A stretch of 43,580 nucleotides of DNA from the NCBI GenBank assembly GCA_031266815.1, contig JAISAG010000057.1:1-43580 (forward strand), written 5' to 3'. The translations under genes were made by a program, and so were the position numbers. Below, one piece after another: positions 1-43,580 of the stretch. The notes under the pieces were generated by a model. That model had not been told where the DNA came from and did not search any database. It saw only the letters and a list, made by a program, of their open reading frames with translations. This DNA is from Burkholderiaceae bacterium. Lineage in GTDB: Bacteria > Pseudomonadota > Gammaproteobacteria > Burkholderiales > Burkholderiaceae_D. The first letter of the stretch is position 1. Each line of letters opens with the position of its first letter.

Positions 1-2
1 AC

Positions 3-491
3 GAGCTCAGGAGTATCCAGAAGAAACAAAAGGATTTTTATGTTGACCTGGATAACCGTGTCGGAAAGCTGGAGCCCCAGCGGGTCTCGGTGGATGGCAA
101 GGATGTAACGGTTGCGTCCGATGAGAAGATTCTGTTCGACAAGGCAGAAAGCGCGTTTGCAGGTGGCGAATACAGCACGGCGGTTTCCGCCTATGCGGCT
201 TTTCTGAAGCGTTATCCCGCGTCAGGAATGGCATCGCTTGCCCAATTCGGGTTGGGAAATGCCTATTACATGCTAAAAGACTACAAGAATGCGCTGGCGG
301 CGCAGAATGCGGTGCTCAAGAAATATCCCAATAGTTCGAAAGCGCCGGACGCCATGCTGAATATGGCGAGCAGTCAGTTGGGACTGAAAAGCCTGTCGTC
401 TGCGAAAAAGACACTGAATGCCCTGATCAAAAAATACCCCCAGTCTTCTGCGGCGGGTGAGGCAAAGGCGCGTCTGGACAAAATGAAATAG
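3..491 (+). CDS. cpoB: Cell division coordinator CpoB / YbgF-like TPR protein (5' truncated by window edge)
   Basis: Frame is open from base 3; C-terminal TPR-like repeats 'LFDKAESAFAGGEYSTAVSAYAAFLKRYP...LGNAYYMLKDYKNALAAQNAVLKKYPNSSKAPDAMLNMASSQ' typical of the YbgF C-terminal domain. Confidence 0.88.
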   Translation, partial: ELRSIQKKQKDFYVDLDNRVGKLEPQRVSVDGKDVTVASDEKILFDKAESAFAGGEYSTAVSAYAAFLKRYPASGMASLAQFGLGNAYYMLKDYKNALAAQNAVLKKYPNSSKAPDAMLNMASSQLGLKSLSSAKKTLNALIKKYPQSSAAGEAKARLDKMK

Positions 492-533
492 CCGGGAAAA
501 CCGCTTGCTGTGGACAGGTCTGGCGGCGGTGCG

Positions 534-1358
534 TCAGTTTTTGGGGGATGCCCGGGCTTTTTCGTACAGTGGCATTACCTGTGGCAGATGTTGTTCCAGA
601 TTGGCAATGCGGGTGCTGTCTGACGGGTGCGTTGACAGGATTTCTGGTGACGCATTCCCGCCCAGCGTGACCATCTTGCGCCACACCGCGGGTGCGGCGG
701 TCGGGTCGTAACCCGCCCTTGCCATCAACTCCATTCCCATGATATCGGCTTCGGTTTCCATGGTGCGGGAAAAGGGGAGTGTCAAGACATATTTGCTGAC
801 GCTGGAGGCAATATCGCTGCCGATACTGCCCAATCCGAGCAACGAACTGCCCAGGGAGATGAGCGTTTGCGATGCCATTTGCTGGGAAATTTGCTCCCGG
901 CTGTGTTCGCGCAGGGCGTGCGACATCTCGTGACCGACAACTGCCGCCAGTTCGTCGTCGGTCAGCTTTAGCCTGGAGATGATGCCGGTATAGACGGCGA
1001 TTTTCCCGCCGGGCATGCAATACGCGTTGATTTCGTCGCTGCTGATGACGTTTACTTCCCATTGCCACGACAAGGCATCGGGGCGGAATATGCCAACCTG
1101 GGCAATTAACCGCTTGGCAATGGCTTTTACGCGGTCGGTGTAACCGGAGTCGGTGTTGAGTGCGCCCGATGTACTGGCGGAACTCAATTGCTTTTTGTAG
1201 GCTTGTGCCGCGCCCGCATTGACAGCGTTTGACGAGATGAGCAGGAACTGGCTGCGGTCGGAGCCGGTTGCGCCGCCCATTGTGGTACTGGCGCATCCTG
1301 ATATGACAAGAGCGGTGGCGAGCAAAAAAATTGACAATATCTGTTTCATGATGGTCAA
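534..1358 (-). CDS. M48 family metalloprotease, lipoprotein
   Basis: Lipobox 'VISGCAS', zinc-protease motif 'VVGHEMSHALREHSREQ', 'ETEADIMGMELMARAGYDP'; ATG at 1349 is an alternative start. Confidence 0.9.
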   Translation of the reverse strand: MTIMKQILSIFLLATALVISGCASTTMGGATGSDRSQFLLISSNAVNAGAAQAYKKQLSSASTSGALNTDSGYTDRVKAIAKRLIAQVGIFRPDALSWQWEVNVISSDEINAYCMPGGKIAVYTGIISRLKLTDDELAAVVGHEMSHALREHSREQISQQMASQTLISLGSSLLGLGSIGSDIASSVSKYVLTLPFSRTMETEADIMGMELMARAGYDPTAAPAVWRKMVTLGGNASPEILSTHPSDSTRIANLEQHLPQVMPLYEKARASPKN

Positions 1359-1383
1359 CCGGGCCTATAAGAGATGCTGCCCG

Positions 1384-1998
1384 TCATTGTAAACCGCCCG
1401 GGGCGATGACGGACGCCTTGTGTTCCTCGCGGATAGTCCAGTAATAAATCATCCGGTTGTCAATCTCGCGGGTTTTTTCGGGAGGCCATTCCGGCCCCAT
1501 GTCCGCATCGTGCGAAACAACGCGGGAGCCGATTTTGAGTTGCTTCCACAGGCGCGGACGCAACTGGTAGTTAATGACGGCGGGCAAATAGAGCATGACG
1601 ACGGAGGCGTCCGAAAAATCGGTTTTGAAAAAATCGTCCATCCGGAATTGCACGCGACTTTCCACTCCGGCGGTACGGGCATTGGTGTTGGCTTCCGCAA
1701 TGCGCTTGGGGTTCAAGTCTATCCCGATGCCCTTGACGCCGTAGTGTTTTGCGGCGGCGATCACGATTCTGCCGTCACCGCATCCCAGGTCGTAGACCAC
1801 ATCGTTCGGATTCAGGTCCGCCAGCGTGAGCATGCCCTTGACGATATCCGGTCTGGTGGTGATAAACCCGGCATCCAGCCGGGGGCCGATCATCTCGTCC
1901 AGCCCCAGTTGCGTCCAGCCGGTAACAACCACAAGGACAGGCAGGAGCAGCGAGGCAATGAAGAGTGCGGCGATGGTATAACGGTGGCGTAAGGGCAT
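1384..1998 (-). CDS. SAM-dependent class I methyltransferase with N-terminal TM segment
   Basis: Start at MPLRHRYTIAALFIASLLLPVLVVVTGW; SAM motif 'VVYDLGCGDGRIVIAAAKHYGVKGIGIDLNP'; TAATG overlap with the upstream permease. Confidence 0.85.
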   Translation of the reverse strand: MPLRHRYTIAALFIASLLLPVLVVVTGWTQLGLDEMIGPRLDAGFITTRPDIVKGMLTLADLNPNDVVYDLGCGDGRIVIAAAKHYGVKGIGIDLNPKRIAEANTNARTAGVESRVQFRMDDFFKTDFSDASVVMLYLPAVINYQLRPRLWKQLKIGSRVVSHDADMGPEWPPEKTREIDNRMIYYWTIREEHKASVIAPGGLQ

Positions 1999-3446
1999 TA
2001 CGGATCCTTCTGCAAGGGTTGGGACACGGTAGATGTGTTTTCCGGGCTGAAGCGGCGCGCCAGCCCGAAGAGGATGATACCAAATGCCATGACCATTACA
2101 CCAATCCATGCCGCATTGAGTCCTCCCAGGGACTGGCTGTACACGTAGGAAAGACTGGACCACAACATGTAGGCGCAACTGGTGCAGAATACCAGTGGCA
2201 GCAGGGGGTAGAGCGGTACGGTAAAAGGGCGCGGAACGGAAGGCTCGCGGATTCGCAGGACGAACAGGGAAATACCGGCGAGCAGGAAGAATGCCCAGAA
2301 AACCGGTGCGGTAAATTCCACCATGGCGATAAAGCCGCTGCCTGTGAAAGCGCCCACGGCAAGAAGAAGCAGTGTCATGATGCATTGTACGACGATGGCG
2401 TTGGATGGCGTGTGGCGCGCGGCATCCCACACGCCCAGTTTGCGCAGAATCCGCCAGTCTTTGCCGATGGCGTAACTGGTGCGGGCGCCCACGATGATCG
2501 TGCCGTTAATCGAAGTGAGGGTAGCGACGGCGATGATCAGCGAAATGATTTTTTCGCCGGGCGCGCCCATCGCGATGCGCATCACTTCGGCAGCAATCGT
2601 GTGCGATTTTGCCATGCCGGGCAGCCCCAGCACTTGCCAGTATGCCCAGGTCACCAGAAGGTAGAGTACGGTGATGATGATGATGGAAAGCGCAAGTGCG
2701 CCGACCATGAGCCGGTGGGTTTTCATTTCGGCGCTGATATAGGCGGCTTCGTTCCAGCCGCCGTAGGTCAGGAGGACGAATATCATGGCAAGTCCTACCG
2801 CACCCATTTCAGGAGAGGTCGGGGCACCTTTGTCTGCGGTAAGCGCGTTTGCGGGATTTATGCCGAAGAGCAGGATGGCGGCGCCGACAATGAGGAAAAG
2901 CCCGATGACCTGAAGCACGGTAAGCCATGTTTGTGCCGCCATGCCCGTGCGAACATGGTGCAAATTGGCCCAGGAAAGGCCCAGTACGGCGATACAGGCG
3001 TGCAGGGTGCCGCCGGATCGGGGGAGAATCCAGTCCAGTGAGATGACCTGGTTCATATAGTCGCCGAACACGAATGCGAGAATGGCAATGGAACCGGTTG
3101 TGATGACAGAGAGGCGCGCCCAGCCGAACAGAAAGGCGAGCGGTTTGCCATAGGCTCTTTGCAGAAAGTGATAATCTCCGCCCGAACTGGGATAGGTGGT
3201 TGCCAGTTCGGCGTAGCAAAGTGCGCCGACAAAGGAAATCAGCCCCCCCAGCGTCCAGACGCCAAACATCCACACCGCGTTTCCCGTGAGCTGGGCGACT
3301 ACGGCGGGCGCCTTGAAGATGCCTGCTCCGATGACAATGCCCACAATCAGCGCCACAGCGTGGCGCAATTCCAGCGTGGGGCGCGGCGCATTGTCTGGCA
3401 AGGTGGGGCGGGAATCGGGCGTGGCAGTCGTCATCGCGTCATTCAT
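1998..3446 (-). CDS. APC superfamily amino acid permease
   Basis: Polytopic; 'HAVALIVGIVIGAGIFKAPAVVAQLTGN...WTLGGLISFVGALCYAELATTYPSSGGDYHFLQRAYG'; ATG at 3446, ORF track extends to a TTG at 3461. Confidence 0.92.
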   Translation of the reverse strand: MNDAMTTATPDSRPTLPDNAPRPTLELRHAVALIVGIVIGAGIFKAPAVVAQLTGNAVWMFGVWTLGGLISFVGALCYAELATTYPSSGGDYHFLQRAYGKPLAFLFGWARLSVITTGSIAILAFVFGDYMNQVISLDWILPRSGGTLHACIAVLGLSWANLHHVRTGMAAQTWLTVLQVIGLFLIVGAAILLFGINPANALTADKGAPTSPEMGAVGLAMIFVLLTYGGWNEAAYISAEMKTHRLMVGALALSIIIITVLYLLVTWAYWQVLGLPGMAKSHTIAAEVMRIAMGAPGEKIISLIIAVATLTSINGTIIVGARTSYAIGKDWRILRKLGVWDAARHTPSNAIVVQCIMTLLLLAVGAFTGSGFIAMVEFTAPVFWAFFLLAGISLFVLRIREPSVPRPFTVPLYPLLPLVFCTSCAYMLWSSLSYVYSQSLGGLNAAWIGVMVMAFGIILFGLARRFSPENTSTVSQPLQKDP

Positions 3447-3689
3447 CGTCGGGCGGAGCAAGAGGCATTCTGACCAGAAAAAGGATTTCTGGCAACATTA
3501 ACGATACGGGCGACAGGCTGCTGTTCCCGCATGTGGATGGCGTGATTTGATGGGACACTTTGTCTCGCTTCGCCGCGCGCTGCCGGTGCGACGCCAAGGA
3601 TTGGCGATGCGGTAACGGTGTGCGAGAATGCGGGGTGGGGTCGTGTCACCCGCCGGGTTTGCGCAGGCGGGATTTGTCCGGGAGGGGTT

Positions 3690-4526
3690 ATGCTGGGTGC
3701 GATTGTAGGGGACATGGTCGGGTCCCGTTTCGAGTGGCAGAACATCAAGAGCAAGGAATTCGATTTTTTGACGGAACGGAGCGCCTTGACCGACGACAGT
3801 ATTATGACGCTGGCAGTGGGGCGCGCCATTCTCGCCTGCGAAGGGGATTACGACAAGCTGGGTGCGCTGGCGGTGCATTTTATGCGGGAAATGGGCCGGG
3901 CGTATCCTGACCGCGGTTACGGCGGCATGTTTCGGGACTGGCTGTATTCGGATGACCCGCACCCTTACGGCAGTTTTGGCAATGGTGCCGCCATGCGCGT
4001 GAGCGCTTGCGGTTTTGCGGCGGGCAGTCTGGACGAGGCTAGGGCGCTTTCCCGGAAAGTGACGGAGGTGACGCATGACCATCCAGAAGGAATTCGGGGC
4101 GCGGAAGCAACGGCAACGGCCATTTTTCTTGCCCGTGCCGGCGAATCGCTTGCGGATATACGGGATGTGATACACGCCCGATATTATCCGATGGATTTTA
4201 CTTTGGACGAGATACGGGATACCTATTCTTTTGATGTTTCCTGCCAGGGAAGTGTCCCGCAGGCCATTCAGGCTTTTCTGGAATCAACCTGTTTTGAGGA
4301 CGCCATCCGAAACGCTATTTCCCTTGGGGGCGACAGCGATACCATCGGTGCTATTACCGGCGGGATTGCCCATGCGTATTACGGGATACCTGATGCGATT
4401 CGGGAGCAGGTGCTGCCGCACATTGAAAAGGAGGCATCCCTGCACGATATTCTGCTGACGTTTGAGGCGAGGTTCCTCTCGCCTGTCCCGAGCGGGGGAA
4501 TGTCCCCAATTTTTGTAAACAGATGA
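3690..4526 (+). CDS. ADP-ribosylglycohydrolase (DraG/ARH-like)
   Basis: 'MLGAIVGDMVGSRFEW', 'LTDDSIMTLAVGRAIL', 'SLGGDSDTIGAITGGIAHAYYG'; RBS GGAGGGG before ATG 3690. Confidence 0.88.
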   Translation: MLGAIVGDMVGSRFEWQNIKSKEFDFLTERSALTDDSIMTLAVGRAILACEGDYDKLGALAVHFMREMGRAYPDRGYGGMFRDWLYSDDPHPYGSFGNGAAMRVSACGFAAGSLDEARALSRKVTEVTHDHPEGIRGAEATATAIFLARAGESLADIRDVIHARYYPMDFTLDEIRDTYSFDVSCQGSVPQAIQAFLESTCFEDAIRNAISLGGDSDTIGAITGGIAHAYYGIPDAIREQVLPHIEKEASLHDILLTFEARFLSPVPSGGMSPIFVNR

Positions 4527-4537
4527 TGGAGGAGGCG

Positions 4538-5026
4538 ATGGCACAGGATGGAAAAAAGTGGATTGTTTATTATTCTCTCTCTGGAGACACCCGCGAAATA
4601 GCCAGGCAGATTCAGGCCAGCACGGGTGCGGACATAACGGAACTGGAACTGGTGGAGGCGTATCCCACCGATTCAGGTGCCATGTCCGCACGGGTGAAGC
4701 GAGAACTGGCTGGTGCGCGTCCCGCCTTAAAGGCGCTGACCGGGACAGTTGATCCGTATGCAGTGCTTTTTGTCGGGTCGCCGAACTGGGGCGGCACCAT
4801 TGCACCGGCCCTCGCTGCCTTTTTGTCGCAACAGGATTTGTCGGGAAAAATGGTTGCACCTTTCATGGCGCACGGCGGAGGGGGTCTGGGACGCAGTGTG
4901 GCAGATATTCAATCGCTGTGCCCGAATGCGACTGTGCTGGAAGGGCTGGCGATCCGGGGAAAGCAGGCTGGCAGCGCGGGTGAGGACATCGCGCAGTGGC
5001 TGAAGCGGCTGGGCATGGTGGCGTGA
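4538..5026 (+). CDS. Flavodoxin family protein
   Basis: 'KKWIVYYSLSGDTREIARQIQ' flavodoxin N-terminus, 'VLFVGSPNWGGTIAPALAAFL'; RBS GGAGGAGG before ATG 4538 (ORF begins 4523). Confidence 0.82.
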   Translation: MAQDGKKWIVYYSLSGDTREIARQIQASTGADITELELVEAYPTDSGAMSARVKRELAGARPALKALTGTVDPYAVLFVGSPNWGGTIAPALAAFLSQQDLSGKMVAPFMAHGGGGLGRSVADIQSLCPNATVLEGLAIRGKQAGSAGEDIAQWLKRLGMVA

Positions 5027-5170
5027 AAGCGGTTTTCTCGCGGGCGGCGGCATTCGGGGTGTGGTGCGAATGCCCCTCTTCTTCCCTGCGACAAAAAGTC
5101 TTGCCGGGTTTATCTTGTGTCTCTTTCTCACAGTACAATACCCTTTCTTTCAGGGGGGTAAGGCCGTTTG

Positions 5171-6559
5171 ATGAATCGCTTGCAGATTTACAATTCGCTG
5201 AGTCGGGAAAAGGAACTGTTTGTCCCGATTGAGCCGGGCAAGGTGCGCATGTACGTATGTGGCATGACGGTCTACGACTTTTGCCACATCGGTCACGCGC
5301 GGATGTTGCTTTGCTTCGACATGATTTACCGCTGGTTAAAGGAGATCGGTTACGCGGTGACGTACGTCCGCAATATTACGGATATTGATGACAAGATTAT
5401 CCAGCGGGCAGCGGAAAACGGCGAGACCATACAGGGGGTGACCACGCGGTTTACACACTTCATGCATGAAGACTTGCGGGCGCTGGGCATATTGCCGCCG
5501 GACCTTGAGCCGCGCGCGACCGAATTTGTGCCCCAAATGCTGGAGATTATCGAAAAACTGGAGGCCAACGGGCTGGCATATCAGTCGCCGGACGGGGATG
5601 TTCATTATTCCGTGCGGGACTTTGCGGGGTACGGTCGCTTGTCGGGACGCTCACTGGAAGATTTGCGTTCGGGCGAGCGGGTCGAGGTGAATGCGCAAAA
5701 ACGGGACCCGCTGGACTTTGTACTGTGGAAAGCGGCAAAGAGCGCGGAACCTGCCGAGGCAAAGTGGCAGTCGAAGTGGGGCGTGGGCCGACCCGGATGG
5801 CATATTGAGTGTTCTGCCATGTCCTGCCAGTTGCTCGGACAGTCTTTCGATATTCACGGCGGCGGCGCGGATTTGCAGTTTCCCCACCACGAAAACGAGA
5901 TTGCCCAGTCGGAGGGCGCTTTTGGCAAAAAATTCGTCAACTACTGGATTCACAACGGTTTTGTGCGGGTGGACGATGAAAAAATGTCCAAGTCGCTGGG
6001 CAATTTTTTCACCATTCGGGAGGTGCTGACACGTTATCACGCCGAAGTGCTGCGCTTCTTTATCATTCGCTCGCACTACCGCAGTCCGCTGAATTATTCC
6101 GATGCCCATCTGGAGGATGCCCGTGCGGGATTGACGCGCCTTTACACGGCGCTGAATGCGGTACCGGCAATGCGGGTACCGGTAGACTGGCAGGAATCTC
6201 ACGCCATGCGTTTTGCCGCAGCCATGAATGACGACTTTAATACACCGGTTGCCTGTGCCGTGCTTTTCGAACTTGCCAATGAAGTTAATCGCACCCGTAT
6301 GCCACAGCACGCCAGCCAGCTGAAAGCCCTGGCAGGTATGCTGGGTTTGCTGCAACAGGAGCCCAGGCAGTTCCTGCAGGGAGGGGCATTGGGGAGCGGG
6401 CTGACGGAACCGGACATTTTGGTGCAAATTGCCGCGCGGCATGCGGCAAAAAAGGCGAAGGACTTTTCCGAGGCAGACCGGATCAGGGCGGTGTTGCTTG
6501 ATGCCGGCATCGTTTTGGAAGATCGTCCGGGTGGTGTGACCGAATGGCGGCGGGCGTGA
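5171..6559 (+). CDS. cysS: Cysteinyl-tRNA synthetase
   Basis: '[30 protein letters not shown]', '[13 protein letters not shown]', '[20 protein letters not shown]', KMSKS. Confidence 0.97.
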
Positions 6560-7206
6560 GTACGCTCCATCGCGCAGCACTGCCCGCAGGCGCACCGTCT
6601 TACTGGAAGCAGGCGACACGGGAGTTGATGCGGCGAGACCGCATTCTGAAGGGATTGATTGAAACGCTCGGGTACAGCTTTCCCGTGGCAAAGGATAATC
6701 CGTTTGTTACGCTGGTACGGGCGATTGTCGGGCAGCAGATTTCTGTCAAGGCGGCAGAATCGGTCTGGCGCCGCCTGGGCGAGATATGTCCGTCCTGCAC
6801 CCCGAGCCATATCGCCCGGGCGGGAGAAAGCGGTCTTTCCCGTGCCGGTTTGTCCCGAAGGAAGGTGGAGTATTTGTTGAATCTGGCACAGCATTTCAGG
6901 AAACGGACAGTGCAGCCGGAGAGATGGACAGAAATGCCCGATGAAGCGGTTGTCGCCGAGTTGCAGCAAATCAGGGGAGTGGGACGATGGACGGCAGAAA
7001 TGTTCCTCATTTTCAGTCTGCAACGACCGAATGTGCTCCCCATGGACGATATCGGTCTGTTGAGGGGAATCGGTACCGCTTACTTTTCGGAGAAGTCTGT
7101 TTCACGCAGCAGTGCGCGGGAACTTGCCGAGAACTGGAAGCCATGGTGTACGGTGGCGACATGGTATTTGTGGCGCAGCCTTGACCCGATTCCGGTAGAA
7201 TACTGA
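6544..7206 (+). CDS. DNA-3-methyladenine glycosylase II family (HhH-GPD)
   Basis: '[26 protein letters not shown]', HhH-GPD '[37 protein letters not shown]'. Confidence 0.9.
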
Positions 7207-7261
7207 GGCGGGAAAACGCTGTGCGGTGTTGAAGGATGCCCCACGCAGGGGCGGTTTCTTG

Positions 7262-8257
7262 ATGGGAGTTGTGGTGGCTAAGCCTGCTTTTTTAAGTTTT
7301 GAGCAACCGATTGCCGAACTGGATTCCAAGATCGGCGAGTTGCGTCTGGTGCACGACGATGCCGCCGTAGATATTTCGGAGGAAATTACGCGTCTGGAAA
7401 AAAAAAGCCGGCAACTGACAAAGGAGATTTATGCCCGGTTGACGCCGTGGCAAATATCGCAGGTTGCCAGACACCCGCAAAGACCCTACACCCTGGACTA
7501 CATTGGCGGAATCTTTACAGATTTTCACGAGTTGCACGGTGATCGCCACTTTGGTGACGATACCGCCATTGTGGGCGGGCTGGCACGCCTGGACGATCAG
7601 GCGTGCATTGTAATCGGGCACCAGAAAGGGCGGGACACCAAAGAGCGCAGTTACCGCAACTTCGGGATGCCGCGTCCAGAAGGCTACCGAAAGGCGCTGC
7701 GCCTGATGCGGTTGGCGGAAAAATTCGGCCTGCCCGTCTTCACCTTTGTGGATACACCCGGCGCTTTTCCAGGGATTGACGCGGAAGAGCGCGGGCAGTC
7801 CGAAGCCATCGGGCGCAATCTGTACGAAATGGCAACGCTGAAGGCGCCGATTATCACTACCATTATCGGCGAGGGCGGTTCCGGCGGCGCGCTGGCAATT
7901 GCTGTTGCCGATACGGTTATCATGCTGCAATATGCGGTGTACTCTGTCATTTCTCCCGAAGGTTGCGCTTCCATTTTGTGGAAAACGGCGGAGCGTGCCA
8001 GTGACGCTGCCGCTGCGTTGGGACTGACCGCGCGGAGTTTGAAAGAGATGGGGCTGGTGGACAAGGTCATCAGCGAGCCGCTTGGTGGTGCGCATCGCGA
8101 TCCTGCCAGAATGGCGCGCTCGCTTAAACAGGCGCTCATTGAGGCGCTGGTGCGATATCGGGGAGTTTCCTTCGACACCCTTTTGTCCGCACGGCAGGAT
8201 AAGTGGCTGGGGTACGGACGTTTTAAGGAAATGGAGAGTCAGGAGCGCAAGGAGTGA
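7262..8257 (+). CDS. accA: Acetyl-CoA carboxylase carboxyltransferase subunit alpha
   Basis: '[18 protein letters not shown]', '[38 protein letters not shown]', '[15 protein letters not shown]'. Confidence 0.96.
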
Positions 8258-9699
8258 AGCAGGCTCACTCCTGCCCCTTGACTGTACAGTTCACGCATGT
8301 GCTGGAAGCCGCACTCACCCGGGTGTTTCCCCGGGCGGATGGTGTGTTGCGGCGTATGGCGGTTGCTTTCAGTGGTGGGCTGGATTCGACGGTGTTGCTG
8401 CATCTGGCACACGATTATGCCCGACAGCGCTGCCTGGAACTGTTTGCCTTTCATGTGCATCACGGTTTGCAACCCGCCGCGGAGGAATGGTTGCAGCATT
8501 GCGAGGCATATTGCGCGCACCTCGGCGTCCCTTGCGTTGCCACCCGCTTGCAATTGAATTCCGCAGATCAGGATGGCGTTGAAGGTGCGGCGCGCAGGGA
8601 GCGCTATCGGGCACTGGCGCATTTGTGCCGCCAAAAGGAGGTGGGGGTCCTGCTGACGGCGCATCACGAGGACGACCAGGTGGAGACCGTCCTGCTGCAA
8701 TTGCTCCGGGGAGCAGGGCTTGCCGGTTTGTCCGGCATGGCGGTGCAGGGTGACACGCCCTGTGTGGAAGCGGCATCGGCACTTCCGCTGGTGCGCCCCC
8801 TGTTGTTCGCTTCGCGCGGGATGCTGAAACAGTGGGCAGAGCAGCACCATTTGCGCTATGTGACGGACGCGTCCAATTCAGACACACGCCATGCGCGCAG
8901 CGCTTTGCGCACGACCATACTGCCACACCTGTCCGCCCGCTTTCCGGGATTTGAAAAAGGGGTCACCCGTTTTGCCCGTCATGCTGCAACGGCGCAATAT
9001 TTGCTCAATACACTTGCCATCGCAGATTATCAGGCGTGTTCCCTTGACGGGGCGCTGGATGTACAGCAGATAGCCGACCTGGATGTGCGGCGTGCAGATA
9101 ATCTGTTGCGCTACTGGCTGTCGTGTCACGGAGTGCGTATGCCGTCCGAGAGATACCTGGAGGAAATACGGTCGCAATTGTTGCAATCAGGCGCTTCCGC
9201 GCAACCGGAATTATTTCTGGAATCCCGCATCATCCGTCGTTTTCGGAATCGCCTGTACTGCCTGCACGAAGAGGATGTCCCGCGCGACAAACCGCGTGCG
9301 GATGACGTGCTGTTTCCCTTTGTGTGGGCAGGAGAAGAGCGAATCCGCCTGGAGGCATTCGGGGGGGTGCTTTCCTTTTTCCCGTCAGCAAAGGGCGTCA
9401 GCACACACTGGCTGCGCGGGCGACCATTACAGCTTGGGCATTATCGCGGGTCACTCCGGTTTCGCGTGGCGGCAAACCGTCCGGCAAAACGCCTAAAGCA
9501 GCTTTGCCAGGAAAGGGAAATTACCGTTTGGGCGCGTCGTCGTCTGCCGTTGCTGTATGAGGGGGACAGGCTGGTGTTTGTGGGAGGCATCGGACTGTCG
9601 GCAGAGTACGCCGATACGGGAAGCGATTGTCTGGAGATTTCCTGGTTGCCGGATGCCGCGCTGCCTGCTTTTCCTGATTTTGGCGGGCAGGCTTGTTAA
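8254..9699 (+). CDS. tilS: tRNA(Ile)-lysidine synthetase
   Basis: PP-loop '[20 protein letters not shown]', '[13 protein letters not shown]', '[28 protein letters not shown]'. Confidence 0.94.
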
Positions 9700-9758
9700 A
9701 TCGGTCCGTGCGGGTTAAAGTGGGACAGTAAGGGAGTGTGGGGACGTCTGGGGTGATG

Positions 9759-11009
9759 ATGGGTTTTATTGTTCACAAATATGGCGGGACTTCCATGGAG
9801 TCTCCGGAGCGCATCCGCAATGTGGCGCGGCGCGTTGCCAAGTGGCATGACGCGGGGCACCGGATGGTGGTTGTGCCTTCCGCCATGGCGGGTGAAACCA
9901 ATCGGCTGATTGCGCTGGCACAAGAGTTGATGCCGCAGCCGGATCAGCGTGAACTGGATATGGTGACCGCGACAGGTGAGCAGGTTTCCGTCGGACTGCT
10001 GGCGATGGCGCTGATGAATCTGGGCAAGGAGGCCATTTCTTTTACAGGGTGGCAGGTTCCAGTGTTAACCGATGCTGCCTATACGCGGGCGCGTATCCTT
10101 TCCATTACAGGACAGCGCATTTTGGACGAACTCGACAAGGGCCGGATTGTCATTGTCGCCGGTTTTCAGGGGGTCAACGACAAGGGAGACATTACCACTC
10201 TGGGGCGCGGGGGGTCAGATACGTCGGCAGTGGCAATTGCCGCTGCGCTCAAGGCGGATGAGTGCCTGATTTATACGGATGTGGATGGCGTTTACACAAC
10301 GGATCCTCGTGTGGTTTCCGATGCCCGCAGACTGAAGCGGATTACCTTTGAGGAAATGTTGGAGATGGCATCGCTGGGGTCAAAAGTCCTGCAAACCCGC
10401 TCGGTTGAATTTGCAGGTAATTTCCGTGTCCCGACGCGAGTATTGTCCTCATTGACGGACCCGTTAATGCCGCTGGAAGAGGAAGTCAACCTGGGAACCC
10501 TGATTACGTTTGAGGAAAACACAGAGATGGAACAGTCTGTTATTTCAGGAATCGCCTTTAGCCGCAGCGAAGCCAGAATCATGGTCATTGGTGTGCCGGA
10601 CAAACCGGGTATCGCTTTCCAGATACTGGGCGCCATTGCTGCCGCCGGCATTGAAGTGGACATGATTATCCAGAACCAGTCCGTTGACGGCATTGCCGAT
10701 TTCACTTTCACTGTTCCCCGGGCGGATTATGCCAGGGCGATGGATGTGCTGAGCAGTACGGTAAAGCAGGCGATTGGCGCAAGGGACATTGTCGGCGACG
10801 CGCAGGTTTCCAAGGTTTCCGCTATCGGGGTCGGCATGCGCAGCCATGTCGGGGTTGCCGCACGGATGTTTGAGACCTTGTACAGAGAGGGAATCAATAT
10901 CCTGATGATTTCGACATCTGAAATTAAAATTTCTGTCATCATTGACGAGAAATACATGGAGCTGGCTGTCAGGGCGCTGCACAAGGCGTTTGAACTGGAA
11001 TCGAACTGA
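9759..11009 (+). CDS. lysC: Aspartate kinase
   Basis: 'FIVHKYGGTSMESPERIRNVA', 'GRGGSDTSAVAIAAALKADECLIYTDVDGVYTTDPR', ACT domains. Confidence 0.96.
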   Translation: MGFIVHKYGGTSMESPERIRNVARRVAKWHDAGHRMVVVPSAMAGETNRLIALAQELMPQPDQRELDMVTATGEQVSVGLLAMALMNLGKEAISFTGWQVPVLTDAAYTRARILSITGQRILDELDKGRIVIVAGFQGVNDKGDITTLGRGGSDTSAVAIAAALKADECLIYTDVDGVYTTDPRVVSDARRLKRITFEEMLEMASLGSKVLQTRSVEFAGNFRVPTRVLSSLTDPLMPLEEEVNLGTLITFEENTEMEQSVISGIAFSRSEARIMVIGVPDKPGIAFQILGAIAAAGIEVDMIIQNQSVDGIADFTFTVPRADYARAMDVLSSTVKQAIGARDIVGDAQVSKVSAIGVGMRSHVGVAARMFETLYREGINILMISTSEIKISVIIDEKYMELAVRALHKAFELESN

Positions 11010-11033
11010 CAAGGGCGACAGGAGGGGAAGATT

Positions 11034-11873
11034 ATGGCGTACAAGACCATTTTGCTGCATTTGTCCGCGTCAGCAAATGCGGTGCAACGTATCCGAATCG
11101 CCGCACGTCTGGCGATTGCCAGCCAGGCAACCTTGATTGGCGCTGCCATGATTGGTGTTTCAACGCAGACTTTTCGGGATGCGCGCATCGGCGAAAAAGA
11201 TCCGGCGCTGGCGGGGCACTTGCGGTTTTTGTCCAACCGTGCCGGGGAATTGGTGAACCAGTTTCATGATGAAGTGCGGACAGCCGGTGTATTGCTTTAC
11301 GAAGGGCGTGTGGTAGATGGAGAAGCCGTTGCGGGAATTTGTTTGCAAGCCCGGTACAGCGATCTGGTCATTGTCGGGCTGACCGATTCCAACGAGAAAT
11401 CGCCGTCGGTGCCGCCGGATTTTCCCGAAGCCGTTTTGTTGCACGCGGGGCGTCCCGTTCTGTTCATACCGCCTTCTTGCAACAAGGAACAGGTGGGAGC
11501 AAGGGTGTTGGTGGCATGGAATGCCAGCAAGGAAGCGCGGCGCGCCGTGACAGACGCAATTCCCTTGCTTCGCGGAGCGGAGGTTGTTGATGTTGCCGTG
11601 TTCAACCCGGAAACAGAGCCGGATATGCGTGACGAAATGCCCAATCGGGATTTTGCGGTGTATCTTTCCCGACACGGCGTTAATGTCAATTTGCTCCAGC
11701 CGCAGCAAACGAGGGATATTGGGCGCGCCGTCCTGGATACGGCGAGGGAAAGAGGCGCGGATCTGCTGGTTTTGGGGGGATACGGACATACCCGTTTCCG
11801 TGAATTGTTGATGGGTGGCGTGACCAGAACGGTATTGCATGAGTCCGATGTGCCCATTCTGATGTCGCACTGA
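11034..11873 (+). CDS. Universal stress protein family (tandem UspA-like)
   Basis: C-terminal 'DLLVLGGYGHTRFRELLMGGVTRTVLHESDVPILMSH' Usp ATP-binding motif. Confidence 0.87.
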   Translation: MAYKTILLHLSASANAVQRIRIAARLAIASQATLIGAAMIGVSTQTFRDARIGEKDPALAGHLRFLSNRAGELVNQFHDEVRTAGVLLYEGRVVDGEAVAGICLQARYSDLVIVGLTDSNEKSPSVPPDFPEAVLLHAGRPVLFIPPSCNKEQVGARVLVAWNASKEARRAVTDAIPLLRGAEVVDVAVFNPETEPDMRDEMPNRDFAVYLSRHGVNVNLLQPQQTRDIGRAVLDTARERGADLLVLGGYGHTRFRELLMGGVTRTVLHESDVPILMSH

Positions 11874-11946
11874 CGAACAGTGCGGGCGAGCCAACGCGTT
11901 GCCGACAGGTTCGTCCGGAAGGTGTGCAGAGAGTAGTGTAGGGATA

Positions 11947-13188
11947 ATGATGAAATGTGTTGACGATTTTCGTTTGCATCTGGGCGACAAGTCGCTGGTT
12001 CCCCTTGTCATTGGCGGCATGGGTGTGGACATTTCGACCCCCGCGCTGGCATTGACGGCGGTTCGTCTGGGCGGTATCGGTCATCTGTCGGATGCGATGA
12101 TGATGGATACCGCCGAGCGGTATTTTGGAAAGCCGTTTTCGCGCGACAAGCTGCGCGCCAACAGGGGAACACTCAATCAGTCCGACAAGTCCCCCATCCA
12201 TTTTGACCTGGGAGCGATTACCGAAGCGACCCGCCTGCATGTAAGGCATGCCATGGAATCCAAGCGGGGCGAGGGCCTGCTTTTTATCAACTGCATGGAA
12301 AAGCTGACAATGAATGCGCCGCGCAATACCCTGCAAGTCAGGCTGACTGCTGCGCTGGATGCAGGAATTGACGGGATTACCCTGGCGGCGGGGCTGAACC
12401 ATTCCTCGTTTCATCTCATCAGCGAGCACCCCCGTTTCCGATCTGCCATGTTGGGCATTATTGTTTCGTCTGTGCGGGCGTTGCAGATTTTCATCCGCCG
12501 CAACGTCAAGCTCAACCGTTTGCCGGATTACATTGTGGTGGAAGGACCGCTAGCGGGAGGGCACCTCGGGTTTGGCATGGACTGGGCACAGTATGATTTG
12601 CTGACGATTCATGATGAGGTGCAGGCTTACCTGAAGCGGGAAGACTTGTCCATTCCGGTCGTTGTGGCAGGAGGCATTTTTACCGGTTCCGACGCGGTGC
12701 GCTTTTTGGAGCGGGGCGCAGCGGGTGTACAGGTCGCCACCCGCTTTACCATTGCGCAGGAGTGCGGGCTGCCGGATGCGGCAAAGCAGGCATACCTGAA
12801 CGCCACCCAGAACGATATTGAAGTGAACCAGCTATCGCCGACAGGATATCCGATGCGCATGCTCAGGCAGACTCCGGCGGTCAATCAGGGGGTGCGCCCC
12901 AACTGCGAGCTGTACGGTTACATACTGGAAAACGGGAAATGCGAGTACGTCACGGCATACGAACAGGCGCTGGCGGATGCCAATTCGCGCGACAAACTGT
13001 CGGTCAAGGACAAAATCTGCCTGTGTACGCACATGCGCAACTATGATGTCTGGACGTGCGGGCACAATGCCTGGCGACTGAAAGAAACCGCCCGCCCGAA
13101 TGACGACGGTTCCTATGCCCTGCCTTCGGCGGAGCACATCTTTCTGGATTATCAGTTCAGCAAAAACCAGCAGATACGTCTGCCCTGA
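11947..13188 (+). CDS. Nitronate monooxygenase / 2-nitropropane dioxygenase-family flavoprotein
   Basis: 'PLVIGGMGVDISTPALALTAVRLGGIGHLS', 'VVEGPLAGGHLGF', 'IPVVVAGGIFTGSDAVRFLERGAAGVQVATRF'; Cys-rich C-terminal extension. Confidence 0.83.
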   Translation: MMKCVDDFRLHLGDKSLVPLVIGGMGVDISTPALALTAVRLGGIGHLSDAMMMDTAERYFGKPFSRDKLRANRGTLNQSDKSPIHFDLGAITEATRLHVRHAMESKRGEGLLFINCMEKLTMNAPRNTLQVRLTAALDAGIDGITLAAGLNHSSFHLISEHPRFRSAMLGIIVSSVRALQIFIRRNVKLNRLPDYIVVEGPLAGGHLGFGMDWAQYDLLTIHDEVQAYLKREDLSIPVVVAGGIFTGSDAVRFLERGAAGVQVATRFTIAQECGLPDAAKQAYLNATQNDIEVNQLSPTGYPMRMLRQTPAVNQGVRPNCELYGYILENGKCEYVTAYEQALADANSRDKLSVKDKICLCTHMRNYDVWTCGHNAWRLKETARPNDDGSYALPSAEHIFLDYQFSKNQQIRLP

Positions 13189-13221
13189 CGCGGAAAGGGC
13201 GCTGCGTTTAGCGCTGGAGCA

Positions 13222-13638
13222 TCAGTCCAGCAGAATCTTCAGTGCTTTCTGGAAGTCGTTCGTGTTCATCCGCTTTGCCCTGGCAAGGGTCTCCAGCCAG
13301 TTGGCAATGTCGTCAAATCCCTCTTCTCTCGCAATTTCTGCCATTTTCGGGTAAATGTCGTGATATTTATGGGTATCGCTTTCGATGGCAGACTGAATAT
13401 TCAGGCGGGTGAGCGTTGTCTGCTTTCCCGATTTCGGGTCGTAGCGCAAAAAGTCAAGGTGCCCCAGCGCGTGGACGCGTTCCGCCTCGGCGGTCGCATG
13501 AAACAGTTGCGCCACGCCGCTGTGCCCTTCCACGTAGGCGCGTCTGGAAAAGTATACATAACGCAGGGCACTTTCCGCTGCCAGTGCGAACAGCGCTTCC
13601 AGATTCTTCCCGGTGCGGGAATCCTTTATTTTTTGCAT
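13222..13638 (-). CDS. Rubrerythrin-like ferritin-like protein (no rubredoxin domain)
   Basis: 'SRTGKNLEALFALAAESALRYVYFSRRAYVEGHSGVAQLFHATAEAERVHALGHL'. Confidence 0.85.
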   Translation of the reverse strand: MQKIKDSRTGKNLEALFALAAESALRYVYFSRRAYVEGHSGVAQLFHATAEAERVHALGHLDFLRYDPKSGKQTTLTRLNIQSAIESDTHKYHDIYPKMAEIAREEGFDDIANWLETLARAKRMNTNDFQKALKILLD

Positions 13639-13760
13639 TGTCGGTTCCTGTTTTCGTTCAAAAAGAGGGAGCGATACCCGTCTCCATTTTAGGCGATTCG
13701 CGCCCGTTACGACAGTATTCGTTTTCTCGTGATGCCGCCTGCTGTTACCGCCGTGAGGCG

Positions 13761-14180
13761 TCAGCGCGATTTCATATCATAAGTGCACACGAAGTCGAAC
13801 AAGTTTTCGCCAACAGTGCCGCTGGTCACGTTGGAGAACTGGATGTCCTGCATTTTCCCGGAGTATGTCGTGAGCGACTCCCCCTTGCCGCCCGGTTGAG
13901 AGTACAGTACCTGCGTTGCCCGTCCAAGTCGTTTTTTCCGGCAGTCATAGAAAAAAAGCGATTTGTCCGAAATAAAGGTGAATGAGCGGTTGGGGACTTG
14001 CGCGGAAGTGGAGTAGTCGAAGATGCTCCACGCGCGAACGTATTGCCCAACGCGCTGGATGGAGGAGATATCCACAAAAATCTTCCGGTTATCATCCTCG
14101 ACCACAAATCGCAGGTTTTCTTCCGCCGCATATGCGCACAAGGGAGCCAGGAAAGAGAGGAGAAGCAGGTACTTTTTCAT
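13761..14180 (-). CDS. Secreted surface-adhesin-E-like / hypothetical periplasmic protein
   Basis: Start at MKKYLLLLSFLAPLCAYA-AEE (signal peptide); '...ISSIQRVGQYVRAWSIFDYSTSAQVPNRSFTFISDKSLFFYDCRKKRLG'. Confidence 0.6.
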   Translation of the reverse strand: MKKYLLLLSFLAPLCAYAAEENLRFVVEDDNRKIFVDISSIQRVGQYVRAWSIFDYSTSAQVPNRSFTFISDKSLFFYDCRKKRLGRATQVLYSQPGGKGESLTTYSGKMQDIQFSNVTSGTVGENLFDFVCTYDMKSR

Positions 14181-14181
14181 A

Positions 14182-15057
<876 letters not shown>

Positions 15058-15157
15058 CTATGCCCGAATGCGCGAAAGGGAAAGGGTTGGCGCAATAAAA
15101 AACGGGTCTGCCGCGATTTGCGGGCAGGCGGTCGTGGCGCAGGAGACGGCGCGCCGC

Positions 15158-16003
15158 CTACGCAGGGCGGTTGGCAAGCCGGATATAGATGGGCGCAAAC
15201 GGCTCTGCCTGCGTAATGTCCAGCAGGTCATCCTTTGCCAGTTCCAGGAGGGCGAGAAAGTAGACGATAACCACAGCAACGCCCTTGCCGACATCAAAGA
15301 GTTCGTGAAATTCGACGAACTGGGCGTTTTGCAGGCGTTTCAGGATAAGGGACATGTGTTCCCTGACAGAAAGCCCCTGTTTGCCTACCGTATGGTTTGC
15401 GCGCAAATTGCTGCGACGGAGAACATCCAAAAACGCCTGGCGCAGTTCGTCCGGCAAAACGACGGGATACACGGGGGCAAGCTCGCCCGTGACAGGGAGG
15501 CAGGGGACCAGAAAGTCGCTGCCCAGCAGCGGCAAGTGTTCCAGTTTGCCCGCGGCGAGCTTGATGCGCTCGTATTCCAGCAGTCGCCTGACCAGTTCCG
15601 CACGGGGGTCTTCCGGCTCCTGTGAGTCGTTATTTTTGATGGTGGGCAGCAGCATACGCGACTTGATTTCCACCAGCATCGCCGCCATCAGCAGGTATTC
15701 CGCCGCCAATTCCAGCCGGTGTGTCCGTATCTGGTCAATGTAGCGCAGATATTGCTCGGTCAGTCTTGCCACGGGAATGTCGAGGATGTTGAGATTTTGT
15801 TTGCGAATCAGGTAAAGCAGCAGGTCAAGCGGACCCTCGAATGCTTCCAGAAACACTTCCAGCGCTTCCGGCGGAATGTACAGGTCGGCAGGCAGCTCGA
15901 ACAGCGCTTCGCCATACAGGCGCGCGATAACGGCAGCGGTTTCGTCCGGCACGAGGGGCGGTTGCGGCGTATTCGCCTGATGCGGCGTCAAGGTCGTATT
16001 CAC
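15158..16003 (-). CDS. scpA: Segregation and condensation protein A
   Basis: 'FEGPLDLLLYLIRKQNLNILDIPVARLTEQYLRYI...AAEYLLMAAMLVEIKSRMLLP'. Confidence 0.94.
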   Translation of the reverse strand: MNTTLTPHQANTPQPPLVPDETAAVIARLYGEALFELPADLYIPPEALEVFLEAFEGPLDLLLYLIRKQNLNILDIPVARLTEQYLRYIDQIRTHRLELAAEYLLMAAMLVEIKSRMLLPTIKNNDSQEPEDPRAELVRRLLEYERIKLAAGKLEHLPLLGSDFLVPCLPVTGELAPVYPVVLPDELRQAFLDVLRRSNLRANHTVGKQGLSVREHMSLILKRLQNAQFVEFHELFDVGKGVAVVIVYFLALLELAKDDLLDITQAEPFAPIYIRLANRPA

Positions 16004-16015
16004 ACGTATGCCTGC

Positions 16016-16189
16016 TCAGCGGGAGGGGGCGCTGGAATCGTCCCGGCGCGTTTTTTCGTCTTCCCCGGCGTCATCCTGCCAGTATGTCAGCGCTTCCTGC
16101 TTTTGTGCGGCGAGCAGCGGGTCGTCCTCCTGCAACTGTTGCAGCAGTGTGTGCCATGCCGAACGGTAACGGGGTTGTCGCCAGAACAT
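16016..16189 (-). CDS. Small 57-aa protein between metG and scpA (possibly DUF3460-like)
   Basis: Translated by hand: MFWRQPRYRSAWHTLLQQLQEDDPLLAAQKQEALTYWQDDAGEDEKTRRDDSSAPSR*; below the ORF-track length cutoff; family call rests mainly on position. Confidence 0.55.
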   Translation of the reverse strand: MFWRQPRYRSAWHTLLQQLQEDDPLLAAQKQEALTYWQDDAGEDEKTRRDDSSAPSR

Positions 16190-16206
16190 GGTTTGCAGGG
16201 AGTGGG

Positions 16207-18294
16207 TTAACGGACCCGCATTCCCGGGGCGGCACCCGCCCAGGGTTGCAGGATATAGATACCCGTGCCGGCACTGCCGCTTGCGGCAAGCACCATGCCT
16301 TCGGATATGCCGAATTTCATCTTGCGGGGCGCCAGGTTGGCGACCAGCACGGTCATTTGCCCGATAAGCTGTTCCGGCTGATACGCGGAACGGATTCCCG
16401 CAAAAACCTGCCGCAACCGCCCTTCTCCGACATCCACCGACAGGCGCAGGAGCCTGTCCGCTCCGTCAACCAGACTGCAATCCACAATTTTCGCGATGCG
16501 CAGGTCGACCCGGGAAAAATCGTCAATGGTGATTTCCGGGGATAATGGCTCCTCGTCAAAGGGAGAAGGGGCGTCGGGTGGCAGGGGATTTGTCGGCGGC
16601 GACGCGTCGGACAGCAGCGCGTCGAACTGGGCGCTGCTGACCCGTTGCAGGAGGTGCGTGTAAGGATGGATGATGTGCCCTTTGGGCAAGGGGGTTTGCA
16701 CGTCCTTCCATTGCAGGGAGGGGACATTCAGGAAAATAGCCACTTTTTCTGCCAGCGCGGGCAGGACAGGTTTCAGATAGATGGTCAGGATACGAAAAGC
16801 TTCCAGAATGCTGCTGCACACTTCCAGCAAGAGGGGGGTGCGCGCCGGATCCTTGACCAGTATCCATGGCTTGTGCATATCCGCGTAGGCATTGACCTTG
16901 TCCGCGCAATGCATAATTTCCCGTAACGCACGGCTGTATTCCCGCGCTTCGTAGGCGGCGGCGATGCTGTCTGACACGCCGCGCAGCTGTCCGAGAAAGG
17001 AATCGGGCTCGCCTGGCGAGCCAATGTCAACCGTGCCGGAAAATCGTTTGATGATGAATCCGGCGGCGCGGCTGGCGATGTTGACATATTTGCCGACCAG
17101 GTCTGCATTCACCCGTGCGATGAAGTCTTCCGCGGCAAAATCCATGTCTTCCACATGCGCGTTGAGTTTGGCGGCAATGTAATAGCGCAGCCACTCCGGG
17201 TCCATCCCGATATCCAGGTAGCGCCGGGGCGAGATGCCGGTACCCCGTGACTTGGACATTTTTTCCCCGGAGACGGTCACAAAACCGTGAACAAACACGT
17301 TGTCAGGCACTTTCCTTCCCGAAAAATGCAGCATGGCTGGCCAGAAAAGTGTGTGGAAGTAGATGATATCCTTGCCGATAAAGTGATACTGCTCCGTTCC
17401 CGGGTCAGAGATAAACGCCTCGAAGTCGCGCCCCGTCTTTCTGAAGTAACTGCGCAGGGAAGCGAGGTAACCAACGGGGGCATCCAGCCAGACGTAAAAA
17501 TACTTTCCCGGCGCATCGGGGATTTCGATGCCGAAATAAGGCGCATCGCGGCTGATGTCCCAGTCGGACAGCCCGGTTTCTTCGCCTTCTTTCCCGGTCA
17601 GCCATTCCCTGGCCTTATTGGCTACTTCCGGTTGCAGGCGGGGGGCGGCGCTGTTTTCACTCAATGTCCACTCACGGAGAAAGGCAACGCACCGCGGATC
17701 CGACAGGCGAAAAAAGAAGTGCTCGGACGAGCGGATGACCGGCGGCGCCCCTGTCAGGACGGAATGAGGGGATTTGAGTTCGGTTGGCGCATAGACGGAA
17801 CTGCATGATTCGCAGGAATCGCCGTTCTGATCTTTCGCGCCGCATCGGGGGCACTCTCCCTTGACATAACGGTCAGGCAGGAACATGTTCTTGACAGGGT
17901 CGAAAAACTGCTCCACCGTGCGCTCTTCGATGAGTCCCTCTCCCTTCAGTCGGAGGTATATGTCGCGGGACAATATGTGATTGTCTTCGCTGTCAGTGGA
18001 GTCCCAGTTATCAAATGCGATATGAAAGCCGTTCAGGGTCCCCTGACGTGTGGCGGCGATTTCAGCGACAAACTCCTGCGGGGTTTTGCCTGCTTTTTCC
18101 GCTGCAATCATGATGGGTGCACCGTGAACATCATCCGCGCAGACAAAATGCACTTCGCGGGGGATGCCGTCATCTTCCCGCATGCGCTGGAATCGAACCC
18201 AAATATCCGCCTGGATGTACTCCATGATGTGCCCAATGTGAAAAGGGGCATTGGCGTAAGGCAGGGCGGTTGTGACGAAAAGTTTTCGGGACAT
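16207..18294 (-). CDS. metG: Methionyl-tRNA synthetase with C-terminal tRNA-binding domain
   Basis: '[34 protein letters not shown]', KMSKS '[12 protein letters not shown]', C-terminal '[31 protein letters not shown]'. Confidence 0.97.
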
Positions 18295-18384
18295 GGCGCA
18301 AAAGGAAACGAAAAGGGTATTCTAAAGGAATATTGTCGGCGGGGGCAGACTGACAAAATGCGCTGGCGCGACAGGATTTTTCAG

Positions 18385-19482
18385 TCAGGTGCAGGCGGGG
18401 AGCGCCTCCGTGACATTGCCGAAAGCCTCGTGCAGGCGCATGATACGTCCCGTATGTGTGGCGTCATAGCCACCCAGTTGATTGACGTGCTGCCTGAATT
18501 CCTCGCTCCGCAAAATGGCGAGGAAGCGATCCATGGTCGGTTTTTCCATCACATCCCGCCTGACGGCGAAAAGGTAGCGTTCCTGCATCACCGGGACGAA
18601 GTCCAGCCCAAACTGGCGCGCCGCCGTTTCAACGCCGAAACCGACATCTGCCATGTTGCTGGCAATATAAGCTGCCACGGCAGCATGGGTGAACTCGGCT
18701 GTTTCGAATCCGTTGATGTGTGCAGATGATATATGATCGCGCTTAAGCAGCCACTCCAGTATTCGACGGGTACCGGAACCCACCTGCCGATTGACGAAGC
18801 GGACGCCTTTTCGGGTCAGATCCCGGATTTTTCGGATTTTCTTCGGGTTGTCCCGCGTGACAAGCAGCCCCTGATTCAGATTGGCGAAGTGAATGAAACG
18901 GAGCTCTTGCGGGTGCAGGTATGGCAGGAACAACCGCAGGGTTTCCGCTTCAAAATGCCCGACAGGTACATGAAATCCTGCCAGTTCACATTCCTTTTGT
19001 GACAGCGCGGCAATGGACTCCATACTGTTCAGATAGCGCAGTTCGACGGGCAAGGCGGTCTGGTTGATGCGCTCCATCAGGGCAGCGACAGCAAACCCGT
19101 AACTGGCGTAAAGACGCAGGGGGGCTGTCGTGTCGGAGGTGCTGCGCGATAACTCTCCCTCCAGTTCGGAGGAAAGGCTTTCCAGCGTGGGCTCCAGGCG
19201 GGCGGTGATGCGGCGGTCAGCCCACAGCAGGGTGTTGCCCAGCCGGGTCAGTGTGGCGCCTTTTCCCCGCTTTTTCTGGATCAGCGGGGCACCAAAGACC
19301 GTTTCCGCTTCGTGCAGGCGGTTCCATGCGTGGCGATACGACATACCCACCACTTTGGCCGCTTGCAGGATGGAGCCGCTGGTGTGGATTAGCGTCAGCA
19401 GATGCAGGAGTGACGTCGTGTCCATGACAGGACCGCCGCGCGTGCCGATGCGCCAGTGTGTTTCAATGGAAACATGGTACAT
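18385..19482 (-). CDS. ModE-type winged-HTH regulator fused to a periplasmic-binding-protein-like ligand domain
   Basis: N-terminal ModE-like wHTH 'LLHLLTLIHTSGSILQAAKVVGMSYRHAWNRLHEAETVFGAPLIQKKRGKGATLTRLG'; PBP-like 'RFVNRQVGSGTRRILEWLL'; start uncertain (19482 or 19425). Confidence 0.8.
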   Translation of the reverse strand: MYHVSIETHWRIGTRGGPVMDTTSLLHLLTLIHTSGSILQAAKVVGMSYRHAWNRLHEAETVFGAPLIQKKRGKGATLTRLGNTLLWADRRITARLEPTLESLSSELEGELSRSTSDTTAPLRLYASYGFAVAALMERINQTALPVELRYLNSMESIAALSQKECELAGFHVPVGHFEAETLRLFLPYLHPQELRFIHFANLNQGLLVTRDNPKKIRKIRDLTRKGVRFVNRQVGSGTRRILEWLLKRDHISSAHINGFETAEFTHAAVAAYIASNMADVGFGVETAARQFGLDFVPVMQERYLFAVRRDVMEKPTMDRFLAILRSEEFRQHVNQLGGYDATHTGRIMRLHEAFGNVTEALPACT

Positions 19483-19512
19483 CCCCCCATTATAATCGTG
19501 CGCGCGACGGAA

Positions 19513-19534
19513 TATATGCATTTTTTTGCATATA
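19513..19534. promoter_or_regulatory. Perfect palindrome TATATGCA-N6-TGCATATA, candidate operator
   Basis: tatatgca tttttt tgcatata lies between the divergent ModE-like regulator and the OFA transporter. Confidence 0.6.
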
Positions 19535-19672
19535 GCCAACGAAAAAGAGCGGTGTTACCATACGGGGTCGGTAAAATCCGTGGTGCGTGCGTTGAGTAGC
19601 CCGCGCGGAGCGCGTTGTTTTGGAGAGGAGCGCGCTTCGGCGCTTTGTTTTGTCAATCCGAGGAGAGTAAGT

Positions 19673-21340
19673 ATGTCTGCTTTGAAATTCCTAAACAAGG
19701 AATATACAGTTGCAGGGGAAGGATTCAATCGGTGGATGGTGCCTGCCTCCGCCTTGATGATTCACCTCTGCGTTGGAATGGGTTATGGGATGTCTGTGTT
19801 CTGGCTGCCCATGTCCCGTATGATTGGTGTCGCCAAGGGGATTGGCAAGCCGTTTGCCTGCGGGCCGGATGTCAGTGTGTTCGGAGAGCTTTTTACCACA
19901 AGCTGCGACTGGAAAGTGGTTCTGTGCAGCGCCATTTTTGGCATTTTGTTCTTCATGCTTGGCACGACAACCGCCATCCTGGGTAACTGGCTGGAGCATG
20001 TGGGGCCGCGCAAGTGCGGACTGACATCCTGTGCCTGTTTTGTCAGTTTCTTCCTGATCGCCTCCCTCGCGATGTTTGTCCACCAATTGTGGCTGGCGTG
20101 GATTGGCGCCTTTATCGGGGGTATTGGTTTGGGTTTGGGTTACATCACGCCCGTTTCAACATTGATTAAGTGGTTCCCCGACCGTGTGGGTATGTCCACG
20201 GGGTTTGCCGTGGGCGGATTCGGCGGAGGCGCCATGGTAGGCGCACCGCTGGCACAGGCATTGATGGGAATGTACAGCACGCCGACCACGACGGGGTTGT
20301 GGCAGACCTTTTTGACGATGGCAATTATTTACTGCGGCTTCATGGTAGCAGGGGCTTTTACCATCCGCGTTTCTCCGCCGGGTTATCTGCCGAAGGGCTT
20401 TGTTCCCAAAAACACGGGCAATATGGTGGACGATGGTCATGGCGGTCTGGTTGAAGCCAGCGCGTTCAATGTGGAAACCAATCGTTCCATGCGTACTCCG
20501 CAGTTCTGGTTTTGCTGGCTTGTTCTTTTCCTGAACGTGTCTGCCGGTATCGGCGTGATTTCCATGGCGTCGCCGCTGTTGCAGGAAGTGTTCGCCGGCA
20601 ATCTGATTCGGATGCCGGGTGTGCCATTCGACCAGTTGAATGACGCGCAGAAGGGGCAGGTTGCCGTGATTGCGGCGGGCTTTACCGGCTTGCTTTCCCT
20701 CTTCAATATCGGGGGGAGGCTTTTCTGGGCGACCGTATCTGACTGGATTGGACGCAAAAACACCTACTACGTGTTTTCGGTAATAGGCGCTATCTTGTAT
20801 GCCAGCATCCCGACGCTGGCGTCATCGCTGAACCTGGTGCTGTTCCTCTGCGCGGTCTGCGTTTGCCTGAGCTTTTACGGCGGCGGCTTTGCAACGATTC
20901 CCGCTTACCTGGCAGATTTGTTCGGTACGCAGTATGTGGGCGCCATTCACGGGCGTCTCCTGACCGCGTGGTCTGCAGCGGGGTTGTTAAGTCCGCTTCT
21001 CATCAACATTATCCGCGATATGCAGATCAGTTCCGGTGTGCCGCGTGCCCAGGCCTATTCGGTAACGCTCTACATCATGGCGGCACTCCTGGTGATTGAG
21101 TTGATTTGCGCGTTCAGTATCCGCCCGGTCAACAGCAAGCACTATATGACGGAAGAGCAGCTCAAGGCGGCGAAGGCGGCGCTGGAAGAAAAAATTGCGC
21201 ATGCCCAGGAATCCGGTACCCTGCCTGCGAGCAAGCCGACTTCCGCGGGGACGCTGATCATCTGCTGGTTGATTGTTTTGATACCGCTCACTTACGGTAT
21301 ATGGCAGACGGTTCTGCAGACGGTCAAGATGTTCCAGTGA
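19673..21340 (+). CDS. OFA (oxalate/formate antiporter) family MFS transporter
   Basis: '[32 protein letters not shown]', '[43 protein letters not shown]', '[29 protein letters not shown]'; RBS GAGGAGAG. Confidence 0.9.
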
Positions 21341-21357
21341 CGTTTGTTACTTGCCCG

Positions 21358-21392
21358 AAAATACCCGCACATCACTGTGCGGGTATTTTTTT
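21358..21392 (+). terminator. Rho-independent terminator downstream of the OFA transporter
   Basis: AATACCCGCACA-TCAC-TGTGCGGGTATT followed by a T-run. Confidence 0.9.
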
Positions 21393-21449
21393 GCCACGAT
21401 GGCGTGTCAAAACAGTAGAATGGGCACTTTCCTACGCAGATGGCGCGAT

Positions 21450-22862
21450 ATGACTGTCAGAACCCGTTTTGCTCCCAGCCCGACCGGTTTTCTCCACCTG
21501 GGTGGTGCGCGCACCGCCCTTTTTTCGTGGGCATACGCCCGCCATTGCGGCGGGGATTTCATCCTGAGGATTGAAGATACCGATTTGGAACGCTCCACGC
21601 CGGAAGCGGTGCAAGCCATTCTTGACGGTATGCGGTGGCTGGGGCTGCAACACGATGAAGGTCCTTTTTACCAAATGCAGAGAATGGACCGGTACCGTGA
21701 AATTATCCATCAGATGCTGGCAGAAGGAACCGCGTATTACTGTTATTGCTTGCCGGAAGAGTTGGAAGCCATGCGGGAGCGGCAGCGCCTGGCGGGAGAA
21801 AATCCGAGGTACGACGGCACCTGGCGGCCGGAACCCGGCAAGGTGCTCCCGCCCATCCCTGAGGGCAGGTCGCCGGTGGTCCGCTTCAAAAATCCGCTTG
21901 ACGGGGCGGTCAGTTGGGACGACAGCGTAAAAGGCCTCATTACAATCGCCAATCGGGAACTGGACGACTTGATTATCGCGCGCCAAGACGGGACGCCGAC
22001 CTACAATTTCTGTGTGGTAGTGGATGACCGGGATATGCGGATTACCCACGTCATTCGCGGAGATGACCATGTCAACAATACGCCACGCCAGATAAATATT
22101 CTGACCGCGTTGCGCGCGCCCATTCCGCAGTATGCGCATGTTCCCATGATTTTAGGGGACGATGGCGAAAAACTTTCCAAGCGTCATGGTGCGGTTTCCG
22201 TGATGGCGTACCCCGAACAGGGATATCTGCCGGAAGCCCTGCTCAACTATCTGGCGCGGCTGGGTTGGGGCCACGGAGACGATGAAATTTTCTCTATGCC
22301 CCAGTTTTGTGAGTGGTTCGATTTCGCGCACCTGTCTCGTTCCGCCGCGCAATTCAATCCCGACAAGTTGAAATGGCTCAACAACCACTACATTCGCCAG
22401 GCGGATGATACCCGTCTGGCGGATATGATTCGTCCCCGTTTGCTGCAGATGGGCGCGCGTTTTGAGGGGGCTCCCGCCTTGCCGGAAGTGGTTGCCTTGC
22501 TGAAAGAGCGCGCCAACACTACACACGAACTGGCGGACGCCGCCCTGCTGTTTTATGTGCAGCCAGAGCCGGATACCGTTTTGCTCGCAAAGCACCTGAC
22601 CGATGCATCGCGCCCGGCGTTAACGGCCTTTGCCGTTGCCTGCCGACAGGTTGACTGGAATCGTTCGGCAATTTCTGACGCGATAAAAGCAGTGCTGGCG
22701 CAGCAGGGGGTCAAAATGCCGCAACTGGCGATGCCCTTGCGCCTGATTCTGACAGGACAGCCGCACACGCCCTCCATTGACGCCGTGGTGACATTGCTTG
22801 GCAGAGAAACCGTGCTCGCCCGTTTGAACTCCTACGCCGCGATGCCTTCATCCGGCGTGTGA
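21450..22862 (+). CDS. gltX: Glutamyl-tRNA synthetase
   Basis: '[31 protein letters not shown]', '[18 protein letters not shown]'. Confidence 0.97.
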
Positions 22863-23365
22863 GCGCGGGTGGGAGGAAGGAACCCCGTTTCCCGCGTCAG
22901 AACACGTTGGTTGCGGCTGCCCCTGAACGGGAGGGACAGGTCACGCAACGAATCAATGTACGGACCGTCGATAAGTATATCTGTCAGGGACAGCAGGGCG
23001 CGGATGGCAGGGCGGCGATCCGCCAGCGCGTTTAGCGCCTCAATCGTAAAACCGGAAAAGACGACAACGGTTTTGGCGCGGCGGCGCACTTGTTTTGCGA
23101 TCACGCAAAGTGGATCGGGTTGCAGGAAAGGCTCACCGCCTGAAAAGGTGATGCCGGCGAGCAGGGGATTTTCATCAAACTGGTGGATGATGGTCTCCAC
23201 ATCAAGCAGGTAGCCGCCGCCAACGTCATGGGTTTGCGGATTGTGACAGGCGTGGCAGCGATGCGGGCAACCCTGGGTAAACACGACATACCGCAAACCC
23301 GGACCATCAACGATGGACTCGGCCACAATGCTGTTGACTCGAAGCTCATGGCTGGTGCTTGACAC
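22832..23365 (-). CDS. nrdG: Anaerobic ribonucleotide reductase activase (radical SAM)
   Basis: '[32 protein letters not shown]' (CX3CX2C), '[15 protein letters not shown]'; likely GTG start at 23365. Confidence 0.92.
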
Positions 23366-23516
23366 GGTCCTTTTCCTCGGCGCGCTTCGCGTCGTTGAAA
23401 CGATCCAGGGTTCCGACAAGGTAGCCCGTAATGCGACGGGTCCGTTCAAAGCGGATACCTTCGCCGACTTGTTTTGTTGCTTCGACGGACTGTGTTTGTG
23501 TGACTTTCATTAACAT
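23346..23516 (-). CDS. Small separate ORF carrying the class III RNR glycyl-radical tail
   Basis: Hand translation: [63 protein letters not shown] 5 nt before ATG; overlaps nrdD 3' end and nrdG 5' end. Confidence 0.8.
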   Translation of the reverse strand: MLMKVTQTQSVEATKQVGEGIRFERTRRITGYLVGTLDRFNDAKRAEEKDRVKHQP

Positions 23517-25777
23517 GGTTTCTCCTTTGTCCTGTTGTGTGGGATAGGGGCACGCCGGACCTGCAATGCCTTGAGCGTTTCCTCGCTGACGCCTTCACCG
23601 TCCCTTCTGCCACATCGGGGACAAATATCGTTGATGACGCCAACATACCCGCAGACGGGGTCGCGGTCAAGTGGATGATTGATGGAACCATACCCGATAC
23701 CCTGTTCCTGCATGTACCGGATAATGGTTTCAAAGGCTTCCCGGTTCTTGGATACATCGCCGTCCAGTTCGACATAGGTGATGTGTCCCGCATTGGTCAG
23801 TGTGTGGTACGGCGACTCAAGCTGGATTTTCCGGAAAGCCTGTATGGGAAAGTAAACGGGAACATGAAAGGAATTGGTGTAGTAATCCCGGTCGGTTACG
23901 CCGGGAATAACCCCGTACCGCTTGCGATCAATGGCGACAAAGCGCCCGCTGAGCCCTTCTGCCGGTGTGGCAATCAGCGAAAAATTCAGTCCGGTTTTTT
24001 CGGATTGTTCGTCGGTCCGCCTGCGCATCCATCCGACAATATCCAGACCCAATTGTTGCGCGGCATCGCTTTCCCCGTGATGTTTTCCCGTCAGGGCTTT
24101 CAGCGCTTCCGCCAGCCCGATGAACCCCAGCGTCAGGGTGCCGTGCTTGAGCACTTCTTCCACCTTGTCGTGCCAGTCGAGTTTGTCCGAATCAATCCAG
24201 ATGCCTTCCCCCATCAGAAAGGGGTAGTTACACACCTTTTTTGAGCCCTGGATTTTGAAGCGATGCAAGAGTTGGCGGAATACCAGTTCAATCTGGTCAT
24301 CCAGCAGGGAATAAAACCGGTCCAGATTGCCTTCCGCCGTAATCCCCAGCCGTGGCAGATTGACAGACGTAAAACTCAGGTTGCCTCTGCCGCAAGTGAC
24401 GTTTCGCGTTGCATCGTACACATTGCCCAGCACACGGGTGCGGCATCCCATGTAAGCAACTTCGGTGTCATAATCTCCCTGCTGGTAATACTGCAAGTTG
24501 AAGGGGGCATCCAGAAAGCTGAAGTTGGGAAACAGGCGCTTGGCGGAAGTTTCCATTGCCAGTTGAAACAGGTCGTAGTTCGGGTCTGCCGGGTTGAAGC
24601 TGACTCCGGCCTTGATCTTGAATATCTGAACGGGAAAGATGGATGTCTCTCCGTTACCCAGTCCGGCCTGGGTAACCCGCAGCAGGTTTTTCGTCACCAT
24701 TCTGCCCTCCGCGGACGTGTCCGTGCCGTAGTTGACGGAACTGAACGGCACCTGTGCGCCCGCGCGGGAGTTCATGGTGTTGAGGTTGTGGATGAACGCC
24801 TCCATTGCCTGATAGGCGCGCCGATCCGTTGCCTTGGTAGCAACTCCAACGGCGTATTCATGGGCTTTTTGCACCGATTCCGGGTTTGTCGCCCGGGAGG
24901 TTAAGTGTTTGCCCAGTTCATCCACCGTATCCAGCGTCACCAGATCGGTGGCAAGAGTGATATACGTGTCGGCGATACGCAGGGCGTCCTCTTCGCTGCG
25001 GTCTTCCCTGATTTGCCAGTAAGAAGCGAAAGCGCGGGCATATTCCTTCCGGAATGTCTTGCGCACGCCTTGCGCCATTGCATAATCAAAGTGCGGGATA
25101 CTTTGACCGCCGTGCATTTCGTTCTGGTTTGCCTGGATAGCGATACAGGCCAGTGCGGAATAACTCTCGATGGAGTTGGGCTCGCGCAGGTAACCGTGTC
25201 CGGTTGAAAACCCGTTGGCAAACAGCCTGATCAGGTCAATCTGGCAACAGGTTTGCGTGAGCATGTAAAAATCCTTGTCGTGGATGTGAATATCCCCGTT
25301 GATATGGGCGATGGACGCATCCTTGGGAAGGACGTAATTGTCTATGAAATATTTTGATCCTTCGGAACCGTATTTCAGCATGGTTCCCATTGCCGTGTCG
25401 CCGTTGATGTTGGCATTTTCCCGTTTGATGTCCTCATCTTCCGCCGCCGACCAGGTCAGCTTTTTGTAGATGTCCATCAGATAGGTTTCCGCATTGCGGA
25501 TTTTGGCATGTTCTGCACGGTACAGAATGTATGCCTTGGCGGTTTTGGCATATCCGTACTGGATGAGCGACTCTTCGACAACGTCCTGTATTTCCTCGAC
25601 GTGCGTGAGGTTTTCCGTGTCCAGCCGCTTGCAGACCTTTTCCGTGACAAACAGCAGGTCGGTCGGAGTCATTTCCTCCTCGCCTACCGCCTTGTTTGCC
25701 TTGTTGACCGCGTTGAGAATTTTGCTTGCGTCAAACGGGACATGACTCCCATCACGTTTGGTAATAACCGCAGGCAT
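23510..25777 (-). CDS. nrdD: Anaerobic ribonucleoside-triphosphate reductase catalytic subunit (lacks the C-terminal glycyl-radical segment)
   Basis: ATP-cone 'MPAVITKRDGSHVPFDASKILNAVNKANK'; 'GDIHIHDKDFYMLTQTCCQIDL'; 'HPLDRDPVCGYVGVINDICPRCGRRDGEG', then terminates without RRxxGYLG. Confidence 0.93.
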   Translation of the reverse strand: MPAVITKRDGSHVPFDASKILNAVNKANKAVGEEEMTPTDLLFVTEKVCKRLDTENLTHVEEIQDVVEESLIQYGYAKTAKAYILYRAEHAKIRNAETYLMDIYKKLTWSAAEDEDIKRENANINGDTAMGTMLKYGSEGSKYFIDNYVLPKDASIAHINGDIHIHDKDFYMLTQTCCQIDLIRLFANGFSTGHGYLREPNSIESYSALACIAIQANQNEMHGGQSIPHFDYAMAQGVRKTFRKEYARAFASYWQIREDRSEEDALRIADTYITLATDLVTLDTVDELGKHLTSRATNPESVQKAHEYAVGVATKATDRRAYQAMEAFIHNLNTMNSRAGAQVPFSSVNYGTDTSAEGRMVTKNLLRVTQAGLGNGETSIFPVQIFKIKAGVSFNPADPNYDLFQLAMETSAKRLFPNFSFLDAPFNLQYYQQGDYDTEVAYMGCRTRVLGNVYDATRNVTCGRGNLSFTSVNLPRLGITAEGNLDRFYSLLDDQIELVFRQLLHRFKIQGSKKVCNYPFLMGEGIWIDSDKLDWHDKVEEVLKHGTLTLGFIGLAEALKALTGKHHGESDAAQQLGLDIVGWMRRRTDEQSEKTGLNFSLIATPAEGLSGRFVAIDRKRYGVIPGVTDRDYYTNSFHVPVYFPIQAFRKIQLESPYHTLTNAGHITYVELDGDVSKNREAFETIIRYMQEQGIGYGSINHPLDRDPVCGYVGVINDICPRCGRRDGEGVSEETLKALQVRRAPIPHNRTKEKPC

Positions 25778-25851
25778 CAGGACACACTCCAGACTAACAT
25801 TGTTCTAACGGGAAGCGCCGCTTGGGCGGCGCTTTTCTCAATTTTGGATAT

Positions 25852-25938
25852 TCAGCGGCGGAACAGGTTCCCCGGTTTGCCAAGCCCGCGGCCACTCTCC
25901 TTGTCAACATCACCGACATAGATTAAACAGCGCTCCAT
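25852..25938 (-). CDS. Candidate 28-aa small ORF upstream of nrdD
   Basis: ATG...TGA: MERCLIYVGDVDKESGRGLGKPGNLFRR*; no homology known to me, no strong SD. Confidence 0.25.
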   Translation of the reverse strand: MERCLIYVGDVDKESGRGLGKPGNLFRR

Positions 25939-26075
25939 CGCCAACAGCGAACATTTTACCATGTGTGGCGGGATTTCTCTTTGACGCTTCCGTGCACTCC
26001 TACCGCGTCCATGCTCCCATAACGGCATGGGAATGTCAAGGCGGCTACCCTGCGCCAGGCCTCATTGTGCTGAGG

Positions 26076-26852
26076 TTACGCCGATTCCGAATGATGCGCC
26101 TCGTCGGTGTCTGGCTCTATTTTTGTCTGAATCAGGCTGACGGATTTTCCCCTCGCTTTGCCGTACAGGTAGAGGACGTAGCCGGACAGACCATACACCA
26201 CAAACAGGGTAAACAGAACCTTGGGCGGGTCAAAAACGATGGCAACAAGCAGCAGCACGACAACAATCACCAGGATGAACGGGACAGATTTCTGGAGCGG
26301 CATGGACTTGAAGCTGTAAAAGGGCAGGTTGGTGACCATGGTCAGTCCTGAAATCAGGGTAATAATCCAGCACGCCCAGTCCGCGTCGGATGCGGCGATG
26401 TTGACATCCACCATAAACCAGATCAATCCGGCAACAATCCCCGCCGCCGCCGGGCTGGGCAATCCCTGGAAGAAACGCTTGTCCACCACGGCGATGTTGG
26501 TGTTAAACCGTGCCAGCCGCAGGGCGGCGCAGACGCAGTAGATGAAAGCGGCAACCCAGCCAATTTTCCCCATTCCCTTGAGCGCCCATTCGTATGCTAC
26601 AAGAGCAGGGGCTACGCCAAAGGTCACCATGTCTGACAGGCTGTCAAGTTGTGCACCAAACTCGCTTTGTGTGCGTGTCAGGCGGGCAAGGCGACCATCC
26701 ATGCTGTCAAGAATCATGCCCAGAAAAATGGCAACCGTAGACTGTCTGAAGTCCAGGTTGAGCGACATGACAATGGCATAGAATCCGCAAAAGAGTGCCG
26801 CAATCGTGACACCGTTGGGCAGGAGGTAGATCCCTTTGTGCTGTTTTTTCAA
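26076..26852 (-). CDS. pssA: CDP-diacylglycerol--serine O-phosphatidyltransferase
   Basis: 'LLPNGVTIAALFCGFYAIVMSLN', CDP-alcohol transferase motif 'DSMDGRLARLTRTQSEFGAQLDSLSDMVTFGVAPA'. Confidence 0.94.
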   Translation of the reverse strand: MKKQHKGIYLLPNGVTIAALFCGFYAIVMSLNLDFRQSTVAIFLGMILDSMDGRLARLTRTQSEFGAQLDSLSDMVTFGVAPALVAYEWALKGMGKIGWVAAFIYCVCAALRLARFNTNIAVVDKRFFQGLPSPAAAGIVAGLIWFMVDVNIAASDADWACWIITLISGLTMVTNLPFYSFKSMPLQKSVPFILVIVVVLLLVAIVFDPPKVLFTLFVVYGLSGYVLYLYGKARGKSVSLIQTKIEPDTDEAHHSESA

Positions 26853-26936
26853 CGGAACACCCTTTCCTTGTGGGACGATGTCTGCTTCGTACGCGAAACA
26901 GCCACCCTTGCACCACGCGGTATAGCTTACCTCATG

Positions 26937-27578
26937 TTACGTGAATTCGGCAAGAACGGTTTCTGTCGCAAAGACTTTGTCGCCAATGGCAACGCGTGGC
27001 CGGACGGTCAGTGGCAGATAAACATCCACCCGCGAGCCAAAGCGGATGAATCCGAAACGTTGTCCGCGCGACAGTTTGTCCCCTTGAGCGGCGTAGCACA
27101 GAATTCGGCGGGCAATCAGCCCGGCAATCTGGACACAGGTGACGATTTCCCCGTTTTCGGCTGTAATCAAGAGTGCGTTGCGTTCGTTTTCCGCAGATGC
27201 CTTGTCCAGGTTGGCATTGAGAAAGCGCCCCTGCGAATAGTGTACGCTGTCAACGTGCCCGCTGACTGGCGCGCGGTTGGAGTGTACGTTGAATACGTTC
27301 ATGAATACGCTGATTTTGATGGCGGCACGCTCGCCATAGGTATCCTGTGTTTTTTCAACGGCGACGATTCTGCCGTCGGCGGGCGCCAGAATGGCGCCGG
27401 GATTGTCCGGAATGGTCCTGGGGGGGTCCCGGAAAAATTGCAGAATGAAGAGAGTGACAAGCCACAACGGGCTTGCCCACACTCCCCACATGGCGGTAGC
27501 GGCGATGCTGACGAGCAGGGAAATGGACAGGAAGGGCCAGCCTTCCCGCGCAATAAAAGGGTGAGGATATGTTCTCAA
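26937..27578 (-). CDS. psd: Phosphatidylserine decarboxylase proenzyme
   Basis: '[12 protein letters not shown]', '[28 protein letters not shown]', '[12 protein letters not shown]'; TTG start inferred at 27578. Confidence 0.9.
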
Positions 27579-27600
27579 AGGGACTCCCTGAAGACCCGGT

Positions 27601-28083
27601 TTACCCTGTTGTCTTGCGGATGTACAGGCCAATCAGTTCCGATTGGGCGAGGATATGTCCCTGCATGGCTTCAAGCAGTTCCGGCTTGGTGACGTTGCCC
27701 ATTTCCGGCAGGGTGATGTCCAGTGCGTACAGTTTGTGAAAATAGCGGTGTGTCCCAATGGGGGGGCAGGGACCGGTGTATCGTGCTACCTGGCGGTCAT
27801 TGATGCCCACCCGCGTTCCTTTCGGAAGCTGGTCGTCGGAAATGCCCTCTACAAGCTGCCCGGCAACGGGAGGCAGGTTGTAGAGTATCCAGTGTACAAA
27901 CGTCATTTTGGGGGCTGCCGGATCGGGGGCGTCCGGATCGTCCACAATCAGCACGATGCTCTTGCAGGCGGAAGGGGGCGGCGCCCATACCAGCGGCGGC
28001 GAGATATTGCTCCCTTCGCAGGTATAGGTTGACGGAATGAATTGCTGGTGCCCGAAAGCGGGCGAAGCGAGTACAAGCGACAT
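27601..28083 (-). CDS. YbhB/YbcL family Raf-kinase-inhibitor-like (PEBP) protein
   Basis: '[57 protein letters not shown]'. Confidence 0.92.
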
Positions 28084-28097
28084 AGGGCCTCCTGCCG

Positions 28098-28376
28098 TTA
28101 TCCACAGGGTGAGGAAGAATGCGGCTGTATCGGCGATTCTCCCTCGCTCTCAAATAGAAATTGTTGCATCTGTTCCGCCAGAAACTGCCTGGCAGAAGCG
28201 TCCGTTACGTTCAGACGGTATTCGTTGACCAGCATGGTTTGCCGTCGTACCCAGCCATCCCAGGCTTCCTTTGAAATGTTTTCGTAGATCCGTTTGCCCA
28301 TTTCGCCCGGATAGGGAGGGAAATCCAGCCCCCTGGCCTCTTTCCCCAATCGCACGCAACGCACGGTCCTGCTCAT
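28098..28376 (-). CDS. yggX: YggX-type oxidative damage protection protein / Fe(II)-trafficking protein
   Basis: '[68 protein letters not shown]'. Confidence 0.95.
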
Positions 28377-28502
28377 TATGCTGTCTCCTGTCAGTGGGGT
28401 TGCCCGCGGTGGTCGGCAATTTGCGCAACCACCCCCGTCACGGGCGAGACCCGACTAAAGCACGATAACACGGATGGGGAAATCACCACAATACCCGTTC
28501 CT

Positions 28503-29828
28503 TCACAGTTTTTTGATCAGGACCTGTGAACGGCGCTGCCAGTTGTAAATCAGCTGCCTGTTTTGGGGCAGGTCGCGAACACTGCCGTAGACGAATCCGC
28601 GTCGCAAAAACCAGTGCGCGGTCTGGGTGGTCAGGATAAAAAGATGGGAAAAGCCTTTTGCCCGCGCCCGGTTTTCTATGTGCAGTAAAATGCGCTCACC
28701 TTCTCCTTCGCCCTGCACATCCGGCGCCACAATCAGGCAAGCCATTTCCGCCATTTTTTCGTCAGGAAAGGGGTACAGTGCGGCGCAGCCGAAGATGACC
28801 CCGTCGTGTTCCAGTACAGAAAAATTGTCAATTTCCCGTTCCAGCAATTCCCTCCCCCGCTTGACCAGGGTGCCGTTTTCCTCGTATGGCTCGATAAGCT
28901 GGAGAATGCTGCCGATATCCGATATGGTCGCTTCGCGCAGGATGTCTATGTTCTCATTGGTGATCAGGGTGCCAACACCATCGTGCGTGAATATTTCAAG
29001 GAGGATCGCGCCATCGGTGGCATAAGGGACGATGTGGGCACGGGCAACTCCGCCCAGACAGGCTTCTGCTGCTGCCCGGAGATATCTTTCCGCATTGTCG
29101 GGCAGGCGTTTTGAGGCAATGATCTTTTTTGCCTGAACGGTGGTCATTTCGTGTATATCCTCCCCTCCCTCATCCGGCACCAGCGGCGTTTCCGTCAAAA
29201 ATACCAGTTTGTGCGCGTGAATCGCCAGTGCGGTGGAGAGTGCAACGTCTTCCATTCTCAGGTTGAACACTTCGCCCGTCCGTGAAAACCCCAGGGGCGA
29301 AATCAGTACCAGGTCGCCCGATGCCAGGATGGCGTGGATGCTTTCGTAGGCAACCGTGCGCGTTTTCCCTGTCAGTTGCATGTCCACGCCGTCAATGATG
29401 CCCAATGGCGTGGCGGTGACGAAGTTGCCGGAGATGATGCGGATTTCGGCATGTGCCATGGGAGTGTTCGGCAGCCCCTGGCTGAATGCCCCTTCAATAT
29501 CCAGGCGAATTTCTCCCACTGCTTCCTTGGCACATTCCAGCGCGACGGCATCGGTAACGCGGGTACCCTTGTAGAACTGGCTTTCCCGCTTTCTCAGGGC
29601 AATTTGTTCTTCAACCTGGGGGCGGAATCCGTGCACCAGTACGATGTGAATGCCGAGTGCGTGCAAGAGGGAAACATCGTGTGCCAGTGTGGTCAGTATG
29701 CCCTCCATGACCAGTTCGCCCGGAAAGGCAATGACAAAGGTTTTCCCCCTGAACGCATGGACGTAGGGAGCGACCGAGCGAAGCCAACTGACAAATTGCG
29801 GCAGGGTTTCCATGGACAGCAATTTCAA
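28503..29828 (-). CDS. argA: Amino-acid N-acetyltransferase (N-acetylglutamate synthase)
   Basis: 'FVSWLRSVAPYVHAFRGKTFVIAFPGELV', 'VLVHGFRPQVEEQI', C-terminal GNAT domain; TTG at 29828, ATG alternative at 29813. Confidence 0.95.
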   Translation of the reverse strand: MKLLSMETLPQFVSWLRSVAPYVHAFRGKTFVIAFPGELVMEGILTTLAHDVSLLHALGIHIVLVHGFRPQVEEQIALRKRESQFYKGTRVTDAVALECAKEAVGEIRLDIEGAFSQGLPNTPMAHAEIRIISGNFVTATPLGIIDGVDMQLTGKTRTVAYESIHAILASGDLVLISPLGFSRTGEVFNLRMEDVALSTALAIHAHKLVFLTETPLVPDEGGEDIHEMTTVQAKKIIASKRLPDNAERYLRAAAEACLGGVARAHIVPYATDGAILLEIFTHDGVGTLITNENIDILREATISDIGSILQLIEPYEENGTLVKRGRELLEREIDNFSVLEHDGVIFGCAALYPFPDEKMAEMACLIVAPDVQGEGEGERILLHIENRARAKGFSHLFILTTQTAHWFLRRGFVYGSVRDLPQNRQLIYNWQRRSQVLIKKL

Positions 29829-29925
29829 AAACAGGAGAATTCCTTCATTCTAGCAAAACCCGGGTTTGTGTGTAGCGGGCAATGGCGCAATCCGGCTCGT
29901 TTTTCGGACTATAATGCCCATCGAC

Positions 29926-32900
29926 ATGACCGTTACCGTAAAACCTGCCCTTTCCCCATCGGCGTCGTCCCATGAGGGAGAGGCGTTGCCTTTTCGTCAT
30001 CCGCTCCCGCCGATTCACTATCCGGACGCATTGCCGGTTTCCGCGCAACGGGAGGATATCGCGCGCGCCTTGCGCGAGAATCCGGTCATCATTGTGGGCG
30101 GCGAGACCGGGTCGGGCAAGACAACACAGTTGCCCAAGATATGCCTTGACATCGGCAGGGGTGTGCGCGGGCTGATTGGGCACACCCAACCGCGTCGCAT
30201 TGCGGCAAGCGCGACGGCGCGGCGCATTGCCAGCGAATTGGGCAGTCCGCTGGGCCACCATGTTGGGTTCAAGGTGCGTTTTACGGACAGGCTGGGACAT
30301 GGCGCATCGGTCAAGTTGATGACGGACGGTATTTTGCTGGCGGAAACGCAGGGTGACCCGCTATTGCGGCAGTACGACACCCTCATCATTGATGAAGCGC
30401 ACGAGCGCAGCCTCAATATTGATTTTTTGCTGGGCTACATCCGGCAAATTCTGCCACGCCGCCCCGACCTGAAGGTTGTGATTACTTCCGCGACGATGGA
30501 TGCCTCCCACTTTGCCCGCTATTTTGGGTCCGACACGAATCCGGCTCCCGTCATTGATGTGTCTGGTCGCCTGTATCCAGTCGAAATTCGTTATCGACCG
30601 CTGGTACCCGCCGAGGCGACTGCGCAAAAACCGCAAGGCGGCGACAAGGGAGAGCAAGACGGCGTATCCGCTATTTTGTCTGCGGCAGATGAAGCCATGC
30701 GTGCCGGGCAGGGGGACATACTGGTCTTTCTGCCCGGTGAACGCGAAATACGGATGGCGGCAGACAGGCTGCGCGCGCACTACCCGCCGCACGTTCTGGT
30801 CTTGCCGCTGTACGCCCGCTTGTCCGCGCAGGAACAGGAGAGGGTTTTCGAGAGAACCAACGCGCGCCGCATCATTCTGGCGACAAATGTTGCCGAAACT
30901 TCCCTGACAGTGCCCGGTGTCCGCTTTGTCATTGATACCGGGCTGGCGCGGGTAAAACGGTACAGTTATCGCAACAAGGTGGAGCAGTTGCACATCGAGC
31001 CGATTTCCCAGGCAGCGGCGAACCAGCGGGCGGGTCGCTGCGGACGGGTCGCATCCGGCATCTGTATCCGTCTGTACGACGAATCCGATTTTCTTTCCCG
31101 CGCGCCCTACACGACTCCCGAGATTATGCGAAGTTCGCTGGCGGGTGTCATTTTGCGCATGCAGTCCTTGCAACTGGGCGATGTGGAGGCTTTCCCCTTT
31201 CCCGATATGCCGTCATCCCGGGCGATAGCGGACGGATATCAGTTGTTGCAGGAACTGGGTGCCTTGTCCGCATCACGGCAGATAACGCCGTTGGGCCGCC
31301 AACTTGCCCGACTGCCGCTGGATCCGCGTATCGGGCGCATGATACTGGCGGGTCACGAGCAAGGGAGTCTTGCGGAATTGCTGGTGATTGCCTCCGCCCT
31401 TTCCATTCAGGACCCGCGTGATCGTCCGGCCGACAAACAGGAAGCGGCAGACAGGGCGCACCAGTTGTTCTCCGATTCCCGCTCCGCGTTTTTGTCTTTT
31501 CTCAAGATGTGGCAGTGGGTTGATGAAGCCTACAAAAACCGTAAATCACAGCGTCAGTGGCAGGAGCAGTGCCGTGCCCGTTTCCTTTCCCCCCTTCGTT
31601 TGCGCGAATGGCAGGATATCCATTCACAGTTGCTGGCATTGGCGCACGAGCAGGGATGGCGTTCGAACCAAACGCCCGCGACCAGCGAGCAGGTGCATCT
31701 CGCCATTCTGACCGGATTGTTGGGGAACATCGGCTGCCGTGCGCCGTCCGCACCGCACTACCTGGGCGCGCGCGGCATCCGCTTTTTCCCTTCGCCGGGG
31801 AGTGCGTCAGGGAAGAAGCAGGGACGATGGGTTGTTGCCGCCGAATTGGTCGAGACAAAGCGCCTGTACGCTCGTTGCATGGCACAAATACAGCCGGAGT
31901 GGGTGGAACGGGTGGGAGCGCATCTGCTGAAAAAATCGTGGAGCGCGCCGCGGTGGGAGAAAAAAACGGCGCAGGTCGTTGCCAGCGAACAGGCTACCTT
32001 GCATGGCTTGGTGATTTACGGGCAGCGGCGCGTTTGTTATGGGGACATTGACTCGCAAGTGTCGCGCGAGATTTTCATCCGCTCCGCGCTTGTCGAAGGG
32101 GAGTGGGAAACGCGCCTGCCGTTTTTTTCCCACAATCGCAGGCTGATTGATGAAATTGATGCGATGGAGGATCGCCTTCGCAGCACGGCGATACGAGTGG
32201 ATGACCACGTGATTGCGGCTTTCTATGATGCGCGCCTGCCCAATGATGTCTGCGACGGGAGTTGCTTTGAGAAATGGTACGCCTCCGCGGCAGCGCAAGA
32301 CCCCCACCTGCTGTTCATGACCCGCGAAGATTTGATGCGCCACACGGCGGACGGGGTTGGCGTGGATTTCTTCCCGAAAAGCCTGCTGCTCTCCGGTGTG
32401 GAAATGCCCTTGCATTATCATTTTGCGCCGGGCAGTCCGCGCGATGGCGCGACACTTTCCGTTCCGCTTTACGCCTTAAACCAGTTGTCCGCCGAATCTT
32501 GCGAGTGGCTGGTGCCGGGCATGCTCAAGGAGAAAGTGCAGGGCTTGCTGAAATCGCTGCCGCAGAAATGGCGACGGCATTGCCTTCCGCTGAAAGACTA
32601 CGCCGGTGCTTTCTGCGAGCGAATACACAGTCAGGGGCGATTTGCCAGAGGGAATTTGCTGGATGCGCTGATTGCGGATGTATGCGAGCAGACGGGCATG
32701 ACACCTGCCCGGACGGACTTTCGGGTAGAGACGTTGCCTGCCCATCTCTTTATGAATTTCTGTGTTACTGATGAAACCGGGCGTATGCTGGAAATGGCGC
32801 GCCACCTGGATGTCTTGCGGGAATCGCTTGCCCGGTCGGCGCGAGACTGTTTTCAGAAAATGGCGGCGGGCGCGCTGCCTGACGCCGGTTTCCCCTTGCC

Positions 32901-33792
32901 GCCGACAGACGAAATCCGTTCTGCGGCGCCGAAACAGTGGACGAACTGGAATTTTGGCGACTGGCAGGAGCAGGTGCCGCTTTTAGCTTCTCCGCAATCT
33001 CCCCGGGGATATCCGGCGCTGGTGGATAAGGAAACCGCCTGCGAAATCGTCGTTTTCGATGATTCCCGCCTGGCGGCGGAAACGCATTACGGCGGGTTGA
33101 GGCGGCTTTTTTCCCTGCAACTGAAAGAACAGATGAAGTATCTGTCCAGGAACATCGCACACTGCCGGGAGATGGAGATGATGGCATTGTCGCTCGGCAT
33201 ACAGATTGATATACGGGAGCAGCTTCTGTTGGCTGGCTTAAATGCCGCGTTCATGCGGGATCCGCTGCCCGCGGACGCCCGTTCGTTCAAGGAACGCCTG
33301 GAAGAAGGCAAATCCCGGTTGGGGCTCCTGCTGAACAATATTGCCGGATTGGCGTGGCAGATTTGGTCGGAATATGGGCAGGCACACCGGAAGATACAGG
33401 GAATCAAGGCCAATCCCCCTGCGGTGAGTGATATGCGGGAGCAGATGGGTGCTTTGTTGCATGCGCGCTTTTTGACGGAGAACGATCTGGAGCGATTGTC
33501 CCATTTTCCCCGCTATATTCGCGCATGCGCCATGCGGGCAGATCGCGTGCAAAATGCGCCGGAACGCGATGCCAAACTGATGGCGGCGTGGCATGCGGTG
33601 GCGGAACCTTATTGGCGGATGCGGAAAGCCCATCGGCAGTCCGGTCTGGCGGACAGCGCGGATATGTGCGCCTTTCGCTGGTTGCTGGAAGAGTTGCGGG
33701 TTTCTCTGTTCGCCCAGGAACTGCGTACGCCCATGCCCGTTTCGGTCAAGCGGCTTGGAAAGATATGGGAAGCCCTGCGCGGGCAGGGCTGA
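29926..33792 (+). CDS. hrpA: ATP-dependent RNA helicase HrpA
   Basis: Walker A 'VGGETGSGKTTQLPKICLDIGRG', DEAH 'LIIDEAHERSLNIDFLLGYI', 'NQRAGRCGRVASGICIRLY', long C-terminus; start uncertain. Confidence 0.94.
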   Translation: MTVTVKPALSPSASSHEGEALPFRHPLPPIHYPDALPVSAQREDIARALRENPVIIVGGETGSGKTTQLPKICLDIGRGVRGLIGHTQPRRIAASATARRIASELGSPLGHHVGFKVRFTDRLGHGASVKLMTDGILLAETQGDPLLRQYDTLIIDEAHERSLNIDFLLGYIRQILPRRPDLKVVITSATMDASHFARYFGSDTNPAPVIDVSGRLYPVEIRYRPLVPAEATAQKPQGGDKGEQDGVSAILSAADEAMRAGQGDILVFLPGEREIRMAADRLRAHYPPHVLVLPLYARLSAQEQERVFERTNARRIILATNVAETSLTVPGVRFVIDTGLARVKRYSYRNKVEQLHIEPISQAAANQRAGRCGRVASGICIRLYDESDFLSRAPYTTPEIMRSSLAGVILRMQSLQLGDVEAFPFPDMPSSRAIADGYQLLQELGALSASRQITPLGRQLARLPLDPRIGRMILAGHEQGSLAELLVIASALSIQDPRDRPADKQEAADRAHQLFSDSRSAFLSFLKMWQWVDEAYKNRKSQRQWQEQCRARFLSPLRLREWQDIHSQLLALAHEQGWRSNQTPATSEQVHLAILTGLLGNIGCRAPSAPHYLGARGIRFFPSPGSASGKKQGRWVVAAELVETKRLYARCMAQIQPEWVERVGAHLLKKSWSAPRWEKKTAQVVASEQATLHGLVIYGQRRVCYGDIDSQVSREIFIRSALVEGEWETRLPFFSHNRRLIDEIDAMEDRLRSTAIRVDDHVIAAFYDARLPNDVCDGSCFEKWYASAAAQDPHLLFMTREDLMRHTADGVGVDFFPKSLLLSGVEMPLHYHFAPGSPRDGATLSVPLYALNQLSAESCEWLVPGMLKEKVQGLLKSLPQKWRRHCLPLKDYAGAFCERIHSQGRFARGNLLDALIADVCEQTGMTPARTDFRVETLPAHLFMNFCVTDETGRMLEMARHLDVLRESLARSARDCFQKMAAGALPDAGFPLPPTDEIRSAAPKQWTNWNFGDWQEQVPLLASPQSPRGYPALVDKETACEIVVFDDSRLAAETHYGGLRRLFSLQLKEQMKYLSRNIAHCREMEMMALSLGIQIDIREQLLLAGLNAAFMRDPLPADARSFKERLEEGKSRLGLLLNNIAGLAWQIWSEYGQAHRKIQGIKANPPAVSDMREQMGALLHARFLTENDLERLSHFPRYIRACAMRADRVQNAPERDAKLMAAWHAVAEPYWRMRKAHRQSGLADSADMCAFRWLLEELRVSLFAQELRTPMPVSVKRLGKIWEALRGQG

Positions 33793-33820
33793 AAAACTGA
33801 CGGCGACCGGTCAAAAGCCG

Positions 33821-34798
33821 CTACGCGGACAGGCTGTGCGCGTCCGGCGCGGCGCGGTCCGCGTGGCTTCCCGGATTTAAGATGTGTTCCAGCATGCGCC
33901 GGTTCAGCGCGTTGGAGAGTTGTTCCGCAAATGCGCAGACATGGTTGCGAAGATAAGTGTTTTTCTTGAGCAGCATATGCGCCCTGTCCGTGCCAAACAA
34001 GTGTTTTGCCGGGATGCCGTGCAGGTTTTTGTCCCGTTCCGGGTCGTAGGCAAAGCTGACGATGATGCCTACACCCATTCCCAGTTCCACATACGCCTTG
34101 ATAGCGTCCGCCGTCATGGCGGAAAGCTGGATGTTCAGGGGCACGCCCGCTTTCCCGAATGTGCGTTGCAGATGCTCCTGTGCGGACGACAGGGAAGCGT
34201 AGGTGATGATGGGGTAGCGGGTCAATTCCTTCATGGTGAGGTGCTTGGAGCGCTTTAAGGGATGATTGTGTGGCACGACCACGTAAAACTCCCACTGGTC
34301 AAGCGGGATGACGGCAATTTCCTCCATTCCTTCAATGGTGCTGTCCGTCTCCATGACCAGCGCGATTTCGATGATGTCGCTCCGCAGGTATTCCACCAGT
34401 TCCCGCAGTGTGCCGTGTCGTATGGAAACCTCGACCTTGGGATGCTTGGGCAGAAACTGTGCCAGGGCTCTCGGGATGAAATAGCCGGCTTCCGCATAGG
34501 AAGTTCCCAGCATGAGCCGACTGTTTTCGGAAGCATTGAGTTCTTCCGCGATTTGTTTCAGGTTGTCAATTTCCCGCATGATGGTTTCAACCACCTGCGC
34601 TACCCTTTTCCCCGGTTCTGTCAGGCCGCGTATTCGCTTGCCGTAGCGGTGGAAAATTTCGACTCCCAGTTCATCCTCCAACTCGATAATCGCTTTTGAA
34701 ACACCGGGTTGTGAAGTGTACAGCGCTTTTGCCGCTTCGGTCAGGTTGAAGTTCTGACGAATGGTTTCCCGAACGAATCGGAGTTGCTGAAGGTTCAT
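33821..34798 (-). CDS. CysB/Cbl-type LysR family regulator
   Basis: 'MNLQQLRFVRETIRQNFNLTEAAKALYTSQPGVSKAIIELEDELGVEIFHRYGKRIRGLTEPG' CysB-type HTH. Confidence 0.9.
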   Translation of the reverse strand: MNLQQLRFVRETIRQNFNLTEAAKALYTSQPGVSKAIIELEDELGVEIFHRYGKRIRGLTEPGKRVAQVVETIMREIDNLKQIAEELNASENSRLMLGTSYAEAGYFIPRALAQFLPKHPKVEVSIRHGTLRELVEYLRSDIIEIALVMETDSTIEGMEEIAVIPLDQWEFYVVVPHNHPLKRSKHLTMKELTRYPIITYASLSSAQEHLQRTFGKAGVPLNIQLSAMTADAIKAYVELGMGVGIIVSFAYDPERDKNLHGIPAKHLFGTDRAHMLLKKNTYLRNHVCAFAEQLSNALNRRMLEHILNPGSHADRAAPDAHSLSA

Positions 34799-34912
34799 GT
34801 TTTGCTCCCCACCCGCACCGTGGCGTATATAACGAAAATGATAATGTTTTTTTATAATACTTCTTTTCTAATTATATAGCATGATGGCAATTCTGTTTCG
34901 GAATATGACCTA

Positions 34913-34941
34913 TTGACTTCGGAAGTGTTTTGCTTTACAAA
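34913..34941 (+). promoter_or_regulatory. Possible sigma70 promoter of the DUF362-tat-lar-cbi cluster
   Basis: TTGACT-N17-TACAAA about 80 nt upstream of the DUF362 start. Confidence 0.35.
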
Positions 34942-35023
34942 GGGGGCGTCAATCGAAGTGCTACGAACTGGCAGACGGCAGTTTGGCGCGCGGCGCCCTG
35001 TCAGTGATGAAACGGAGGGAGTC

Positions 35024-35950
35024 ATGGACAGACGGCAGTTTATCAAATCAGTGGTGGCAACAACCGCAGGAACGGCGCTTGCGCTCAAGGTAAACGGCGT
35101 GGCACAGGCGGCTGCCGGGAAATCCGGTAAGGGCAAGTCGGCGTATCCCGATGTGGTAGCGGTTCGCAACGGCGAGCCGGACAAGATGTTTCGCACGGGG
35201 ATTGCCGCGCTGGGCGGCATGGTCGCTTTCGTCAAGCCTGGTCAGAGAGTGGTCGTCAAACCCAACGCCGCTTTTGACGCGCCGCCGGAACGGGGCTCCA
35301 ACACCAACCCGATACTGGTGGGCGAGATTGTGCGGCAATGTCTTTCCGCCGGTGCGGCGGATGTCGCCGTATTCGACAATACGCTCAATGATTGGCGCAG
35401 CGCCTACGGAAACAGCGGCATCGGCGAGGCGGTCCAAAAAGCCGGGGGCAGGATGCTGCCTGCGGATAACGAAAGCCTGTACAAGCCGTTAACAGAAGCG
35501 CGGGCAGAGCGGTTGAAGGAAACGGCTGTTTTCGGCGCCCTGTTGTCTGCGGACGTGGTTATCAATGTCCCCGTACTGAAAAACCACGGCGGCGCGAAGA
35601 TGACAGGTGCCATCAAGAACCTGATGGGCGCGGTGTGGGAACGCCGCAGCATGCATCGCAATGACCTGAACCGTTCCATCGCCGAGATGCTGTACTACAT
35701 GAAGCCAACGCTCAATGTGGTAGACGCGTACCGGGTGATGGTGGACCATGGTCCCCGCGGCCTCAGCGTGGATGATGTGCGGCTGGTCCGGCACCTGCTC
35801 CTCTCGCGGGATATCGTCGCAGTGGATGCGGTGGCAACCCGCCTGTTGAAATACAACCAGAATGATGTCAAGTACATCGGGATTGCTTCCCAGTTGGGTT
35901 TCGGTAACGGCGACATCAAGACAATACAAATCAAACGGCTGAACGCGTAA
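35024..35950 (+). CDS. DUF362 domain protein with twin-arginine signal peptide
   Basis: 'MDRRQFIKSVVATTAGTALALKVNGVAQAA'; DUF362-type 'VVVKPNAAFDAPPERGSNTNPILVGEIVRQCLSAGAADVAVFDNT', 'INVPVLKNHGGAKMTGAIKNLMG'; RBS GGAGGG. Confidence 0.85.
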   Translation: MDRRQFIKSVVATTAGTALALKVNGVAQAAAGKSGKGKSAYPDVVAVRNGEPDKMFRTGIAALGGMVAFVKPGQRVVVKPNAAFDAPPERGSNTNPILVGEIVRQCLSAGAADVAVFDNTLNDWRSAYGNSGIGEAVQKAGGRMLPADNESLYKPLTEARAERLKETAVFGALLSADVVINVPVLKNHGGAKMTGAIKNLMGAVWERRSMHRNDLNRSIAEMLYYMKPTLNVVDAYRVMVDHGPRGLSVDDVRLVRHLLLSRDIVAVDAVATRLLKYNQNDVKYIGIASQLGFGNGDIKTIQIKRLNA

Positions 35951-35953
35951 ATC

Positions 35954-37513
35954 ATGGCTCCCCCTCGCGCCGCTCCTCTCGTGAAGCGGTTGCCCCGGTA
36001 CGGGCGGATTGGGTTGTCGGCGCTGTCTTTTGTGCTGAGTCTGGCGTCTTTCGCCTATTTTGGTGAAAGACTGTCCGGTTGGCTGTCGTTACAGGCGGGG
36101 CCCAACATCGCACACCTCTTCAGTGCGTTCGGGGTGTCTTCGCTCGCCATTCTGGTCGTTATCTTCCTCTTGACCTTTGTATTCGGGCGCTTTTACTGTG
36201 CAGTGCTTTGCCCGCTGGGGATTTTGCAATCCCTGATAGAATTTTTTGTCCCTGCCCGCATCCGCAGAACCCGCCGTCCGGGCAATTACCCGCGGGTGCG
36301 GTACCTCGTTGCGGTATTTGTTTTTGCCATGCTGGTGGGTGGTTCAGCGTTTGCCTTTTCCCTGCTGGATCCCTATTCCCACTTCGGCAGGATAACGACG
36401 GCGCTGTTCAATCCCCTGTTTATCCTGCTGTACAACCTGGCTGTCGGCGAGAACCTGTGGCAGCCAATTACGCAGATGGGGTGGATTCTTGTCGGCGCGC
36501 TCCTGCCTTTTCTGGTTCTGATCGGGCTGGTGTTGTGGAAGGGACGGGTTTTCTGCACGGCTATCTGTCCTGTCGGCGCCCTGCTGGGACTTGCCGCCAA
36601 AAAAGGATGGTTTGTCATGCAGATCAATCAGGGGCGCTGTATTGCTTGCGGCAATTGTGTCCGTTCCTGTTCTGCGGGCTGCATTGATCTGGTACCCGGA
36701 AATCCGCGCGCGCCCAAGCGCGTGGACAATGAACGCTGCCTGCGTTGCATGACCTGTATGGGAGTGTGTCCGCGAGACGCCGTCTTTTTTGGCAGGGCGC
36801 AGGCAATGGGTCGCTCTGGCGCCGCCATGCCTTCTCCGGCGTTGTCCCGCAGAGATTTTCTGCTGGGCGGCGCGGCGGGTGCGCTAACGCTGGGACTGGG
36901 GCGTTTTGCCTACGGACTTGGCGCAACGGAGAGCAAGGAAGCGCTTGCCGCTTCCCTGATTTGCCCGCCTTCGGCGGGTTCTCCCCAACGTTTTCTCTCA
37001 ACCTGTACCAACTGCGATCTCTGTGTTACTGTATGCAGGGGGCATGTGCTGGATCCGGCAACGCTCCGTCATCCCGTGGTGCATCTTCAGTTCGAGCGGG
37101 GTGTGTGCGAATACGAGTGCAAGCGGTGTACGGATGTTTGTCCAACGGGGGCGCTGGGGCGTATCAGCCTGCCGGAGAAGCAGCGTTTGCGGATCGCGAT
37201 GGCGGAGCTGACTCTGGCGATGTGTGTTACCGTCACAGACAAAACGGTTTGCGGCGCTTGCGCCGAGGTTTGTCCGACGGGGGCGCTGTACATGGAAGAA
37301 CACCCCGGTGATGTGAGCACACCGGCGCTGGATGCCGATGCCTGCATCGGTTGTGGCAGTTGCGAGTATGCCTGCCCCGTTCGCCCGGTCAGGGCGATTG
37401 TTGCCAAGCCGGTTGCTATTCAGGTACCGGCGGATGATCCCCGACCGAGGGATCGCACGGCGGGCGGTGGGGCGGATTCGCCATCATCCGGAAAAGAAGA
37501 CTGGCTTTTTTAG
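35954..37513 (+). CDS. Membrane polyferredoxin, NapH-like N-terminus fused to NapG-like ferredoxin domain with internal RR motif
   Basis: TM helices with '[10 protein letters not shown]' and 'FCTAICPVG'; '[11 protein letters not shown]', '[12 protein letters not shown]'; then '[28 protein letters not shown]'; then '[11 protein letters not shown]', '[13 protein letters not shown]', 'CGACAEVCP', '[12 protein letters not shown]'. Confidence 0.88.
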
Positions 37514-37524
37514 GAGGTCGCGTC

Positions 37525-37788
37525 ATGTCGCTGGGAATGACTGAAATTTTGTTGGTGCTCTTCGTGGTGCTGATTTTGTTCGGCGGGAAGAAAATTCCCG
37601 AGTTGGCAAAAGGACTTGGGCGTGCGCAACGAGAATACAAAAAGGCGCGGGACGAGATTGAGCGCGAATCCAAGGAACTGATGTCCTCGCTGGAAGAACA
37701 CGCCGAAGCTTCCAGCAAAAGCGAGGAGGCCGGGACGAAGAAGAGAAGACCCGCGAGAAGACCGGCAAGAAAGACGCCCGCGGCATAG
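37525..37788 (+). CDS. tatA: Twin-arginine translocase subunit TatA
   Basis: '[41 protein letters not shown]' TM, FGxxKxPEL and amphipathic helix. Confidence 0.92.
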
Positions 37789-37823
37789 TGTCGCGCGGGC
37801 ATTTCGGCCGGAGCGGGGAGGCG

Positions 37824-38699
37824 ATGGTGGCGAAGCCCGATGCGGACACTTTCATCGGACATCTGGAGGCCCTGCGCAGTACGCTGATTCGATGCGCCAT
37901 CGCGGTGGGCGTGCTGCTGGTTCCCGCTTATTTGCTCGCGCCGTATTGCATACAATGGCTTGTTTGGTGGACGTGTCCGCCGGAGGTGGGTCCTCTCAGG
38001 TATTTTTCGCCAATGGAGGTCTTTCTTGTCCAGCTCAAGCTGGCGCTTGTGATGGCCCTGTTGGTTTCTTTTCCTTATTGTATCTGGCAGATATGGCGAT
38101 TTTTGCTGCCCGCACTGTACGAATCGGAGCGCCAGGCACTGGTGTGGTGGGTGCTGGCCTCCAGCGTACTGTTTTTTCTGGGAGGCGCGTTTTGTGTCGC
38201 GTTCATCCTGCCGCTGGTTATGCGGTTTTCATCCGAATTCGCCAATCCCTATCTGACGCCCCTGATCGGGCTGTCGCCCTTTTTGGAATTGGCGGGGACC
38301 ATGATTGTCGTAACGGGGCTGGTGTTCCAGTTTCCCTTGGCGGTCTTGCTGGGCGTTCGCTTTGGGCTGGTCAGTACCGCGTTTCTCCGCGAAAAAAGGC
38401 GCTATGTCATTGTCGCCATCCTGATTATCGCCGGTATCGTGACGCCGCCCGATGTTTTCAGTCAGGTGATGGTCGCCATTCCGGCATGGATATTGTTTGA
38501 GGTAGGTTTATTGTTTGCCATTCGCTACGAAAAGCGGCTGGCGCTGCTTGATGAAGAAGAAGAATCCGCGGCGGCAGCGGATGTGCCGGCAGACGCGATG
38601 CCCGCGTCCGTTCCGGCGGGACAGGATGTGGGGTCAATGGATGACGGCATGCTCGAATTCTACGAGAGGGAAGCCCGCCGGACACACAGGGAGCCATGA
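37824..38699 (+). CDS. tatC: Twin-arginine translocase subunit TatC
   Basis: 'FIGHLEALRSTLIRCAIAVGV', 'FSPMEVFLVQLKLALVMALLVSFPYCIWQIWRFLLPALYESER', 'IVTPPDVFSQVMVAIPAWILFEVGLL'. Confidence 0.94.
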   Translation: MVAKPDADTFIGHLEALRSTLIRCAIAVGVLLVPAYLLAPYCIQWLVWWTCPPEVGPLRYFSPMEVFLVQLKLALVMALLVSFPYCIWQIWRFLLPALYESERQALVWWVLASSVLFFLGGAFCVAFILPLVMRFSSEFANPYLTPLIGLSPFLELAGTMIVVTGLVFQFPLAVLLGVRFGLVSTAFLREKRRYVIVAILIIAGIVTPPDVFSQVMVAIPAWILFEVGLLFAIRYEKRLALLDEEEESAAAADVPADAMPASVPAGQDVGSMDDGMLEFYEREARRTHREP

Positions 38700-39454
38700 T
38701 GGATTTGCGTTTATTGCTGCATCAGGTACAGACGGGGGAAGTGACGACAGCGGAAGCGGAAAGGCGGCTGCGCCTGCTCCCTTATGAGGATATTGGTTTT
38801 GCCCGTCTGGACCATCACCGCCCCTTGCGAAAGGGATTTGGCGAGGTGATTTACGCGCCCGGCAAGACAGAAGCGCAGTTGGTGGCAAGTTTTCGCCACT
38901 TCCAGGACGCGGGCAGCAATGTGCTGGCTTCCCGCGTCAGCCCGGCACAGGCGCAGGCGGTGCAGAGCCAGATTGCCCAAACCGTGTACGATCTGGTTTC
39001 CCGCACATTGTGCCTGTGTTTGCACGACATTCCCCAGACGGGAAATGTCGCGGTTTGTACGGGAGGGACTGCGGATATCCCTGTGGCGGAAGAAGCGGCG
39101 AAAGTGGCGGAATATTTTGGTTGCCGGGTGGCACGCTATTATGATGTGGGGATTGCGGGCATTCACCGTCTGTTTTCCAGTCTGGAAGATATCCGGCAGG
39201 CGAACGCGATTGCGGCGGTTGCGGGAATGGAGGGCGCGCTGGGGAGTGTGATTGCCGGTTTGGTCGAAGTGCCCGTGATCGCCATTCCGACCTCCGTGGG
39301 CTATGGCGCGTCCTTCGGCGGCGTTTCCGCGTTGCTGACGGCGTTAAATGCCTGTGCGGAAGGGTTGGCAGTGGTCAACATTGACAACGGGTTTGGCGGC
39401 GGCTATTTGCTGGCGCAGATTAATCGCCTTGTGGAGAAGCGACATGCAGGATGA
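38696..39454 (+). CDS. larB: Nickel-pincer cofactor biosynthesis protein LarB (PurE-like carboxylase domain)
   Basis: 'VQTGEVTTAEAERRL', 'GFARLDHHRPLRKGFGEVIYAPGKT', 'VAVCTGGTADIPVAEEAA', 'IAIPTSVGYGASFGGVSALLTALNACAEGLAVVNIDNGFGGGY'; ATGA overlap with tatC. Confidence 0.94.
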   Translation: MMDLRLLLHQVQTGEVTTAEAERRLRLLPYEDIGFARLDHHRPLRKGFGEVIYAPGKTEAQLVASFRHFQDAGSNVLASRVSPAQAQAVQSQIAQTVYDLVSRTLCLCLHDIPQTGNVAVCTGGTADIPVAEEAAKVAEYFGCRVARYYDVGIAGIHRLFSSLEDIRQANAIAAVAGMEGALGSVIAGLVEVPVIAIPTSVGYGASFGGVSALLTALNACAEGLAVVNIDNGFGGGYLLAQINRLVEKRHAG

Positions 39455-40685
39455 GCCGGTGTTATATCTGGAGTGCCGGTCCGGGGTCAGCGGCGATATG
39501 CTGGTTGCCGCCCTGCTGGATTTGGGAGTGGATCGCGCCTTTTTTTCCGCCGCGCTGGAGAGTCTGGGGCTGGAAGACGTTCACTTTTCCCTCTCCCATG
39601 TCAGCAAGCAGGGGATTCGCGCCTGTGATTTTGCCGTCGTGATACCGGATGCGCACACGCACGCCGACCCGCCGGGTCACGCACACCGGGAAACACACGA
39701 TCACCCGGCGCGCAATCTGTCCGACATTAACGCGCTGATTGAGAAATCTGCGTTGACCGACAACGCAAAGCGGTTGGCAAAAAAAATATTTGTCATTCTG
39801 GCGGAAACGGAAGCCAGGATACATAGCAAGGATGTGTACGATATCCACTTTCACGAAGTGGGCGCGGCGGACTCCATCATGGATGTAGCGGGGATTGCTG
39901 TTTGTGTGGACCATCTGGGCGTGGAACGCGTGGCGGTTTCTCCTTTGACGGACGGGTGCGGTCATGTCGTCTGCCAGCACGGTCGCTTGCCGGTTCCCGT
40001 ACCGGCAGTCGCTGACATGGCGGTGCGGTATGGACTGGCGCTGCATATCAGCGATTGTCCGCACGAACTCGTTACGCCGACAGGCATGGCGGCACTGGTT
40101 GCCTTAAAAACAGAATCGGCGCCGCCGACAGGCGCCATCCGCCAAATCGGCTATGGCGCCGGAAAGCGCGATCTGGCGCACCCGAACGTTTTGCGCGCCA
40201 TGATGTTGTCCGCTCCGCAAGTGTCTGCTCAGAGTGACACGGTCTGGGTACTGGAAGCCAATATGGATGACGCGACCGGAGAACAGTTGGGGCTTGCGAT
40301 GGAGTCGCTGTTTCGGGCAGGGGCGCTGGATGTGCATTACACGCCGGTTTTCATGAAAAAAAATCGTCCGGGCTGGCTCCTGCGCATTATCGCGCAGGAA
40401 GCGCTGGTACCCGCGCTGGAAGAAACCGCTTTCCTGGCGACAACGACCATTGGTATCCGGCGATACCGCTGCGAGCGGCGCATTTTGGTGCGGGATATTA
40501 TTTCCGTGTCATTGCCCTATGGTACGGCACGGGTCAAGCGGTGCCGTCTGGATGACCGCTTGTTCTATCACCCGGAATACGAGAGTGTCAAAGCGCTTTC
40601 AGAAAAAACGGGGATGGACTTTGTTGTGTTGATGGATGAAATCAGAAAAAGAGCAGAGGAGGGTAATTATCATGCACATGGCTGA
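39444..40685 (+). CDS. larC: Nickel-pincer cofactor biosynthesis nickel insertase LarC (single-chain)
   Basis: 'LYLECRSGVSGDMLVAALLDLG', His-rich 'DAHTHADPPGHAHRETHDH', 'DIHFHEVGAADSIMDVAG', 'VWVLEANMDDATGEQLGLAMESLFRAGALDVHYTPVFMKKNRPG'. Confidence 0.94.
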   Translation: MQDEPVLYLECRSGVSGDMLVAALLDLGVDRAFFSAALESLGLEDVHFSLSHVSKQGIRACDFAVVIPDAHTHADPPGHAHRETHDHPARNLSDINALIEKSALTDNAKRLAKKIFVILAETEARIHSKDVYDIHFHEVGAADSIMDVAGIAVCVDHLGVERVAVSPLTDGCGHVVCQHGRLPVPVPAVADMAVRYGLALHISDCPHELVTPTGMAALVALKTESAPPTGAIRQIGYGAGKRDLAHPNVLRAMMLSAPQVSAQSDTVWVLEANMDDATGEQLGLAMESLFRAGALDVHYTPVFMKKNRPGWLLRIIAQEALVPALEETAFLATTTIGIRRYRCERRILVRDIISVSLPYGTARVKRCRLDDRLFYHPEYESVKALSEKTGMDFVVLMDEIRKRAEEGNYHAHG

Positions 40686-41655
40686 TACACTGGTTTCCCC
40701 GGTAACCGGGACAGCGATGCTGGCGGTTTCATCCGGGTTGTTGGGATATTCACTGCGAAAGGTGCGCCAGCAGTTTCAGGAGCAGTGGGTTCCCCTGATG
40801 GGCGTGATGGGCGCTTTCGTTTTTGCAGCACAGATGATTAACTTCGTCATTCCTGCCACCGGTTCCAGCGGGCATGTGACCGGCATTATCCTGTTGGCGG
40901 CCCTGCTGGGACCCTACCCGGCTTTTCTGGTGCTGAGTACGGTACTGGTTTTGCAAGCACTGTTTTTTGCGGATGGCGGTTTGCTCGCCATGGGATGCAA
41001 CATATTCAACATGGCGTTCTGGGGGTGCTTTATCGCGTATCCCCTCCTTTTCAAGCCGTTGGTTAACGGGCAGTATTCCCGGGGGAGACTGGTTTTGGGG
41101 AGCGTCCTCGCCTGCATGGTTTCCGCCCAACTGGGCGCGCTGGGCGTGGTACTGGAAACCCTGGCGTCGGGGATAACGGAATTGCCTTTTTCTACCTTCG
41201 CGCTGCTCATGCTGCCCATTCATCTGGCAATCGGGGCGATTGAGGGCGTGTTGACCGCTTGCGTCCTGCTGATTCTCCATCGGGCAGAACCTCGCTTGCT
41301 GGCGGGCGGGGAGCAAAAAATCCCTTCCGCTGCCCTGCTCTCCTTTTTGGGGATTTCCGCCGTTTTCATGGGAGGATTCGTGTCGCTGATTGCCTCATCC
41401 GCACCGGATGGGCTGGAATGGGCTATCAAGAAGACCTCGGGCGCGACCGATATTCCCGCCACCCATGCCTGGCACGACATCAGCGCGGCCTGGCAGAGCA
41501 AAATTGCCGTTTTGCCGGATTACGCTCTGCCGGGCCTGGGAGAGACACTGGGGACCATGCTGTCCGGGGTGTCTGGCGCGTTGTTGACACTCTTTTTGGT
41601 GTTGTTGCTGGGTATGCTCGTCATCAGACGGAAGAAAAATGCGGACATTCCGTAA
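40672..41655 (+). CDS. cbiM: ECF-type nickel/cobalt transporter substrate-binding membrane protein CbiM/NikM, fused N-like C-terminus
   Basis: 'MHMADTLVSPVTGTAMLAVSSGLLGY' metal-binding N-terminus; 'FVIPATGSSGHVTGIILLAALLGPYPAFLVLSTVLVLQALFFADGGLLAMGCNIFNMAFWG'; C-terminal 'SSAPDGLEWAI'. Confidence 0.92.
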   Translation: MHMADTLVSPVTGTAMLAVSSGLLGYSLRKVRQQFQEQWVPLMGVMGAFVFAAQMINFVIPATGSSGHVTGIILLAALLGPYPAFLVLSTVLVLQALFFADGGLLAMGCNIFNMAFWGCFIAYPLLFKPLVNGQYSRGRLVLGSVLACMVSAQLGALGVVLETLASGITELPFSTFALLMLPIHLAIGAIEGVLTACVLLILHRAEPRLLAGGEQKIPSAALLSFLGISAVFMGGFVSLIASSAPDGLEWAIKKTSGATDIPATHAWHDISAAWQSKIAVLPDYALPGLGETLGTMLSGVSGALLTLFLVLLLGMLVIRRKKNADIP

Positions 41656-42445
41656 ACTGCACGGTTCACAGGCAGACCTGGGGGTGCTGGAATACTGTGC
41701 CGACAGGGACGGCTTTCTTCAGCGGTGTCCGGCTACCCTCAAGCTGGCGTTTACGCTGTGCTTTATTCTCATGGTCGTTTCCGTTTCGCGGTACGACTGG
41801 CAGACCCTGCTGCCTTTTTTTGCCTATCCGCTGATAGCGCTCCCCCTTGTTGGCATGCCCTGGCGTTTTTTTTTGCAGAGGCTGGTTCTCGTTTTTCCCT
41901 TCATCTTTTTTCTGGGGCTTGCCAATGTGTTGAGCGACCAGACGGTCATTCATTATGGGGCGACCGTCAGTTTGCCCGGCGGGGTTGTTTCCTTTGCCGT
42001 ACTGATTCTGAAAACATTGCTGACGGTGGGTTCTGCCCTGATTTTCATCGCCTGTACACCCATTTATCGTGTGGCGGGTGCCCTGGCGACCTTTCGTGTT
42101 CCCTGCCTTTTCGTCATGCAATTTTTGTTGACATGGCGTTATCTGGGAGTGCTGACACGGGAAGCGGGCAACATGGCGGCGGCTTACCACTTGCGGTGCG
42201 GCGGCTCAACACGCGGTATCCGGCTTCGTCACTGGGCGCCGCTGACGGCACAGTTTTTGATTCGCTGCATGGACCGCGCGCACAAGGTGCATCAGGCGAT
42301 GGTATCCCGCCTGTTTGACGCACGGCATATACGCTACGATGCACCGCCCGCACGATTTGCCGACTGGCTGTTGTGGCTGTTTTTGTGTCTGTTGTGCGTT
42401 TTTTTTCGTTTGCTTCACTGGTTTTGCCAGGTATTGTTGTCATGA
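41639..42445 (+). CDS. cbiQ: ECF transporter transmembrane protein CbiQ
   Basis: Overlaps cbiM; 'AMVSRLFDARHI' and 'AAAYHLRCGGSTRGIRLRHWAPLTAQFLIRCMDRAHKVHQAM' coupling region. Confidence 0.88.
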   Translation: MRTFRKLHGSQADLGVLEYCADRDGFLQRCPATLKLAFTLCFILMVVSVSRYDWQTLLPFFAYPLIALPLVGMPWRFFLQRLVLVFPFIFFLGLANVLSDQTVIHYGATVSLPGGVVSFAVLILKTLLTVGSALIFIACTPIYRVAGALATFRVPCLFVMQFLLTWRYLGVLTREAGNMAAAYHLRCGGSTRGIRLRHWAPLTAQFLIRCMDRAHKVHQAMVSRLFDARHIRYDAPPARFADWLLWLFLCLLCVFFRLLHWFCQVLLS

Positions 42446-43140
42446 TTCGCCTGCGGGAAGTGAGTTTGCGCTATCCCGACGGTCACCTGCCCATCCGGGA
42501 CCTGAGTCACCACATCCCCGCCGGGCGGCGCACGGCATTGCTGGGCGCCAATGGTGCGGGCAAGACATCCCTTCTGCTGGCGCTGGTGGGGCTGCTCCCC
42601 TTGCACGAGGGCAGCGCCCGCATTGCGGATATTCCTCTTGAACCCGCGCGGTATCGGGACATTCGCCAAAAAATCGGGCTGGTTTTTCAGAATCCGGACG
42701 ACCAGTTTTTTTCCACAAGCGTAGAGAACGATGTTGTCTTTGGTTTGCACAATCTGGGCTTGTCCGCGGCGGAAATTCAGGCGCGTACGACGCGTATTTT
42801 GCACGTCATGCAGATAGTGCATCTGCGCGAACGCTCTCCCGGCAGGCTCTCCGGCGGTGAAAAACGGAAAGTGGCGCTGGCGGGGGTGCTGGTAATGGAG
42901 CCGGAAATCATTTTGCTGGACGAGCCGACAGCGTATCTTGACCCCCGTTCCCGGCGCGAACTGTGTGACGTATTGCGTGCGTTGCCGCAGACCGTGGTGG
43001 TGGCGACACATGATGTAGCCTTTGCAGAGGCACTCTGTTCGCATGCGATGCTCCTGCGTGATGGATGTCTGGTGCAGGCGGGCGAGATGAAGCAGATTTT
43101 GGAGGAGGAGGAGCAATTACTACAGTGCGGGTTGTGCTGA
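42442..43140 (+). CDS. cbiO: ECF transporter ATPase CbiO
   Basis: Walker A 'LLGANGAGKTSLLLALVGLLP', Q-loop 'GLVFQNPDDQFFSTSVENDVVFGLHNLGL', 'LSGGEKRKVALAGVLVMEPEIILLDEPTAYLDPRSRREL'. Confidence 0.96.
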   Translation: MIRLREVSLRYPDGHLPIRDLSHHIPAGRRTALLGANGAGKTSLLLALVGLLPLHEGSARIADIPLEPARYRDIRQKIGLVFQNPDDQFFSTSVENDVVFGLHNLGLSAAEIQARTTRILHVMQIVHLRERSPGRLSGGEKRKVALAGVLVMEPEIILLDEPTAYLDPRSRRELCDVLRALPQTVVVATHDVAFAEALCSHAMLLRDGCLVQAGEMKQILEEEEQLLQCGLC

Positions 43141-43263
43141 AAACGCGGAATGCGGGTGCATGGCGGTGTTACTTCGTCGTTCGCGCGTTCGCCTACCAGC
43201 GGAGGGTTGTCTCACGCGCTCACTTCCTTGCGCCTTGCCCTGCCTCCCGCATTCCGCGTTTTC
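43139..43263. repeat. Inverted-repeat-bounded element: GAAAACGCGGAATGCGGG ... CCCGCATTCCGCGTTTTC
   Basis: Perfect 18-bp inverted repeats at 43139-43156 and 43246-43263; left arm overlaps the cbiO stop codon. Confidence 0.8.
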
Positions 43264-43371
43264 CTGTAAGGGCATCGGGCGAATCGCGGCGTCTCGCTCA
43301 CTTTCTCGCCTAGCAGCGAGGTATGTCTCGGTCGTTCGCTGCGACGACGCCTTGCGCTTCATCCCGCATTC
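43190..43371. repeat. Degenerate tandem duplication, period 117 bp
   Basis: CGCCTACCAGCGGAGGGTTGTCTC...GCCTTGCCCTGCCTCCCGCATTC (43190-43254) matches CGCCTAGCAGCGAGGTATGTCTC...GCCTTGCGCTTCATCCCGCATTC (43307-43371). Confidence 0.75.
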
Positions 43372-43580
43372 ACCATCTCACAGGGGCAGCTTCCAGTGTT
43401 TTTTCGACACCAAATGTCGTTTTTTGGCAACGTTTAGCGCTCATCCGCAAACTAAAGTCAACATCTCACGCTAAAATCGGTCTTATGGATTGAAAATGTC
43501 CCCCTCTGAACATGCCAGCCCCCCTTGGGGTACCTTTCGAACGCACTGACCTTACAATTCCGGGAAAAATCATGGAAAAC

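What the first reader, a model, noticed from the sequence alone, without database searches (positions are those of the whole stretch)
35024..35950. The Tat-dependent DUF362 protein may be the nickel-pincer client enzyme
Seen: MDRRQFIKS...AQA Tat signal; essentially no cysteines (one in RQCLSAG), so it is unlikely to bind its own Fe-S cluster, unlike DUF362-ferredoxin fusions; motif LKNHGGAKMTGAIKNLMG contains Lys/His that could hold a cofactor. It is the first gene of a cluster with cofactor synthesis and metal uptake but no recognisable LarA. Inference: it could be a functional analogue or distant fold relative of LarA.
Basis: inference. Interest (0 to 1): 0.75.

Follow-up and report, generated by a model that had tools for sequence, protein, structure and literature searches.

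The report
Exported LarA-fold protein with nickel-cofactor genes
A protein of unknown function that is probably shipped out of the cell has the fold of the nickel enzyme lactate racemase and sits in one gene cluster with the machinery that makes that enzyme's nickel cofactor, so it is probably a second kind of enzyme using it, although many gut Bacteroides carry a relative without the cofactor-making genes.

Summary
Window 35024-35950 encodes a 308-aa DUF362 protein with an MDRRQFIK...AQA Tat-type leader and one Cys. It starts a same-strand cluster: DUF362, NapH/NapG-like Fe-S membrane protein, TatA, TatC, LarB, LarC and a Ni/Co ECF transporter. LarE is elsewhere in the genome; no LarA was found.

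The AlphaFold2 model (pLDDT 89) matches only LarA-family structures below E 0.001 (19 of 19). An unbiased profile scan puts its invariant His188 and Lys198 on LarA His174 and Lys184, the NPN (nickel-pincer nucleotide) lysine.

New evidence: LarC, LarB or LarE genes lie within 10 kb of this DUF362-NapGH pair in 14 of 100 loci from several phyla, in different arrangements. In 249 same-phylum genomes, 39 of 43 with the protein have LarC and none has LarA.

Against a strict link: many Bacteroidales, including Bacteroides isolates, have the pair and its invariant residues but no LarB/LarC.

Verdict: most likely an exported NPN-dependent enzyme of the LarA fold, probably wired to the quinone pool by its Fe-S partner. 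Cofactor binding, substrate and redox role are inferred, not shown.

The parts
35024..35950 (+). DUF362 protein with Tat-type leader (308 aa); LarA-like fold; H188, K198, H211 invariant in close relatives
35954..37513 (+). NapH/NapG-like membrane polyferredoxin fusion: CxxxCP membrane-side motifs, four CxxCxxCxxxC motifs, internal RRDF Tat-like motif
   Evidence: (NapH/NapG models hit but below cut-off); next to DUF362 in 76 of 80 named-genome loci
37525..37788 (+). TatA (87 aa)
   Evidence: TIGR01411, 59.6 bits, cut-off 53.9
37824..38699 (+). TatC
   Evidence: TIGR00945 over cut-off
38696..39454 (+). LarB, carboxylase/hydrolase of NPN synthesis
   Evidence: NF033503, 267.9 bits, cut-off 175
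39444..40685 (+). LarC, nickel insertion (LarC1 + LarC2)
   Evidence: (PF01969, E 1e-128)
40672..41655 (+). CbiM/NikM-type ECF substrate component fused to PDGLE (NikN-like), starts MHMAD
41639..42445 (+). CbiQ/NikQ ECF T component
   Evidence: TIGR02454 over cut-off
42442..43140 (+). CbiO/NikO ECF ATPase
   Evidence: best NCBIfam models below their own cut-offs; Pfam ABC_tran over cut-off
33821..34798 (-). CysB-type LysR regulator, divergent from the cluster; involvement not shown

Best explanation
The protein is an exported enzyme with the LarA catalytic-domain fold that carries the nickel-pincer nucleotide. The ECF transporter brings in nickel; LarB, LarE and LarC make NPN in the cytoplasm; NPN is fixed on Lys198, with His211 as the probable nickel ligand; the folded holo-protein leaves through Tat (a TatA/TatC pair is in the cluster). 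Outside, NPN takes a hydride from, or gives one to, a substrate with His188 as acid/base, and the NapH/NapG-like partner passes electrons between the membrane quinone pool and this site. Shown: gene content, leader motif, fold match of a predicted model, sequence correspondence of His188/Lys198 with LarA His174/Lys184, repeated linkage to LarB/C/E. Inferred: NPN loading, His211 as ligand, export, substrate, redox coupling.
For: Fold: all 19 Foldseek hits under E 0.001 are LarA-family structures, from a model with pLDDT 89. Residues: an ungapped profile-profile scan over about 90,000 windows ranks first, at widths 30-45, the diagonal that pairs H188 with LarA H174 and K198 with K184; best score at width 35 is 27.1 against 22.3 for the next diagonal. 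H188, K198 and H211 are invariant in 42 sequences. Genome: LarB, LarC and a Ni/Co transporter in the cluster, LarE present, LarA absent. Linkage: LarC in 14, LarB and LarE each in 11 of 100 DUF362-NapGH loci, in Bacteroidota, Verrucomicrobiota/Opitutales and a distant lineage of the window's phylum, including DUF362-NapGH-LarC-LarB-LarE in one row (L045); the linkage state changes at least 9 times on the tree. Co-occurrence: in the same phylum 39 of 43 genomes with the protein have LarC and 0 of 43 have LarA, while LarC is in 9 of 206 others; in Bacteroidota 11 of 34 against 10 of 312 (p 3e-7, uncorrected for kinship).
Against: 24 of 50 genomes with a 43-59% identical relative lack LarC and the same 24 lack LarB over cut-off, including isolates such as Bacteroides congonensis and Parabacteroides sp. 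PF5-9. No residue separates LarC+ from LarC- members, so the same active site exists where NPN cannot be made from known genes. Two of the three nearest rows on the tree (L056, L058) also lack LarC, though these bins are only 0.9-1.0 Mb. hhalign gives no significant match to LarA. No LarA Arg75 counterpart was identified. The same-phylum table is dominated by one lineage, so its tests overstate independence.
Confidence: 0.55

Rival explanations
1. The DUF362-NapGH pair is an exported redox enzyme of the LarA fold that uses another ligand (an ordinary nicotinamide or other nucleotide, or a metal alone), and is only metabolically associated with NPN-making genes in some lineages.
For: Bacteroidales keep the pair and all invariant residues without LarB/LarC. 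NapGH adjacency (76 of 80) is far tighter than LarB/C linkage.
Against: LarC, LarB and LarE are among the commonest linked genes after the partner, across phyla; the window's cluster has no other recognised NPN client and no LarA was found in the genome.
Confidence: 0.25
2. The protein is an NPN enzyme everywhere, and organisms without LarBCE import the cofactor or a precursor.
For: One of two small membrane protein families (one weakly like ECF S components, 13.9 bits, below cut-off) lies close to DUF362 in 17 of 100 loci; in the 9 of these whose genome was tested, LarC is absent in all 9 (p 5e-4, uncorrected for kinship). Some LarC- genomes still carry strong LarA matches (G325 198 bits, G310 148, G351 140).
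Against: Substrates of these membrane proteins are unknown; the LarA+ LarC- cases are MAGs and may be incomplete; the nine loci are related.
Confidence: 0.12
3. The NPN made here serves a LarA missing from the assembly or another unknown enzyme; DUF362 is a bystander in the cluster.
For: The assembly is 88% complete, so a LarA could be missing.
Against: 0 of 43 same-phylum genomes with the protein have LarA although 39 have LarC, and 25 of the 43 are at least 90% complete with low contamination; linkage recurs in distant phyla.
Confidence: 0.08

Closest known systems
LarA lactate racemase / DUF2088 superfamily (PF09861; PDB 5huq, 6c1w, 2yjg)
   Same: Fold, Pfam clan CL0471 (PMC11770544), His174/Lys184 counterparts, LarB/LarC/LarE in the genome.
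   Different: No PF09861 match, core of about 268 residues instead of about 420, Tat-type leader, Fe-S membrane partner, no shown racemase activity.
DUF362 family (PF04015)
   Same: Full-length family match, 160 bits over a cut-off of 24.
   Different: Function of the family is unknown; this subgroup is the Tat-leader, NapGH-paired type.
LarA homologs with a single catalytic histidine (PMC12611868; PDB 9q3j, 9q3k)
   Same: They include the best Foldseek hit. P0001 has Asn119 where most relatives have His, at the place that by order and spacing would match LarA His108.
   Different: The His108 correspondence is inferred from spacing only, and the His replaced may not be the same one.
NapG/NapH quinol dehydrogenase modules of periplasmic reductases
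   Same: Partner has NapH-like membrane CxxxCP motifs, a NapG/NapF-like ferredoxin part and an internal RR motif.
   Different: Fused into one protein and below the NapH and NapG cut-offs.

Membership tests
DUF362 (PF04015) | Match to the Pfam model over its gathering score | tested here: met
   160.4 bits against 24, profile 1-199 of 200
LarA / DUF2088 superfamily (PF09861) | Match to the Pfam model | tested here: not met
   No PF09861 hit for the protein or anywhere in the genome
LarA / DUF2088 superfamily (PF09861) | LarA fold | tested here: met
   All 19 PDB hits with E under 0.001 are LarA-family; based on a predicted model, TM-scores 0.37-0.54 by query length
LarA / DUF2088 superfamily (PF09861) | NPN-anchoring Lys184 and catalytic His174 | tested here: met
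   Top-ranked profile diagonal pairs K198 and H188 with them; invariant in 42 sequences. No coordinates could be superposed.
LarA / DUF2088 superfamily (PF09861) | Nickel ligand His200, NPN-binding Arg75, catalytic His108 | tested here: inconclusive
   H211 lies 13 residues after K198 (16 in LarA); position 119 is N here and H in most relatives; no Arg75 counterpart assigned
LarA / DUF2088 superfamily (PF09861) | Two-domain protein of about 420 residues | tested here: not met
   308 aa with leader; LarA-family chains are 393-505
NPN-dependent enzymes | LarB, LarC and LarE in the genome | tested here: met
   LarB, LarC, LarE
NPN-dependent enzymes | Family always co-occurs with NPN synthesis | tested here: not met
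   24 of 50 genomes with relatives lack LarC; LarA itself also appears without LarC in some of these MAGs
NPN-dependent enzymes | Bound nickel and Lys-tethered NPN; 2-hydroxy acid racemase/epimerase activity | not testable with these tools
   Needs protein
NapH/NapG (partner protein) | NapH (TIGR02163) and NapG models over cut-off | tested here: not met
   69.4 of 213 bits and 54.1 of 269 bits; called NapGH-like only

The most novel reading that the evidence does not exclude
The Tat-leader DUF362 proteins are a second family of nickel-pincer nucleotide enzymes: exported, paired with a quinone-linked Fe-S protein, and doing net redox chemistry with a cofactor known so far only from redox-neutral racemases and epimerases. 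Other DUF362 branches may use it too (a roughly 370-aa DUF362 type co-occurs with LarC in 13 of 16 Bacteroidota genomes).
Probability: 0.3. Interest if true: 0.9.

Novelty: new variant of a known kind. Interest (0 to 1): 0.72.

Why it matters
NPN synthesis genes occur in genomes without any LarA, so clients are missing; in the named controls LarC is found in 6 of 14 genomes but LarA in only 2. This finding offers a specific candidate. DUF362 is a widespread family without known function; a shared fold, conserved anchor residues and repeated linkage to LarB/C/E turn it into a directly testable nickel-enzyme hypothesis. If the partner really links it to quinones, it would be an NPN enzyme with net electron transfer and outside the cytoplasm, for which the papers searched show no precedent.

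Tried and rejected
hhalign of DUF362 against LarA alignments gave nothing with shallow profiles and the right register but no significance with a more diverse one (P 0.12), so homology rests on fold, clan and the diagonal scan. phmmer against PDB found no relative. Rfam found no riboswitch or other RNA in 33500-43580. Composition shows no GC break at the cluster, so recent transfer is not supported by composition, although 59 sampled relatives, 12 of them congeners, lack a match. No residues convincingly separate LarC+ from LarC- members. The weak Bacteroidota hits were first taken for ferredoxin-fused DUF362; the three sequences read are a separate roughly 370-aa type. The plasmid search gave only three hits.

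Full report
WHAT IS THERE. The ORF at 35024-35950 (+) encodes 308 aa beginning MDRRQFIKSVVATTAGTALALKVNGVAQAAAG, a Tat-type leader by motif, and it is a DUF362 protein (PF04015, 160 bits). The next genes on the same strand, nearly end to end, are a 519-aa NapH/NapG-like membrane Fe-S protein, TatA, TatC, LarB, LarC, a CbiM/NikM-PDGLE fusion, CbiQ and CbiO. A CysB-type LysR gene is divergent. LarE is on another contig. PF09861 (LarA) is absent from the 1.87-Mb, 88% complete assembly. So everything for NPN is present without the known client. This is the only DUF362 in the assembly.

FOLD. According to PMC11770544, Pfam places DUF362 and DUF2088/LarA in one clan, CL0471, and DUF362 served there as outgroup of the LarA tree. 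That much is already known. An AlphaFold2 model from 42 sequences has pLDDT 89 and pTM 0.85. Foldseek against the PDB gives 19 matches with E under 0.001 and every one is a LarA-family entry; the next is at 0.01. TM-scores are moderate (0.37-0.54 by query length), as expected for a smaller, divergent relative.

RESIDUES. Coordinates of the model were not available, so correspondence was tested by sequence. Scoring all ungapped windows of a 56-sequence DUF362 profile against a 10-sequence LarA profile, the best diagonal at widths 30, 35, 40 and 45 is the one that lays P0001 VVINVPVLKNHGGAKMTGAIKNLM on LarA (L137) LLIAEGFIEPHFFAGFSGGRKAVF, with H188 on His174 and K198 on Lys184 (LarA numbering through). 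hhalign picked the same register, but without significance. Lys184 is important for NPN binding and His174 is catalytic in LarA (PMC11770544, PMC12611868). His211, 13 residues on, is the candidate for the nickel ligand His200 (16 residues on in LarA); this step is inference. By order and spacing of strands, position 119 (Asn here, His in 28 of 39 sequences) would match His108; also inference.

PARTNER. NapGH follows DUF362 in 76 of 80 named-genome loci and in 18 of 20 more distant same-phylum loci. It has CxxxCP motifs, four CxxCxxCxxxC motifs and an internal RRDF. NapH/NapG models hit but stay below cut-off, so it is called NapGH-like. TatC sits near the pair in L057, L058, L060, L093, L103, L107, L110 and the window.

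LINK TO NPN GENES. Clustering all genes within 10 kb of DUF362 in 100 loci, the most frequent families after the pair are a DUF6599 protein (16 loci), LarC (14), a Tat-leader aldo/keto reductase (13), LarB (11) and LarE (11). Arrangements differ: same-strand downstream (window; L045, L047, L050; L092, L105), divergent (L100 and similar Bacteroidota loci; L048), and downstream in inverted orientation (L115). On the DUF362 tree the linked state changes at least 9 times, so it is not one inherited block.

CO-OCCURRENCE. In 249 same-phylum genomes the protein is in 43, LarC in 48, LarA in 4. 39 of the 43 have LarC (the four without are 69-76% complete), none has LarA, and all four LarA genomes lack the protein. 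Most of the 43 seem to belong to one deep lineage, so this table counts few independent events. In 346 Bacteroidota genomes, 11 of 34 with the close type have LarC against 10 of 312 without. A second, roughly 370-aa DUF362 type, seen as weak hits, is in 16 genomes, 13 of them LarC+.

THE PROBLEM. Of 50 named genomes with relatives 43-59% identical, 24 lack LarC, and the same 24 lack LarB over cut-off. They include isolates (Bacteroides congonensis, Bacteroides sp. GM023, Parabacteroides sp. PF5-9). No position separates the two groups. Either the enzyme does not need NPN, or these bacteria obtain it otherwise. In 9 of 9 tested loci with one of two small membrane proteins close to DUF362, the genome is LarC-; one type resembles ECF S components weakly. 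Import is a lead, not a result.

MECHANISM, MARKED. Shown: gene order, leader motif, fold match of the model, sequence correspondence of His188/Lys198, recurrent linkage, absence of LarA. Inferred: cytoplasmic NPN loading before Tat export (which would explain a Tat pair in the cluster), nickel rather than cobalt as the imported metal, hydride chemistry on an unknown substrate, electron exchange with quinones through NapGH. A simple racemase is possible, but a racemase needs no electron partner.

VERDICT. Classed as a new variant of a known kind: a candidate exported NPN enzyme in a family already listed as LarA's clan relative.

Noticed in passing
L148:1715-2830, L149:1781-2881, L150:2327-3454: A roughly 370-aa DUF362 type without a Tat leader (motif TVKxHIYTTTTGAMKN) co-occurs with LarC in 13 of 16 Bacteroidota genomes against 8 of 330 others; a second candidate NPN client.
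   Followed up: partly
L101:9473-9982 and homologs in L066, L085, L089, L095, L104, L109, L123, L127, L130: Small membrane protein, weakly like ECF substrate components, upstream of DUF362 in Bacteroidales loci; every tested genome of this group lacks LarC.
   Followed up: partly
L070:9333-9866 and homologs in L076, L080, L083, L084, L090, L113: A second small membrane protein family, no Pfam match, divergent next to DUF362.
   Followed up: no
L036:8098-9054 and L038:11343-12560: DUF6599 protein (16 loci) and a Tat-leader aldo/keto reductase with Fe-S motifs (13 loci) beside DUF362-NapGH in the distant same-phylum lineage; possible substrate clue.
   Followed up: no
G325:C3, G310:C165, G351:C10: Strong LarA matches (140-198 bits) in MAGs without LarC or LarB over cut-off: incompleteness or cofactor salvage.
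   Followed up: no
window 35024-43140: None of 59 other sampled relatives, 12 of the same genus, has a match to this DUF362 protein, yet GC is even across the window; origin of the cluster in this genome is unclear.
   Followed up: partly
G098, G225 (same-phylum sample): Two genomes listed as 100% complete have LarC but neither LarA nor a P0001-like protein, so further NPN clients may exist.
   Followed up: no
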